Assembly (NCBI RefSeq): GCF_009937995.1 | Contig: NZ_AP021881.1 | Coordinates: forward strand, 2,790,001 to 2,854,000 | Direction of reading: 5' to 3' | Source of the DNA: Sulfuriferula nivalis | Lineage (GTDB): Bacteria > Pseudomonadota > Gammaproteobacteria > Burkholderiales > Sulfuriferulaceae | DNA length: 64,000 bases | Made by a program: the position numbers and the translations under genes | In this document: one piece after another, positions 1 through 64,000 of the stretch | Layout: every line of letters starts with the position of its first letter | Position numbering within the stretch: the stretch's first letter is position 1 | The notes under the pieces: generated by a model | What the model was told of the DNA's origin: nothing | The model's database searches: none | The model's input: the letters and a program-made list of their open reading frames with translations, nothing else

Positions 1-686
1 ATGTCGCTAAGTATGTTGATCGTAATTTTCTTCCTCGACAGGGATGGCCCGGTAAGTCGTAGCAATTTGCGTTTGAACGTATCACCACTCGCGAGAAGAA
101 AAAAGGCCAGAAAGACCACCATGGTCGCCTGACTGATAAAACCTAATGCGCTCACAGAACCAGCCCACATCACATCCCCCAGCTTGAATCCAGGCTTATC
201 GATAACAATGTGGGTAACTCGTTGCTTGTGCACAGGTGGAACACCCGTTATCTGACTGCCTGCCTGCTCCATTTCACCCACAGCAGTTTGCACCTTCTGC
301 AGGCTACCGCCCGGATCATCTCGTATATTGACCAAACTGGCAGATAATTTGCTGGCAGCCTGGGGCAATTGCAGGAAAATGGTCTGCATCTGCCCACGCA
401 ACGCGTAAACACCCAGCGCGAATGCACATACAAATACTACAATCACCATACTAGTACCGAGCAGGCGTGGTACTTTAATGCGCTCCAGCAATATGACGAA
501 AGGATTCAGCGTATAAGTCAGGAAAATACCGAGCAACAGGGGTACAAAAAAAGTTTGCATCCAGTCCAATGCAAAAACCACAGCAACTGCAGCCAGTATA
601 CTAAGCGCCAGACCTCGCGCATCAACAGGTACGTGAACGACAAAGGCATGAGCACCTTCCACCGTGCCAGAAGCTGGCGCTATCAT
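1..686 (-). CDS. AI-2E family transporter, N-terminal part (truncated by window edge)
   Basis: The frame is open from an ATG at 686 to the window edge, about 228 residues, with no stop. It shows hydrophobic segments near residues 26-60 and 78-95 and another near 180-200, separated by a hydrophilic stretch. This is the layout of the AI-2E/PerM (YdiK-like) polytopic membrane family. An AAGGA Shine-Dalgarno lies 8 bases before the ATG. It is the last visible gene of the yqjDEK-like group, 44 bases after the yqjK-like stop. The substrate cannot be told from sequence: family members have been linked to autoinducer export or ion transport. The family is fairly sure, the function open. Confidence 0.75.
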   Translation of the reverse strand, partial: MIAPASGTVEGAHAFVVHVPVDARGLALSILAAVAVVFALDWMQTFFVPLLLGIFLTYTLNPFVILLERIKVPRLLGTSMVIVVFVCAFALGVYALRGQMQTIFLQLPQAASKLSASLVNIRDDPGGSLQKVQTAVGEMEQAGSQITGVPPVHKQRVTHIVIDKPGFKLGDVMWAGSVSALGFISQATMVVFLAFFLLASGDTFKRKLLRLTGPSLSRKKITINILSD

Positions 687-730
687 GCCCGCATCCTTAT
701 CCGCTTTTATATTCCCTTCAGCACACACAA

Positions 731-1009
731 CTACTTATCACTGAGTTGGCGCATAACTTTCCAGGCTAGCCAGCCACGCCCCAGCCAACTGCCAATGCGA
801 ACAGGACGAAATGCCGCCAGCACCAGACCCCCGCCTATCAGCCAGGCCGGATGCTGCTTGAGATAGCGCAATACCATAAGCCCACGATCAACGCGAGCCA
901 AAGGTGTACGCCAAGGCGCTATACTGACTGCCAGCGCCAGACGTTGCGATGCTGCCCGTGCGACCAGATGGTTGCGGCGCTCAATCAGCAAACACAATTT
1001 TTTACTCAT
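731..1009 (-). CDS. YqjK-like small protein
   Basis: A 92-residue basic protein beginning MSKKLCLLIERR, rich in Arg, with one hydrophobic stretch (about residues 50-70) near a WLIGGG motif. It matches YqjK-like proteins, which follow yqjD and yqjE in Proteobacteria. The ATG overlaps the stop of the upstream yqjE-like gene (ATGA), so the two are probably translationally coupled. The frame can be extended upstream to 1228, but that part overlaps yqjE and is not believable. The function of the family is unknown; it is probably inner-membrane associated. Confidence 0.65.
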   Translation of the reverse strand: MSKKLCLLIERRNHLVARAASQRLALAVSIAPWRTPLARVDRGLMVLRYLKQHPAWLIGGGLVLAAFRPVRIGSWLGRGWLAWKVMRQLSDK

Positions 1010-1398
1010 AACCTGTTCACCAATTCCTGCCTGTCTTTCGACAACTCCGACAGACTCGTTGCAAACATTCTCGGCTTGGTTTTCACCTTGTGCATGAGAA
1101 ATGCCAATGCGACCATACCTGCCAGCAGAAAGCTTCCCGCAAGCGCACCCAACACCAGGAAGGGATGCGTGTTCCAACATAGCACTACGAGCAGTATGCT
1201 GGCCAGTACAACTCCCACACCCAGACAAAACAGGGTAATCAGGGTCGATACCAGTATCGCCATCACGTGTTCCCTGTCTTCTTCCAGATCGTTGGACAAC
1301 AGATCCAGACGGGTATGCGTGACAGCAACCAGCGTCGATGCCAGCGTGGTCAGTGAGTCGAGCAGCCCTTTGTGCTCTCCAGATGTGGTATCAGTCAT
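1006..1398 (-). CDS. Phage holin family / YqjE-like inner membrane protein
   Basis: A 130-residue protein. A hydrophilic N-terminal half with an amphipathic helix (about 12-50) is followed by two strongly hydrophobic helices (about 52-78 and 82-105) and a basic tail. This is the YqjE (holin superfamily III-like) pattern. The start at 1398 is chosen because it sits 8 bases after the yqjD-like stop. Longer in-frame starts would run into yqjD. Members are small inner-membrane proteins made under stress or in stationary phase; the molecular role is not settled. It overlaps the next gene by 4 bases. Confidence 0.7.
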   Translation of the reverse strand: MTDTTSGEHKGLLDSLTTLASTLVAVTHTRLDLLSNDLEEDREHVMAILVSTLITLFCLGVGVVLASILLVVLCWNTHPFLVLGALAGSFLLAGMVALAFLMHKVKTKPRMFATSLSELSKDRQELVNRL

Positions 1399-1406
1399 GA
1401 GGCAGA

Positions 1407-1754
1407 TTAGCGACGGCCTATCAGCAAGCCTATCACCACGCCTACACCGGCAGCCACACCCATGGCTCTCCATGGATTTTCATGTACGTAAACATCGGTA
1501 GCTTTAGCTGCTGCTTTGGTTCTAGCGATTAGTGCTTCCTGCGCTTCTACCATATTCGCTTTGGCCACTTTGAGTGACTCTTCGGCCTTAATGCGTATTT
1601 CTGTCAGCTTTTCACCACCTTGACCCGCGGTTGCTTTCAGCAGAGCTTCGGCATCTTCGATAACCACTTTGAAATCAGCAATCAGTTGTTGTTTGCTGAC
1701 TTGTTCTGACAAAGCGTCCATACCTTTTTGAGTTGTACGTTCAATTGCATTCAT
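1407..1754 (-). CDS. ElaB/YqjD (DUF883) family ribosome-associated membrane protein
   Basis: A 115-residue protein. A charged helical N-terminal region (1-90) is followed by one C-terminal transmembrane segment with Gly-rich packing motifs (AAGVGVVIGLLIGRR), preceded by the typical ENPWRAMGVA signature of the ElaB/YqjD/DUF883 family. In E. coli, YqjD anchors ribosomes at the inner membrane in stationary phase; that role here is by analogy. It is the first gene of a yqjD-yqjE-yqjK-like set. Family assignment is firm. Confidence 0.85.
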   Translation of the reverse strand: MNAIERTTQKGMDALSEQVSKQQLIADFKVVIEDAEALLKATAGQGGEKLTEIRIKAEESLKVAKANMVEAQEALIARTKAAAKATDVYVHENPWRAMGVAAGVGVVIGLLIGRR

Positions 1755-1835
1755 GATTTATTCCTATCTCTTAATAACGTTAATTGCTAAAGTTTCCAGC
1801 CAGTTAAAGTCCGGCCCCTGGCTGGATAAGTTGTA

Positions 1836-2048
1836 TTATTTGCGTACCACTAACAGCACTACACCCACTAACAGCGCACCGACTCCAGCCCAGACAGGAA
1901 TATTGACTGTTTCTGTATTTTTTACAGAAAGCTCTATCGGCCCCAACTTGGCCTGCTGCGTATCTTTGGTATATGTGAAACTGCCATATGCCAATCCGAG
2001 GATGCCTGCCACGATAAGTACGATTGCAAACATTCTGACTGCATTCAT
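1836..2048 (-). CDS. DUF3185-like small membrane protein
   Basis: A 70-residue protein with two hydrophobic helices (about 5-22 and 51-67) flanking a short loop containing FTYTKDTQQAKLGPIELSV, typical of DUF3185 family proteins. The start at 2048 has AGGAG 8 bases upstream. The frame continues to 2207, but the extra part has no ribosome site and overlaps the next small gene. Function unknown. The neighbours are other tiny membrane proteins often made under envelope or osmotic stress. Confidence 0.75.
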   Translation of the reverse strand: MNAVRMFAIVLIVAGILGLAYGSFTYTKDTQQAKLGPIELSVKNTETVNIPVWAGVGALLVGVVLLVVRK

Positions 2049-2095
2049 TTCATCATCTCCTATCAATAAACGGGTAACCAGCACGTGACTGATTG

Positions 2096-2242
2096 CTACA
2101 GCCTTCGCCCTTGTATGACACGTATTAGTATCACAACAATAGCGATAACCAGAAGTATGTGTATAAATCCACCCATGGTGTATGAAGTAACTAAACCAAG
2201 TAACCACAGTATGAGTAAGATAACTGCAATAGTTTCAAGCAT
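2096..2242 (-). CDS. lmo0937-family (DUF5670) 48-residue membrane protein
   Basis: A small frame coding 48 residues, beginning MLETIAVILLILWLLGLV and ending IRVIQGRRL. It holds two hydrophobic helices joined by TSYTMGGFIHIL. This is the lmo0937/DUF5670 pattern, and the length is the family's usual one. An AGGGAG ribosome site lies 9 bases before the ATG. The conserved 20-bp motif at 2302-2321 lies about 60-80 bp upstream. Function unknown; such genes are commonly found among stress-induced envelope genes. Confidence 0.75.
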   Translation of the reverse strand: MLETIAVILLILWLLGLVTSYTMGGFIHILLVIAIVVILIRVIQGRRL

Positions 2243-2301
2243 TTTTAACACTCCCTTTCAAGTTTCATACTGCATCCTCCGCTTGCTGACAATTCAGCTC
2301 T

Positions 2302-2321
2302 GTGCGCTAACGCACATAACG
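2302..2321 (-). promoter_or_regulatory. Shared 20-bp upstream motif, copy 1
   Basis: The plus strand reads GTGCGCTAACGCACATAACG and is followed by an A-run. The same word with two changes is found at 4014-4033, also followed by an A-run. The first 14 bases are a palindrome (GTGCG ctaa CGCAC). It lies 60-80 bp upstream of the lmo0937-like start. It may be a regulator site or promoter element; no binding protein can be named. It also lies 15 bases beyond the DUF3309 stop, so a 3'-end hairpin is another reading. Confidence 0.45.
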
Positions 2322-2335
2322 AGCAAAAAAGTTCA

Positions 2336-2488
2336 TCACACATAACCTAACAACAACAATATGATCAGGATAAGTAAAATCAAACCAAATCCGCCACTGG
2401 GCCCGTAACCCCAGTTGCGACTATGTGGCCAGGCAGGAAATGCGCCGACCAACATCAGTATTACAATAATCAATAAAATAAGTCCCAT
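2336..2488 (-). CDS. DUF3309 family 50-residue protein
   Basis: A 50-residue frame beginning MGLILLIIVILMLVGAFP, followed by a Trp/Pro/Gly-rich middle (AWPHSRNWGYGPSGG) and a second hydrophobic helix. This is the DUF3309 signature and exact usual length. TAGGAG lies 7 bases before the ATG. It is part of the run of tiny inner-membrane genes on the minus strand. Function unknown. Confidence 0.8.
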   Translation of the reverse strand: MGLILLIIVILMLVGAFPAWPHSRNWGYGPSGGFGLILLILIILLLLGYV

Positions 2489-2518
2489 CTTCAGCTCCTA
2501 GTGTTATGTCAGTCATTC

Positions 2519-2544
2519 ATACCTGAGCAATGTTGCCCAGGTAT
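2519..2544 (-). terminator. Hairpin between the OmpA-lipoprotein gene and the DUF3309 gene
   Basis: An 11-bp inverted repeat with one mismatch (ATACCTGaGCA / TGCcCAGGTAT) and a 4-base loop lies 12 bases after the stop of the DUF4398-OmpA gene. There is no U-run after it on the minus strand, so it may be an mRNA 3'-end stabiliser or a Rho-assisted site rather than a classic terminator. Confidence 0.4.
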
Positions 2545-2556
2545 TAAGCAAATACC

Positions 2557-3465
2557 TTAGCGCGCCATAATATTACCGTTACCATCGGAAATGATGATTT
2601 CTACACGACGATTGAGTTGACGATGTGCTGCGCTGTTGTTACCCGCAACTGGATAAGATTCGCCATAACCATGCGTAGTGATACGGTCACTATTAACACC
2701 CATATCCAACAGGGCATTGCGTACGGCATCAGCGCGACGCTCGGAGAGCACCTGATTATGCTGCTCGCTACCTGTACTGTCGGTATAACCTTCAATCCGG
2801 ATTTTGCGTTGTGGATATTGCTTTAAGAAATCAGCCAGTTTTTGTGCGCTACGCGTACCACGTGGCGACAACTGAGCTTTGTTGGTATTGAACAAAACGT
2901 CACCCAGAGTAATGACCATGCCACGCTCTGTTTTTACTGCATTCAAAGCCTGGAGTTGTGCATCTTGCTGGGCAATCAGCGCCTGGTCACTCTCGGCCTG
3001 ATTACTTGCAACAACTAACGCGGCAGCTTGTTGATCAGCTGTTTGCTGCACCATCGCTGTTTGCTGATTAGCCGCATTAGTCTGCTGACGTGCTACATCG
3101 ACCTCAGCTGTTCTTGCTCTCAGCTGCATTTCGTTGCGCTTGGCGCTCGCTGCTGCAACGGCCAGTTCAGCTGTTTTACGCTGGGCGGTTTGTTGGGCAA
3201 TCGCAACCTGTTGCTGCGTAATGTAAGCTAGCTGATTGACAGTAGCGTCACTCTCACCGTCTTTCAATGCCGCATCCGCCTTACTCAATGAATTGCCAGC
3301 CACTTGCAGTTCAGCCGCAGCCAGATTCGTGACTTCAGGATTACTTCGTGCGCTGTCATAACTGTTATGCGCTTCAGTCAGTGATGAGTTCTGTGGTATT
3401 GAGCTGCAACCAGAAAACAAGGCAACAGCAATCAGGGTCATAGGGAAATACAGTTTTTTTTGCAT
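2557..3465 (-). CDS. DUF4398 and OmpA-domain outer membrane lipoprotein
   Basis: A 302-residue protein. It has a lipoprotein signal (hydrophobic core then LFSGC, Cys near residue 20), a DUF4398-type helical N-terminal region, a long Ala/Gln-rich coiled-coil stretch (about 90-180), and a C-terminal OmpA/MotB peptidoglycan-binding domain. That domain includes NTNKAQLSPRG, the IEGYTDSTG motif and NQVLSERRADAVRNAL. It probably ties the outer membrane to peptidoglycan. The start at 3465 is chosen for a GGAG 7 bases upstream; an earlier ATG at 3477 lacks this. It lies 18 bases after another DUF4398 lipoprotein gene and is probably co-transcribed with it. Confidence 0.85.
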   Translation of the reverse strand: MQKKLYFPMTLIAVALFSGCSSIPQNSSLTEAHNSYDSARSNPEVTNLAAAELQVAGNSLSKADAALKDGESDATVNQLAYITQQQVAIAQQTAQRKTAELAVAAASAKRNEMQLRARTAEVDVARQQTNAANQQTAMVQQTADQQAAALVVASNQAESDQALIAQQDAQLQALNAVKTERGMVITLGDVLFNTNKAQLSPRGTRSAQKLADFLKQYPQRKIRIEGYTDSTGSEQHNQVLSERRADAVRNALLDMGVNSDRITTHGYGESYPVAGNNSAAHRQLNRRVEIIISDGNGNIMAR

Positions 3466-3483
3466 GATAAACTCCATGGGAAA

Positions 3484-3879
3484 TTAGTTAGTCTTACGAT
3501 TTAATTCTTGACGCAGCACACGGCTGTCTTCTTGCACAGCATCTGCGGCTTTTTTCGCTTTGGCGGTATGCGCAGTTGCACTGGCTAATTGCGCGTCAAC
3601 TTGCGCTTGTTCAGCCAGTTTCCGAGCCAGTACATAATCTTCATCCGCCATTGCACGCTCAGCACCAGCCATCTTCTCAGTAGCTGACTTCAGCTGTAGC
3701 GGTGCATACTCACTGCTACCCGCGCTGTTGGCTTCAACCACTGCAGCTCTGGAAACAGCCATTTGTGCCGTGGGTGCCGGTGTACTTGCACACCCGGCCA
3801 TAAAAATAACTGCACCTGCAGTCACGCCAATTCGGCGCAGCATTTGATACGATGTCATCTGGTAATATTTTTTCATCAT
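3484..3879 (-). CDS. DUF4398 domain lipoprotein
   Basis: A 131-residue protein with a lipoprotein signal (hydrophobic stretch ending FMAGC), a short Pro/Thr linker and the Ala-rich helical DUF4398 domain (about 45-125). The start at 3879 is preferred over 3888 because the GGG ribosome site is 9 bases before it. The downstream gene carries the same domain fused to OmpA, so the two lipoproteins probably work together in the envelope. The motif copy at 4014-4033 lies about 135 bp upstream. Function otherwise unknown. Confidence 0.8.
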   Translation of the reverse strand: MMKKYYQMTSYQMLRRIGVTAGAVIFMAGCASTPAPTAQMAVSRAAVVEANSAGSSEYAPLQLKSATEKMAGAERAMADEDYVLARKLAEQAQVDAQLASATAHTAKAKKAADAVQEDSRVLRQELNRKTN

Positions 3880-4013
3880 CGGTTCCATCCCTTGAATTTA
3901 ACGTTGAACATAACCGTTGCCATAGCTAGGAGCACAACGATTTTCAATTCAGTCACAGCAACTTGTCTGTCTGATTGATTCAGCCATCTTATGGGGCAAA
4001 TATCAGCCTGTCG

Positions 4014-4033
4014 GTGCGATAACGTACATAACG
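4014..4033 (-). promoter_or_regulatory. Shared 20-bp upstream motif, copy 2
   Basis: The plus strand reads GTGCGATAACGTACATAACG, matching copy 1 at 18 of 20 positions and also followed by an A-run. It lies in the 281-bp gap between the divergent DUF4398 and Sel1 genes. No other gene is seen in this gap (3880-4160). Its recurrence upstream of two small envelope genes suggests a common regulator. It might equally be a mobile repeat. Confidence 0.45.
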
Positions 4034-4160
4034 CCAAAAATGACTTTGAACAGGGAATTAATGTGAATGGAAGATGTGGCACGAAGCTATAATATTAAAA
4101 TTCAGCGTAATCGTTCCCCGATGAATTTTTGCTTTCCAGCTTTACAGATATTTAGCCGTC

Positions 4161-4961
4161 ATGAAATACACACTACGCAAAGTACTTGCCCTCATCATTA
4201 GCTTGCTCATATTCCAACCCTGTCACGCAACCGTAACTGACGGATTTCTTGCTTACAGTAAGGGTGACTATGCCAGCGCATTAAAGGAATGGACGCCACT
4301 CGCTGCACAAGGCGATGCCCTGGCACAATTTGGTATGGGTCTTTTGTATAAACATGGACGCGGCGTGACGAAAGATAATCAGCAGGCAGCTGACTTGTAT
4401 CGTAAAGCCGCACAACAGGACATTCCAGCAGCGCAAAATAACCTGGGCTTAATGTATGCCAACGGTGAAGGTGTAACGCAAGACTTGCAGCAGGCAGCCA
4501 TCTGGTATCGCAAGGCCGCCGATCATCATGTGGCGCAAGCCCAATACAGTCTTGGCATGCTATACGCGAATGGAACAGGCGTCACTCAGGATTATCAACA
4601 GGCTGCGAGCTGGCTACGCCTGGCTGTGGATCAATCGTACGCACCAGCACAATCTGAACTGGGTATGCTATATAACAGTGGCCTGGGCGTCAGCCAGGAT
4701 CAACAACTGGCGATACGATTGCTACGCAAGGCGGCAGAACTCAACTACACGCCAGCCCAGAGAAATCTTGGATTGATATACGAAAAGCAAGGGGAAACAG
4801 CAGCAAACTACATAGAGGCACGCAAATGGTTCGGCATCGCAACTGAACGAGGTGAAGCCAGTGCCAGCGAAGACAAAGCACGTATCGAAAAAATCATGCG
4901 TCCCCAGGACATTACCGAAGCAAAACGCCTGGCGCGATCCTGGTTAGCGCAGCATAAGTAA
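4161..4961 (+). CDS. Secreted Sel1-repeat (SLR) protein
   Basis: A 266-residue protein with a Sec signal peptide (basic start, hydrophobic core, cut near CHA at about residue 23). Five or more Sel1-like repeats of about 36 residues follow (about 53-230), each with the A-x-NLG/SLGMLYANGxGV...QDxQQAAxWYRKAA pattern. Sel1 repeats form alpha-alpha superhelical scaffolds for protein partners in the periplasm. The partner is not known. It converges on the DUF2863 gene with only 6 bases between stops and no visible terminator. Confidence 0.85.
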   Translation: MKYTLRKVLALIISLLIFQPCHATVTDGFLAYSKGDYASALKEWTPLAAQGDALAQFGMGLLYKHGRGVTKDNQQAADLYRKAAQQDIPAAQNNLGLMYANGEGVTQDLQQAAIWYRKAADHHVAQAQYSLGMLYANGTGVTQDYQQAASWLRLAVDQSYAPAQSELGMLYNSGLGVSQDQQLAIRLLRKAAELNYTPAQRNLGLIYEKQGETAANYIEARKWFGIATERGEASASEDKARIEKIMRPQDITEAKRLARSWLAQHK

Positions 4962-4967
4962 AAATGA

Positions 4968-6119
4968 TCAGTGCAAGTGTGTAGGCGCTGGGGTCACAGG
5001 CTCCGGCATTTCCGGATGTACCAGTTCACCTTCAACATTTGGAAATAGCGGCATACCACAATCATCGCAATGTTCCATAGGCATGGCCGTAGTCAGAACG
5101 ACAATTTTACCTAAACCTTCCAGCTCAGCTTCAATTTGACTGATGATATCGGTCTCATCACTTTCATCCCCTATCAGCGGCCAGGTCACACCATGCAGTA
5201 CCTGACTAGACTTGAGCAGACTGAATCCTATACGATATTCTTCCAGCACTTTGTCATAAAAAGGTGCAATCACTGCACGTAACGCAGAGGCTTCGATTTC
5301 CAGCATCTCGCATAAATAGGCAACAGCGGCTCGTAAAGAAAAAGCCCGTGCTTCATACTCCAGTTTGCGCCATGCGCTGAAAAAAGCATTAGGCAACAAG
5401 GTCTGTACATGACACCCAGGCAATAATGCTGCGATGATATCCTTGGTATGCAACTGCCAGGTTTGCAAAGCTTCATTCTGGGTAATCTCAGCCTGCTGCC
5501 ATGCGAATAACGGCGCCCCTTTATCTACCACTATGGCCGCAAATACATAGCGCACATCCGCCACATATTCACCGGAAGTAAGCAAGTCGCTCACATCAAC
5601 ATGCATATCCTCCCCAGTTAATGCCAGCGGTATCATCTGTTGTAATAATGCGCGCGTTTCTATGAAACCTGCAGGCAATTGTTCAGGGCTATACAAAACA
5701 TCAATCAACGTAATCCGTGCAGCATCGGCTAACAGATATTTAGCCATGGCTGTACGCAACTCCCGTAAACGCGATTTACTAATTTGTCCGCTGGGAATCG
5801 AATAGCGTGACCAGGCTAATAATGGAATGGCGATTAAGACCGCATCAGTCTCTGCGGCATCAGTCACGCTCTCGGCGTAATTTTCTATTTGCTGCGCCAA
5901 CAGCTCACACGCAGGCGGATTTTCTGTCCACAGATAATCCAATGCTTGCTCTAAAGTTTCATTTTGTTTTTTCTGGAACATTTGCGCGATGTGTTTACGC
6001 ATTTGCTCCTGCCAGGACTGGCTTTCTAACTGACTACCCGATTCTTGCAAAGCTAATGCTAAACGTATCAATTTAGCCGTTTCACGATGCAAGCTGGCTG
6101 GTACGGGATGGCGTTTCAT
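4968..6119 (-). CDS. DUF2863 family protein
   Basis: A 383-residue soluble protein starting MKRHPVPASLHRETAKLIRL, matching the DUF2863 family, which I know mainly from betaproteobacteria. A C-terminal HCDDCGMPLFPN segment could bind metal through its Cys pair. The start at 6119 has GGGGAT nearby; the frame opens earlier at 6158 without support. It follows secA by 54 bases on the same strand, so it may share its transcript. Function unknown. Confidence 0.75.
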   Translation of the reverse strand: MKRHPVPASLHRETAKLIRLALALQESGSQLESQSWQEQMRKHIAQMFQKKQNETLEQALDYLWTENPPACELLAQQIENYAESVTDAAETDAVLIAIPLLAWSRYSIPSGQISKSRLRELRTAMAKYLLADAARITLIDVLYSPEQLPAGFIETRALLQQMIPLALTGEDMHVDVSDLLTSGEYVADVRYVFAAIVVDKGAPLFAWQQAEITQNEALQTWQLHTKDIIAALLPGCHVQTLLPNAFFSAWRKLEYEARAFSLRAAVAYLCEMLEIEASALRAVIAPFYDKVLEEYRIGFSLLKSSQVLHGVTWPLIGDESDETDIISQIEAELEGLGKIVVLTTAMPMEHCDDCGMPLFPNVEGELVHPEMPEPVTPAPTHLH

Positions 6120-6173
6120 ACGATATCCCCAATTATGTGGCGGCGCTGTGAGGGTCACAGCGCCGCAGGTTGA

Positions 6174-8888
6174 TTAAGCTAATTTACCGTGGCAATGTTT
6201 GAATTTTTTACCTGAACCACATGGGCAAACATCGTTACGACCTACACTAGCATACTGTGCCTCATTGCTGCCTTCTGATGCCAAAGGTGTATCCTCGCCT
6301 GCCAGAACAGTTTCATAGTCAGCATGATGATATTCCACATTGGACAAGCCAGTTGGTGTATCCAATTCCTCAACATCCGCAGCCGACTGGATTTGCACTG
6401 TGGCGGTGATTTGTGTCACTTCCTGCTTAATCGTATTCAGCATACCGGAAAACAGATCAAAAGCTTCACGCTTGTATTCCTGCTTAGGATTCTTCTGCGC
6501 ATAACCCCGCAAATGTATACCTTGACGCAAATGATCCAGTGCAGATAAATGTTCACGCCAATGTGTATCTATGTTTTGCAACATGACCGCACGTTCAAAA
6601 TGATGCATGCCGGTGTCACCCACAGACGCAACTTTTTCAGCATAAGCAGCATCACCTGCTGCAATTACACGGTCACGCACACCCGCTTCATCCAGCGCAG
6701 CATCCTGATCCAGCCATTGCTGTATCGGTAAAGTTAACTGATACTCCGCTGCCAAAGCACGCTCCAGCCCTGCAATATCCCATTGCTCGGCCATACTGCC
6801 AGGCACTATGTAGGTCATCACCAATTGTGCCAACACGTCTGCACGCATCGCGGTAATGGTTTCGGACACGTCTTGAGTTTCTAACAGTTCGTTACGCTGA
6901 TGGTAAATCACTTTACGCTGGTCGTTAGACACATCATCATATTCCAGCAACTGTTTACGCATATCGAAGTTACGCGCTTCTACTTTGCGCTGTGCGTTCT
7001 CTATGGCACGGGTAACCCATGGATGCTCAATCGCCTCGCCTTCAGGCATTTTCAGTTTGTCCATAATTGCGCCTACACGGTCAGACGCAAAAATACGTAG
7101 CAACGGATCTTCCAGTGATAAATAAAAGCGACTGGAACCCGCATCACCCTGACGACCAGAACGTCCGCGCAACTGGTTATCCACACGGCGTGATTCATGG
7201 CGTTCAGTACCAATAATATGCAAACCACCGGCAGCCAACACTTCATCATGTACGATTTGCCAAGCGGCTTTCAACGTTTCAGTACGTTTTTGTTTCTCAG
7301 CATCAGGCAATTGCTCATCCAGACGTACCGCTTCCAGTTCGCGTTCGATACTGCCACCCAACACAATATCGGTACCACGACCTGCCATATTAGTTGCAAT
7401 GGTAATCGCTTTAGGCTGACCAGCTTGTGCAATAATTTCCGCTTCTCTGTCATGTTGTTTAGCATTCAACACTTCGTGCGGTAATTTTGCTTCTTTCAGT
7501 AACGCTGATAAATTTTCATTATTTTCTATGGAGGTTGTACCAACCAGCACAGGTTGCCCGCGCGCATAACAATCGGCAATATCATTAATAATCGCCTGAT
7601 ATTTCTCACGTGAAGTGCGAAATACCTGATCCATCTTATCTATCCGCACCATAGGTCTGTGGGTAGGGATAACTACGGTTTCCAGACCGTAGATCTGCTG
7701 AAACTCGTAAGCTTCGGTATCGGCAGTACCCGTCATACCACCCAGCTTGGCAAACATACGGAAATAGTTCTGGAATGTTATTGATGCCAGTGTCTGGTTT
7801 TCCTTCTGGATAGCCACACCTTCTTTCGCCTCTACCGCCTGATGCAAGCCTTCAGACCAGCGACGACCAGACATCAAACGTCCAGTAAATTCATCGACGA
7901 TTACCACTTCATTGTTCTGCACTACATAATGCTGATCCAGATGGTACAAGGCATGCGCACGTAGCGCAGCATACACATGATGCATCAGTCCGATATTTGC
8001 CGCTTCATACAAACTGGAACCGACTGGCAACAAGCCAGCTTCAGTTAACAGTTGTTCAGCACGTTCGTGACCGGCTTCTGACAACAGTACGGTATGCGCC
8101 TTTTCATCTACCCAAAAATCGCCTTCTCCATCTTCAACAGTTTGACGATGCAGGTTAGGCATAATCTTATTGACAGTCAGATATAGCTCAGTGCTATCGT
8201 CTGCCTGCCCAGAAATAATCAACGGCGTACGCGCTTCGTCAATCAGGATGGAATCCACCTCATCGACGATGGCAAAATTCAAACTACGCTGCACCTTCTC
8301 GTATGTCTGATAAACCATATTGTCGCGCAGGTAATCAAAACCAAATTCGTTGTTGGTACCATATGTGATATCAGCCGCGTAAGCTGCCTGCTTTTCATCA
8401 TGTGGCATTTGCGACAGGTTGACGCCTACTGTCAATCCCAGGAAGTTATGCACCCGTGCCATTTGTGCGGCATCACGGCTAGCCAGGTAATCATTCACAG
8501 TAACGATATGCACGCCTTTGCCCGATAAGGCATTCAGGTAGGCTGGCAGACTTGCCATCAGCGTTTTACCTTCACCGGTGCGCATTTCAGCGATTTTGCC
8601 GTCATGCAGTACCATGCCGCCGATTAACTGTACATCATAGTGCCGCATTCCCAGCACACGCCGCGCGGCTTCACGCACAGTCGCAAATGCTTCGGGAAGC
8701 AACTGATCCAGGCTCTCACCATTGGCATAACGGGTTTTATATTCGGTGGTTTTGGCACACAAGTCAGTATCCGATAATGCCTGAAACTGTAGTTCCAATG
8801 CGTTAACTGCACGTACTTTAGCAACATATTGTTTAACTAAGCGGTCATTACGACTACCAAATACTTTTTTCAACAGTGATGAAATCAT
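6174..8888 (-). CDS. secA: Preprotein translocase ATPase SecA
   Basis: A full-length 904-residue SecA. It has Walker [10 protein letters not shown] (GEGKT at 105-109), the DEAD-like block [13 protein letters not shown] (about 207-219), conserved helicase blocks ([20 protein letters not shown]) and a C-terminal zinc motif with C888, C890, C899 and H900 that binds SecB and phospholipid. SecA drives preproteins through SecYEG using ATP. It is divergent from the DUF721 gene, as in many betaproteobacteria, with promoters for both expected in the 90-bp gap. Confidence 0.97.
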
Positions 8889-8978
8889 GGTAATTATTTA
8901 AGATGGTAATACTTGCAAATGCGTACATGTTAACATATTCGCCCTATCATTCCGAAATGCTTTAGCGGCTATATACTT

Positions 8979-9422
8979 ATGTCTAAATATTCCAGCCCTA
9001 GCCAGCTTGCTTACCGCTATATAGACAGCAATGAACGCCTGCTGTCACTTAAATCGCATGTTAACGAAATTATGCGATGGCAGAAGATTTGGAGTGCAAT
9101 TGTTCCAAAAGGTTTAACAGAAGTGAGCCGTATCGGACAAATTCAGGCAGATAGTATAAGTATTTATTGTGACAATGGTGCGGCAGCGGCTAAATTACGC
9201 CAGCTCACGCCCAGCATTTGCGCTGCGTTTGCCAAACATGGCATCGCCAACCCTACCATACTGGTCAAAGTCCGTACCAATGCTATTCCAAACCGTGAAC
9301 ACATCGTGAACAAACCCGATTTAAGCAAGGTAGCTATTACAGAAATAGCACGACTTACGCATGATATAGAGGAAGGGGAATTGAGAACTGCGCTGGAAAA
9401 ATTACTAAGCAAACATCAATAA
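8979..9422 (+). CDS. DUF721 (DciA-like) family protein
   Basis: A 147-residue protein with the DUF721 fold: an N-terminal helix, a W-x-I-x-P-x-G-L-type block (WSAIVPKGLTEVSRIGQIQAD, described as conserved), then repeated hydrophobic strands ending LRQLTPSICAAF. DUF721 includes DciA, which loads or supports the replicative helicase DnaB in bacteria lacking DnaC. Whether this divergent copy does so is an inference. It sits between secA and lpxC, the usual betaproteobacterial location. Confidence 0.75.
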   Translation: MSKYSSPSQLAYRYIDSNERLLSLKSHVNEIMRWQKIWSAIVPKGLTEVSRIGQIQADSISIYCDNGAAAAKLRQLTPSICAAFAKHGIANPTILVKVRTNAIPNREHIVNKPDLSKVAITEIARLTHDIEEGELRTALEKLLSKHQ

Positions 9423-9423
9423 A

Positions 9424-9612
9424 TCAAATACCGACTAACAACACTCGCTCTGCCACCATTAACGTACCAAACAGTGCCACTAAAATCACAGCGACCTTAA
9501 GCACGTTCCAGACATATTGCAAATAACGCTTATCACCCGTCAGAAAATACAACGCACCCGATATAATCAGCGCGATGCATGCGAGGATAAACATCAACCG
9601 AATAATGAACAT
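9424..9612 (-). CDS. Small two-helix membrane protein after lpxC
   Basis: A 62-residue protein with two hydrophobic helices (about 3-22 and 35-59) joined by the charged loop TGDKRYLQYVW. Its ATG shares one base with the lpxC stop (TGATG), which implies translational coupling. It is convergent with the DUF721 gene with one base between the stops. I do not recognise a named family. Its fixed coupling to lpxC suggests an envelope role, but that is inference. Confidence 0.65.
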   Translation of the reverse strand: MFIIRLMFILACIALIISGALYFLTGDKRYLQYVWNVLKVAVILVALFGTLMVAERVLLVGI

Positions 9613-10526
9613 CAGCTAACCTGTGGATGCCACTGTCTTACACCCGCGGGTGCTAGCGCCTCATTCTCGAAGCTGACAAACTCCCAGGCTGATTGATCCT
9701 GCAACAGCGTACGCAATAATTTATTATTGAGTGCATGACCCGATTTATGTGCGTAAAACGCACCTATAATAGGATGACCAATGATGTATAAATCGCCTAT
9801 TGCATCCAGCACTTTATGCTTTACAAACTCGTCTTCGTAACGCAAACCATCACTATTCAACACCCGAAACTCGTCCATCACGATCGCGTTATCCAGACTA
9901 CCACCTAGCGCCAGACCATTTGCTCGCAACCATTCGACTTCTTGCATAAAACCAAATGTACGCGCGCGACTCACTTCCTTGATATAAGAAGTTTTGGCGA
10001 AATCCAGACTAATCGCCTGACCTGATTTTTCAAATACGGGATGTTTAAAATCTATGGTAAATTCTATTTTGAACCCATCATAAGGTTCAAATCGTACCCG
10101 TTTATCGCCTTCAACCACTTCTACGGATTTTTTAATACGTATAAATTTCTTAGCCACACCCTGTTCGGTAAATCCTGCGGACTGCAACAGAAATACAAAT
10201 GACGAGGCTGATCCATCCATAATCGGCACTTCTGGGCCATCCATATCGATATACACATTATCGATACCTAATCCAGCCAACGCTGACATCAAATGTTCTA
10301 CCGTAGCCACCGTCGCACGCCCGTTATCTAGCGTCGAACACAAACGCGTATCTCCTACTTGATTTGCATTCACCGCAATATCAACAGGTTCAGCCAGATC
10401 CACGCGACGGAATACCACACCCGTATTTGGCGCAGCAGGACGCAGCACGATGCTGGCCTTGGTGCCCGTGTGCAGACCCACGCCTGAAGCGCGAATAGTA
10501 TTCTTGATGGTACGTTGTTGTATCAT
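9612..10526 (-). CDS. lpxC: UDP-3-O-acyl-N-acetylglucosamine deacetylase LpxC
   Basis: A 304-residue LpxC, the committed zinc-dependent step of lipid A synthesis. Key blocks are [12 protein letters not shown] near the start, [15 protein letters not shown] with the metal His (about 78), and [14 protein letters not shown] plus [12 protein letters not shown] carrying the other metal and catalytic His residues. It lies 63 bases after ftsZ at the end of the dcw cluster, the standard proteobacterial position, and is coupled to the following 62-residue membrane protein. Confidence 0.97.
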
Positions 10527-10589
10527 GGATAATCAGGATAGATAGTTTCGCGCATTATAGCGCAAAACCACCCATCCCTGACATGCGCA

Positions 10590-11759
10590 TCAGTCAGCCT
10601 GCTTACGCAAGAACGCAGGAATATCCAGATAATCCATACCAGAACTCTTCATTGCTTCAACCTGTGCGCTGTTACCGGTGCTGCGTCCACTACGAAATAC
10701 GGTAGGCTCAGCGGTGTTGTCTGCATGATACTCAACATTACTTGCTGAATAATCATCCGTACCTGTTTTCATCACTATAACTGGTTTAGGTTGCTGACGT
10801 GCTACTGCGCCACCCAGACCGGTTGCAACTATAGTTACTCGCAATTCGTCACCGATTTCTTCGTCGATAACAGTACCCACAATGACCGTTGCTTCTTCTG
10901 CAGTAAAACCTTTAATTGTGTTCATAACTTCGTAGTACTCTTTCATTTTGAAAGAGCTTGAAGCCGTAATATTAACCAGCACGCCACGCGCACCAGCCAG
11001 ATTCACATCTTCCAGCAATGGGCTGGCTACAGCCTGTTGAGCCGCCATACGTGCACGGTCTGCACCTTGCGCCGCTGCTGAACCCATCATTGCCATACCC
11101 ATTTCCGACATTACTGTGGTTACGTCAGCAAAGTCGACGTTAACCATACCTGGGCAGTTAATCACTTCAGCGATACCTGCAACAGCACCATGCAATACGT
11201 TATTGGCGGCTTTAAATGCATCTAACATAGACACATCTTCACCCAATACTTGCATCAATTTTTCGTTAGGAATAACGATTAATGAATCTACATGACGTGA
11301 TAACGCTTCTATCCCGGCGTTGGCCAAACGTACGCGCTTACCTTCAAAGATGAAAGGCTTGGTCACTACAGCAACCGTTAATATACCCAGCTCTTTTGCT
11401 ACTTCAGCAACAACTGGTGCAGCACCTGTACCTGTACCACCGCCCATACCCGCAGTGATAAACAGCATATCGGCACCTTCTATCAGCTCAGCGATACGCT
11501 CTCTGTCTTCCAGCGCAGCTTCGCGGCCCACTTCTGGATTTGCACCCGCACCTAAACCGCGAGTCAGCTTGCCACCCAATTGCAATTGCACTTTTGCTGA
11601 ATTACGTTGTAATGCTTGTGCATCGGTATTGATGCAAATGAATTCAACGCCATCCACACCACATGCAATCATATGGTCAACTGCGTTACCACCACATCCA
11701 CCTACACCAATAACTTTGATAACGGCTTCTTGGCTAACTGTATCCATAATTTCAAACAT
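10590..11759 (-). CDS. ftsZ: Cell division GTPase FtsZ
   Basis: A 389-residue tubulin-like GTPase that forms the Z ring. The signature GGGTGTG is at 106-112, the N-terminal nucleotide-binding block GVGGCGGNAVDHM is at about 18-30, the linker is variable, and the C-terminal FtsA/ZipA-binding peptide DYLDIPAFLRKQAD is intact. AAGGAG lies 6 bases before the ATG at 11759, deciding that start over an ATG four codons inside. It follows ftsA after a 60-bp gap that may hold its own promoter. Confidence 0.98.
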   Translation of the reverse strand: MFEIMDTVSQEAVIKVIGVGGCGGNAVDHMIACGVDGVEFICINTDAQALQRNSAKVQLQLGGKLTRGLGAGANPEVGREAALEDRERIAELIEGADMLFITAGMGGGTGTGAAPVVAEVAKELGILTVAVVTKPFIFEGKRVRLANAGIEALSRHVDSLIVIPNEKLMQVLGEDVSMLDAFKAANNVLHGAVAGIAEVINCPGMVNVDFADVTTVMSEMGMAMMGSAAAQGADRARMAAQQAVASPLLEDVNLAGARGVLVNITASSSFKMKEYYEVMNTIKGFTAEEATVIVGTVIDEEIGDELRVTIVATGLGGAVARQQPKPVIVMKTGTDDYSASNVEYHADNTAEPTVFRSGRSTGNSAQVEAMKSSGMDYLDIPAFLRKQAD

Positions 11760-11819
11760 CTTTATCTCCTTAAATATTGCGCAACTAATAAATTAAATAA
11801 TGACCTAATTAAAAACTCA

Positions 11820-13055
11820 CTAAAAACTCTTGAACCAACCCTTCATCTTTTCTAATATTTGCTGCATAGATGTTCCTGAAAACTTGCTTGATGTCATGCG
11901 ATCCTGCTGATCCAATCCTGCCAGCAGCAAGCCCACACCAGTCGCATAGCGCGCATTGTGCATAACCTCTGATAGCCCACCCTGATATTGCGGCAAACCT
12001 AAACGTACTGGCATATGGAACACCTCCTCACCTAACTCAACCATGCCCTGCATTGCTGCCGAGCCCCCTGTAATCACTATCCCTGAACGCATCAACTCTT
12101 CAAAACCACTGCGGCGCAACTCGGCCTGTACCATTTCATACAGCTCCAATACTCTAGGCTCTATCACTTCAGCCAATAACTGCCGCGACATCTGCCGCGC
12201 ACCACGTTCACCTACACCCGGCACTTCGAACATGTCGTGCGCACCAGCTAATTGGCGCAATGCACAACCATTGGCTATTTTGATATCTTCAGCATCTTTC
12301 AATGGCGTACGCAATGCCAGCGCGATGTCATTGGTAATCTGATCACCCGCTATCGGTATTACTGCGGTATGCCGGATCGCACCTTGCGTGAACACGGCTA
12401 TATCCGTCGTACCACCACCGATATCCACAATGGCAACGCCCAAATCTTTTTCATCTTCGGTCAGCACAGCCATGGCTGAGGCTAGCGGCTGCAACACCAG
12501 ATCCACCACTTCCAGGCCACAACGACGCACGCACTTGATGATGTTTTGTGCGGCGGAAACCGCGCCCGTTACGATATGCACTTTCACTTCCAGACGCACA
12601 CCGCTCATACCGATAGGTTCACGCACATCTTCCTGACCATCAACCAGATATTCTTGCGGCAAGATATGCAAAATCTGCTGATCTGTAGGTATGTTCACTG
12701 CACGCGCAGTTTCTATCACCTTATCTACATCCCACTGCGTCACTTCTTTATCTTTAATCGGTACCATACCGTGTGAGTTAAAGCTCTTAATGTGACTGCC
12801 AGCTATCCCCGTATACACCTCGGTGATTTTGCAATCTGCCATCAGCTCAGCCTCTTCCAGCGCACGCTGGATAGAGTTCACAGTAGATTCGATATTGACC
12901 ACTACGCCTTTTTTCAGTCCGCGAGATGGGTGACTACCCATACCCACTACGCTTATTTCACCCTCTGGCGATACTTCAGCGACGATAGCGATAACCTTGG
13001 ATGTCCCTATATCCAGACCCACTATCAAATCGCGTTTATCTTTTGCTCTGCTCAT
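11820..13055 (-). CDS. ftsA: Cell division protein FtsA
   Basis: A 411-residue actin-like ATPase tethering FtsZ to the membrane. Visible blocks are the phosphate-1 motif VGLDIGTSKV near the start, the 1C/SHS2 region, phosphate-2 IVDIGGGTTDIAVF (about 205-220), the adenosine motif GIVITGGSAAMQGM, and a C-terminal amphipathic helix (MKGWFKSF) as membrane anchor. The ATG at 13055 overlaps the ftsQ stop by 4 bases. Confidence 0.97.
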   Translation of the reverse strand: MSRAKDKRDLIVGLDIGTSKVIAIVAEVSPEGEISVVGMGSHPSRGLKKGVVVNIESTVNSIQRALEEAELMADCKITEVYTGIAGSHIKSFNSHGMVPIKDKEVTQWDVDKVIETARAVNIPTDQQILHILPQEYLVDGQEDVREPIGMSGVRLEVKVHIVTGAVSAAQNIIKCVRRCGLEVVDLVLQPLASAMAVLTEDEKDLGVAIVDIGGGTTDIAVFTQGAIRHTAVIPIAGDQITNDIALALRTPLKDAEDIKIANGCALRQLAGAHDMFEVPGVGERGARQMSRQLLAEVIEPRVLELYEMVQAELRRSGFEELMRSGIVITGGSAAMQGMVELGEEVFHMPVRLGLPQYQGGLSEVMHNARYATGVGLLLAGLDQQDRMTSSKFSGTSMQQILEKMKGWFKSF

Positions 13056-13789
13056 ACTGATTTCCCCTGCGCCTGTACGACAGGCGGCTTCTTGTCACTT
13101 GCTAATAAATGCACCGCAAACCCTTTTGGATAACGCAAATCTATCTCGGCAACAGGCACAGTCAATTGCGCCATCGTCATCGGATACACTGCCACCCAGC
13201 GTGCTAACCGCTGTTGCGCTTGCTCACGCCCCAGCGCCAGACGCATACCATTACTCAACACTACTGACCAACTCCGCCTGTCATTCAACTCCACCTTCAC
13301 TGGATTAAGCTTGAGTGGCTGTAATATCTGAGTAAACTCCTGACTCGCTTGCAACACCTCCGGCGCACTACCATCCGGCCCATTCAAACTTGGCAACACC
13401 GCATCACTTGCTGCGCGATACACCTCGCCATACGAATTCACCAAGGCATCATCATTCCATCGCGCTGCTGCTTCATGTTCCTGCAACGTCACCACCAGCT
13501 TATTTGGCCATACCCGCCTCACAGCAGCCTCACGCACCCAGGGCAACTTGATAAATGCCGCACTGGTTGCATCCAAATCAGTACTAAAAAAATTGCCGTA
13601 CAAACGTTGCTGTACCACCAGCTTCACTTGTTGCTCAGTAACATGATGCGCGCCCAATATCTTTATTTCGTGCAAATCAAACATCGGCAACCTCGACAAC
13701 CATGTCAAACTTGCCCATAGCAGCAATGCCAGCGTGCCCCACAACATTAACTTTGTGAGACTGGCCAATTGCGACTCGTTATCCCACAC
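13052..13789 (-). CDS. ftsQ: Cell division protein FtsQ
   Basis: A 245-residue bitopic divisome protein: a short cytoplasmic tail, one transmembrane helix (about 13-30), a POTRA domain ([19 protein letters not shown] onward) and a FtsQ beta domain. The start is GTG at 13789, inside the ddl coding end, with GGAG 7 bases upstream (within ddl). The overlap of 11 bases indicates coupling to ddl. It recruits FtsL/FtsB to the division site. Confidence 0.93.
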
Positions 13790-14690
13790 GGGCTTGCTCC
13801 AAAATCGCTAACACCAGTTCATCGAATGTCATTCCTGCCGCCCTCGCCGCCATCGGCACCAGACTGTGATCTGTCATTCCTGGTGAGGTATTGGCTTCCA
13901 GAAAATATGGGCGCCCATCCGCATCTATCATCACATCCAGACGCGCCCAGCCCCGACAACCCAGCACGTCAAATGCCTGTACCGCCAGTTTCTGTATCGC
14001 TAATTCCAGCTCTGCTGGTAAACCACACGGCACACGGTATTCAGTGTCATCACGCAGATACTTGGCTTCAAAATCATAAAACGCCACTTTCGGCACCAGA
14101 CCTATCATCGGCAATGCTTTTCCCGCCAAAATCGCACAGGTGTATTCCCCCCCGGCGACAAACTTTTCCGCCAGCACCAGGCTGTCAAACTGCGCGGCTT
14201 TTTCCCATGCCGCCCGCAATTCGTTGGCTGCAGTCACTTTGCTCATGCCTATACTCGAACCTTCACGTGCAGGCTTAACAAAGATAGGCAAACCTAAACG
14301 TGCCACTACCGCATCAAAATCCGTATCCGCGTCTAGCAAAGCATATTCAGGCGTGGGGATACCAGCTGACTGCCATAACAATTTGGTACGCCATTTATCC
14401 ATGGCTAAGGCCGATGCCATTACACCGCTACCTGTATAAGGAATCTCCAACCAGTCCAGCGCGCCCTGTATCGTGCCATCCTCACCAAATCTGCCATGCA
14501 GCGCGATGATCACTCGATCAAATTTCTGTTCAGCCAGCGTAGCCATGTCGTGTTCCGCAGGGTCAAAGGCATGCGCATCAACACCCTGACGCAACAATGC
14601 TGCCAGCACCGCGTTGCCACTTTTGAGCGAAACATCCCGTTCCGCTGAGCGACCACCCAATAACACGCCTACCTTGCCGAAATCCTGCAT
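13779..14690 (-). CDS. ddl: D-alanine--D-alanine ligase
   Basis: A 303-residue ATP-grasp enzyme making D-Ala-D-Ala for peptidoglycan. Motifs are [13 protein letters not shown] near the N-terminus, [15 protein letters not shown] (ATP grasp), and the C-terminal [15 protein letters not shown] metal-binding block. The frame also has a TTG at 14696, but the ATG at 14690 has AGGA 7 bases upstream and is preferred. It lies between murB and ftsQ, as ddlB does in E. coli. Confidence 0.96.
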
Positions 14691-14692
14691 TT

Positions 14693-15610
14693 TCAATTCC
14701 TGTCCCCTATGACTCGCACTTCCCGCTGCAACGTGACGCCTGTTTGCGTCAATACCGTCGCAGCCACATCGTCTATCAAATTTTCTATATCCGCCGCACT
14801 GGCATTACCGGTATTCACGATAAAATTTGCATGCTTCATCGACACTTGCGCGCCACCCAGCTGTTTACCTTTTAGTCCACTAACCTCTATCAACCGCGCC
14901 GCATAATCTCCTACCGGGTTACGAAATACTGAACCGGCATTAGGCTGCCCCAAGGGCTGACTGGAAATTCGTTGCTGCAATAATTTCTTAATTTCCAGTT
15001 TCGATGCTGCGCCATCACCTACCGGCAACTCGAACCAGCCACCGACAAACCATTCTTCTTCTGCTGCTACGTGCAACACCACATGGCGATAATCCAATTC
15101 ATAATCACTACGGGCTCTCTCCTGCAACTCGCCCTGGCGATTAATGGTCAGCGCACGCCGTGCAATGCGCCAGGTATCACTGCCATAACAACCTGCATTC
15201 ATCGCCAGCGCCCCGCCCACCGTACCTGGGATACCCGCCATAAACTCCGCACCGATCAAATCCTGCCCCGCCGCAAAACGTGCTAATTTCGGTGCAGCTA
15301 CTCCAGCTTCCGCAAAAATCTCACCCGTTGCATCATCTTTACGGATTAAACGTATTTCTCGTAACGCGCCATGCAACAAAATCACCGCACCGCGATAGCC
15401 ACCATCACGTACCAATAAATTACTGCCCAAACCCACACAGGTCACCGCCATCTCAGCCGGCAAACTGCGCAAATACGCTGCCATATCCGCCACGTCCACA
15501 GGCACATATACCTGTTCCGCATGACCACCTGCGCGCCAGCTGACATGCCCGCTCATGGGCTCATCATGATGTAATTGACCACGTAAGATCGTGTTCAAAT
15601 CAGCGCACAT
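14693..15610 (-). CDS. murB: UDP-N-acetylenolpyruvoylglucosamine reductase MurB
   Basis: A 305-residue FAD enzyme reducing enolpyruvyl-UDP-GlcNAc to UDP-MurNAc with NADPH. It shows [10 protein letters not shown] near residue 25, FAD-binding [12 protein letters not shown] (about 60-72), [18 protein letters not shown], and the catalytic Ser region NAGSVFRNP. The C-terminus is of the short type I kind. The start overlaps the end of murC by 11 bases. In the dcw order it sits between murC and ddl. Confidence 0.96.
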
Positions 15611-16997
15611 GTGTCACCTCCAGCACTTGTGCTGGTGTATTACCAATGGAACCTGCACCCATGGTCAACACCACATCGCCGTCTTGCACTGAGTCCAATA
15701 TCGTTGCTGGCATATCAGCTATCTGCTCAACGAACAATGGTTCTACCTTACCGGTCACCCGTATCGCACGTGCCAGTGCACGACCATCCGCTGCAACTAT
15801 GGGTGCTTCACCAGCCGCGTAGACTTCAGCCAGCAACAGCACATCCACGCTCGACAGCACTTTGACGAAATCTTCAAACACATCACGGGTACGCGTATAG
15901 CGATGCGGCTGGAACGCCAGCACCAGTCGCCGTCCTGGAAATGCAGCGCGTGCAGCCGCCAGCGTTGCTGCCATTTCTACCGGATGGTGACCATAATCAT
16001 CCACCAGCGTAAACGTTCCACCTGCTGCAATAGCGACTTCTCCATAACGCTGGAAACGTCGTCCCACCCCACTGAAATCTGCCAAAGCCTGTGCAATAGC
16101 TACTGCTGATGCACCTACTTCCAAACCAATCGCAATCGCGGCCAATGCATTCAGCACGTTATGTACGCCTGGTAAATTCAGTACCACGTCCATCACATGA
16201 CGACCGCCGCCGTTCTGCACAGCAAAATGCATCTGCCCGCCAACGTGGCGCACGTTTACAGCGCGAATGTCTGCACCCTCACTCAAACCATAACCCGTTA
16301 CCGGCTTGGTAATCATCGGCATAATGGCACGCACGTTAGCATCATCAACGCACAGAACTGCGCGACCATAAAATGGAATATGCTCAACAAATTCCACAAA
16401 CGCATGTTTTAATTTTTCAAAGTCATGTCCATAAGTTTCCATATGGTCTGCATCGATATTGGTCACTACCGCCAGTATCGGTAGCAGGTGCAGGAACGAC
16501 GCATCTGATTCATCTGCTTCCACCACGATGTAATTACCTTGACCCAAACGTGCATTTGCACCTGCTGCTTCCAGCCTGCCACCAATAACAAATGTTGGAT
16601 CCATCCCCGCCTGCGCCAAAATACTGGTCACCAGTGAAGTTGTTGTCGTCTTGCCATGTGTACCCGCAATCGCAATGCCCTGACGCAAACGCATCAATTC
16701 AGCCAGCATAATTGCGCGTGGCACGACTGGTGTCGCACGCTCGCGTGCCGCAACTACTTCAACGTTGTCCGCTTTCACTGCAGTTGATACCACCACCGCA
16801 TCTGCCGCACCGATATTGCCGGCAGCGTGCCCAACAAATATCTGTATACCCAGACTCTGTAAGCGACGGGTTACAGTGTTATCCGCCATATCCGAACCAG
16901 TGACTTCATAGCCAAGATTTTTTAAAACCTCAGCTATCCCGCTCATCCCTGAGCCGCCTATACCAACGAAATGTATCTGTTTTACTTTATGTTTCAT
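15600..16997 (-). CDS. murC: UDP-N-acetylmuramate--L-alanine ligase MurC
   Basis: A 465-residue Mur ligase adding L-Ala to UDP-MurNAc. The N-terminal nucleotide-sugar motif [17 protein letters not shown], the P-loop [12 protein letters not shown] (about 108-119) and the central [11 protein letters not shown] and [13 protein letters not shown] blocks are all present. The start at 16997 is chosen because its ATG overlaps the murG stop (ATGA); the longer frame to 17015 would intrude on murG. Confidence 0.96.
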
Positions 16998-18085
16998 TGC
17001 GCTAACCCCATACACAGTTGTGCCACTGCCATCGTTGCATCAGGCTTGGCCAGCGATTTCGCTGCCTGCGCCATCGCCAACAGCTGCGCACTGTCTAATT
17101 GTTGTAATGTTCTGGCTAACTGCACCGCGCTCAAATCTGCTTGTGGTAATAGTTGCGCCGCACCTGCCGCCACCAAAAACTGTGCATTCGTGGTCTGATG
17201 ATCATCAACTGCATGCGGGTAAGGCACGAGCAACGCAGGCACACCCGCCGCTGCCAGTTCCGCCACCGTTAATGCACCTGCGCGGGTAATCGCTAAATCG
17301 CACCAATTATAGACTTCAGCCATATCAACGATGTAATCACGTACATCAGCATTCACCGCCACTGCCTGATAGTTTTCACGCAGCTTGTCCACATGTTTGG
17401 CACCCGACTGATGAATAACTTCAGGTCTCTGCGTATCGGGTATCAACGACAATGCCATCGGCACGATGTCATTCAATGCAGTCGCACCCAGACTGCCACC
17501 CACCACCAGCAAGCGCAGAGGTCGCGCTGGTATAGCTTGCTTGGCTGGTACTGCCGCTATGGTATTGCGCACCGGATTACCCAACCAGTTTGTTGTGACT
17601 TTACGACATGGAATAGGCTTATCCTGGCGATTCGTAAATGCTGCCGGAAAGCCCACTACAATCTTGTCTGCCAGACACGCGAGTATCCGATTAGTTAGTC
17701 CGGCAATTGAATTTTGCTCATGCACTACCAAAGGTTTACCCAGCAACACCGCCATCATGCCACCAGGAAAGCTGGGGTAGCCACCCATGCCCAGCACTAC
17801 ATCCGGCTGGTATTTACGTAACGCTTTTAATGCCTGTGCAAAGGCCACCAACAAAGTAAACGGCAATTTAATTTTGCGCAGTAAGCCATTGCCACGCACA
17901 CCACCCATGGATAAGTTCACCATGGTGTAACCGTGCTCAGGCACAATACGTGTTTCCATGCCATGTTGAGTACCTAGCCATACTACATTCCAGCCCGCAT
18001 CGCGCACCGCAGCGGCGACAGCCAGACCAGGGTAGATATGCCCGCCGGTACCGCCTGCCATAACCATAAGTGTGCGAGTTTTCAT
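16994..18085 (-). CDS. murG: UDP-N-acetylglucosamine transferase MurG
   Basis: A 363-residue GT-B glycosyltransferase converting lipid I to lipid II on the inner face of the membrane. It has the Gly-rich loop [16 protein letters not shown] at the N-terminus, [12 protein letters not shown] in the middle and the donor-binding [24 protein letters not shown] block. The ATG at 18085 shares a base with the ftsW stop (TGATG). A TTG one codon earlier is possible but less likely. Confidence 0.96.
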
Positions 18086-19266
18086 CAAGTACCCTTTTTG
18101 CCGCGCTGCAAACTGCGTGTTTCATAATCCACACGCAATAAAATTGCTATCGCCATGCAATTTGCCACTATGCCGCTACCACCAAAAGATAAGAATGGCA
18201 GGGTTAATCCCTTAGTTGGCAACAACCCAACATTCACGCCGATGTTAATGCACGCCTGTACACCTAACCACACACCTATACCCATAGCGGTTAATGCGCA
18301 GAAATGGCGTTCGAGTTTTGCTGCTGTACGACCGATCTGAAATGCTCGCAATACCAATGCTGCAAATAATGCGATAACGAAGGCGACGCCTACAAAACCA
18401 AGCTCTTCCGCGATGACAGCCAACAAAAAGTCTGTGTGTGCCTCAGGCAGGTAAAACATTTTCTCCACACTGCCACCCAGGCCTAAACCAGTCCATTGCC
18501 CGCGTCCGAATGCTATAAGTGCATGTGATAGCTGATACCCTTTGCCATAAGGATCAGCCCACGGATCCATAAACCCAACGATGCGTTGCAAACGATATGG
18601 TGAACTCCAGATCAGGCCAACGAATCCCACTACCAACCCTACCAACAACACACCGAATATCTTCAGGTTCAGCCCACCCAGAAACAAAATCGACATAGCA
18701 ATCGCGATAATCACCACAAATGCACCAAAGTCAGGCTCACGTAGCAGCAATGCGCCGGTAAACAACATCGCAATCAGCATGGGTGCGAATCCCTGTTTCA
18801 CACTATGCATAAGCGCCCCCTTGCGTACCGTATAGTCGGCTGCATATAAAACTGCTGCGAGCTTCATTAATTCCGAAGGCTGCAAATTCAGAATACCTAG
18901 TGGCAACCAGCGTTGACTGCCATTTACGTTACGACCTAATCCGGGTATCAACACTAGCGCCAGCAGTACCAGACCACCCACAAACAACCATGGCGCAAGC
19001 TTCTGCCAGCGCATCATGGGTATTTGAAATACGGTGTACGCAGCAATACCGCCAATAATCAGAAACATCAAATGGCGCTGTGCAAAAAACCAGGGGTTAT
19101 GTCCACTCGCCTTGTTTGCTTCAGCAATATCTATAGACGCCGAATACACCATCACAAAACCAAATGACAACAAAGCCAGGGTCAGCCAGATCAGCACGTA
19201 GTCAAACTCCTCTACGTGTCTACGTAATCTGGGTGAAGCAGCTCTGTTGGTCATAGATTCAGCCAT
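18085..19266 (-). CDS. ftsW: Peptidoglycan glycosyltransferase FtsW
   Basis: A 393-residue SEDS-family polymerase with about ten transmembrane helices. Motifs are the QPSEL block ([12 protein letters not shown]), the extracytoplasmic loop with [17 protein letters not shown], and [16 protein letters not shown] near the C-terminus. It works with FtsI in septal wall synthesis. GAGGTG lies 5 bases before the ATG at 19266, and the start overlaps murD by 8 bases. Confidence 0.96.
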
Positions 19267-20602
19267 GTGACACCTCGGAGAGATTATTTACAGCTGCAAC
19301 AAATACTTCAGCACGGTGCGCATAATTCTTGAACATATCAAAACTGGCGCATGCTGGAGATAGCAATACTGCATCACCTGCTTGCGCTTGCGCATAAGCA
19401 AGGCTTACTGCCTGCTCCATACTTTCTGCACGCAATATGGGCACACCAGCTGATGCTATTGCCTGCGCAATCAACTCACCATCCCGCCCAATTTGCACGA
19501 CTGCACGTGCTGATTTTTTTACAGCAGCTGCCAACGGGGTAAAATCCTGCCCCTTGCCTTCACCACCGACTATCAGCACCACAGGCTTATCCATACCGTT
19601 TAATGCAGCCTCTGTTGCACCGACATTGGTACCTTTGGAATCATCATAGAAATCTACGCCACCGACTTTTGCTACCCATTCCACCCGGTGTGGCAAGCCC
19701 TTGAATTCACCCATCGCCTTAGCTAAGGGCGCATCTGGCAACCCTGCTGCTGCGCATAATGCCCATGCTGCCAGCGCATTCGCGGCGTTATGCAAACCAG
19801 CCAGTGGCAGATCTTTCACCGCCATTAACTGATGATGACCACGACACAAATAACCGTCACGGATACCGTATTCATTATCCTGTTCGCTCGCATCCAGCCC
19901 GAATGTCACCACGTCATGCGTTGCCATTGCCATACTGCGCCGATCTTCACGATTCAATACCTGCACACCACCGGCCTTAAAAATCCGCGCCTTGGTTTCG
20001 GCATAGTCGTCCATGCCGGCATAGCGATCCAGATGGTCTTCGCTTACGTTCAATACAGTCGCTGCAACTGGATGCAAGGTATAAGTCGTTTCCAACTGAA
20101 AACTGGACAGCTCCAACACGAAAATATCCGTTTCAGGATGATCTTCCAATGCATCCAGTACAGGTAAGCCGATGTTGCCCGCCATCAAGGTACGTTTGCC
20201 CGCCTCACGACACATCGCATCGACCATCGTAGTCACTGTGCTCTTGCCATTTGATCCGGTAATCGCAATCACTTGTGATTTCTCCGGTAGCGCTTGCGCA
20301 AACAGTTCCACATCACTCCACACCGACACACCACGCTCGATTGCCGCCTGTATCAAGGGCTGCTGCACAGGTACACCAGGACTGATAATGATGCGATCAG
20401 CCCAGGAAAAATCTTCCGCCAGGAACTCGCCTGCGCTTACTTTAATCGCTGGATTGATCGCCATTAATGCTGGCAAGTTGGCAAGCTCAGTCGCGCTATC
20501 CGCCACCCGCAAATCAGCGCCACGGTGCGACAACCAGCGTGCCGCTGCCAGCCCGCTATTGCCTAAGCCCAAAATTAAAACATGATCACCGTACCAGTTC
20601 AT
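19259..20602 (-). CDS. murD: UDP-N-acetylmuramoylalanine--D-glutamate ligase MurD
   Basis: A 447-residue Mur ligase adding D-Glu. It shows [15 protein letters not shown] at the N-terminus, the P-loop [14 protein letters not shown] (about 114-127), [12 protein letters not shown], and the C-terminal [20 protein letters not shown]-like block (here AHRAEVF). It lies one base after the mraY stop in the minus-strand order and overlaps ftsW. Confidence 0.96.
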
Positions 20603-20603
20603 A

Positions 20604-21689
20604 TCAGCGGATCTTCAAGGTTGATAAACCAATTAACACCAGAATCATGGTAATAATCCAGAACCTCACCACTACCTGTGTCTCTTTCCAGCCTTTTAAC
20701 TCATAGTGATGATGCAGCGGCGCCATCTTGAATACGCGCTTGCCTCGCAGTTTGAACGACCCCACCTGTATCATCACCGACAAGGTTTCAACCACGAATA
20801 CACCACCCATAATGAACAACACAATTTCCTGGCGCACAATCACGGCCACTACGCCTAATGCCGCACCTAAAGCCAAAGCGCCCACGTCGCCCATGAATAC
20901 TTCAGCGGGGTATGCGTTAAACCAAAGGAATGCCAGACCAGCGCCAACGATGGCCGCACAAAACACCACCAGCTCACCCGCACCCGGTATATGCGGTACA
21001 CCGAGATATTTAGAAAACACTGCATGACCAGCAACATAAGCAAACACCGCCAATGCTGAAGCGACCATCACCGTCGGCATAATCGCCAGTCCATCCAGTC
21101 CATCAGTCAAATTCACAGCATTGCTCGAACCGACTATGACAAAGTAAGTCAGCACCACAAAGCCCACCGTACCCAGTGGAATTGCTATATGTTTGAAAAA
21201 CGGCACAATCAGCTCAGTTTGCGCTGGCAATGCTGTCGAATAAGCTATATACAGAGCGGCACCCAGACCAAACACTGATTGCCAGAAATATTTTGCTTTG
21301 GCAGACAAGCCTTTAGGATTGCGATAGACCACTTTACGGTAATCATCCACCCAGCCCACCGCACCAAACCCCAACGTAGTTACCAACGCCACCCACACAT
21401 AATGGTTGGTCAGATCACCCCAGAGGAAAGTTGAAATTGCAATCGACACCAGTATCAAAGCGCCGCCCATAGTAGGCGTGCCGGCTTTTACCAAATGACT
21501 CTGTGGACCATCATCGCGTACTGACTGTCCTATCTTCATCTCACCCAAACGCCGTATAACATAAGGCCCGACCATAAATGAAATGGTCAGCGACGTCAGT
21601 GTTGCCAGCACTGCGCGCAATGTAATGTAGTCGAATACATTAAACGCTCTGACATCTGCCGCTAAATGTTTAAATAGCCATAACAGCAT
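20604..21689 (-). CDS. mraY: Phospho-N-acetylmuramoyl-pentapeptide transferase MraY
   Basis: A 361-residue polytopic enzyme (about ten helices) transferring phospho-MurNAc-pentapeptide to undecaprenyl phosphate to give lipid I. The Asp-rich catalytic motifs are visible: VDDYRKV (about 116-122) and [13 protein letters not shown]. The C-terminal [11 protein letters not shown] block is also intact. The start shares one base with the murF stop (TGATG). Confidence 0.97.
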
Positions 21690-23041
21690 CAGCCTTGCTC
21701 CTCTAAAATTTTAACTACACGTTCCATCTGCATAAACCGTGATCCTTTAACCAGCACTGTCACATTCGCTGACATTTGTGCATCAACCGCATTTACCAAC
21801 GCTTCCACAGCATTAAAACGCAGCGCACCCTCTCCGAAGCCATTAACTGCATGCACACTCAAGTCACCCAAAGCGTATAAAGCATCTATTCCTGCCACTT
21901 TCGCTGCCACACCAACCTGCTTATGCATAACCGCGGCGTCATCGCCCAATTCGCCCATATCGCCCAATACCAAAATCTTGCGACCTGGCATACCCGCCAA
22001 GACTGCAATCGCTGCCAGTGTTGAGTCCGGGTTGGCGTTATAGCTATCATCAATCACAACACCACCACACTTGGCTGCCTTGCGTTGCAACCGGCCTTTC
22101 ACACCTTGGTAACTTTCCAGGCCTGCTTTAATCAGTTCCAATCCAAAACCTGCCGCATGTGCTACCGCAGCCGCCGCCAAGGCATTCATCACATTGTGCT
22201 CACCTGCTACTGCTAGATGAACAACAGTTGATACCACGCCTGTTTGCAAAGTAATTACACTACCCAGCGACTCCGCACGGTAAGTCGCACATACGTCATG
22301 TCCATGAACCAGACCAAAATCCATAACACGATGATTCCCTGCCAACTCACGCCACATAGCCGCGTAGGCATCATCCGCGTTAATCACTGCAATACCCCTG
22401 CTAGCCAACCCTGCCAATATCTCGCCCTTGGCCGCCGCAATAGCAGCTTGTGACCCCAGCATGCCTATATGCGCAGTGCCTGCATTAATGATTGCGGCTA
22501 CATCCGGGTGCGCCAATTCAGTTAAATAGGCAATCTCACCTGCGTGATTCATACCCATTTCAACTACGGCAAATTGATGATCCAGTCGCAAGCGCAATAA
22601 AGTCAGCGGCATACCGATGTCATTATTCAAATTACCTTGGGTGGCCAATACCGCCTCATCGCCAACTGCAACACGCAAGATGGCAGCAAGCATTTCCTTT
22701 ACCGACGTTTTACCGCTGCTACCCGTAATCGCCAGTACACGGGCAGGCATGCGCTGCCGCCACACTGATGCGAGCTGACCTAAGGCTAAACGCGTATCGG
22801 CAACAACGATGGCTGGCACAATATCCAATCCGGCCTGTTCATCCACCATGACTGCTGCCGCACCTTGTTCCAAAGCCTGTTTAACGTAGTCGTGACCATC
22901 GAATTTGTCACCACGCAAGGCGATAAATAAATCCCCAGCCTGAATCTGTCGACTGTCGGTTGTTACCCGTGCAAATGCGACATCCGCACCGAGCACTTGT
23001 GCTGAAATTGCCTGTGCAGCTGCATGTGTCGTCCACATCAT
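21689..23041 (-). CDS. murF: UDP-MurNAc-tripeptide--D-Ala-D-Ala ligase MurF
   Basis: A 450-residue Mur ligase adding the D-Ala-D-Ala made by Ddl. It has an N-terminal [18 protein letters not shown] block, the P-loop [14 protein letters not shown] (about 105-118), [15 protein letters not shown] and a [10 protein letters not shown] block. There are two adjacent ATG codons at 23041 and 23038; the first overlaps the murE stop by 4 bases. Confidence 0.96.
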
Positions 23042-24507
23042 GCGACTCTCGCTTTCAACGCTGCCTGCGCCACGATTACATCGCTAAATGGATATTTCAC
23101 GCCAGCCACTTCCTGATAATCCTCATGTCCTTTACCTGCTATCAACACCACATCGCCTGCTTGCGCCAGCTTGATTACGTTCTGTATCGCCTGCGCTCTG
23201 TCTGGCGCAACCATTTCCTGCCCATTCATACCCACACGGATTGCGTCGATTATGGTTTGTGGCTGTTCACCACGAGGGTTATCCGAAGTCACCATCGCTA
23301 CATCCGCATAACGACTTACCGCAGTGCCCATCAGTGGACGTTTACCTGCATCACGCTCACCACCGCATCCAAACACACACCACAGCTTCCCTGCAGGATT
23401 TAATTCACGCAATGTCTGCAATACTTTTTCCAGCGCATCTGGCGTATGGGCGTAATCCACAACAACCAGTGGCTGTGAATTTCCACCCAATGTTTGCATA
23501 CGGCCAGCGACTGGCTGCACTTGCTCCAACACTCGCAACGCATCAGCAAATGGCACATCACTTACCAGCAGCACAGCTAAACTCGCGAGCAAGTTATGCG
23601 CATTAAACCGCCCCAGCAAAGATGACTGTAAACGACCATTTCCCCATAACGTCTCTACTTGCATACTCAAACCGGCCAAGGACAACTGTAATTCGCTGCC
23701 CTGTACATCCGCCTGTCCAAATCCGTAAGTCACAACCTTGGCTGCTGCAGGTTGCAACGCCAACTCGCGGCCCAAAACATCATCTCTATTCAAAATGACA
23801 TAGCGCAAACCTGACCAGTTGAACAACTTGCTTTTAACCGCTGCATAAGTCGCCATATCACCGTGGTAGTCCAGATGATCCTGGGTAAAGTTAGTTAACA
23901 CCGCCACATCAAACTTAACACCATGCACACGACCTTGATCCAGACCGTGTGACGACACTTCCATCGCCAGCGCAGTCACGCCCTGGTCACAATAATCTCG
24001 CAATGCTGCCTGCACGACAGTCACGTCTGGCGTGGTATTGCCGGTGTAATTCAAATCAGGTGGAACCCCATTACCCAAAGTGCCAATAATGGCTGTCTTG
24101 CGTGACAACTGATTCAGACATTGCGCTATCCACTGTGTGCATGAAGTCTTACCATTTGTACCGGTAACACCTATCACCCATAAATCCTCGCTTGGATTGC
24201 CATATACTGCTGCCGCAATCTCACCTAATTGTTCGCGTAATTCCGCCACGGCAAAATTGGGGACAGATGCTAACTCTGCTGGCCAGACAAAATCCTGCGC
24301 CTCCCACACCACAGCTACCGCGCCAGCTTTGACTGCAGCCGCTATATAACGCCTGCCATCCCCTGCTTCACCGGGATAAGCTGCGAACACCATACCTGCA
24401 CGCACCTGACGACTATCACTGGTGATCCCCGTTACGCCCAAATGCGCAAAAGCCACCAACATATTGGCGGCCATTTCAACGGCTGACTGGTGTGCAACTA
24501 AGCTCAT
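23038..24507 (-). CDS. murE: UDP-MurNAc-tripeptide synthetase MurE (meso-DAP type)
   Basis: A 489-residue Mur ligase. It has the N-terminal TSDSRQVRAGMVFAAYPG block, the P-loop GVTGTNGKTSCTQWIA, and the amino-acid specificity motif SDNPRGE (DNPR) typical of meso-diaminopimelate enzymes. The wall is therefore predicted to be the Gram-negative A1-gamma type. It overlaps both ftsI (4 bases) and murF (4 bases). Confidence 0.97.
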   Translation of the reverse strand: MSLVAHQSAVEMAANMLVAFAHLGVTGITSDSRQVRAGMVFAAYPGEAGDGRRYIAAAVKAGAVAVVWEAQDFVWPAELASVPNFAVAELREQLGEIAAAVYGNPSEDLWVIGVTGTNGKTSCTQWIAQCLNQLSRKTAIIGTLGNGVPPDLNYTGNTTPDVTVVQAALRDYCDQGVTALAMEVSSHGLDQGRVHGVKFDVAVLTNFTQDHLDYHGDMATYAAVKSKLFNWSGLRYVILNRDDVLGRELALQPAAAKVVTYGFGQADVQGSELQLSLAGLSMQVETLWGNGRLQSSLLGRFNAHNLLASLAVLLVSDVPFADALRVLEQVQPVAGRMQTLGGNSQPLVVVDYAHTPDALEKVLQTLRELNPAGKLWCVFGCGGERDAGKRPLMGTAVSRYADVAMVTSDNPRGEQPQTIIDAIRVGMNGQEMVAPDRAQAIQNVIKLAQAGDVVLIAGKGHEDYQEVAGVKYPFSDVIVAQAALKARVA

Positions 24508-26249
24508 GTGGACTCATCCTCCCCTGTGACCGTTGCAGGGATAGGTTTTTGTGTAATCTCTTTATCAGGCGCAACATCTAATTGACGTAGCGCACCTTGC
24601 ATCACTTTTTTAAACACAGGCGCGGAAACCGTACCGCCGTAGTATTGCCCCGCCGAAGGCTCATCGACCATTACCGCAATAATCAGCCTTGGATTACTTG
24701 CTGGTGCAAAACCAATAAATGACGCGATATATTTATCAGCCGAATAACCACCGCGGTCAGGCTTGTGCGCCGTCCCGGTTTTACCCGCGACGCGATATCC
24801 TTCTATCGCAGCTTGTGGTGCTGTACCTTCAGGCGATATCACACTTTCCAGCATCGGTATCACGGCATCCGCACTCTTTGCGCTGAACACACGTACACCT
24901 GGTGCTGCGGGTCCATTCAGCTTCAACATGGTCACCGGTTTCAGCACACCATGATTGGTAAACACGGTATAGGCACGCGCCAACTGCAACAAACTGACTG
25001 AGATACCGTTACCATAAGACATGGTTGCCTGTTCTATCGTGCGCCATTTCTCATAAGGGCGCAGACTGCCTGATGCCGCTCCCGGGAATCCGACTTGAGG
25101 TACCGTACCAAATCCTGCATTGTGAAATGCTGTCCACATGTATTCAGGTGTCATGGTTAACGCAATTTTCGATGCACCTACGTTACTCGATTTCTGTATC
25201 ACCTGAGAAACGGTCAACATGCCATGCGGATGCGCATCACGAATACGTTTGGTACCGATAACATAACTGCCATTTTCAGTGTCAATCAGTGTATCCGGCG
25301 TATATCTGCCCGTATCCATCGCCGCCGCTATGGTAAACGGCTTCATGGTTGAACCTGGCTCATATTCATCAGTAACAGCATGGTTACGCATTTGCCACGG
25401 CTTTACGCCCTCTCGGTTGTTTGGATTGAATGATGGAGTATTTGCCAACGCCAGAATCTCCCCAGTTTTTGCATCCAGCACCACTATTGCACCCGCTTTT
25501 GCCTTATTCGCTATCACCGCCGCTTGCAATTCGCGATACGCCAAATATTGCAAACGCATATCAATTGATAAGGTTAAATCCTGTCCCGGCTTCGGGCTTA
25601 ATATGCTTTCTACGTCCTCAAAAATATTACCCTTGCGGTCTTTGAGCACCCTGCGACTACCTGGCACGCCGGCCAATACATTTTGATAAGCCAGCTCCAT
25701 ACCTTCCTGCCCGCTATCGTCCAGCCCGGTAAAGCCCAGCAAATGCGCTGCTACTTCACCTGCAGGGTAATAACGTCGATACTCACGCTGCATCGCCAAT
25801 CCCGCTATACCCAGCTTCGTCACCGCCTCTGCCTGACTCGGTGGCAAACGGCGTTTGATATACACAAATTCCTTATCCGTTTGCGCCAGCTTCGCTTTTA
25901 TCTCGCTCTCAGGCATATTCAACACGGCTGCCAACTGTTTCAATTGCTGCGCAGTTAATTGTGCAGCACTCGGATTCGCCCACAACGATTCCACCGGCGT
26001 ACTGATTGCCAACGGCTCCCCTGTTCTATCCGATATCATGCCGCGGTGCGCTGGCAGCTCAACCACGCGGCTTGCCAATGCATCACCTTTTTGCTGCAAA
26101 AACACATGACGCAAACTTTGCAAATAAATCGCCCGACCCGCCAACACCAGAAACATGCCCAATATCGCACCTAACACGACATAGCCACGCCAACTATCCA
26201 GATGTATATCCAGCAAATGACTAATCGGCCTGCTTGCTATACGACTCAC
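24504..26249 (-). CDS. ftsI: Septal transpeptidase FtsI (PBP3)
   Basis: A 581-residue class B penicillin-binding protein. It has a short cytoplasmic tail, one transmembrane helix (about 22-42), a pedestal domain (PAHRGMISDRTGEPLAIST), and a transpeptidase domain with the catalytic SxxK in EPGSTMKPF, SSN in QKSSNVGASK and KTGTAHKP. The start is GTG at 26249, overlapping the ftsL stop (GTGA). It crosslinks septal peptidoglycan together with FtsW. Confidence 0.97.
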   Translation of the reverse strand: MSRIASRPISHLLDIHLDSWRGYVVLGAILGMFLVLAGRAIYLQSLRHVFLQQKGDALASRVVELPAHRGMISDRTGEPLAISTPVESLWANPSAAQLTAQQLKQLAAVLNMPESEIKAKLAQTDKEFVYIKRRLPPSQAEAVTKLGIAGLAMQREYRRYYPAGEVAAHLLGFTGLDDSGQEGMELAYQNVLAGVPGSRRVLKDRKGNIFEDVESILSPKPGQDLTLSIDMRLQYLAYRELQAAVIANKAKAGAIVVLDAKTGEILALANTPSFNPNNREGVKPWQMRNHAVTDEYEPGSTMKPFTIAAAMDTGRYTPDTLIDTENGSYVIGTKRIRDAHPHGMLTVSQVIQKSSNVGASKIALTMTPEYMWTAFHNAGFGTVPQVGFPGAASGSLRPYEKWRTIEQATMSYGNGISVSLLQLARAYTVFTNHGVLKPVTMLKLNGPAAPGVRVFSAKSADAVIPMLESVISPEGTAPQAAIEGYRVAGKTGTAHKPDRGGYSADKYIASFIGFAPASNPRLIIAVMVDEPSAGQYYGGTVSAPVFKKVMQGALRQLDVAPDKEITQKPIPATVTGEDEST

Positions 26250-26530
26250 TGCGATCCATCCCTGGATTTACCGGCAAATACCACTTGTACATGCGCCGCA
26301 TCTGGCAACTGCATTTGCAGCTTCTCTGTCGCCAATTTCTCTACTCGTGCATGCATCGCCCAAGTACTTTGTTCCAACTGCAACTGCCCCCACTCCACAT
26401 CCAGTTCACGTTGTTTAGCTTGCGCCTGCTGTAACTCAACAAAAGTTTTACGTGCTTTATGTTGGCTAGTCACCACCGATAACGCACTGACTATCACTAC
26501 CAGTAACAAAAACAAATGCAATCGGCTCAC
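26246..26530 (-). CDS. ftsL: Cell division protein FtsL
   Basis: A 94-residue bitopic protein: a transmembrane helix at about 5-20, then a leucine-zipper-like coiled coil ([21 protein letters not shown] onward). Size, position between rsmH and ftsI, and topology identify FtsL, which forms the FtsQBL complex. The start is GTG at 26530 overlapping the rsmH stop (GTGA). Sequence alone is weakly conserved; context makes the call. Confidence 0.92.
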
Positions 26531-27453
26531 AAAGCCTCCATCACGCGCATCACCGCACTGCGCGCACGTGGATTACGCGCCACTTCACCCTCACTCGGCT
26601 TGATCGCACGACCAATCAATTTCATTTTGGCTGCAGGAATATCCACTGCCTTAATCGGCAATCTCGCTGGCAATTCTGGCGAGCTGGATAATTCGCGCAT
26701 AAACCGCTTTACTATCCGATCTTCCAAAGAATGAAAACTGATCACCACCAACCGCCCCGCGCTATTTAACAAACCCGCACACGCAGGCAAAGCTATCGAT
26801 AATTCTTCAAGCTCACGGTTGATGTAAATCCGTATAGCCTGAAAGGTACGTGTCGCGGGGTTTTGCCCTGGCTCATGCCGAGGGATAACGGCCGCGATAA
26901 GCTGCGCAAGTTGTTTGGTGGTTGTAATCGCCGCGACTGTTCTTTGCGCAACAATCGCTCTTGCAATCGACCTAGCATACCGCTCTTCACCATATTGACT
27001 TATCACCTCTTTTAAATCAGTTTCGCCCACCACCGCCAACCATTGCGCCGCCGTCTGTCCACGCGTGGTATCCATCCGCATATCCAGCGGTGCGTCAAAA
27101 CGAAAACTGAAACCTCGCTCCGCCTCATCCAGCTGAGGTGACGACACACCCAAATCCATTAACACACCATCTACCGCACCGACACTACGCTGCGCTAACT
27201 CAGTTGCTACATGCTCAAAACCACTGTGTATCAATTCGAAACGAGGATCATCAACAGATGCACCTGCCGCTATCGCTTTTGGATCCTTATCAAACGCATA
27301 CAAACGCCCTGCCTGACCGAGCCGATTCAAAATCAATCGACTATGCCCACCACGACCGAATGTTGCATCTACATAAACACCATCAGCTTTAATATTTAAT
27401 GCTTCTACTGCTTCGTTCAACAACACAGTCTCATGCTGCAAGCTGATGCTCAC
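26527..27453 (-). CDS. rsmH: 16S rRNA m4C1402 methyltransferase RsmH (MraW)
   Basis: A 308-residue SAM-dependent methyltransferase. It has [15 protein letters not shown] at the N-terminus, the SAM loop [15 protein letters not shown] (about 28-42), [21 protein letters not shown] and the C-terminal [15 protein letters not shown]. It modifies C1402 in the ribosomal P site. The start is GTG overlapping the mraZ stop (GTGA). Confidence 0.97.
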
Positions 27454-27896
27454 AGAGAGAAGCCCGCCAACTCATCAGGCATGCCGCCATCTTTGAAATT
27501 CAGCGCAATATCCATTTGCTCCTGCCAGCGCGATTCATTCCACAACTCAAATTTCGCACCTTGACCCACCATCACCACATTTTTTTCCAACGCCGCAAAC
27601 TCACGTAACATCGCCGGCAATAAGATGCGACCCGTCGCATCCAGCTCTAAATCCGCTGCATTACCAACCAATAAACGTTGCAAACTACGAGTTTGAGGAT
27701 TGAAACTAGACAAGCTATTCAGCTTTTTCTCGATAGGTTCCCACTCAAGCAGCGGAAACAGCAATAGACACTTACTTGGATCGGCCGTCACAACCACACG
27801 ACCATCACCCTGCGCCAACAACACGTCACGATACTTGGACGGCACAGCAAGCCGACCCTTCGTATCTAAACTGAGTGTTGTAACGCCACGAAACAT
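27450..27896 (-). CDS. mraZ: Transcriptional regulator MraZ
   Basis: A 148-residue protein with two SpoVT/AbrB-like halves, each carrying the DxKGR / DATGR signature ([16 protein letters not shown] near the start and [19 protein letters not shown] in the second half). MraZ binds repeats upstream of its own operon and represses dcw transcription. The four-box array at 27931-27965 is its predicted target. AAGGG lies 6 bases before the ATG. First gene of the dcw cluster. Confidence 0.96.
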
Positions 27897-27918
27897 AATT
27901 AACCCTTAACAAAAAACA

Positions 27919-27933
27919 TGGAGAAAAACTCCA
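27919..27933 (-). other. Small hairpin in the mraZ 5' leader
   Basis: The inverted repeat TGGAG / CTCCA with an A5 loop lies between the operator array and the mraZ start. It overlaps the first operator box by a few bases. It may be a leader hairpin in the mRNA, or chance in a sequence made of repeated boxes. Confidence 0.25.
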
Positions 27934-27965
27934 CTTTTCACCACTTTTTACCACTTACTACCACT
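27931..27965 (-). promoter_or_regulatory. MraZ operator: four AGTGG boxes at exact 10-bp spacing
   Basis: CCACT on the plus strand (AGTGG on the coding strand) starts at 27931, 27941, 27951 and 27961. The boxes recur once per helical turn, so all four face the same side of DNA. MraZ is known to bind tandem TGGG/GTGG-type boxes at about 10-bp spacing upstream of mraZ. The array covers the -10 box and the start region of the promoter at 27963-27991, fitting autorepression. Confidence 0.85.
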
Positions 27966-27991
27966 ATAGATAATAAAAATGGAAGGGTCAA
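27963..27991 (-). promoter_or_regulatory. Sigma-70 promoter of mraZ / dcw cluster
   Basis: On the minus strand TTGACC (27991-27986) is followed after exactly 17 bases by TATAGT (27968-27963). Both hexamers are close to consensus, and the -10 runs directly into the fourth MraZ box. This is the main recognisable promoter of the division cluster. Confidence 0.75.
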
Positions 27992-28072
27992 GCAAGAAAC
28001 TGAATTTTTTTAAATATTACAATGACTTAGAACGATAATTGAATGCTAATATATGAAGAAAATTAAGCACAT

Positions 28073-28095
28073 AGCGCATACAGTGAAAGTGCGCT
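28073..28095. other. Inverted repeat in the 322-bp mraZ / HDOD gap
   Basis: AGCGCA and TGCGCT are separated by 11 bases. Apart from the mraZ promoter and operator and this repeat, the gap 27897-28218 holds no gene that I can support. The repeat lies about 125 bp upstream of the HDOD gene and might be a regulator site. Confidence 0.3.
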
Positions 28096-28218
28096 GTTAA
28101 GACTAGTTCAATAAAACCAGGTTTTCTAATATGTCGCCAAGGTGACACCATACAAATCACCCCTCATTACGGTATCATCTAGTCATTCATATAGAACCCA
28201 CCACTTAGAGGAACATGC

Positions 28219-29757
28219 ATGCAGTCCAACACTCTGGCTGACGACCCCAGCACTCGACGCGCGCAGCTATTGCAAAAAATACAGGACGACCCCACTCTGC
28301 CCGCACTGGGCAGTGCCGTGACACAAGTACTCAAAATCACCTCATCGAGTAATGAAGCGGTATACAGCCTGGCGCATTTCATCTTGTCAGATGTTGCTTT
28401 GACTCAAAAAATTCTCAGCATCGCCAATACCGCAAGCTATCGCACTGCATCAGGCAACAAAGTCACTACGATTTCTAAAGCCATATTTCTGTTGGGTTTC
28501 GACGCGGTTAAAGACGTTGCATTAGCAATGTTGCTAGTTGAAGGCATGACTGGAAAATCAGCGTTAAATATACGCACAGAACTGCTCAAATCCTTAGGCG
28601 CCAGCCTGGCAGGTCGTGAAATTGCAAAATTAGGCATCTATTCCGACTCCGAAGAAGCCGCCGTAGTTGGGCTCTTCAAGAACCTTGGTCGACTGCTCGT
28701 TGCCATGCACGATGAAGCTGCCTATGACGAAATCATATCCATCAGCGCCACTGGCACCTGCTCACCAGAACAAGCTGCGGTCCGTGTATTAGGATGCGGA
28801 TTTAATCGTTTGGCAGAGTCGGTACTGCAACAATGGAAAATCCCCAGCACCATCATTAATGCACTCGCACCTTTAACCACAAACAGCCTGAAACCGGCCA
28901 CTACCCGCCAGGAAGGACTACAGCAAATAGCTGAATTCAGTACGGATGCGGCAACTTTGCTCACACAAACCAGCAATATCGACCCCAGCCTGATGAGTAA
29001 AACCCTGCTCGCACGTTATGGCGCAGCATTCGGCATGGACAGCGCCGCATTAACCGCTCTTCTTAGCCGTGTGGCAGAAGAAACCCAAACACTGACTAAT
29101 GCTATTTTTCAAGCAGAAATTCCTCCCATTGCCCAAGCTGAAATACCTTTAACCGCAGATGCACTGGATGATTTTTTACTTACAGCACCCGAAATAAATA
29201 ACATTCCCAGCAACACCCGCCACCCCAGCGGCAAGCCCATGAATGCCCGAGATTTACTATTGTTCGGGGTACAGGATGTGACAGAAATGAGCAGCTCCGG
29301 GCGATGCAAACCCAATGAAATTATTATGCTGGTACTGGAAACACTCTATCGCAGCATGGGATTCCGATTCGCCACCGCCTGTGTCAGAGATGTAAAAACT
29401 CAACAATTCCGCGCACGCTTAACCATAGGCGAGGATGAGCAGGAACGTCAGGCGGGTTTTGTATTCTCCGCGACACCTGGACGCGATTTATTTCATCTGG
29501 CAATGGAAAACGATGCTGATGTATTGATTTCGGACGCCTCTGTTGCCAACGTCCGCGCACTCATCCCTGACTGGCACCGGGCACTACTACCCGATGCTGC
29601 CAGCTTTATCATCTTGCCATTAGTTGTAAAAAAGAAGGCTGTTGGCCTGATCTACGCTGATCGAGCTGTAGTCGCCACGGAAGGTGTGCCTGCTGATGAA
29701 GCCGCATTAATCAAAATGCTTAAAGGACAGATTATTACTGCACTGACTCCCCGCTGA
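28219..29757 (+). CDS. HDOD-GAF signalling protein
   Basis: A 512-residue soluble protein. Residues about 20-215 are an HDOD domain (LPALGSAVTQVLKITSS, ALTQKILSIANTASYR, TTISKAIFLLGFDAVKDVAL); about 345-505 form a GAF-like domain ending FIILPLVVKKKAVGLIYADR. HDOD proteins act in stress, cell-cycle or cyclic-di-GMP signalling without HD catalytic metal residues. GAF domains bind small ligands. A GAGG ribosome site precedes the ATG. The ligand and partner are unknown. Confidence 0.85.
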   Translation: MQSNTLADDPSTRRAQLLQKIQDDPTLPALGSAVTQVLKITSSSNEAVYSLAHFILSDVALTQKILSIANTASYRTASGNKVTTISKAIFLLGFDAVKDVALAMLLVEGMTGKSALNIRTELLKSLGASLAGREIAKLGIYSDSEEAAVVGLFKNLGRLLVAMHDEAAYDEIISISATGTCSPEQAAVRVLGCGFNRLAESVLQQWKIPSTIINALAPLTTNSLKPATTRQEGLQQIAEFSTDAATLLTQTSNIDPSLMSKTLLARYGAAFGMDSAALTALLSRVAEETQTLTNAIFQAEIPPIAQAEIPLTADALDDFLLTAPEINNIPSNTRHPSGKPMNARDLLLFGVQDVTEMSSSGRCKPNEIIMLVLETLYRSMGFRFATACVRDVKTQQFRARLTIGEDEQERQAGFVFSATPGRDLFHLAMENDADVLISDASVANVRALIPDWHRALLPDAASFIILPLVVKKKAVGLIYADRAVVATEGVPADEAALIKMLKGQIITALTPR

Positions 29758-29774
29758 AGGAGGAGTGATGAATG

Positions 29775-30078
29775 AGGTGAAGCTGATCGATAAGCCGGGT
29801 TTTGTCGTGAGCAATCATTCCTCTAGGCGTTTGGTCACCCAAACGCTCAAGCAGTCTACCCGCAGGCTCAGCGAGCAGCTTCAACGCCTGCCTATTTGAC
29901 CTTGCTCCAGATGGAGGTTACCGCGTTTCACATCCATCCACCTTGCGATGGATATACTCGTCTCTGTGGCCCTATTCCTCGCCTCACGGCGGCCAGCCAT
30001 TAACTGGCATCCTGCTCTATGGAGCCCGGACTTTCCTCCCCCCTGATTACTCAGGGCAGCGATTGCTTGATCAGCTTC
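29775..30078 (-). ncRNA. rnpB: RNase P RNA (bacterial class A)
   Basis: The minus strand begins GAAGCTGATCAAGC and holds the universal GAGGAAAGTCCGGGCTCC (P4/J-region), AGGGCCACAGAGACG, TGAAACGCGGTAACCTCC, GGAGCAAGGTCAAATAGG, and the 3' ACAAAACCCGGCTTATCG. The first and last bases can pair to form P1 (GAAGCTGATC / GATCAGCTTC). At about 304 nt it is shorter than the E. coli RNA, mostly in the P12 and nearby helices. It is the catalytic RNA that matures tRNA 5' ends. Confidence 0.96.
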
Positions 30079-30085
30079 GGGGCGT

Positions 30086-30091
30086 ATTTTA
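30086..30091 (-). promoter_or_regulatory. -10 box of rnpB
   Basis: The minus strand reads TAAAAT seven bases before the mature 5' end of the RNase P RNA. No good -35 is seen; the upstream DNA is the end of the TonB-like gene. The spacing to the known RNA start supports it. Confidence 0.55.
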
Positions 30092-30093
30092 CC

Positions 30094-30795
30094 TTAATCC
30101 AGCTTGAACCAGACTTTTATCTCCATCAGCGACTTCACCGCCCGCCCTGACTTTTGGGCTGGGGAAAACTTCCCTTGCCTGAACGCCTCAAGTGCAGCCT
30201 CATCAAAAACACCGGCAGGTGTAGCATCCGCGACTTTGACCTCTTCCACCCTACCCGTTTCGTCCAGCTTGATGTGCAACACCACCCATCCTTGCTGATT
30301 ATTAGCCGCTGCTGCCATTGGGTACACTGGTTGTATAGTTGCTAATGCACGCGGATGCACATCAACTTCTTTGGCAGTGTAGTAAGTGGTATCCACATTG
30401 ACAGGCAAATCAATTTGCGGCAATTTTTCTGGATTAGGTGGCGCAATCACTGCAGCGTGGGTTACTGTCTGTTTGTCAGGTTCTGCAACGGGTGTCGCAG
30501 CAATATGAGGGGGAGATGGTAGTGCAACTGGCACACTCGTCAAGGAAGGCGCAGTAGCCTGCATGACAGGTTGGGACAATGCATTTGTCGACACCTTGGC
30601 ATCCGACTTTTCCACTGGCGCCATCCTGGAAAACTGCACCTGCATGACAGCAGGGGTACCGACAGAAACCTTAGCAGGCGCAATACGCACCAAACCAATA
30701 ATCGCAGCATGCAACCCCAGCGACAGCAATAACGCACCTAATACGCGACGTGCAGCGGGGCTTAATTCAGGTTCCTGTAGAACAGCATGCGACAT
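30094..30795 (-). CDS. TonB-family energy transducer
   Basis: A 233-residue protein. One transmembrane helix (about 20-40, RVLGALLLSLGLHAAIIGLV) is followed by a Pro/Val/Ala-rich periplasmic linker (about 60-145) and a C-terminal TonB domain (IQPVYPMAAAANNQQGWVVLHIKLDETGRVEEV and FDEAALEAFRQGKFSPA). It may couple the proton gradient to outer-membrane receptors. No exbB or exbD is near. The start at 30795 is chosen because the frame above it overlaps apaG. Confidence 0.88.
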   Translation of the reverse strand: MSHAVLQEPELSPAARRVLGALLLSLGLHAAIIGLVRIAPAKVSVGTPAVMQVQFSRMAPVEKSDAKVSTNALSQPVMQATAPSLTSVPVALPSPPHIAATPVAEPDKQTVTHAAVIAPPNPEKLPQIDLPVNVDTTYYTAKEVDVHPRALATIQPVYPMAAAANNQQGWVVLHIKLDETGRVEEVKVADATPAGVFDEAALEAFRQGKFSPAQKSGRAVKSLMEIKVWFKLD

Positions 30796-30808
30796 TGCAA
30801 ACCAGATA

Positions 30809-31192
30809 TCAATGCAAGGTGCGCGGCATAGCCAATACAAAAGACGGAATTTCTGCGTCGAAATGCTCACCGTCTTCAGCTATCATTTGATATGTCCCAC
30901 GCATCGTTCCGACTGGCGTATTCATCGCGGTCCCACTGGTATACTCAAATGCTTCACCGGGCTTCAACATCGGCTGTTCACCTACCACACCCAGACCACG
31001 CACTTCCTGCACACGATCCTCGGCATCAGTAATAATCCAGTGTCGAGATACTAATTGCGCCGCTTGCGTACCGGTATTTTCAATAGTAATCGTGTAGGCA
31101 AATACATAGCGCTCCAGATCAGGATCGGATTGCTCTTCCAAATAGGTATTTTTCACGGTAACTGTAATATGATTTTTTCTGCTATCGCCCAT
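30809..31192 (-). CDS. apaG: Co2+/Mg2+ efflux-associated protein ApaG
   Basis: A 127-residue all-beta (fibronectin-like) ApaG domain protein. Conserved blocks are YVFAYTITIENTG, AQLVSRHWIITDA, VRGLGVVGEQPMLKPGEAFEYTSG and MRGTYQMIAEDG. ApaG has been linked to Co2+ resistance; the biochemical role is unclear. The frame extends to 31231, but the ATG at 31192 gives the usual length. Divergent from rpe, the common betaproteobacterial arrangement. Confidence 0.93.
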   Translation of the reverse strand: MGDSRKNHITVTVKNTYLEEQSDPDLERYVFAYTITIENTGTQAAQLVSRHWIITDAEDRVQEVRGLGVVGEQPMLKPGEAFEYTSGTAMNTPVGTMRGTYQMIAEDGEHFDAEIPSFVLAMPRTLH

Positions 31193-31286
31193 AGTATCTT
31201 TCTGTTCTGGCGTGCTGTTACTGGCACACAATTCAAGGTAAAATCTTAAACTTTAACGCACTGTCCTCATTTTTAAAGGAACCATC

Positions 31287-31973
31287 ATGTCCAGACAATT
31301 CCGCATCGCACCGAGTATTTTATCCGCTAATTTCGCAAAATTAGGTCAGGAAGTCACCGATGTGATTGCTTCAGGCACAGACATCATTCACTTTGACGTG
31401 ATGGATAACCATTACGTTCCTAACCTGACAATAGGCCCTCTGGTATGCGAATCACTGCGTCCAGTGACCAATGCGTTTATCGACGTACATTTGATGGTCA
31501 AACCTGTAGATCGCATTATCCCTGATTTTGCCAAAGCTGGGGCGAACATGATTACATTTCACCCGGAAGCGTCTGAACACATCGACCGCACGCTGGCACT
31601 AATTAAAGAATCTGGCTGCAAAGCAGGTCTGGTATTCAATCCAGCCACTTCTTTAAGCTATCTGGATCACGTCATGGACAAGCTCGACATGATCTTGCTG
31701 ATGTCTGTCAACCCAGGCTTCGGCGGTCAAAAGTTTATCCCTGAAACTCTGAACAAAATCCGCGCTGTGCGCCAACGTATAGATGCATCTGGCCGCGACA
31801 TCTGGCTGGAAGTTGATGGCGGCGTTAAAGTCGACAATATCGCTGAAGTCGCACGTGCAGGTGCTGATACTTTCGTCGCTGGTTCTGCAATTTTTGGTGC
31901 AGCCAAAGACACCGACCCTAACCGTTATGACACCGTGGTAGCAGCCATGCGTGCCGAATTAGCAAAGGTTTAA
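31287..31973 (+). CDS. rpe: Ribulose-phosphate 3-epimerase
   Basis: A 228-residue TIM-barrel metalloenzyme interconverting ribulose-5-P and xylulose-5-P. Motifs are [47 protein letters not shown]-type (here [15 protein letters not shown]), and [18 protein letters not shown] lies 6 bases before the ATG. First gene of rpe-gph-trpEGDC. A TAAAAT -10-like word lies near 31239, in the apaG-rpe gap. Confidence 0.97.
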
Positions 31974-31974
31974 T

Positions 31975-32658
31975 ATGGAATTCCCTATCGCAATCAAGGC
32001 CGTCGTTATTGACCTGGACGGTACATTACTCGACACCGCACCAGACCTGGCTCACGCAGCCGAATTGATGATGGCTGAATTAGGTATGACTGCCCCACCA
32101 TTAGCAACTATCAAAACCTACATCGGTAATGGTGTATCACGCTTAGCCAAGCGAGTCTTGTCTGGCGACATGGATGCCGAACCCGATGCTGAATTATTTG
32201 CGCGCGCTTTTCCGCTCTACGAAAAACATTATGGCGCCAATGTATCACTCTACTCCCATCCATTTGATGGCGTAGTTGCTGGTCTAGAGGCATTCAAGGC
32301 GATGGGCGTACACGTTGCCTGCATCACCAACAAAGCTGAGAAATACACAGTACCATTGTTAAAAGACACGGGGCTGTTTGATTATTTCGAACTAATACTA
32401 TCAGGTGACAGCCTGCCTAAACGCAAACCAGACCCTATGCCATTGCTGCATGCTTGCAAACACTTTGGCATAGAACCGCATGAACTATTACTCATCGGCG
32501 ACTCTCTCAACGATACCCAGGCTGCACGTGCTGCTGGTTGCACAGTATTCTGCGTACCTTACGGTTACAATCGTGGACGTGCTGTTGAAGAGCTGGATCT
32601 GGATGCAGTTACCCCCACATTGCTTGATGCAGCTAAATTAACAACCAAAGCTAATTAA
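31975..32658 (+). CDS. gph: Phosphoglycolate phosphatase (HAD family)
   Basis: A 227-residue HAD hydrolase. Motif I is VIDLDGTLLDTAPDL, motif II lies at CITNK, motif III at LPKRKPDP and motif IV at LLIGDSLNDTQAA. A C1 cap lies between motifs I and II. It recycles 2-phosphoglycolate from oxygenase activity or DNA repair. It starts two bases after rpe and its stop lies 2 bases before the trp leader ATG. Confidence 0.93.
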   Translation: MEFPIAIKAVVIDLDGTLLDTAPDLAHAAELMMAELGMTAPPLATIKTYIGNGVSRLAKRVLSGDMDAEPDAELFARAFPLYEKHYGANVSLYSHPFDGVVAGLEAFKAMGVHVACITNKAEKYTVPLLKDTGLFDYFELILSGDSLPKRKPDPMPLLHACKHFGIEPHELLLIGDSLNDTQAARAAGCTVFCVPYGYNRGRAVEELDLDAVTPTLLDAAKLTTKAN

Positions 32659-32660
32659 TC

Positions 32661-32732
32661 ATGACGCTATTTACCTTAACGATGACAGTAACAACACGAT
32701 GGCGGCGATGGCTTAACTACCAATATGGCTAA
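32661..32732 (+). CDS. trpL: Probable trp operon leader peptide (two Trp codons)
   Basis: A 23-codon frame beginning MTLFTLTMTVTTR and then Trp-Arg-Arg-Trp (TGG codons at 32700 and 32709), ending at TAA 32730. The ATG is two bases after the gph stop, so reinitiation could translate it; no good Shine-Dalgarno is seen. Trp is rare, and two Trp codons within four just upstream of trpE and next to competing hairpins are the mark of ribosome-mediated attenuation. Not a recognised family by sequence; the call rests on context. Confidence 0.65.
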   Translation: MTLFTLTMTVTTRWRRWLNYQYG

Positions 32733-32765
32733 TACGCCATAGTCGATTCCAGAATCGGCTATAGC
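32724..32765 (+). promoter_or_regulatory. Candidate trp attenuator: two mutually exclusive hairpins
   Basis: Hairpin A pairs TATGGC (32724-32729) with GCCATA (32736-32741). Hairpin B pairs ATAGTCGATT (32739-32748) with AATCGGCTAT (32753-32762, one G-T pair), loop CCAG, and can extend by GC/GC. They share 32739-32741 and cannot both form fully. A ribosome at the leader stop would cover the 5' arm of A and favour B; one stalled on the Trp codons would favour A. Hairpin B has no U-run after it, so termination may need Rho or a translational effect. Confidence 0.5.
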
Positions 32766-32815
32766 GCCTGCCTTATACAGCTTCGCCTCCATACATCGTT
32801 TAAGGGAAATACATC

Positions 32816-34291
32816 ATGACTGAACAGCATTTTTTTGAACTCGCCCGCCAGGGCTACAACCGTATTCCACTGACCCGTGAACTGCCTGCGGATCTGGATA
32901 CGCCACTTTCCATCTACCTCAAGCTTGCCAACGCGCCTTATTCCTACTTACTGGAATCGGTCGTTGGTGGTGAGCAATTCGGGCGTTACTCATTTATTGG
33001 CCTGCCTGCCCGTACCGTATTACGCGTACATGGGCATATAGTCACCGTCGAAACTGATGGTGTCAAAGTCGAACAACACGACAGCCCTGACCCGCTTGCG
33101 TTTATCGAAGATTACAAAAAACGCTTCAAAGCCGCAGACCTGCCCAATTTGCCACGTTTTTCAGGCGGTTTAGCAGGGTATTTCGGTTACGATACCGTGC
33201 GCTATATAGAAAAACGTCTGGCACAGACACACAAGGCAGACACACTGCATACGCCTGACAGCCTGCTTTTACTCAGTGAAGAGATAGTCGTAGTCGATAA
33301 TCTCAGTGGCACGCTAAGCCTGATCGTTTATGTCGACCCGCTCGAAACCGACGCTTACAGCAATGGTTATAATCGCCTCAACGAACTCACACAACAATTA
33401 AATAACCCCCTCACGCCACCCACTATAGATGCCATCGCACCCGCAGAAGTCGTCTCGGAATTTGGTGAAGACGCATTCAAAGCCGCCGTATTGCGTGCCC
33501 AGGAATACATACTCAACGGCGACATCATGCAAGTGGTATTGAGCCAACGCATGTCTCGCCCGTTCCACGCCAGCCCGCTTACACTCTACCGTGCCTTGCG
33601 CAGCCTGAACCCATCGCCGTATATGTTCTATTACGACATGGGCGGCTTCCATGTAGTCGGCGCTTCGCCTGAAATCCTGGTACGATTGGAAGACGACACC
33701 GTCACCGTGCGCCCGATTGCTGGCACACGCCCACGCGGATCGAATCGTGAATCTGATGCAGCGTTGGCAGTTGAACTGTTAGCCGACCCCAAGGAATGTG
33801 CCGAACATCTGCAATTACTAGATTTAGGTCGCAATGATGCAGGTCGCGTCGCTGTCACCGGCAGCGTAAAAGTCACAGAAAATATGCAAATCGAACGTTA
33901 CTCGCATGTCATGCATATCGTTTCCAACGTCGAAGGCAAACTCAAGCCCGGCCTGACCGCCATGGATGTACTACGCGCCACATTCCCGGCCGGCACAGTT
34001 TCCGGCGCACCTAAAGTACGGGCCATGGAAATCATAGACGAACTGGAGCCAAGCAAACGCGGTATTTATGCCGGCGCGGTAGGCTACTTGAGCTTTAACG
34101 GCTCCATGGACTTAGCCATTGCCATCCGCACCGCTGTCGTCAAAGACAACATGCTCTATGTTCAGGCCGGTGCAGGTATCGTGGCTGATTCCGTGCCCGA
34201 CAGCGAATGGATAGAAACTCAAAACAAAGCCCGTGCAGTAATCCGTGCTGCGGAGTTAGCGCAAGCAGGCTTAACTGGGTCAGGAGAATAA
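32816..34291 (+). CDS. trpE: Anthranilate synthase component I
   Basis: A 491-residue chorismate-utilising enzyme. The N-terminal Trp-feedback region includes [20 protein letters not shown] (the LLES element); the catalytic domain includes [34 protein letters not shown] and [18 protein letters not shown]. It makes anthranilate from chorismate with TrpG. AAGGGA lies 7 bases or so before the ATG. First structural trp gene, downstream of the leader. Confidence 0.97.
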
Positions 34292-34292
34292 C

Positions 34293-34862
34293 ATGCTGAT
34301 AATGATAGATAATTACGACTCCTTCACCTACAACCTGGTGCAGTACTTTGGCGAGCTGGGTGCGGATGTGCGCGTGTTTCGCAATGACGAAATAGACATT
34401 CCCGCCATCAGCGCATTGCAACCCGATCATATTGTCATTTCCCCGGGCCCATGTACACCAAATGAAGCAGGCATTTCCGTCCCTGTAATAAAACATTTTG
34501 CAGGCAATGTCCCCATCCTCGGCGTTTGCCTAGGGCATCAAAGCATAGGCCAAGCGTTCGGCGGCAAAATCATCCGCGCCCAACAACTTATGCATGGCAA
34601 AACGTCGATGGTGCATCACAAAGATACGGGCGTATTTGCCGGCTTGCCTAACCCGGTTCGCGCCACGCGCTATCATTCTTTGGTCATCGAACGCGAGAGT
34701 CTGCCTGAGTGTCTGGAAATTACCGCATGGACTGATGACGGCGAAATCATGGGCGTGCGCCACAAGACGCTGGCAGTCGAAGGTGTACAGTTCCACCCGG
34801 AATCCATACTCACTGAGTATGGGCATGAGATGCTGGCGAACTTTCTGAAAGTGCAGGCATGA
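34293..34862 (+). CDS. trpG: Anthranilate synthase glutamine amidotransferase subunit
   Basis: A 189-residue class I glutamine amidotransferase. The oxyanion and nucleophile block is [15 protein letters not shown] (Cys at about 79) and the His-Glu pair is in [12 protein letters not shown] (about 168-172). It supplies ammonia to TrpE; the same subunit serves PabB in some bacteria. It starts one base after trpE and overlaps trpD by 4 bases. Confidence 0.96.
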
Positions 34863-35878
34863 ACGTCGCACCCTTACTCAACCAGCTCATAGCGCGGCAG
34901 GATTTGAGCCATAACCAGATGCACGATTTGATGCACGCCATCATGACTGGCGCACTCTCACCTACATTAATTGCAGCTTGTCTGGTCGGTTTGCGCTGTA
35001 AAGGTGAGAGCGTCACCGAACTGGCAGCAGCTGCGGAAGTCATGCGCAGCCTGTCCACCAAAGTATCGCTGGCGCACTTGCCCAATCTGGTCGATACCTG
35101 TGGTACAGGCGGCGATGGCGCACACACGTTCAACATTTCCACCGCTGCCGCGTTTGTCACCGCGGCAGCAGGTGCAAATGTCGCTAAACACGGCGGACGT
35201 TCGGTTTCCTCCACCTCAGGCAGTGCTGACGTACTCGAAGCCTTGGGTATTAACGTCAACCTCACATCTGAACAAGTCGCTCGTTGCGTACAGGAAATCG
35301 GCATCGGCTTCATGTTTGCCCCCAACCACCACAGCGCCATGAAGCACGCTGCACCTGTGCGCCGTGAACTGGGCGTACGTACCTTATTCAACCTGCTCGG
35401 CCCGATGACCAACCCTGCTGACGCGCCTAATCAGGTCATGGGCGTATTCCACCGCGAGCTCACAGCCACATTAGCACATGTGCTGCAAGCGCTGGGCAGC
35501 CAGCATGTTATGGTAGTGCATGCCGCAGATGGCATGGATGAACTGAGTTTAAGCGGCGTCAGCTACGTGGCCGAATTGCACAATGGCACCGTGCGCGAAT
35601 ATGAAATCACTCCGGAACAATTCGGTCTGGTGCATGCGGACAACAACAGTCTTTCCGTCAGTGACATAGACACTGCCAAGTCCATGCTTATCGCCGCACT
35701 CAGCAACCAGCACCGTGCCGCCAGTGACATCGTCGCGCTTAACGCCGGCGCCGCTATTTACGTCGCGGGCATCGCCGCCAGCCTTGCTGACGGCATCAAC
35801 CTTGCACAACAACAAATCACCTCAGGCGCAGCACTGCGTAAACTTGAACAACTGAAAAATCTAAGCCAACATGTCTGA
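34859..35878 (+). CDS. trpD: Anthranilate phosphoribosyltransferase
   Basis: A 339-residue class III phosphoribosyltransferase adding ribose-5-P from PRPP to anthranilate. The PRPP loop [17 protein letters not shown] (about 79-95), [21 protein letters not shown] and [19 protein letters not shown] blocks are intact. It overlaps trpG by 4 bases and trpC by 8 bases, so the genes are tightly coupled. Confidence 0.97.
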
Positions 35879-36659
35879 CATACTTACTAAAATCCTCGCC
35901 ACCAAACACCGCGAGGTCAGCGCTGCACGCAGTAAAACGCCACTAGCCGAAATCAAGGCACGTGCCCTCGCCATGCCTGCACCTCGTGACTTTGTCGGTG
36001 CCATCCGTCAGCGCGTCAGCCAACAACGCCCCGCCGTCATCGCCGAAATAAAACGCGCCAGCCCATCCAAAGGACTGCTCCGCGCTGATTTTCAGCCAGC
36101 CGAAATCGCCACCAGCTACGCGCAGCACGGCGCGGCATGTTTGTCAGTACTTACCGATGTGGATTACTTTCAGGGCAGCGCAGACTACCTGATCGCCGCT
36201 CGTGCCGCCTGTGACATCCCCGTGCTACGCAAGGATTTCATGGTAGACCCATATCAAATCTACGAAGCCCGTGCCATGGGTGCAGATGCCATCCTGCTCA
36301 TCGTCGCTGCCCTCAGCCTGGAACAGATGCAAGCCATGGAAGCCCTCGCCAACGAGCTAGGCATGGCAGTACTGGTAGAATCGCACAACAGCGGTGAACT
36401 CAACTACGCTCTGCAACTTAACACCCCACTGCAAGGCATCAACAACCGCAACCTGCGTACCTTCGACACCAGCCTGGACACCACGCTGCAACTGCTCAAA
36501 CAAATAGACAACACCCGCATCGTCATCACCGAAAGCGGCATCCACACCCCAGCCGATGTAGAACTGATGCAATCTCACAGTGTTTATGGCTTTCTGGTGG
36601 GTGAAGCGTTTATGCGGGCGGAGGAGCCTGGGGTGGAATTGGGGCGGTTGTTTGGATGA
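35871..36659 (+). CDS. trpC: Indole-3-glycerol phosphate synthase
   Basis: A 262-residue TIM-barrel enzyme. The motifs are the catalytic [59 protein letters not shown] and ITESGI. Last gene of the trp set here; trpF, trpB and trpA are not in the window. The accessory block starts just after it, with no terminator seen. Confidence 0.97.
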
Positions 36660-36851
36660 AGGTGGCGGTGAGACATACACCAGATAGCCTGATTCGACAT
36701 CAACAATGTAGGTGAGGGTCACCATTTCATCCTGCGTGAGATATGGGTAAACGCAAGATTTGCTACTGAATTTACTACAAATCTAGCGCTGTCCACGATG
36801 GTTTCTTATTCTAGGCATAAAATCTATGTTGTGCCGACTGGATGAGCTTAA

Positions 36852-36882
36852 ATTTACGTTTTGCGCCTAAACATTTACGTTT
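36852..36882 (+). repeat. 10-bp direct repeat ATTTACGTTT
   Basis: ATTTACGTTT occurs at 36852-36861 and 36873-36882, 21 bp (two helical turns) apart, at the left side of the accessory block. The 290-bp gap 36660-36949 is AT-rich compared with trpC and holds this repeat, the GTGTCAA repeats and no other gene that I can support. Confidence 0.45.
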
Positions 36883-36924
36883 GACACAAAGCATCACTAG
36901 TGTCAACATTGCTATAGGTGTCAA
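36881..36924 (+). promoter_or_regulatory. Candidate operator: one inverted and two direct GTGTCAA boxes
   Basis: TTGACAC at 36881-36887 is followed by GTGTCAA at 36900-36906 and again at 36918-36924. All three lie just upstream of a ribbon-helix-helix gene that starts at 36950. RHH proteins commonly bind tandem short boxes and repress themselves. The first box also resembles a -35, though no clean -10 follows at 17 bp. Confidence 0.4.
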
Positions 36925-36949
36925 TACAAATTTAAAAGGATGGTGTGCA

Positions 36950-37204
36950 ATGGTTGAGAAAGTTAAGGTGTCTTTGTTTCTAGAACCAGAGGTGGCTAAA
37001 GCTTTAAAAATTCAAGCTGCAAGACAAGAGACAGAGGGTGTATCGGATCTTGTGAGTAGATTCTTCGTGTGCGCGCATTGCCAAGAGCCGATAACAGATG
37101 ATTTTGTTCTTGGAATTAAGCTCGTTACTCCGAATGAGTATGGCGTGTTTTTTCACGCAAATCGAGAGGCTTGTCGTGCCGCAAGTGGCAATAACTCAAA
37201 ATAG
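36950..37204 (+). CDS. Small ribbon-helix-helix protein with Cys/His metal-like tail
   Basis: An 84-residue protein. Residues 4-39 look like a ribbon-helix-helix DNA-binding unit (strand KVKVSLFLEP, then two helices). The second half has C41-x2-C44 and H69-x5-C75, spaced as a possible zinc site. AAGGA lies 9 bases before the ATG at 36950; the frame runs up to 36842 without support. It sits just before an attC site, as a cassette gene would. I do not recognise a named family, so the DNA-binding role is inferred. Confidence 0.6.
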   Translation: MVEKVKVSLFLEPEVAKALKIQAARQETEGVSDLVSRFFVCAHCQEPITDDFVLGIKLVTPNEYGVFFHANREACRAASGNNSK

Positions 37205-37247
37205 GGTGGTAGCTTGTTGCCATTTACGGTCAGGGGTTCGCCATACC

Positions 37248-37310
37248 GCCCAACGAATAAGGTTAGATTGTGATCGCGAAGCGAGCCACAATCTGAACCG
37301 TTTGTTGGAC
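37248..37310 (+). other. Integron-type attC recombination site
   Basis: A 63-bp imperfect palindrome. It has R'' GCCCAAC (37248), R' GTTGGAC (37304, matching GTTRRRY), and inner arms GGTTAGATTGTG and CACAATCTGAACC that pair with one extrahelical C, as attC sites have. The loop is rich in GCGAAGCGA. It lies 43 bases after the small RHH gene on the same strand, the usual cassette order. No IntI is seen in the window, so this would be a lone or remnant cassette. Confidence 0.75.
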
Positions 37311-37525
37311 AAGCCCGGCATGGCTGGGGCGGGTGTTGCTTGAGCGCTTATGGAAATATCTTTTTGACTATGCTGGCATAACTGGACGCGTTACGCATCC
37401 CACCCGCCATTTCACGACCTTCACGTTGCCATTGCAGCAACTTATTCTATTCAACTCACCGTTTTTAGTCGGCTTTTCGGGCATGTTAACCCAATTTCAG
37501 CCTTCTTCAGGGCGAGCACGGCCAT

Positions 37526-37545
37526 ACCTGCCTAGTCTGGCAGGT
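37526..37545 (-). terminator. Hairpin just after the IS91 transposase gene
   Basis: A perfect 7-bp stem (ACCTGCC / GGCAGGT) with a 6-base loop starts 18 bases past the transposase stop. No U-run follows on the minus strand. It may be an mRNA end or part of the element's 3' (origin-like) terminus, where IS91 members carry small hairpins. Confidence 0.35.
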
Positions 37546-37562
37546 GGGCGGTGTGGGCTGGT

Positions 37563-38678
37563 TTAGCGCATGGTCTCCCACCCTGTGTCATCTGCTCTGT
37601 GTTCCCGTTTTATAGATGGGGCTGATGTGGCTAGCGGTATCGCTTTGATACGTGTGCGCACTATCTTCATCACCCCACCGCAACATTGGCAACGTATCGC
37701 TGGTCTGGGTTGCGCTGGCGGCGGATTGTTCCGTCGCCATAGGTGGGTCAGCTGTAGCTGGGTGAGTAGTTTGCTATTGGGATGCAGGTAGCCAAAGTTG
37801 CGGGCGCGGCGGTAGCCTTTGGGCAGAATGTGTTGCAGTATCAGTCGCAGGAAGGCTACACCACTCAAGGTACGGGTTTCCATTTGTTTGGTTTGGCTGT
37901 TCCGGTAACGGAAGGTGACCTGACCATGCCGGTCGGAGAGGATGTCTTTCTCCTGTATCACCCCCCGATACAGATAGCGCCCAAGGTAGATCAGAGCGTG
38001 CTGTCCAGTGCCGACGGCTTTGCAATCCACCACCCAATCGGTCGGGTAATCGTTTGGCAGGGTGAGTCCTGCTTGTCTGATGCCTGCCAGTAATTTGGCA
38101 CGAAATACTTTGGCCAGGGCTTTGTGGTTAAACAGGTAGTTGCCGTGTTTATGACGCATGCGTCGCTGTTTGGGGTTAAAGGCGACAGCGGGCATGACGA
38201 GATGCACATGGGGGTGATAGTCCAGTCGGCGGTTATGGGTATGCAGTACAGTCACCGCCCCTGCGCTGCCGCGCAGCTTGTTGTCGTTTTGGCTGAAGGT
38301 GTTGACTGTTTCCCACGCGCAGCGTGTGATCAAGTCATACATGACGCGCTGATGTTGCCAGGCCAGTGTGCGCAACTGGGCGGGCACGGTGAAGGTGAGC
38401 ATGAAGTAGTTGGCGGGGATGGATTTGTGTAATTGCTGGTCTATCCAGCGCTGTGATTCGTGCGCCTGGCAATGCGGGCAATGCCGATGACCGCAGGAAT
38501 GTGGCAGGTAGCTGGGTGTTTGACAATCATCACAGGCAAGTTGCATCCTCGGGCTCATCTGGCTACGGCAGGTTTGAAAGGCGGTTAAGGCAGCTTGCTG
38601 GCTGGGCAATAGGTGATGACCGTGTTGTGCAAGCAGTTTAGCTGCGTAGGTTGCTACGATGTGCGCCAGTCTGATCAT
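37563..38678 (-). CDS. IS91-family HUH transposase
   Basis: A 371-residue protein from the ATG at 38678. It has an N-terminal zinc finger (CDDC near 49-52, then CGHRHCPHC at about 62-70), the HUH motif HPHVH (H157, H159), and the paired catalytic tyrosines in [11 protein letters not shown] (Y231, Y235). A Cys-Cys pair (RCQCCGGVM) sits near the C-terminus. It performs rolling-circle-like transposition. The frame appears full length. The start overlaps the stop of the recombinase -1 frame, so it is probably translated by coupling. Confidence 0.92.
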
Positions 38679-39588
38679 TTGACTTTGCCCCAATGAATGT
38701 GGAATTTCTCCATTAATTGATTAAGGCGAGTGTGTGCGCTCTGATGGCGTTGTTCGGTGAGGTGGGTGTAGCGGATGGTGGTGAGGATGGACTGGTGTCC
38801 GAGTATCTGCTGAATTTCGAGTAAATCGATGCCAGCTTCTATCAGGTGGGTGGCATAGCTGTGGCGCAGGCTGTGTGGTGTAATTCTTTTTTTAAGCCAC
38901 AGTCACGGGTCACTTGACCCAAGGTGGTCTGGATACCACCACGATCCAGCGGGGTGCGTGCCAAGTGCGATTTGGCAAGACCGCCGTGTCGATTAGGAAA
39001 GAGCAAGCTTGGGTTGCGATGGGTGAGCCAGAAACGGCGCAATACCTGCAAGGTGTTCTCTGATAACGGCACCAATCGATCACGGTTGCCTTTGGCGTTG
39101 CGTACTTGCACCCGCATCCGATCCGCATCGATATCCCCTACCTGCAAGCGTAAGCCTTCGCCTAATCGTAAGCCCAGGCTGTAGAGGGTGAAGAAGAATA
39201 CGCGGTAGCTCAATACGCGGGTGGCCATGAAGATTTGTTGTGCCTGGGCGACGGTAATGATGTCGGGCAGGCTATATGACTTGGGTGGTTTAACCAGATC
39301 CGCACCTGGCCAGGGTTGGCTGAGTACATGGGCATAATAGAACTTCAGTCCATACAGATCATGTTTGAGCGTACTCCATGAATGGGTATCCAGGATGCGA
39401 ACAAAATAGTCGGTTAATTGTGGCTTGGTGAGCGCGTCTATCTGGTCATTAAAATACACCGCTGCGCGCCGTACGCCGTGTGAATACAAGGCGATGGTTT
39501 TAGGCTGCATGCCTCTGAGCTTGAGGCAATTCAGCAGTCGCTGGTGATTGTGCTCGAAGTGCGCGGGGATGGGTGTGGGGGCTGTCAA
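38675..39588 (-). CDS. IS91-associated tyrosine recombinase, read through a -1 frameshift
   Basis: The zero frame runs from a TTG at 39588 (GAGGAGA 6 bases upstream) to a TGA at 38842 and carries an N-terminal SAM-like core-binding domain, catalytic R141 (GLRLGE) and K166. It lacks box II. One base back, after residue 234, a 70-residue tail in the -1 frame supplies [20 protein letters not shown] and the nucleophile in TTIRYTH, then stops at 38675, overlapping the transposase ATG. The shift falls in an A7 run. Full length would be about 304 residues. Programmed frameshift or a single-base mutation; the tail is undamaged in either case. Confidence 0.75.
38887..38893 (-). other. A7 slippery run at the recombinase frame change
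   Basis: The minus strand reads TTA AAA AAA GAA in the zero frame. Slipping back one base on A AAA AAA gives AGA ATT ACA and continues the recombinase family sequence without loss. This is the type of heptamer used for -1 frameshifting in dnaX and insertion sequences. No strong stimulatory hairpin or upstream Shine-Dalgarno is clear. Confidence 0.5.
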
Positions 39589-39590
39589 TG

Positions 39591-39639
39591 TCGTCTCCTC
39601 GTGGTACAGTAATCAAAATTCCATTGCTGGGGGAGACGA
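39591..39639. repeat. 8-bp inverted repeat in front of the recombinase
   Basis: TCGTCTCC at 39591-39598 pairs with GGAGACGA at 39632-39639 across 33 bases. The left arm includes the recombinase ribosome-binding site (GGAGA on the minus strand), so the structure could control translation, or mark the element's right end. Confidence 0.35.
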
Positions 39640-39693
39640 AATTATGCTGCGTAATTTGATGGTTCGGGAATATTTCTCCGCGATAGCGGCTTC

Positions 39694-39777
39694 GTTCAAC
39701 CCTGCATTCGAGCAGGACTCACCAAAAACGGGCGAACCCCTCAATTTTACGTTGAGAGGCTCTACATTACGTTGGAC
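39694..39777 (+). other. Possible second, degenerate attC end
   Basis: R''-like GTTCAAC (39694) and R'-like GTTGGAC (39771) lie 84 bp apart with only short inner pairing (GAGC and CTCA blocks plus unpaired bases). R' is the same 7-mer as in the good attC at 37304 and lies 21 bases before the ATG of the next plus-strand gene, as at a cassette start. The weak stem makes this uncertain. Confidence 0.3.
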
Positions 39778-39797
39778 CGAATAAAAAAGGGCTATAA

Positions 39798-40259
39798 ATG
39801 AAGTTTCTTGTTTCAGCGTTACTATTGCTTGTAATTATTCTAGGCTGGTTCTTGAACGTTGAGATAACTTCAAACCGAGAACAGCGAGATCAGATTCAAA
39901 AGATAACTGCAAGTCGAGCCGAAAAATCTAAGCGAGATGCCTTTGAGTTGCAAGCGAAGTGCGCTCAGCAAGCGACAAAAACTTTTCGGGAATTAGGATA
40001 TAACCCGTCGTCCGATCAACTTCAAAATCACTACAACCAAAAGCTCAATCGGTGTTTTATGGCAGTTAGCACACAGTTTGGTAGTTTTAAGTATTTGTTT
40101 GATGCGTATGAAGAAAGGGAGTACGCAGAATTCAATCGGGTCTTTATCAAAGGTGGAAATCCTATAATTGTATGCAGCTTGATGCCACTGGGCGCAGAAC
40201 TAAAATCGTGCAATTCAGATAGAGAGTACTCAGCGTTTATCGAGCAATATCTCAATTAG
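39798..40259 (+). CDS. Unknown membrane-anchored protein in the accessory block
   Basis: A 153-residue protein with an N-terminal hydrophobic segment (about 4-20) and then a hydrophilic, Lys/Glu/Gln-rich region with five Cys (about residues 55, 78, 133 and nearby). This suggests a periplasmic domain anchored in the membrane, or an uncleaved signal. AAGG lies 7 bases before the ATG. Base use is more AT-rich than in neighbouring trp or rlmF genes. I do not recognise a family. It is probably a cassette or island gene; it converges on rlmF. Confidence 0.6.
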   Translation: MKFLVSALLLLVIILGWFLNVEITSNREQRDQIQKITASRAEKSKRDAFELQAKCAQQATKTFRELGYNPSSDQLQNHYNQKLNRCFMAVSTQFGSFKYLFDAYEEREYAEFNRVFIKGGNPIIVCSLMPLGAELKSCNSDREYSAFIEQYLN

Positions 40260-40337
40260 ATGTTGTTATTCGGATAAACGGTACGGGCACCAGTGTCAGG
40301 CCTTACATTTCACATTGCGCCCACGCGCCACCCTGTA

Positions 40338-41324
40338 TTATTTACCCGTCCACCGCAGCTTACGCCATGCCGCTTGCTGGACTGGGTTCAAAAAAGTCCA
40401 GGCGACTAGTCGGCTTTGTTTTTGTCCCTGATGCATGTTGATGGTTTTGTGTGTTTGCACATTCACCTGTTTCAACGCCGTGTAAATGCTGGGTAGAGTG
40501 GCGGATTTTGATACCAGGGTGGTGAACCAGTAGCAGCGTGTGGGTATTTGTGCGCTCTCGGCGATCATACGCTGGATAAAGCCTTGCTCGCCGCCTGCGC
40601 ACCATAGTTCGGCATCCTTGCCGCCAAAGTTGAGGGCAGGCTCGTTTTGCTTATTCGACTTACCCAGATTCTGCCATTTGCGCTGCGAACCAGCGCGAGC
40701 CTCGGTCGGGGAAGCGTGGAATGGCGGGTTGCACATCGTCAAATCGAACCACTCATCATCGCCAATAATACCCGTAAAAATCGCACTGGCATCTGACTGT
40801 AAGCGTAACTGTATATGTTGTGCATGTGCTGAATTTGCCAGCAAAATCGCCTCGGCATTTGCCAATGAATCCGCATTGATATCACTCGCAACGAAATCCC
40901 AGCCGTATTCACTGTGACCGATAAGCGGATAAATACAGTTGGCTCCTGTACCTATATCGAGCACCTGCGCGGTTTTGGGGATTACCCCGAGATTACTGGC
41001 AGCAAGCAAATCGGCCAGGTTGTGTACATAATCCGCCCGCCCTGGGATGGGTGGGCATAGATTGTGTTGCGGGATGTTCCAGTCCTTGATGCCATAACTA
41101 TCATGCAACAATGCACGATTCAACGCTTTAACCGCAGCAGAGTCCGCAAAATCGATGCTGAGATCGCCATGCGCATTCACATGAACGAAATCAGCCAAAA
41201 TTGCATCAGCCAGCAACAGCCGCTCAAAGTCATAACGACCCTGATGACGATTGCGCGGGTGGAAGCTGGTCAGCGGTGGTTGAGACGGCTCCAATACCAC
41301 TAATTTCTTGGGTTTAATTCGCAT
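40338..41324 (-). CDS. rlmF: 23S rRNA m6A1618 methyltransferase RlmF
   Basis: A 328-residue SAM-dependent methyltransferase. It has the N-terminal FHPRNRHQGRYDFERL block, the SAM motif VLDIGTGANCIYPLIG (about 135-150), and the catalytic NPPF in DLTMCNPPFHASP. The C-terminal GGKDAELWCAGGEQGFI block is the usual RlmF/YbiN match. It methylates N6 of A1618. It returns to the normal chromosomal backbone after the accessory block. Confidence 0.93.
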   Translation of the reverse strand: MRIKPKKLVVLEPSQPPLTSFHPRNRHQGRYDFERLLLADAILADFVHVNAHGDLSIDFADSAAVKALNRALLHDSYGIKDWNIPQHNLCPPIPGRADYVHNLADLLAASNLGVIPKTAQVLDIGTGANCIYPLIGHSEYGWDFVASDINADSLANAEAILLANSAHAQHIQLRLQSDASAIFTGIIGDDEWFDLTMCNPPFHASPTEARAGSQRKWQNLGKSNKQNEPALNFGGKDAELWCAGGEQGFIQRMIAESAQIPTRCYWFTTLVSKSATLPSIYTALKQVNVQTHKTINMHQGQKQSRLVAWTFLNPVQQAAWRKLRWTGK

Positions 41325-41362
41325 TTATATTGTCAGTCTGTGTATGCCACGGCGCAAGGCAA

Positions 41363-44020
41363 TCAGGATAATTGTTTTAGCCACTTAACAAAATCGTCAG
41401 AGCTTAGTGCTCTGGAGAAATAATAGCCTTGTATGAAATCTACACCCATCTCTTGCAATCGTTCAAGTTGATATTGGGATTCCACGCCTTCGGCTATGGT
41501 GCACAATCCCAATATTTGCGCAATCGCGATAATGGAATTCACCATGGCATCGTCAACATGATTATTGCCGAGTCGATCAACAAAAGATTTATCAATTTTG
41601 AGGATCGCAACAGGGGCATGACTCAGCAATGAAAGTGAAGAATAGCCAGTACCAAAATCATCAAGCGAAAAATGTATGCCTTGATCATGTAGCTTCTGAA
41701 TATTGATTGCAGCATCCGATGTGGATTCAATCAGCAGCCGCTCGGTAATTTCCAGTTCCAGACGATCAGCTGCCAGACCCGATTCATGCAGTATCTGCGC
41801 CACCATTTCTGGGAAAGCCGCATCTTCAAACTGACGAGCCGATACGTTAACCGCTATTTTCAGCACCTGCCCAGTTTCTTGTTCCCAACGACAAAGCTCA
41901 CTACAGGCCTGACGCAATATCCATATACCTATGGGAATGATCAATCCGGTTTCTTCTGCAATGGGAATAATAATATCAGGTGAAATGTTGCCCAAAACAG
42001 GATGCGTCCAACGCAACAATGCTTCGGCAGAAACTGTAACTTTATTACCAGCCCCTAATATAGGCTGAAACACCAATCTTAATTCGTTATTACTTAAAGC
42101 ATGGCGCAAAGCATTTTCTATCTCAAGACGCTCGCGCATGCGCTCGCCTAGTAACTGGTTAAACACACGAACGGTGTTCCTTCCCGCTTCCTTGGCGTTA
42201 TACATCGCGGCATCTGCGCTTGCCATCAAAACGGTTGTGGTCTCGCCATCCCGAGGGAAAAGAGCTATCCCAATACTGGTTGTCACTGTAATTGAGCGTC
42301 CATTTAACTCGATCGGCTGACGAAACGCATCGAGAAGCTTCGCTGCAAACTGTTCAGCATCAGCTTGAGTTACAATCTCCGACAATATAATGGCAAACTC
42401 ATCCCCACCAAGCCGGGCAACGGTATCGCTGGTATGCACCACCTGCAGGAAACGCTCCGCTGCACGCCCCAACAATTCATCGCCAACCAGATGCCCAAGC
42501 GTATCATTAATCCGTTTAAATTGATCAAGATCAATAAATAGCAGTGCCAATGGACGCTGACTGCGTTTCGCAGTCTCAATAGCTTGAGCAAGTCGATCAA
42601 AAAATAAAAAACGATTTGGTAACTTAGTTTCAGCATCATGTTGAGCCTGCCAAATCAGACGTTCCTCAAACTCCTTACGCTCAGTCACATCACGTGCTAT
42701 CGTCAGGATTGCACGATTGCCACCATAACTTACCAAAACACTGACCGCTTCGACATTGACCTCACTCCCTGTGCTGGTCAAAAACCGCAAAGCAGCTGGC
42801 TCAATCGCCCGCCCTTCAAGCATGGCTCCTATCCTGCTCAGAGCCAATGGCCGATCAGCTGGTACGATTATTTCAGTGACTGCCAGCCCAACCAACTCTT
42901 CAGGTTGCTTTGCTTGCAACAATTCAGTAGTTGCAAAATTAGCAAAAACAATGCTGCCATCCCAGTGCAGGAAGACTGCTATCGGCGCATGATCGACCAA
43001 CGATTTGTAAAGCTCTTCACTTTGTTTGATAGCATCAGACTGCAATGCGGAAATGCGCAATTGCCGGTAAAGTAATTGTGCCAATCCCAGCGCAAACATA
43101 ATGGCAACTGCTGCCATCAGTGCTATTACCCATGTATCAGCATGCCATTTTGCAAGCAATTGACGCTCATCCAACGAAACGACTACAACCAGCGAATATT
43201 TGGGAATGCTGTAATAACTCAATAACCGTGGCACACCATCGATGGCACTAACAGTGCGATATATACCTTGCTTGCTCAACGGCAAATGCTCATGAAAAAG
43301 TTCAATATGCGAATAATCCTTGCTCAAAGCCCCTTCCACGAATGGATAGCGGGCAAGCAAACGACCATCCTGACGAAACAGCGCAGCTGCACCATGCGTG
43401 AACGGCATCACGGACTGATAGTAACTGAGCAGTTGTTCCATATTAATGCCCGCATACAACATCCCACGAAAATTTCCTGCCCGATCTTCCATGCGCAATG
43501 TCATGGGAATTACCCACTGCTTGCTCCGCCGTCCCAGTATCGCGGTTTCTACCAGAAGTTTATCGGGATGTATGTTTTCCTGCTGATGATGAAAATAATC
43601 GCGGTCACTATAATTAACCACATCTCGATCTACCTGTAACGATGTAGCCAACACGTCCCCGTTTTTATTCAGCACATTGAATGATGTGAATCCACGCACC
43701 TGGGAAACAACTTTTTGCAAGGTTTGATCTGCCACAACCTTATCTTTTGGGCTCTGCAAATCCAATTGGGAAATGTCACTGCGTAAATCACGTAACACCA
43801 AATCAAAATTAGATAAGGTTCGTTCCGTATACTCTGCCATCGCCACATTCAGCAGTATCAGCGACTTTTGTGACTCATCGTACAGAGTTTCATGCCGATG
43901 CCATATTTGATAAGCTGCGAATGAGATTATCATCAAAACAAACAAGGAAGACGCGCCAAACAACCAAAGCGCCAGCTTGCGTTGGTTTAAATTTAGTTCC
44001 TCACTTGAGGTATAACCCAT
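41363..44020 (-). CDS. Cache-PAS-GGDEF-EAL cyclic-di-GMP enzyme
   Basis: An 885-residue membrane protein. Transmembrane helix 1 (about 17-40), a periplasmic dCache-like sensor (about 45-290), helix 2 (about 297-320), PAS (about 335-460), GGDEF (about 470-630) and EAL (about 640-885) follow in order. The diguanylate cyclase motif GGDEF is intact, but the inhibitory site reads HTSD, not RxxD. The EAL domain keeps EALLRW, DDFGTGYSSL and QGYYFSRAL, so both activities are possible. AGGGG 6 bases before the ATG at 44020 decides that start over 44026. Confidence 0.9.
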   Translation of the reverse strand: MGYTSSEELNLNQRKLALWLFGASSLFVLMIISFAAYQIWHRHETLYDESQKSLILLNVAMAEYTERTLSNFDLVLRDLRSDISQLDLQSPKDKVVADQTLQKVVSQVRGFTSFNVLNKNGDVLATSLQVDRDVVNYSDRDYFHHQQENIHPDKLLVETAILGRRSKQWVIPMTLRMEDRAGNFRGMLYAGINMEQLLSYYQSVMPFTHGAAALFRQDGRLLARYPFVEGALSKDYSHIELFHEHLPLSKQGIYRTVSAIDGVPRLLSYYSIPKYSLVVVVSLDERQLLAKWHADTWVIALMAAVAIMFALGLAQLLYRQLRISALQSDAIKQSEELYKSLVDHAPIAVFLHWDGSIVFANFATTELLQAKQPEELVGLAVTEIIVPADRPLALSRIGAMLEGRAIEPAALRFLTSTGSEVNVEAVSVLVSYGGNRAILTIARDVTERKEFEERLIWQAQHDAETKLPNRFLFFDRLAQAIETAKRSQRPLALLFIDLDQFKRINDTLGHLVGDELLGRAAERFLQVVHTSDTVARLGGDEFAIILSEIVTQADAEQFAAKLLDAFRQPIELNGRSITVTTSIGIALFPRDGETTTVLMASADAAMYNAKEAGRNTVRVFNQLLGERMRERLEIENALRHALSNNELRLVFQPILGAGNKVTVSAEALLRWTHPVLGNISPDIIIPIAEETGLIIPIGIWILRQACSELCRWEQETGQVLKIAVNVSARQFEDAAFPEMVAQILHESGLAADRLELEITERLLIESTSDAAINIQKLHDQGIHFSLDDFGTGYSSLSLLSHAPVAILKIDKSFVDRLGNNHVDDAMVNSIIAIAQILGLCTIAEGVESQYQLERLQEMGVDFIQGYYFSRALSSDDFVKWLKQLS

Positions 44021-44243
44021 GGACATCCCCTATCAACCTGGCTTCAACGATTCCACGCACGAAAAAACATACAAAACAAGGAAAGCAAGCTTACCACTCC
44101 TTAATAGAAATTGTATGGTTACCAACGCTACAACTATAGCTCAGAAAAACAAAAGCAAAGGGGTCAATTCTAACATTACTGCATTGATTGGCTTTACGCA
44201 TTCACTTAGGTATGTACGCTGTATGCTATCATTAGCCCATGCT

Positions 44244-44259
44244 TGCGCTGTTTAGCGCA
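44244..44259. other. Hairpin in the 286-bp gap before the response regulator
   Basis: A perfect 6-bp stem TGCGCT / AGCGCA with loop GTTT. The gap 44021-44306 between the divergent cyclic-di-GMP gene and the two-component pair holds no gene that I can support; promoters for both are expected here. Confidence 0.3.
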
Positions 44260-44306
44260 CTTTATGCAGGTATATTTTATGCATTTTTATGTGCGGGGAT
44301 TAAGTA

Positions 44307-45026
44307 ATGGATGAAACGTTACAAGCACACTTACTCGTCGTTGATGACGACGATGGTTTGCGAAATTTGCTTGAGCAATATCTGACGGGGAATGGCTTTA
44401 CAGTCAGCCTTGCGGCAAGCGGCAGCGAGATGGATGAAATCCTGACGCATGCACAGCCGGATTTGGTGATACTGGATTTGATGATGCCGGGCGAAGATGG
44501 TTTGTCTATCGCGCGACGTTTGCGGGCCAGCACTACGTTGCCCGTAATCATGTTGTCGGCGCGCGGAGAGGATATTGACCGCATAGTGGGTCTGGAAGTG
44601 GGAGCAGATGATTATCTTGCCAAACCCTTTAATCCACGCGAATTGTTAGCACGCATCCGTGCGGTATTACGCCGCAAGCAAACGCCCGCTGCTGAAGCCG
44701 CAACCGAAAACGAATCCACCAGTTTTGCCGATTTTGTACTGGATTTATCTGCACAACGTTTAACCAGAGCAGGGGTAGAAGTCAGTTTAACCACAGCGGA
44801 ATTTGCGATTTTGCAGATATTTACCAGCCACCCAAATCGCGTGTTATCACGTGACCAGCTGATGGATATGCTCAAAGGTTACGATAGAGATCCATTTGAT
44901 CGCAGCATAGACGTGCGGGTCACTCGTTTACGACGCAAAATCGAGGACAATCCGACTGAGCCTGTGTACATTCGCACTATCTGGGGGCAGGGTTATTTAT
45001 TTTCGCCCAAAGGCGCGACTAAGTGA
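44307..45026 (+). CDS. ompR: OmpR-family response regulator
   Basis: A 239-residue regulator. The receiver domain has phospho-acceptor D57 (DLVILDLMMPG) and K105 (DDYLAKPFNPREL). A winged-helix DNA-binding domain follows (about 135-235: LTTAEFAILQIFTSHPNRVLSRDQL and RSIDVRVTRLRRKIE). It is closest in layout to OmpR. It overlaps the kinase gene by 4 bases (GTGA). Targets cannot be read from the window; the gene symbol is by family resemblance. Confidence 0.85.
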   Translation: MDETLQAHLLVVDDDDGLRNLLEQYLTGNGFTVSLAASGSEMDEILTHAQPDLVILDLMMPGEDGLSIARRLRASTTLPVIMLSARGEDIDRIVGLEVGADDYLAKPFNPRELLARIRAVLRRKQTPAAEAATENESTSFADFVLDLSAQRLTRAGVEVSLTTAEFAILQIFTSHPNRVLSRDQLMDMLKGYDRDPFDRSIDVRVTRLRRKIEDNPTEPVYIRTIWGQGYLFSPKGATK

Positions 45027-46324
45027 GATTGCGGCAATTATGGCCAGACAGCTTATTTGGTCGTACTGCGCTGACCCTGGGGTTAGCGTTTATTGTATTT
45101 CAGAGCCTCGCAATCGCGCTGGTTTCGTTCACTATACTCACTCCTCTGGCGCAACGCTCCGCTGATGACTTGGCTGCTCTCATAGTGCTTTCGGCACAAA
45201 CCTGGGTCGAATTACCGCCAGAAACACGCCCAGCATTTGAGCAGGAACTGCGCCTGCACCATAATTTACGACTCAGCAAAGTCGATGACATCATCGACAC
45301 ACCTGCCAACCGCTTTCTCAACAGCCGCAATATTGAAGCCGCGTTATCACAACGCACCAGACAAAACATCATATTAGAAAGCGGCGATGCCGATTGGGTA
45401 TGGGCTGATATGCGCATGGGGGGGCATTTTATCCGCGTTGGTTTCGAGAAAACCCGATATAACGTTCGCGCCCCGCTGGCGGCAGTCGGACTAGTAAGTT
45501 TAGGCGCATTATTGATCTGGATTACAGCGCTCATCGTCGTCCGCCGTATCACCCATACACTGGCACAGCTCAGTGCAGCCGCTGCCCAGGTAGGACAAGG
45601 GAAAATGCCCCAGCCTTTGCCTGAGCATGGCGCACGTGAATTGGTCACATTGGCGCAAGCGTTTAATCAAATGGCAAATGAGGTACAGGAATTATTAGCC
45701 AATCGTACAACCTTGCTGGCGGGTATTTCCCACGATTTGCGCACACCAATTGCCCGCATGCGTCTGGCGGTGGCGATGCTGCCAGAAGTAACCGATCCCA
45801 AACTGATAGAACAGATAGAGCGTGATTTAGTACAGATGAATCAGCTGATTGCTGATTTCCTCGACATGGCGCGTGGCTTAAATAGCGAAGCTCATCATTC
45901 ATGTGATGTGGTAAGCATATTGCAGTCTCTGGTTGATGATGCCAAACGTGGTGGCGGCAATGTCAGCTTAAACGCACCTGCCGTATGCGAAGCGATTATT
46001 GCGCCGCATGCATTACAGCGCATTGTGACTAACCTGATACAAAACGCAGTCCGCTATGGCCAGCCTCACCCAGTTGAGGTCAGATGTGCGCCATCCGCAT
46101 CCGGCATAGAAATACAGGTGCTGGATCAGGGACCCGGTATTCCTGAAGACCAACTGGAACTGGTATTCCGCCCGTTTTTCCGTCTGGAAAGTTCACGCAA
46201 TATTGCAACCGGCGGCAGCGGTCTGGGCTTGGCAATTGCGCGTCAATTAGCGCAGGCACATGGCTGGCAACTAAATCTGGCTGCTCGCGAAGGCGGTGGA
46301 TTAGTAGCGACATTGCGCATTTGA
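45023..46324 (+). CDS. envZ: EnvZ-like sensor histidine kinase
   Basis: A 433-residue kinase. Two transmembrane helices (about 15-40 and 151-173) flank a small periplasmic domain; HAMP follows (about 174-225), then the dimerisation helix with H237 in AGISHDLRTPIARMRL, and a catalytic domain with NLIQNAVRYG, DQGPGIPED and GGSGLGLAIARQ. The start is GTG at 45023 inside the regulator stop. It pairs with the upstream OmpR-type regulator. Confidence 0.85.
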   Translation: MRLRQLWPDSLFGRTALTLGLAFIVFQSLAIALVSFTILTPLAQRSADDLAALIVLSAQTWVELPPETRPAFEQELRLHHNLRLSKVDDIIDTPANRFLNSRNIEAALSQRTRQNIILESGDADWVWADMRMGGHFIRVGFEKTRYNVRAPLAAVGLVSLGALLIWITALIVVRRITHTLAQLSAAAAQVGQGKMPQPLPEHGARELVTLAQAFNQMANEVQELLANRTTLLAGISHDLRTPIARMRLAVAMLPEVTDPKLIEQIERDLVQMNQLIADFLDMARGLNSEAHHSCDVVSILQSLVDDAKRGGGNVSLNAPAVCEAIIAPHALQRIVTNLIQNAVRYGQPHPVEVRCAPSASGIEIQVLDQGPGIPEDQLELVFRPFFRLESSRNIATGGSGLGLAIARQLAQAHGWQLNLAAREGGGLVATLRI

Positions 46325-46387
46325 GCACAAACTCACTTTGCGTTTATAATGTTGAATTATTTGCCTTTTTAATGATAATGGATTTTT

Positions 46388-47104
46388 ATGTTTGAACAAG
46401 TGATGCAATATTTAGGGTATGTAGACATGTCTGATTTACCGACAATAATCTCGGTAATTATCCTGTCGTCGCTACTCTCACTTGACAACAGCCTCGTCGT
46501 CGCAGCCATCGCTGACAAACTGCCACGACATCAGGAACAAAAAGCCGTAGTTTTCGGTTTAAGCGCAGGTATCCTGTTTCGACTGATGGCGCTCTTCATC
46601 GTCGGTTTTATTGTGAAATATCCCATTATCAAAATTATCGGCGGACTTTACTTACTCTACCTGGCCTATCAACACTTTGCTGTAGAAGGTGAAGAAGAAA
46701 CCCACCATGCACGCGAAGCACTAGGCGCTGCAATTGTAGCCATCACCATGGCGGATATCGCGTTTAGTGTCGACAACATCGTCGCCACCGTCGCCATGTC
46801 ACCAAAACTAATGGTCGTACTCATAGGTACAGTAGTGGGTGGTATCGCAATGATCTTCACTACCAAACTGATTTTAAAATTGCTCAAACGCTACCATTTG
46901 CTGGAAGCTTGTGCTTACGCGATTGTTGCGTTTGTGGGTGCAGTTATCCTGGTGGAAGAAGCGCCCACTTATTTCGGTTTGGGATTCCAGATTCACATCC
47001 CGGATATGCTCAAATTTGCCGTCGTCATTGGTGCTGCTGTGGGTACAGTGGCTTATGAAGAGTTACAACACCGCAAAATTCACAACACCAGACATAAAAA
47101 ATAA
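46388..47104 (+). CDS. TerC-family integral membrane protein
   Basis: A 238-residue protein with seven or so helices. It has the paired acidic motifs of the TerC family: LDNSLVVAAIADKLPRHQ in the first half and IAFSVDNIVATVAMS in the second, with LPRHQEQKAVVFGLSAGI between. Relatives export Mn2+ and other metals (MeeY/MeeF) or are named for tellurium resistance. No yybP-ykoY manganese riboswitch is visible in the 63 bases upstream. The ion is not known here. Confidence 0.8.
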   Translation: MFEQVMQYLGYVDMSDLPTIISVIILSSLLSLDNSLVVAAIADKLPRHQEQKAVVFGLSAGILFRLMALFIVGFIVKYPIIKIIGGLYLLYLAYQHFAVEGEEETHHAREALGAAIVAITMADIAFSVDNIVATVAMSPKLMVVLIGTVVGGIAMIFTTKLILKLLKRYHLLEACAYAIVAFVGAVILVEEAPTYFGLGFQIHIPDMLKFAVVIGAAVGTVAYEELQHRKIHNTRHKK

Positions 47105-47155
47105 ACCATCAGCCACCTTGCGCCGTGATGAACCCACACGGCAAGGCGTTCCGCT

Positions 47156-47175
47156 GGTAAAATCATGCTTTTACC
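47156..47175 (+). promoter_or_regulatory. Hairpin and -10-like word before glyQ
   Basis: GGTAAAA / TTTTACC form a perfect 7-bp stem, loop TCATGC, then GTTTT. The same bases contain TAAAAT, a -10-like word. The first hairpin arm overlaps it, so the site could be a weak terminator of the TerC gene, a glyQ promoter, or both. Confidence 0.35.
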
Positions 47176-47191
47176 GTTTTAAGCGTGCATC

Positions 47192-48082
47192 ATGCTGACT
47201 TTTCAAGAAATTATATTAACGCTGCAGCAATACTGGGCAAAACAGGGTTGTGTGTTGTTACAACCTTACGACATGGAAATGGGCGCTGGCACATTCCACA
47301 CTGCGACTTTTTTACGCGCACTGGGCCCTGAGCCTTGGCAAGCTGCATTTGTACAACCGTCGCGCCGCCCTAAGGATGGGCGCTATGGCGAAAACCCGAA
47401 TCGCTTGCAACACTATTATCAATTTCAAGTCGTACTCAAACCTAGCCCGCCTAATATTCAGGAACTCTATCTGAACAGTCTGCGTGCCTTGGGTGTGGAT
47501 ACCAATGTGCATGACATCCGTTTTGTTGAAGATGACTGGGAGTCACCAACGTTGGGCGCGTGGGGACTTGGCTGGGAGGTCTGGCTTAACGGCATGGAAG
47601 TCACCCAATTCACTTATTTCCAGGAAGTTGGTGGCCTGAAATGCAAGCCGGTGCTGGGTGAAATCACTTATGGACTGGAACGTCTGGCAATGTATCTGCA
47701 AGGTGTAGAAAACGTTTACGACCTGGTATGGACTAAGGGTGTGAGCTATGGTGATGTTTATCACCAGAACGAAGTCGAGCAATCCAAATACAATTTCGAA
47801 CATTCCAACACGCAGTGGCTGTTCCAGCAATTCAACGATTTTGAACGGGAAGCCGCGCGCCTGATGGATCTGGGTTTGCCGTTACCTGGATTCGAAATGG
47901 TCATGAAGTGCTCGCACACATTTAATTTACTGGATGCACGCGGTGCGATTTCCGTCACTGAACGCGCAGCCTATATCGGCCGTGTGCGCACCTTGTCACG
48001 CAAAGTAGCACAAGCTTATTATGATTCACGCGAAGAATTGGGCTTCCCCATGCTTAGTCAATCGGGAGGAGAAGCAGCATGA
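47192..48082 (+). CDS. glyQ: Glycine--tRNA ligase alpha subunit
   Basis: A 296-residue class II aminoacyl-tRNA synthetase catalytic subunit. It has the signature [19 protein letters not shown] at the start, [37 protein letters not shown], and [13 protein letters not shown]. It charges tRNA-Gly in an alpha2-beta2 enzyme with GlyS. It overlaps glyS by 4 bases. Confidence 0.98.
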
Positions 48083-50142
48083 GCGCGACCTTATTAATCG
48101 AATTACGTACTGAAGAATTACCACCGAAATCGCTGTCCAAGCTTTCTGCTGTCTTTACCAGCGGTATCGCCAACGCGTTGCAAGCACAAGGCTACGTAAC
48201 CGACCTCAGTGGCATGGTGTCATTTGCAACACCACGCCGTCTGGCGGTGAGCATACCCAATATAGTCGCTATTCAGCCACCACGCCAAATCGAACGTAAA
48301 GGCCCTGCCGTTGCTACTGCGATGAAAGATGGCGTGCCAACTCCTGCACTTACAGGCTTTGCTCGTTCATGTGGCGTTGCGGTTGAAGAATTAACAACCA
48401 TGCATGATGGCAAGCAAGAATGCTATGTCTATCGCAGCACACAAGCTGGTGAACCTCTCTCGCAACATCTATCCAACATCGTTGCCGATGCATTGAAAAA
48501 GCTGCCCGTGGCAAAATTAATGCGCTGGGGCGATAGCGATATAGAATTTGTACGCCCCGTACATGGATTGATCATGTTGCATGGCGATGAAGTCGTCACG
48601 GGCGAAGTGCTGGGATTAACCAGCGACCGCATTACCTTGGGTCATCGTTTCCTGTCCAAAGGCGACATCAATCTCAAACATGCCGATTCATATGCACAAC
48701 GTTTACTGGATGATGGTTACGTCATGGCAGATTTCGACATGCGCCGTGCCGACATTCGCCAGCAGCTCACAGGTGTTGCAGGTGATGCGCATGTATTGTG
48801 GGATGATGCACTGCTCGATGAAGTGACGGGTCTGGTTGAATTCCCCGTCGTTTACACAGGCACATTCAGTGCCGATTTCCTCACAGTGCCACAGGCGTGC
48901 TTGATACTGTCAATGAAACAGCATCAAAAGTATTTCCCGCTGGCGGATGCAACGGGTAAATTATTGCCACGTTTCCTCGTCGTTTCCAATTTACAGACGG
49001 CAGATGCAACGCATATTATCCAGGGTAATGAACGTGTATTACGTGCACGCTTGTCCGATGCCAAGTTCTTCTTCGATCAGGATCGCAAAACCCGCCTGGA
49101 CAGCCGAGTAGAAAAACTTGCCCAAGTGGTTTATCACAACAAGCTCGGCAGCCAGCTACAGCGTGTGCAGCGTTTACAACGCACTGCCGCCAGCATTGCT
49201 CAACTACTGGGTGCAGATGCTAACGCAGCCAGTCGCGCAGCTTACTTGGCAAAGGCTGACTTAATCACCGATATGGTTGGCGAATTCCCCGAGCTACAAG
49301 GCATGATGGGTACGCATTATGCGCTTCACGATGGCGAAACCGAAGAAGTTGCAGCCGCTATCAGCGCGCATTACCAGCCCCGTTTTGCCGGTGACGCCAT
49401 ACCGCAAGGCGCAATTGCTGCCAGCGTCGCATTAGCCGATAAACTCGATACGCTGGTCGGTATTTTTGGTATAGGTTTAATTCCGACTGGTGACAAAGAC
49501 CCGTTCGGCCTGCGCCGCGCGGCACTGGGCGTGTTACGCATACTCATAGAAACACCTTTGTCGCTGTCATTACCAGATTTATTGACACATGCGCAGACAG
49601 CCTTCCCGGCTGGCGTAGTAAGCGACAGTGTCAATGTTGACGTATACAACTTCATGCTAGACCGCATGCGCCACTACCTGAAAGAGCAAGGCTTTGACGC
49701 CAGTGCAATCGAAGCGGTATTGGCCAACCAACCTGCACGCATGGATTTAATCATAGCTCGGATACAAGCTGTACGTGAATTCCAGCAACTGCCAGAAGCA
49801 GCCGCATTAGCAGCCGCCAACAAACGCGTGCGTAACATCCTCAAAAAAGTAACCGAAGCAATCGGCACAGTTCAACCCAGCCTGTTGCAAAGCGAGGAAG
49901 AAAAACAACTCTACACTCGCGTTATCGAACTGACACCCGTCGTTCAAGAGCATGTTGCGCAAGGCAATTACACAGCCGCCCTGACCGCGCTCGCAGCCCT
50001 GCGCGCACCCGTCGACCAGTTCTTCGACGCAGTCATGGTTATGGCAGATGACCTGGCAGTTCGCCAAAATCGACTGGCACTGTTACATGCGCTGGGTGAA
50101 ATGATGAATCAGGTAGCAGATATATCGTTGTTGTCGGTGTAA
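48079..50142 (+). CDS. glyS: Glycine--tRNA ligase beta subunit
   Basis: A 687-residue beta subunit. It begins with [14 protein letters not shown] and has an HD-like region, ending with an anticodon-binding domain (about 580-680; [27 protein letters not shown]). Size is normal. The start overlaps the glyQ stop (ATGA). Confidence 0.97.
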
Positions 50143-50148
50143 AAAATG

Positions 50149-50172
50149 GTGGTGCTGAATTTTTAGCACCAC
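50149..50172. terminator. Hairpin after glyS
   Basis: GTGGTGCT pairs perfectly with AGCACCAC around loop GAATTTTT, 6 bases after the glyS stop. The U-run needed for a classic terminator lies on the opposite side (it follows the stem when read on the minus strand), so it is only partly convincing as the glyS terminator. Confidence 0.45.
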
Positions 50173-50203
50173 ACAACTGTCCACGTATATTGGGGGTTAA
50201 ACC

Positions 50204-50734
50204 ATGGGTACTGCAGTTTTCGCTATCATTGCCCTACTTTTACCTATTCTTATTCCTGTGAGCATTGCAGTGCTCGTAGTCAAAATGACAGGAAATGAAG
50301 CCACATCCAAGCCAGTAAGCAAAAGGGGAAGTTCATCAACGATTATGTTGTTCATCGGGGGTGCACTTCTTGGTTTCTTTATAATTGCTTTTAACCCCAG
50401 CACTGAATTTTCTCCGTTGCCGGCCTTATTATTATGTAGTCCCGCAATTGTTATTGTATCTATACTGGCAGCAATTGCGCATCGTCATATTGTTCGTAAT
50501 AATTATTTCTTTGCCATGCTGATTGGGAGTGCAATCGCACTCCTTACTACGGTCATCTATGCCACGCTAATACTCATTATCGCCCCCTCCATGCTGACAA
50601 CAGGAATGTTTTTAGTGGGTTATTTTTCTGCAATCATTAGCATAGCTGTTTTACCATTCTCTGCTGTTGGCGCATTAGCTGGTTTTTTGTCTAAATATGC
50701 CGCTCGTAGTAATAACAAATACCATGCTGATTAA
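50204..50734 (+). CDS. Unknown polytopic membrane protein
   Basis: A 176-residue protein with about five hydrophobic segments (about 3-27, 48-65, 73-92, 98-125, 130-160) and a short charged tail. The ATG at 50204 has GGGGG 8 bases upstream. No domain is recognised. It is a single gene after glyS. It could be a small transporter-like or structural membrane protein; no function is claimed. Confidence 0.55.
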   Translation: MGTAVFAIIALLLPILIPVSIAVLVVKMTGNEATSKPVSKRGSSSTIMLFIGGALLGFFIIAFNPSTEFSPLPALLLCSPAIVIVSILAAIAHRHIVRNNYFFAMLIGSAIALLTTVIYATLILIIAPSMLTTGMFLVGYFSAIISIAVLPFSAVGALAGFLSKYAARSNNKYHAD

Positions 50735-50829
50735 CTCGCAATTCACAATTCCGGAAATTACACATCATTAACTCTAATATATGACAATCCCCTTCTGCGC
50801 CACCTCGTAGTGGGGTGCCATTCTCTTTA

Positions 50830-50864
50830 GTTACTTTCTTTGGGCAAGCACAAGAGAAAGTGAC
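50830..50864. repeat. Palindromic intergenic repeat candidate
   Basis: GTTACTTTCTTT and AGAGAAAGTGAC (12-base arms, about 10 pairing) flank GGGCAAGCACA. A second, GC-rich imperfect stem lies just to the left (around GCGCCACC / GTGGGGTGCC). The pair looks like interspersed repeats I remember from Nitrosomonadales genomes; this is memory, not a search. The gap 50735-51022 holds no gene that I can support. Confidence 0.4.
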
Positions 50865-51022
50865 TTACCGTCGGGCAACCTCGACTTACCCGAGCATAAA
50901 ATTTATTCGAATATTAGAACAGACCCTGCCATTCTAAATTTCACTATGTGTATAACATACTAAAACCCAGACCTACTCCCTAAGCCTCCTAATACATTTT
51001 CGAGATCGTTAATGTAATTCTG

Positions 51023-51784
51023 TCAGCCAGCTTGTTTTTCTGCTGCCGCAATCAGTGGAGCATCTAAATTGCGCACGGTCGCATATATAAAACTATTGTG
51101 ATTATTTTTAAAGAAGGGAATCACCTGCTTCAGATAGTCAGCACCTTCTTCATGACCTACAGCACAAAGCGCATAACCCGTCACCAACAACTGATATGAT
51201 TCTGAAAAAGGAATTTTATCCGATGGCGATTCAAAATGGCTCATGGATAAGTTGAACTTATTGCCATGCAATATGCTAAATAACTGTGACTCTCGTAGAG
51301 AAACGGAGTTTTCTTCGTCATCATATGCATATTTCTCCAAGGACGTGACCTTCTCAACGATGTCACTTCCATCTAAGCTTCGCCCCCAGTTTTCAGCAAG
51401 CACACTCATTCGGTTAAAAAACAGCAATCGTTCTAAAGCAAGTTCAAACTCTGCTGTCTTATTAGGTAACTGGCCTCTGATCAATGCTGCATTCAAAAGA
51501 GAATACCCTGTAGCCAAGTCTTTAGCTAAATCAGCGGATGTCTTTTTCCCATATTGTGAAAGTGCCACTAGATGTGCGAGTGTAATTGTTCGAGCCACGC
51601 ACTTTTCCCCACAATCCCCAGGCAACATCATGTAGGCATCCGCAACTAATCGCAGTGAATTTCTTGCATCGCTTACCACAATAATTTTTTGCTGATCAAT
51701 CCAATGCAATATAAAAAACTGGGCAATACCTACCAATACGACTAAAAATCCCACGGATATAATTAATCGGTTGAAAAACCTCAT
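51023..51784 (-). CDS. Unknown membrane-anchored protein
   Basis: A 253-residue protein starting MRFFNRLIISVGFLVVLVGI, with one N-terminal helix (about 5-25) and a soluble, helix-rich remainder, likely periplasmic. Cys residues in the region PGDCGEKCVARTI could form a disulfide. The ATG at 51784 is chosen over 51799 for its GGAG 9 bases upstream. No family is recognised. It lies between two unrelated operons. Confidence 0.55.
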   Translation of the reverse strand: MRFFNRLIISVGFLVVLVGIAQFFILHWIDQQKIIVVSDARNSLRLVADAYMMLPGDCGEKCVARTITLAHLVALSQYGKKTSADLAKDLATGYSLLNAALIRGQLPNKTAEFELALERLLFFNRMSVLAENWGRSLDGSDIVEKVTSLEKYAYDDEENSVSLRESQLFSILHGNKFNLSMSHFESPSDKIPFSESYQLLVTGYALCAVGHEEGADYLKQVIPFFKNNHNSFIYATVRNLDAPLIAAAEKQAG

Positions 51785-51930
51785 GAGAAAGCGCTCCATT
51801 TCGAATTATTTGTCAGTTACAACTCATTTTTGATATCAAAGATCGTGCTTCCCAAAAACAGATAAAATCCGCCAAAATTCCGCAAGATTAAAGCGTCTTT
51901 CCATCTGGAAACCCCGCTCCACAAATTACG

Positions 51931-54900
51931 CTAACTCCCATCACTTACTACCACCAACTCCCCCGCACTCGTAATCAACCCACAACACACCTTATGCGCC
52001 GGATAACAACATTGCATGGCGCTACGATATTCAGCCAGCTGCTCGCGGTGGCGAGAAATGAGCTCATCAGCGGATATTTGCTGATCGGTTTTATAATCCA
52101 GCACCCACACTTCATCCTCAAACACAACTAAACGGTCTATGCGGTACGTGCTGCCATCTTCACGCAGATAGGCATATTCGTTATGGGCAGAATGATATTG
52201 CTGTGGGTCAAAAAATCGTTGTAACTGTGGCTGTTGCACAATTTGGCGTACACATTGCATGGCTCGTTCAAATTCATGTTGTGCACCAAAACTGGCATGC
52301 AAGCTGTCATCCGAGCAAGTTTCAGGCGGGAGCATTGCAGCCAGCAGTGCGTGCACTAGCTTGCCATATTGCGTCGCCAATGTGTCATCATTCACTTTGC
52401 GCTGACCCATGGGATAGGCTTGCTCGATATCTGCAGGCAGTGTGATGCTGACTTGCGTGGATATGTTGACAGGTGCAGTCACAAGGCGCTGCGTTAATAC
52501 ATCACCGTGAATAATAGGCGCGCCCTCTGCATCTCCAGCCAAACCCGCACTGATAAGCTGATGCCAGCCTCCACTACGTCGGCTGGTAACCCCAGACACC
52601 ATCAAGACTTGTCGCGCACGTGTCATGGCGACATAAAGCAAGTTGTAATCCTCACGCTGATGATGCTGTGCATCATGCGCCAGATAGGGCTGCTGATATT
52701 CAGCTATAGCACTCTGCGTAGTGATGAATGAAAAATGACGAGGGCGTGCAGCACCCAATGGCCAATCTAGTAACACGCGATAAGTGTCTGCTGGCGCCTG
52801 TCGCGCACCCGCGTCCAGCAGCCAGACTATCGGTGCTTCCAGCCCTTTTGCCCCGTGTATGGTATGAATACTGACGGTATTGCCGACATCGGCCATCCCT
52901 TCTTCCGGCGCACTTTCACTATCGCCACTCAGCTCTTGGATATCATGTAAGAATCTGGCCAGACTTGGGTAACGTCCACCCGATACGCTCAAAGCCAAAG
53001 CCAGTAGCTCAGTCAGATTACTGGTAACTTGCTTCGCCATCGCAGCAGGCACTACAGCCTGATAGCGCGCAATGAGATTGGATTCAAAATAAATACGGTC
53101 GAGCACGTCATGTACTGGCAGCACATTGGCATACTCCAACCATTTTGCTAACAGACTGGCTGCTCGCGCTAATGTGGCGGTATCGGCGTGCTGCTGCAGC
53201 GTTTCCCACCAGGTCGCAGTGGGCAGTTTGGCCAAACGCAGTTGTATTAGTTCTTCATCACTGCAGGCAAATATAGGTGAACGCAACACCTGCGCTAGCG
53301 GCAAATCCAGATATGGCGTAGACAGCCATTGCAGCAAGTTCAGAATATCTTGCGCCTCCATACTTTCCAGCAAGCCTGTGCGGCTCGCGCTGGTATGTGG
53401 GATACAAGCTGCATTAAGCGCACGCTCATAATGATGCAGTTGAGTTCGGCTGCGAACCAATATCATGATGTCGGCAAACTGTACCGTGCGCGTTATATTG
53501 CCATCATCTATAACCCAATTGCCTTCGATATCCAAAATACGAGCAGACAATTGCTCCGCTTCCAGCTCACGGGCGTGCACTTCATTTTCTTCAAGCCGCG
53601 CTTGCATTAACGGATTTCGAACAAGCGACTCGTTACCGCCATCCGCTTCTGGCGTACTGACCAGCGGCAACACTTCTATACGTCCGGGTCGTACTGTTTC
53701 ATATACGCCGTGGGGATGAAACAATGGGTAATCTGTTATGGGTGCAAATGTCGCATTGAGCCCAGTGATGATGGCGTGACTGCTGCGCCGTGTGTTATTT
53801 TGTTGCAGATAATGCGCATCACCATACGTTTGCAGATATTCACGTGCCAGATCAAACAGACCCGCCTCGGCACCACGGAATCGATAGATAGATTGCTTGG
53901 GATCCCCAACCAAAAAAACCTTGGGCATGACGTGAGAGGTACGTGCAGAATCAAACCATGCCTGCAGGATCTGCCATTGTATGGGATTGGTGTCCTGAAA
54001 TTCATCAAGCAGGATTTGCTGGTAGCGCGCATCCAGCTTCATTTGTGTGTATTCGGCATCATCCGAATTCAATAACAGCTGCGCAACTTGCCACTCCACA
54101 TCGGCAAAATCCAACACCCGAGCTTCGAGTTTTACTGTTTGATACTGCGCCAACAATGCTGTGCCGACACGCAATACATGTGTGTTGAAGTGGTAACTGG
54201 CTTGCGCCAAACGCTGCTGGTGCGTATCTATTAAGCGCGTACCTATGACAACATGCAGACTAATCATACTGTCCTGTGCTGTCGCTCCCATACGCTTTTC
54301 TTGTGCTGCGCTGGCATTGAGGCTATATAACTCACCCTTTGCCGATAACACTGTACTGTGCAATTGCTGATATAGCTGATCTGCCGTCAACGTCGCCGCC
54401 AGAATATTGACAATCGCATTTGCCCGTTTTTGTGTAGTAGCGGTATTTAAACCTAGCAGACGCGCATATTCTTGCAAATCGACAATAAATTTGGTGTCGG
54501 CCAATAATTCAGCCGCTACATCAACATCTATGTCTACGCCGATTTCGGTTTGCAGATTCTCCAGCGAGTAATTCAGCGGCTCAGCCTCACCTGCTGTATA
54601 AGCCCACCACTCGCTGCGTCTATGGATAAAATTATTAAGTAATTTTCGGGTGTTGAATAAACCCAATTGCGCGATAAGCGCTTGCATGGCGACTGCCGTT
54701 GCCTCATCAGGATCGCGCATCCAGCGCTGACCTAGCTGCCCCCACGCCTGATTCAGATAAGGTCGAGTCTGCTCAGCCAGCTCCAGACCCATCAAACCAG
54801 ACGATAACGGTGCACGCTGGATTACATCCAAAAACCAGGCATGGAAGGTACTGATAGTGACACTGGGTTGCGCCGTCAATACAGCCTCAAACAAACCCCG

Positions 54901-55203
54901 CGCCTGTACCAATTTGCCTTCGAGCTGGGATTCATCTACTGCGCGTTCGCGCAAAAACTGGCGGACATCATCATCTTCCGCAGTTGCACATAATCGCAAC
55001 CAGTCATCCAGTCGCGCCTGCATTTCCCGCGCAGCTTTACGGGTAAAGGTAATTGCCAGTATTTCACTGGGTGCAACGCCATCTAGTAACAAGCGCACAA
55101 TACGCGATACCAGCAACCAGGTTTTACCACTACCTGCACACGCCTCTACGACGACCGAGTGCTGGGGTTCAAGTGCGATATGATTAAACTCTTTAACGTC
55201 CAT
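51931..55203 (-). CDS. AddA/RecB-like UvrD-family helicase with PD-(D/E)XK nuclease
   Basis: A 1090-residue protein. The helicase has Walker A ACAGSGKTWL (A23-T28), ITFTRKAAREMQ, Walker B ILLDEFQDTNPIQW, LVGDPKQSIYRFRGAE, VSIHTIHGAKGLEAPIVW and LLYVAMTRARQVL. The C-terminal nuclease has YRIDRLVVFEDEVWVLDYKT, the RecB/AddA active-site pattern. It should resect double-strand ends in recombination repair. AddA normally works with AddB, which is not adjacent. It overlaps the TPR gene by 11 bases. Confidence 0.87.
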   Translation of the reverse strand: MDVKEFNHIALEPQHSVVVEACAGSGKTWLLVSRIVRLLLDGVAPSEILAITFTRKAAREMQARLDDWLRLCATAEDDDVRQFLRERAVDESQLEGKLVQARGLFEAVLTAQPSVTISTFHAWFLDVIQRAPLSSGLMGLELAEQTRPYLNQAWGQLGQRWMRDPDEATAVAMQALIAQLGLFNTRKLLNNFIHRRSEWWAYTAGEAEPLNYSLENLQTEIGVDIDVDVAAELLADTKFIVDLQEYARLLGLNTATTQKRANAIVNILAATLTADQLYQQLHSTVLSAKGELYSLNASAAQEKRMGATAQDSMISLHVVIGTRLIDTHQQRLAQASYHFNTHVLRVGTALLAQYQTVKLEARVLDFADVEWQVAQLLLNSDDAEYTQMKLDARYQQILLDEFQDTNPIQWQILQAWFDSARTSHVMPKVFLVGDPKQSIYRFRGAEAGLFDLAREYLQTYGDAHYLQQNNTRRSSHAIITGLNATFAPITDYPLFHPHGVYETVRPGRIEVLPLVSTPEADGGNESLVRNPLMQARLEENEVHARELEAEQLSARILDIEGNWVIDDGNITRTVQFADIMILVRSRTQLHHYERALNAACIPHTSASRTGLLESMEAQDILNLLQWLSTPYLDLPLAQVLRSPIFACSDEELIQLRLAKLPTATWWETLQQHADTATLARAASLLAKWLEYANVLPVHDVLDRIYFESNLIARYQAVVPAAMAKQVTSNLTELLALALSVSGGRYPSLARFLHDIQELSGDSESAPEEGMADVGNTVSIHTIHGAKGLEAPIVWLLDAGARQAPADTYRVLLDWPLGAARPRHFSFITTQSAIAEYQQPYLAHDAQHHQREDYNLLYVAMTRARQVLMVSGVTSRRSGGWHQLISAGLAGDAEGAPIIHGDVLTQRLVTAPVNISTQVSITLPADIEQAYPMGQRKVNDDTLATQYGKLVHALLAAMLPPETCSDDSLHASFGAQHEFERAMQCVRQIVQQPQLQRFFDPQQYHSAHNEYAYLREDGSTYRIDRLVVFEDEVWVLDYKTDQQISADELISRHREQLAEYRSAMQCCYPAHKVCCGLITSAGELVVVSDGS

Positions 55204-57499
55204 TCGCCATCAGTTGCTTGGCCTTAGCACAAGCGGCGGCTTGATCTAATTGACAAACGGCTTGCAGCGCAGGCATGGCTTCAGCCCGACGATTCAGACC
55301 AACTAACAGCATACCTTTGCTCAACTGTGCTTTGACATTGTTAGGCGCCAGTTGCACTGCATGCTGATAGTCCGCTAATGCCGCATCGTTGTGCGTCAAT
55401 GCAGATTGCACTGCGCCGCGCACTATATACAGTGGTGCGGCATTGGGTTGCAGGCTGACTGCATGATTTAGCAAGTCCAAAGCTTGTTCATAATGCGTAG
55501 CATATATTTCCAAAGTGGCCAGTTGTGTCAGCGCTTCTGGATAATTTGGATTCAGCTGCACCGCTATTTGCAGATCGCGTGCAGCACTATCACGATCACC
55601 TTGTATCAGCGCTAAATGACCCCGGTTGTAATAGGCCTCAGCAGATTTTGGAGCGAGCTGCACTGCATAATTCATGTCAGCCAATGCCGGTATAAACTGC
55701 TGCTGCTGTGCATAGATCGCACCTCGATTGATATACGCTTGCATATTGCTGGGCGCGAGCTTGATTGCCATATTGCTGTCAGCCAAGGCATTATCAAATT
55801 GCCCCAGCGCAGCATAACTCAAACTGCGATTCAGATAACCATCGGCAGAATTTGGCAGCAATGCGATAGCACGATCATAATCAACCAGACTATCAGCTGC
55901 ACGCCCAAGCTGAAATTTCAAATACCCGCGATTAAGAATAGGTGCGCGATAATCATCTTTTTCTGCAATCGCCTGATCATAATAATTGAATGCCTCATCG
56001 CTATGCCCTTGCAGCATGCGGATAACGCCCATGTTGAAGTTCACATCCTCGGCTTTGGGGTTGATATGCAGCGCTTGCATCAGATTGTTTTCAGCATCAG
56101 TCATCTGGTGCGCCTGCATGTAGGCATAACCCAGATTATTGTAGGGACGTTCCGCTCCTATACGGCTGGTATCCGCATCCTTGGCAACGGCATCAGTCCA
56201 CAACTTGATCGCACTTTCAAACGTGTTTATCCGTCCCCACGCAAGGCTGGCAAATACCGCGCACAATATCACTATGCTAAGTTGTTTAACGCGTGTATCC
56301 AGCACACCCATCAGCCCAACGATCAACAAAGGTAAAGGGCTGAACCATAAATAGCTGCGATAAAGCACAAATGGCTCTTGCAGACGTACGGTAGCTAACT
56401 CGGTAAAAAACAACAACCAGGGCGCCAGTAACGCAAAACCTATCAGTCCGCGTTGTCCGCCTTTACGCAACCAGTTAAACGCAACGACAGGATAAATCAG
56501 GAAAGCAACAAAACCTGCAATTTCAGGGAAACTCATTATTTTCGCAGGAAAATGCTGACGCAAATCTATCGCCAGCCAGTTCGGCGCAGGTATCAGCCAC
56601 ACCAGCAAATATTTGAAATAAAGATAAGCCTGTGAAATCACACTGAGGGCATAAACATGCTCAGGCATGACACCGCCACGACTTTCCGACATTTGCGCCA
56701 GCATGGCTTGCGCGTTAATCTCGTAAGGCGCACCCAGCACCCCTTTGCTACGCAAGATAATAAATGCACCTACCAACGCAAAACCAACGTACACCACCCA
56801 ATAACGTCGCACGATGTCGCGGATGGATGCGCCCTGCCAGATAGACAACAACACCGCAACTGCAGGCAACATGACGCTATGCTCTTTAGAGAATACAGCT
56901 AGGAAATAACACACAACAGCAGCAACTAACCAGCCTTTACCCTGCTCGCGACTAATACCTTCGAGATAGCACCACAACACAGCCACGCTGAACAAGGTTG
57001 CCATGATAATGCTGCGTTCAACCAGATACGCCACACCATAGACAGCAACGGGATGGATGGCAAAAATCAGCGCCAGCAGAAAAGCGCTAAAACTCGCTGC
57101 TTGCGTACCAATTTTAGCCAGACTAATCATGCGCTGGAAAAACACGAACAACAGACTGGCTGTAATGCCATGTAACAAGATATTGCCCCAGCGTAACGCG
57201 GCAATATCCATACCGAATAATTCGTAAGTCCAGCCTAAGCTGGCATACGACAACCAACGCAAATCAAAATGGAATATCGAGGTGCCATACTGATGCAAAT
57301 TGGCTTCAGTGAAAAATGGCACATCATCAAACACGAATGGATAATCAATACCGTGCCCATACAACACACTTACCGCAACAAACAACAACGCTATAAATAC
57401 TATTCCCGCCCATATTCCCGGACGTGCTAACCATGCAGTTAGCGCTTCGACAGGCGTAAATTTCTGATAATTAGCTAGCGGGTCATATTGATTTTGCAT
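55193..57499 (-). CDS. Polytopic membrane protein with long C-terminal TPR array
   Basis: A 768-residue protein. The N-terminal half (about 30-435) has about ten hydrophobic helices and an early acidic FDDVPFF motif, like PMT/GT-C or TMTC membrane proteins. The C-terminal third (about 445-765) is a run of about nine TPR units (pattern as in AYYNRGHLALIQGDRDSAARDL and YLNRSLSYAALGQFDNALAD). GT-C enzymes move sugars from lipid donors to extracytoplasmic targets. A glycosyltransferase role is plausible but not shown by key residues alone. Confidence 0.7.
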   Translation of the reverse strand: MQNQYDPLANYQKFTPVEALTAWLARPGIWAGIVFIALLFVAVSVLYGHGIDYPFVFDDVPFFTEANLHQYGTSIFHFDLRWLSYASLGWTYELFGMDIAALRWGNILLHGITASLLFVFFQRMISLAKIGTQAASFSAFLLALIFAIHPVAVYGVAYLVERSIIMATLFSVAVLWCYLEGISREQGKGWLVAAVVCYFLAVFSKEHSVMLPAVAVLLSIWQGASIRDIVRRYWVVYVGFALVGAFIILRSKGVLGAPYEINAQAMLAQMSESRGGVMPEHVYALSVISQAYLYFKYLLVWLIPAPNWLAIDLRQHFPAKIMSFPEIAGFVAFLIYPVVAFNWLRKGGQRGLIGFALLAPWLLFFTELATVRLQEPFVLYRSYLWFSPLPLLIVGLMGVLDTRVKQLSIVILCAVFASLAWGRINTFESAIKLWTDAVAKDADTSRIGAERPYNNLGYAYMQAHQMTDAENNLMQALHINPKAEDVNFNMGVIRMLQGHSDEAFNYYDQAIAEKDDYRAPILNRGYLKFQLGRAADSLVDYDRAIALLPNSADGYLNRSLSYAALGQFDNALADSNMAIKLAPSNMQAYINRGAIYAQQQQFIPALADMNYAVQLAPKSAEAYYNRGHLALIQGDRDSAARDLQIAVQLNPNYPEALTQLATLEIYATHYEQALDLLNHAVSLQPNAAPLYIVRGAVQSALTHNDAALADYQHAVQLAPNNVKAQLSKGMLLVGLNRRAEAMPALQAVCQLDQAAACAKAKQLMANGR

Positions 57500-57521
57500 G
57501 GCATTAATCTTTATTCAGTCT

Positions 57522-57995
57522 TTATTTAATGACCACTTTGGTGGGACCATCGATATCTTCTATTGCAAACTTAGGCTCTGTACCTTCAATAACTGCACGG
57601 ATGCCAGGCAAGTAGCGATTCAAACATTCCAGCGCAAATACCACCAGCGTTTGCACCATTTTAGTGGTGAGTTCGCCATCACTGATATCGATGCTGTTCT
57701 TGAAATTCATTTCACCGTCATTCATATCAATTTCAAAATTGCCGAGTGGCAAGCCATAGTTAGCGCGAGTTAAAAACTCAGCGAGCGCTGGAATACGGTC
57801 TATCGGCACCAGCATATCTTGCGGGCGTGCATAGACAAACACTCGACGACTTTCTTCATGACTATGTATAAATAAATTAAGCTTGCCGTTTTCTATATCT
57901 ACCGGCAGGTTAATCACGGGCAGGTTAGGAACGCGCGTACTCGGCAATTCCATGGTATCCAGGCAGGCCTGGGCGATGTCGATAAGTAAAGTCAT
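57522..57995 (-). CDS. YbjN domain protein
   Basis: A 157-residue protein matching the YbjN/type III secretion chaperone-like fold: VDIENGKLNLFIHSHEESRRVFVYARP, then PALAEFLTRANYGLPLGNFEIDM and LTTKMVQTLVVFALECL. E. coli YbjN affects motility and stress responses; mechanism unknown. The ATG overlaps the rsmA stop by 4 bases, so it is the last gene of the lptD-surA-pdxA-rsmA run or close to it. Confidence 0.75.
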   Translation of the reverse strand: MTLLIDIAQACLDTMELPSTRVPNLPVINLPVDIENGKLNLFIHSHEESRRVFVYARPQDMLVPIDRIPALAEFLTRANYGLPLGNFEIDMNDGEMNFKNSIDISDGELTTKMVQTLVVFALECLNRYLPGIRAVIEGTEPKFAIEDIDGPTKVVIK

Positions 57996-58774
57996 GATGA
58001 TTCCTTGTTGGTTAAATAGTTAGCAATATGGACGAATTCTGCCACGCTCAGCGTTTCTGCGCGACGTTGCGAATCAAGTTCCAGTTTGGCAAAGTCTGTA
58101 GGGTTGAGTAAACCAGCCAACGTGTTGCGTATGGTCTTGCGACGTTGCGCAAACGCGCTGCTGACTACATGTGCGAAAGTGGTAATGTTATACGCACCCA
58201 TTTCACTTGCTACACGTGGCAGCATGCGCACGATAGCAGAGTCCACCTTGGGCGGTGGATCAAACGCAGTAGGAGGCACATCAAATAATGATTCCATTTC
58301 AAAGCGATACTGCAGCATTACCGTTAACCGCCCGTAATCGTGCGTACTTGGCTGCGCGACCATGCGCTCAACGACTTCTTTTTGCAGCATGAAGTGCATA
58401 TCCACAATTTGCGGCGCAAATTCAGCAAGGTGAAATAACAGCGGCGTAGAAATGTTATATGGCAAATTGCCAACAATACGCAAACGATCGCCCAGACTGG
58501 CAAAATCAAAATCCAAAGCATCGCCAGCATGTACCGTAAGTTTCTCTGCGCTGTGGGTACGGCGCAGACGCTCAATAATGTCGCGATCCAATTCGACCAC
58601 ATCCAGATGGGGAACATTCGCCATCAGCGGTACGGTCAATGCGCCCAAACCCGGCCCAATCTCTACTAGTTTATCCCCTGCTTGCGGGCGTATAGCGTGA
58701 ATAATGCCATCGATAATATCGTTATCGCATAAAAAGTGTTGCCCGAAGCGTTTACGTGCAATATGTTTAGCCAT
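57992..58774 (-). CDS. rsmA: 16S rRNA dimethyladenosine transferase RsmA (KsgA)
   Basis: A 260-residue SAM-dependent enzyme dimethylating A1518 and A1519. Motifs are RKRFGQHFLCDNDIIDGI, VEIGPGLGALTVPL, VVELDRDIIERL, the catalytic NLPYNIST and VLRMLPRVAS-type (here IVRMLPRVASEMG). It overlaps pdxA by 8 bases and the YbjN-like gene by 4. Confidence 0.97.
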   Translation of the reverse strand: MAKHIARKRFGQHFLCDNDIIDGIIHAIRPQAGDKLVEIGPGLGALTVPLMANVPHLDVVELDRDIIERLRRTHSAEKLTVHAGDALDFDFASLGDRLRIVGNLPYNISTPLLFHLAEFAPQIVDMHFMLQKEVVERMVAQPSTHDYGRLTVMLQYRFEMESLFDVPPTAFDPPPKVDSAIVRMLPRVASEMGAYNITTFAHVVSSAFAQRRKTIRNTLAGLLNPTDFAKLELDSQRRAETLSVAEFVHIANYLTNKESS

Positions 58775-59744
58775 TTTCCATTCCGCCCATGTGTGCCGCT
58801 AAAGTAATTGCCGCTGCAAGACTACCCGCATGTACTTTTCCCGTACCCGCCAAATCCAGCGCTGTACCGTGATCCACTGAAGTCCGCACGATAGGCAGCC
58901 CCAGCGTCACATTTACACCACCACCAAAACTGGCATATTTCAGCACTGGCAGGCCTTGATCGTGATACATCGCCAATACTGCATCAGCGCTTGCTAAACG
59001 AACTGGATTAAACAGGGTGTCGGCAGGCAATGGGCCAGTCAGATTCATGCCTTCAGCGCGAAGCTGGTTAAGCACAGGCGTAATTATGCGGATTTCTTCA
59101 TCGCCTAAATGGCCATCTTCTCCCGCGTGCGGGTTGAGCCCTGCAACCAGAATATGGGGATTTGCAATATGAAAATGCTGCACCATATCGCGATGCAGTA
59201 TCCGCAAAGTGGTAATAAGAGATTCAGCAGTAATGGCATCCGCCACCTGACGTAATGGCAAATGCGTAGTCGCCAGTGCGACGCGCATACCACCGCCGAC
59301 CAGCATCATAACCACGCGCTCAGTTTGCGTCACATCAGCCAGAAATTCTGTATGTCCAGTAAAAGGGATACCCGCTGCGTTAATTACGGATTTTTGCACC
59401 GGCGCAGTCACCATACCGGCAAATTCACCTTTCATGCAACCTGTGGCCGCACGATCCAATATATCAAGCACATACTGGGCATTCGCGGGATTGAGCACAC
59501 CTGCTTGCGCAGGGACAGTTAAGGGAATATGACATACGCTGATTTCGCCGGCTAATCGAGTAACCTCAGGTGTTGTCGCATAGTCAACTATGCGTAATGA
59601 CAGCTTTAACTGAGCAGCACGCTCACGAATAAGCGATTGATCCGCGAGCACGACGATGGGGAATTCCCGTGCAGTTTGCGCCAGCATCACACATAAATCA
59701 GCACCAATGCCAGCAGGTTCGCCGGCAGTGAGACATAAGGTCAT
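58767..59744 (-). CDS. pdxA: 4-hydroxythreonine-4-phosphate dehydrogenase
   Basis: A 325-residue enzyme of vitamin B6 (pyridoxal phosphate) synthesis. Visible are GEPAGIGADL at the start, metal-binding His residues in TGHTEFLAD, HLPLRQVADAI and ILVAGLNPHAGEDGHLGDEE, and a C-terminal GTALDLAGTG. The order surA-pdxA-rsmA is the common proteobacterial operon. It overlaps surA and rsmA. Confidence 0.97.
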   Translation of the reverse strand: MTLCLTAGEPAGIGADLCVMLAQTAREFPIVVLADQSLIRERAAQLKLSLRIVDYATTPEVTRLAGEISVCHIPLTVPAQAGVLNPANAQYVLDILDRAATGCMKGEFAGMVTAPVQKSVINAAGIPFTGHTEFLADVTQTERVVMMLVGGGMRVALATTHLPLRQVADAITAESLITTLRILHRDMVQHFHIANPHILVAGLNPHAGEDGHLGDEEIRIITPVLNQLRAEGMNLTGPLPADTLFNPVRLASADAVLAMYHDQGLPVLKYASFGGGVNVTLGLPIVRTSVDHGTALDLAGTGKVHAGSLAAAITLAAHMGGMENG

Positions 59745-61084
59745 TGCGTGCCGTCGCGATATTCAACAAATGCGCTATCACGTAATTGACGTATCCAGTC
59801 TTCCTGCGCTTCATCAATTTTACGTTCACGCAGTGCCTGACGTGCCAGCATGCGTTGACGCTCTTTGGTCACATCTTCATCACGACGTTCTATCACCTGT
59901 ATCAGGTGATAACCAAAAGGTGTCAATATCGGCTGACTGATTTCACCAGGCTTGAGCGCATTCATCGCCCGTTCAAATTCAGGGACTGTTTCACCTGGTG
60001 ACAACCAACCCAAATCACCGCCTTTAGCTGCGCTACCATCATTGGAATATTGCCGCGCCATATCTTCAAATTTCACACTGCCGTTTTCCAGACGCTCACG
60101 GATTTGCAACAGGCGATTTTTAGCATCGCTTTCTGACACTACCTCATTCGTTTTAATCAGAATATGGCGTGCATGGGTTTGCGGAATAATAGTCGCAGCT
60201 GCTTGCCCGCGCTTATCGATCAGCTTGATCAAATGGAAACCATTGTTACTGCGCAAGATGTCACTGGTTTCACCAGGTTTCATATTAACCAGTACCTGAC
60301 TAAATAAAGTAGGGATTTCTGACCCGTGCTTCCAGCCCATCGCACCACCTTCCAGTGCATTTGGTGAATCAGAATAACTCGCAGAAATCTGAGCGAAATC
60401 GCCGCCCGCGCGAATTTCCTTAAGTACTTTTTGCGCCTTGGCATAAGCCGCCTGTATTTGCTCGGTGGTCGCGTTTTCCGGGATACGGATTAAAATGTGT
60501 GCAGTATTGTATTCAATATCGGCACCTTGCTTGGCTTGGGCGTCTAAGTAAGCATCAACTTCAGATTCGGTGACATTGATTTTATTATCAACCTCACGTT
60601 CACGCAGGCGGTTGAGAATAATTTCTTTGCGAATATCCTCGCGGAAGCTGGCAAAATCCACGCCTTCTTTAGCCAAAGCATCACGGAATTGCTCTAGCGA
60701 CATTTTATTTTGCGCTGCAATACGGTCGATGGCTTTATCCAGCATACTGGCATCAACCTTGATACCCGTCTGATCTGCCAATTGTAGCTGTATGCTGTCG
60801 TTAATCATCCGCTCCAACAACTGCTTCTGCAGCACATCACGCGGTGGCAGTGGTGTTTTGCGACTTTCCAGTTGCGTGACCGCACGCTGGTAGCGCGCGT
60901 CTAAATCATGCTGGGTAATGACTTCGTCATTCACTACGGCAACAATATGATCAAGTGGCTCAATCTTGGACGCAGAAGCACCTAGTTCAGATGACAATTG
61001 CAAAGGCGCATTACTTGCTGCAAACGCCATAACGGGTAAACAGGCCAGTAAAGCGAACAGGGTTTTAAATTTATTTGATTTCAT
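59741..61084 (-). CDS. surA: Periplasmic chaperone and peptidyl-prolyl isomerase SurA
   Basis: A 447-residue protein: signal peptide (cut near AFA, about 20-25), an N-terminal SurA chaperone domain (about 45-190), and two parvulin-type PpiC domains (about 195-300 and 310-410; AHILIRIP and ARHILIKTN mark their starts). It escorts outer-membrane proteins to the Bam machine. The ATG at 61084 lies inside the lptD end (14-base overlap). Confidence 0.95.
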   Translation of the reverse strand: MKSNKFKTLFALLACLPVMAFAASNAPLQLSSELGASASKIEPLDHIVAVVNDEVITQHDLDARYQRAVTQLESRKTPLPPRDVLQKQLLERMINDSIQLQLADQTGIKVDASMLDKAIDRIAAQNKMSLEQFRDALAKEGVDFASFREDIRKEIILNRLREREVDNKINVTESEVDAYLDAQAKQGADIEYNTAHILIRIPENATTEQIQAAYAKAQKVLKEIRAGGDFAQISASYSDSPNALEGGAMGWKHGSEIPTLFSQVLVNMKPGETSDILRSNNGFHLIKLIDKRGQAAATIIPQTHARHILIKTNEVVSESDAKNRLLQIRERLENGSVKFEDMARQYSNDGSAAKGGDLGWLSPGETVPEFERAMNALKPGEISQPILTPFGYHLIQVIERRDEDVTKERQRMLARQALRERKIDEAQEDWIRQLRDSAFVEYRDGTQ

Positions 61085-63293
61085 TGGAGTTAGTATATCC
61101 AGGCACGCTAAGTTTAAGAGCATCAAGTGGGTTAGAACCTAATCGGCCTAATCCGTTCAATTCCAATTGTATGAAGAACGAAGTGCTGCTGACATTTGCA
61201 GCAGTCGCTATAGTCTGGAATACACCACGCGCTGCCCAGCAACCGCCGTTGTATTCCAAACCAGCTAAACCTTCTACTACACGCTTATCCATAAGCGAGT
61301 AATTGTAACGCATCATGCCATACCAGCGAGGTGCGATAGGCCATTGTGCAGACAAATCAATCTGGTTTATTTCGCCACTAATAGTGCGATAACTAAAATT
61401 CATCACCTTACCTGGCTCAGGACGGTAGCTGGCAGTAAAGCTATTGCGCACAGTCTCATTGAGCTGAGTATTGTATTGAATAGCCGCCTCTGCGCGCCAG
61501 GCCTGATTAATTTGCCCACCCAGGGAAGCCAGCAAATCGCTACTGGTATCATTACTGGCAACGCCATTCGGCAAGGTGACCTTTTGTGGGGTGAAATACA
61601 GACGCTGCCCCACAGCAAAACGTATCCGCTCTAATCCAGTTTCAGTATCCAGCAAACGCGAGGTCATTGCCAAAGTAAGCTGATTGGCATTGTTAATACG
61701 ATCACTGCCAATAAACTGATTTTCCGTAAACAGCTGCGAATAATTCAGATCCATTACCGCACTATCAAAGTTAGGCAGCGCACTTTGATCTGTATAAGGA
61801 ATATAAACGTAATAAGCGCGAGGCTCCAGACTTTGTTGATAATGCCCGCCAAACCAGTTCACATCACGATCAAAATAAACGCCACTATCCACACTCATGA
61901 TAGGCAAAGTACGCGAGCTATTTTCAGCTGGGTTGGCTGGCGTAGAGTTAAGCACGTAATCCGTATAATGCACACCAACTTTGGGGGTAATGTAGCCAAA
62001 CTGATTAATTAACGGCATCGCTACACTAGGATAAGCGACAAAGCGCGTACCCGTAATTAACGTAGGATGGTCAAATCGAGTGAGCTCAGTGTTGACATTA
62101 ATATCCAGCCCATTATCCGTGCTTGTCATCGCCTGCCAAGTCAATTGTGGCAAACGTTTATATGGAGGGATGACAGGGGCGTTAGGATCTTGCAGAGTCT
62201 GATACTGCTGTACCCGCACAGCAGCACGCCACCAGTCAGCTTGATAACTGACTACAGCTTCCTGATTCAAGTTAGTCAGCGAGGTAGCACTGATCTGACT
62301 CGATAAATCACGGAAGTAGTCATTGTCTGAAACACGCTGATACACAAAATGACCTGTCACACCAGGTGCAAAAACTTGATCATGCGCACCAAAAAAACGC
62401 CAGCGGTTAGTTTGCGTCTGTGTATCAGCTAAAAAATCACCATCCAGAATACCTCGATAGGTGCTGGTTAAATAACGGAACTCGGTGCCTAGCTGTGTGC
62501 CGCGCTTAGTCATTAAACGTGGTGTAATCGTTGCATCATAATTGGGGGCAATATTCCAGTAGTAGGGAATACTGAATTCACTACCACTTTTACTAGTCGT
62601 ACCGAATGTAGGCGCCAATAAACCTGAACGCCGGCTGCCATCCAAAGGAAAATCCATCCAGGGTGTATAAAGTATGGGTGTGCCCTTAAATTCAAGCACC
62701 GCACTATGCGCTGTTCCAACTTGACGGGTATTGTCTATATCCAGCTCTTTCACCCGCAAATACCAATCATCATTACCGACTGGACAAGTTGTATATGCTG
62801 CGTTTTTCAAGCGGTATTGATTTTCGCCTACGAAGTCTAAGATATCTGCGTTACCCCGCGGGGTGAGACTCATATTAGTAAACTTACTGGCCACTGCGGC
62901 GCTATCCAACTCAAATACTGGTTGAGTCATATTGCCGATTTGTTTACCCATTTGCAATTCTAGTGCCGGACCAGTAACCGTCAGACCCTGCTGCTTTAAA
63001 TTGACATTGCCTGTTGCTTGCACGGTATCAGTATCGGCCTGGTAATGAACCTCATCGGCAGTCAGCACACCCTTATTACGACGCAATTCGACATTACCTC
63101 GGGCATTGACCTGCTGATTCTTGCTTTCGTCCATTTGGTCAGCATCGATAAAAACCGCACCCTCCTGATCAGTTTTAGACACAGGGATTAAATCGGTTGC
63201 AGTGTGCAACGATACGTTATCGTCGGCCACAGCAACACCGCTGAGCAATAACAGCGGAACGGCAAAATGGCGAGTGCGTCGGTAGTTAGACAT
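61071..63293 (-). CDS. lptD: LPS-assembly protein LptD
   Basis: A 740-residue outer-membrane protein: signal peptide (about 1-23), an OstA-like N-terminal periplasmic domain (about 45-150, VNARGNVELRRNKGVLTADEV), and a large C-terminal beta barrel (LptD domain) ending with PLDALKLSVPGYTN. With LptE it inserts lipopolysaccharide into the outer leaflet. First gene of lptD-surA-pdxA-rsmA; divergent from the kinase gene across 47 bases. Confidence 0.96.
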   Translation of the reverse strand: MSNYRRTRHFAVPLLLLSGVAVADDNVSLHTATDLIPVSKTDQEGAVFIDADQMDESKNQQVNARGNVELRRNKGVLTADEVHYQADTDTVQATGNVNLKQQGLTVTGPALELQMGKQIGNMTQPVFELDSAAVASKFTNMSLTPRGNADILDFVGENQYRLKNAAYTTCPVGNDDWYLRVKELDIDNTRQVGTAHSAVLEFKGTPILYTPWMDFPLDGSRRSGLLAPTFGTTSKSGSEFSIPYYWNIAPNYDATITPRLMTKRGTQLGTEFRYLTSTYRGILDGDFLADTQTQTNRWRFFGAHDQVFAPGVTGHFVYQRVSDNDYFRDLSSQISATSLTNLNQEAVVSYQADWWRAAVRVQQYQTLQDPNAPVIPPYKRLPQLTWQAMTSTDNGLDINVNTELTRFDHPTLITGTRFVAYPSVAMPLINQFGYITPKVGVHYTDYVLNSTPANPAENSSRTLPIMSVDSGVYFDRDVNWFGGHYQQSLEPRAYYVYIPYTDQSALPNFDSAVMDLNYSQLFTENQFIGSDRINNANQLTLAMTSRLLDTETGLERIRFAVGQRLYFTPQKVTLPNGVASNDTSSDLLASLGGQINQAWRAEAAIQYNTQLNETVRNSFTASYRPEPGKVMNFSYRTISGEINQIDLSAQWPIAPRWYGMMRYNYSLMDKRVVEGLAGLEYNGGCWAARGVFQTIATAANVSSTSFFIQLELNGLGRLGSNPLDALKLSVPGYTNSNEIK

Positions 63294-63340
63294 TATGGTG
63301 TTAGAATATTGTGTACAAATCGGTTATTTATAGGAAAGTC

Positions 63341-64000
63341 ATGCAACGTCAACAGCTTATCCAATCTTGGTTAAATACATTATTTCCGCAGCTATCCCCT
63401 GTGCTCACACCCGCTTCAGCCGATGCGAGCTTTCGCCGTTACTTCCGTGCGACACTCAACAATGGTGACCATTATATCGTGATGGACGCCCCTCCGCAGC
63501 ACGAAGATTGCAAACCATTCATACAAGTTGCCACATTATTCGCAAACGCGGGTGTCAATGTGCCACACGTACTGCATCAGGACCTGGATCAAGGTTTCTT
63601 ACTGCTCACCGATCTGAGCGATAAGACATATTTATCTGCCCTCAATACCGAGAACGCTCATGCATTATATATGGATGCGATCGATGCGTTAATTCAAATT
63701 CAATTAGCCAGTAAAACCGACGTCCTGCCTGTTTACGACCGAGCCATGCTGGCGCGCGAACTGCAGTTATTTCCCGATTGGTATATAGCAAAACACCTGA
63801 ACATCACTTTAAGCGACTCACAGCAACAAACACTGCAAAAAGCCTACTACACCCTGCTCGACAACAACACCGCGCAACCACAGGTATATGTGCACAGAGA
63901 TTATCATAGCCGCAACCTGATGGTGACCACCCCTAACCCGGGCATACTGGATTTCCAGGATGCAGTTTACGGTCCGATTACTTATGATCTGGTGTCATTA
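63341..64000 (+). CDS. amgK: AmgK-like MurNAc/GlcNAc kinase, N-terminal part (cut by window edge)
   Basis: An open frame of about 220 residues from the ATG at 63341 (TAGGAAAG nearby) to the window edge with no stop. It has the aminoglycoside phosphotransferase fold: SFRRYFRATL, then the catalytic VHRDYHSRNLM and metal-binding GILDFQDAVYGPITYDL. In betaproteobacteria and pseudomonads the gene beside lptD is AmgK, which phosphorylates anomeric MurNAc and GlcNAc in cell-wall recycling. A partner murU may lie beyond the edge. Start and function are well supported by context. Confidence 0.85.
   Translation, partial: MQRQQLIQSWLNTLFPQLSPVLTPASADASFRRYFRATLNNGDHYIVMDAPPQHEDCKPFIQVATLFANAGVNVPHVLHQDLDQGFLLLTDLSDKTYLSALNTENAHALYMDAIDALIQIQLASKTDVLPVYDRAMLARELQLFPDWYIAKHLNITLSDSQQQTLQKAYYTLLDNNTAQPQVYVHRDYHSRNLMVTTPNPGILDFQDAVYGPITYDLVSL

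Follow-up and report, generated by a model that had tools for sequence, protein, structure and literature searches.

A probable maintained −1 frameshift in the tyrosine recombinase of an IS91-family element with attC-like ends in Sulfuriferula nivalis

The full-length tyrosine recombinase of an IS91-family element of Sulfuriferula nivalis is probably the product of a maintained −1 frameshift at an A_AAA_AAA heptamer. The recombinase gene is split between two frames at this heptamer, the split has a single origin on the recombinase tree, and it has been retained together with the heptamer. Both parts of the gene are under purifying selection, each in its own register. A programmed slip, either in translation or in transcription, is more likely than a dead gene to account for this pattern.

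Results

The element and its copies

The window, i.e. the whole stretch of 64,000 nucleotides of S. nivalis DNA that was analysed, carries the element at 37252..39700; this and all other features of the window described below lie on the minus strand. The borders were determined from the sharp drop of identity at both ends across 34 copies, resulting in a length of 2449 bp with the GTT at both ends counted. The genome (3.44 Mb, 3 contigs) contains 34 full-length copies, of which L040 lacks the first bases of its left end, and additional fragments. No difference was detected in 22 of the 34 copies, including that of the window, over the aligned part, about 2.3 of 2.45 kb. Sequences identical to those of the window were determined in 33 of 34 copies for the frame-0 part, the tail and the transposase alike, and in 31 of 34 for all three together. 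The near-identity of these parts indicates that the split form is the form that spread.

Two copies, L013 and L039 (host C1 1359063-1363826), are arranged as direct tandem copies sharing one GTT, and their junction forms the palindrome TTCGTTGAACGAA. A 90%-identical fragment was also detected in a species of the same genus (L046, G286 C2 21228-21625). It corresponds to the end part of the transposase gene, and the search gave no recombinase match at the fragment.

The recombinase gene is divided at the heptamer

The first part of the recombinase is encoded by a zero-frame ORF of 248 aa with a TTG start (38842..39588). In the profile search, this ORF matched PF13495 (Phage_int_SAM_4), the core-binding domain, and positions 3-128 of 172 of PF00589, the catalytic first half with Arg and Lys. 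The slippery heptamer at 38887..38893, which reads T7 on the plus strand, has the register NTA AAA AAA, class A_AAA_AAA. After the A-run, the zero-frame ORF adds about 15 non-conserved codons and then stops. The second part is a −1 frame tail at 38675..38890, 71 aa in length from the shared Lys codon, with box II HSLRH, LGH and RYTH; its piece at 38675-38887 matched positions 126-171 of PF00589 (E 4.9e-16). The catalytic set of tyrosine recombinases is complete over the two frames, with Arg and Lys in frame 0 and His-x-x-Arg, His and Tyr in the −1 tail. In the host's own copies, the tail frame is devoid of ATG, GTG and TTG codons from the upstream stop to box II.

The A7 run was present in 34 of 34 full host copies, and likewise in a partial copy with 91.6% identity. 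A sequencing or assembly error was considered as the source of the frame break and ruled out; it is very unlikely because the identical tract occurs in 34 copies and in relatives from other assemblies.

The transposase gene and the ATGA overlap

The downstream gene (37563..38678) encodes an IS91-family (HUH, two-tyrosine) transposase with matches to NF033538, PF04986 and PF14319. The score with NF033538 was 347 bits in comparison with the cut-off of 125, the motifs HPH and YLGRY were found at 155 and 231, respectively, and both the zinc-binding N-terminus and the HUH two-tyrosine signature were present. The initial annotation was right in describing an IS91-linked tyrosine recombinase, and its coordinates and the split at A7 were confirmed as well.

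The TGA stop of the tail sits inside the ATGA at 38675..38678, which also holds the start of the transposase gene. The overlap was present in 14 of 14 full-length tails of the split clade described below. A 4-base overlap of the recombinase and transposase genes is also annotated in five in-frame relatives, so the overlap is not a product of the split. In the host's own copy, TGGGG directly precedes the ATG of the transposase. From this gene arrangement, translational coupling of recombinase and transposase is plausible. Dependence of transposase translation on the slip, as suggested in the initial annotation, is no more than possible, given the overlap in the in-frame relatives and the TGGGG.

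Relatives of the split recombinase

Relatives were sought in named genome contigs and in further genomes of the order (399), family (18), class (369) and phylum (398). The clade of nearest relatives, with recombinase identities of roughly 58-86%, includes loci from Sulfurimicrobium, Nitrosovibrio, Nitrotoga and Gallionella assemblies among others. In 15 of 15 clade loci spanning the junction (3 host and 12 non-host), the tail was offset by −1 at an in-register A_AAA_AAA. The tail was exactly 71 aa in 14 of these loci, the remaining one, L042, being rearranged after 21 codons. Frame 0 stopped about 15 codons past the run in 13 of 15 loci and later in L047 and L135. The run consists of 7 As followed by G, or 8 As followed by G or C, with no net indel among the 13 aligned sequences. 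Seven As were found in the host's own copies and their nearest relatives and 8 As in 6 of the 13. Since both lengths occur without a net length difference, the offset is not explained by the run length alone.

An additional upstream frame break was detected in 4 of the 12 non-host relatives (L077, L080, L082, L124), so some copies are decaying or misassembled. One scan of the named contigs used a pattern that included frame-0 residues past the run and could therefore favour split relatives among L075-L084; the same split was found in L047, L049, L113, L114, L124 and L135, which were obtained by other searches. Recombinase pieces lacking the tail (L048, L050, L053, L055, L079, L081, L084, L118, L121, L123, L125, L142) could not be scored, and neither could L083, in which an internal deletion covers the junction. 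L083 is a decayed copy with more frame breaks in both the recombinase and the transposase.

Outside the clade, IS91-linked recombinases with about 28-50% identity are mostly encoded in one continuous frame, as was determined for Salinivibrio, Photobacterium, Herpetosiphon, an E. coli plasmid and several other genomes. The junction columns were left out of the 36-row tree, in which one 100/100 branch held the 14 split rows and the nested deletion copy L083, with 18 in-frame rows outside. The most economical reading of this topology is that the frame break arose once and was then kept. No in-frame member of the clade was found except L083, the deletion copy that lacks the junction. Prior to tree building, L041 (a near-duplicate), L086, L141, seven entries for places already represented, rows with fewer than 150 filled columns and 16 rows that were partial or XerC/D-like were left out; L144-L148 are also outside the tree. 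The homologue comparison proposed in the initial annotation was positive within the clade, with the same split at the A-run in all 15 loci; in-frame homologues do exist, outside the clade.

A sister lineage (L116, L119, L139, L140, L144, L145) has A-runs of varying length at the same place and all three offsets, and its tails are full except that of L140, which has an early stop. This pattern fits transcriptional slippage, phase variation or decay in that lineage. In a single sequence, L119 (1740-1800), extra bases including TTAGGAG precede the A-run beside the frame-0 stop; in sequence they vaguely resemble a Shine-Dalgarno (SD)-assisted shift site.

Wider searches added little. Of 113 pattern matches in viral contigs none was confirmed, and phage records gave just 3 matches with 25-26% identity. 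The families around G1003, G254 and G565 contained no new relatives and that of G581 only already known loci, while the family of G620 yielded L144-L149. The tail alone matched at least 5000 plasmid records and was too general to help. No Rfam match was obtained for the 4 loci searched.

Selection and codon usage at the junction

The median dN/dS was 0.115 for the frame-0 part up to the A-run (17 of 36 pairs usable, many being saturated) and 0.18 for the −1 tail (62 of 78 pairs from 13 tails); pairs that were saturated or failed are excluded from these and the following counts. For the first 15 codons past the run, the median was 0.05 in the −1 frame (45 of 78 pairs) and 2.05 in frame 0 (64 of 78 pairs). 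The differences in this stretch were distributed over the −1 codon positions as 98, 88 and 541, respectively. R141 and K166 were invariant in the frame-0 alignment (A1, 8 rows), and H6, R9, H32 and Y41 in the tail alignment (A2, 13 rows). The earlier view of an undamaged tail under selection agrees with these values and with the 71 aa length kept in 14 of 15 tails.

The codon before the Lys pair ended in A in 14 of 14 sequences (TTA in 8, CTA in 3, ATA in 2 and GTA in 1), the junction codons of L077, L080, L082 and L124 being entered from the junction comparison. Elsewhere in the same genes, 2-33% of the Leu, Ile and Val codons end in A, which indicates that the heptamer itself is maintained. 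AAA accounted for 0-90% of Lys codons in the rest of the genes, and the Lys pair therefore says less in the members where AAA is common. L047, with GC3 of 0.88, keeps CTA AAA AAA, although AAA is used in none of its 11 other Lys codons and only 2% of its Leu, Ile and Val codons end in A.

Element ends and insertion sites

The 5' end of the element, GTTGAACGAAGCCGCTATCGCGG (39678..39700), begins with a GTTRRRY box and was conserved in at least 33 of 34 copies per position. Of the 27 loci scanned, 26 have GTTG(A/G)ACGAA, starting as GTTGAAC or GTTGGAC, in front of the recombinase, and L114 has one difference. The 3' end (37252..37310) is attC-like and consists of an RYYYAAC box, a long hairpin, TTATTC and then GTT. 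Split and in-frame relatives end alike, with an RYYYAAC-like box, a hairpin, a TTAT-like stretch and GTT; in 2 of 11 aligned 3' ends the box is GTACAAC, which breaks RYYYAAC. When the 3' ends were folded as single-stranded DNA, the z values were −5.39 for the host's own L045, −3.8 for L087 and −1.6 for L047. By the same folding, two attC sites of the host array gave −1.8 and −3.9, and the left site of the window −1.9.

The window copy interrupts an attC-like site at 39701..39777 (GTCCAAC ... CTGCTCGAATGCAGG). The boxes of this site are complementary at 6 of 7 positions, and its right half has one difference in 16 in comparison with the attC sites of the host cassette array, in which the attC sites end with CCCGCTCGAATGCAGG followed by GTTGGGC. 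Neither this site nor the attC-like 3' end of the element was part of the finding in the initial annotation.

The 3'-terminal GTT of the element is shared with the target or lies next to it. The next base is A or G in 33 of 34 copies, and one copy ends with GGT. As GTT is located at both the start and the end of the element, a 3-base duplication is indistinguishable from a shared GTT. Members of the IS91 family are not known to make a classical target duplication, and their 3' end abuts a fixed short target. In the 5' flank, C T T G A A is favoured at −12 to −7, the pattern seen in the right half of integron attC sites. A match to at least 4 of 6 attC positions was obtained for 24 of 32 distinct left flanks, and not for the other 8, in comparison with 4.0% of 1082 control GTTR sites; the six positions were taken from four host array attC sites with the flank consensus of the element already known, so this test was not blind. 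The 32 flanks exclude L040, which has no left end, and the tandem junction. The strict two-box test (at least 6 of 7 positions complementary) was passed by the window copy, L017 and the tandem junction of the element's own ends. With just two copies passing besides that junction, most targets resemble the right half only.

The host integron integrase gene was identified at 3207092-3208030 with a score of 484 bits (cut-off 265), and two copies of the element are located 0.6 and 4 kb from it. A diverged partial copy (L042, host C1 3113000-3118500, together with L154) lies beside several attC sites, at a distance of about 90 kb from this integrase gene.

Discussion

Mechanism of the slip and competing explanations

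In the proposed mechanism, ribosomes that do not slip would stop about 15 codons later, and their protein would comprise the DNA-binding domain and half of the active site. A minority of ribosomes would slip back by one base and add the 71-residue tail carrying box II, the second His and the nucleophilic Tyr. As in IS1 and IS3, slipping would keep the recombinase at a low level; a regulatory role, exerted by binding to the element ends, is possible for the short product. We infer from the sequence comparisons that the slip is ribosomal rather than transcriptional, and in our judgement the ribosomal form was weighed clearly above the transcriptional one. Stem-loop, pseudoknot or upstream SD stimulators are common, though not universal, at programmed −1 frameshift sites. 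The search for stimulators covered stem-loops and an upstream SD. No consensus structure was detected at +5 to +76 or +5 to +104 (z −0.2 and −0.5, respectively; 13 sequences), the 8 single folds downstream gave z of −1.1 to +2.1, and only 1 of 13 sequences had an SD-like tetramer at 15 nt or less from the heptamer.

The lack of a detected stimulator and the 8-A runs of the clade would also agree with RNA polymerase realigning on the A-run, so that part of the mRNAs had a changed number of As and normal translation gave the full-length recombinase. This explanation is rather unlikely, since neither the −1 offset nor the A_AAA_AAA register of the run varies within the clade; moreover, seven As are short for efficient transcriptional slippage. 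The direction of the offset bears on the same choice. According to a published rule (PMC3711429), a constant direction is a sign of ribosomal and a mixed direction a sign of transcriptional recoding. By this rule, the −1 direction kept throughout the clade points to a ribosomal slip, and the mixed offsets at the same place in the sister lineage point to a transcriptional one, unless those copies are simply broken. That last possibility leads to the explanation that the element does not need the recombinase and that mutations are frequent at the run, in which case the split would be a decayed or phase-variable state carried along by an active transposase. The variable run length of the sister lineage, the plainly broken copies L083 (internal deletion), L042 (truncated tail) and L140 (early stop) and the second frame break in a third of the non-host clade relatives would agree with it. 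A dispensable recombinase is nevertheless improbable. The tails have kept their length almost without exception and the His, Arg, His and Tyr in all 13 aligned sequences, the low dN/dS is found in the −1 frame, and the split goes back to a single origin with large synonymous divergence and without decay of the tail; the clade also lacks an in-frame member apart from the deletion copy. As for the two parts being separate polypeptides that assemble, with the tail initiated at its own codon, the tail frame of 6 of 15 clade loci has an ATG, GTG or TTG that precedes the run by four codons, and 5 clade loci have a TTG within box II. However, the host's own copies, which multiplied, have no such start codon, and a one-base offset exactly at a slippery heptamer would be a coincidence, making independent initiation highly improbable.

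Comparison with known systems

The frameshift sites of IS1 and IS3 use an A-rich heptamer, in likeness to the A_AAA_AAA of the present element, and the protein recoded there is a DDE transposase. Unlike in IS1 and IS3, the protein that is probably recoded in the present case is a tyrosine recombinase whose gene precedes that of an HUH transposase, and the search for stimulators recognised none. The families of insertion sequences for which the part of PMC5009743 consulted describes recoding are IS1, IS3, IS5 and IS630, and the −1 frameshifting of IS1 and IS3 presented there is similar in that two overlapping frames are used in a small multicopy element, the upstream product being the DNA-binding part and the fusion adding the catalytic part. 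The word IS91 does not occur in the portion of PMC5009743 consulted, nor in PMC4066793.

In-frame IS91 elements of Salinivibrio, Photobacterium and Herpetosiphon and ISAzo26 of Aromatoleum have the same gene order and, except for ISAzo26, the 4-base overlap. The Salinivibrio and Photobacterium loci also have element ends as described here. All these elements differ in that the recombinase is one continuous frame. With TIGR02249 (integron integrase, cut-off 265), the frame-0 part scored 71 bits and the in-frame relatives L085 and L088 162 and 163 bits, respectively, which places the recombinase outside the integron integrases by family score. Among solved sequences, those nearest to L088 were XerC-like, XerA, IntI4 and XerD.

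The GTTRRRY start and the attC-like 3' end give the element the layout of a gene cassette. The likeness covers the start box, the hairpin end with the RYYYAAC box and the location at GTTR after an attC-like right half. A gene cassette normally has neither a recombinase nor a transposase. Association with integron attC sites is shared with IS1111-attC, group IIC-attC introns and ISShvi3, among which the group IIC-attC introns use an RNA route, unlike the present element. IS1111 differs by its DEDD transposase (PMC11187229, in the part consulted). ISShvi3, an IS91-like element in Shewanella, is reported to adjoin an attC and to give rise to a new cassette structure, and the passage on it in PMC9229058 is silent on a recombinase or its frame.

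The recombinase would act at attC-like sites, where the element appears to be inserted like a gene cassette. The GTTR rule could be accounted for by the action of the HUH transposase alone, which does not, however, obviously account for the preference seen in the left flank. It is conceivable, though on balance somewhat doubtful, that the element is a self-mobile gene cassette, i.e. an element of the IS91 type that has attC-like ends and encodes an HUH transposase together with an XerC/IntI-like recombinase made only by the −1 slip, in which the transposase would peel off a single strand and the recombinase would insert the folded attC-like end into integron attC sites. The strict two-box attC test, passed by just two copies, makes this proposal less likely. 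Neither the frameshift nor the cassette-like layout was found described in the literature search, which covered few subscription journals and is therefore weak evidence.

A conserved frameshift in the tyrosine recombinase of an HUH-transposase element would extend recoding to another kind of enzyme chemistry. Through the attC preference, what the recombinase gene does in IS91-type elements of this sort can be tested directly. If the element is indeed a self-mobile cassette, the frameshift would meter its invasion of cassette arrays.
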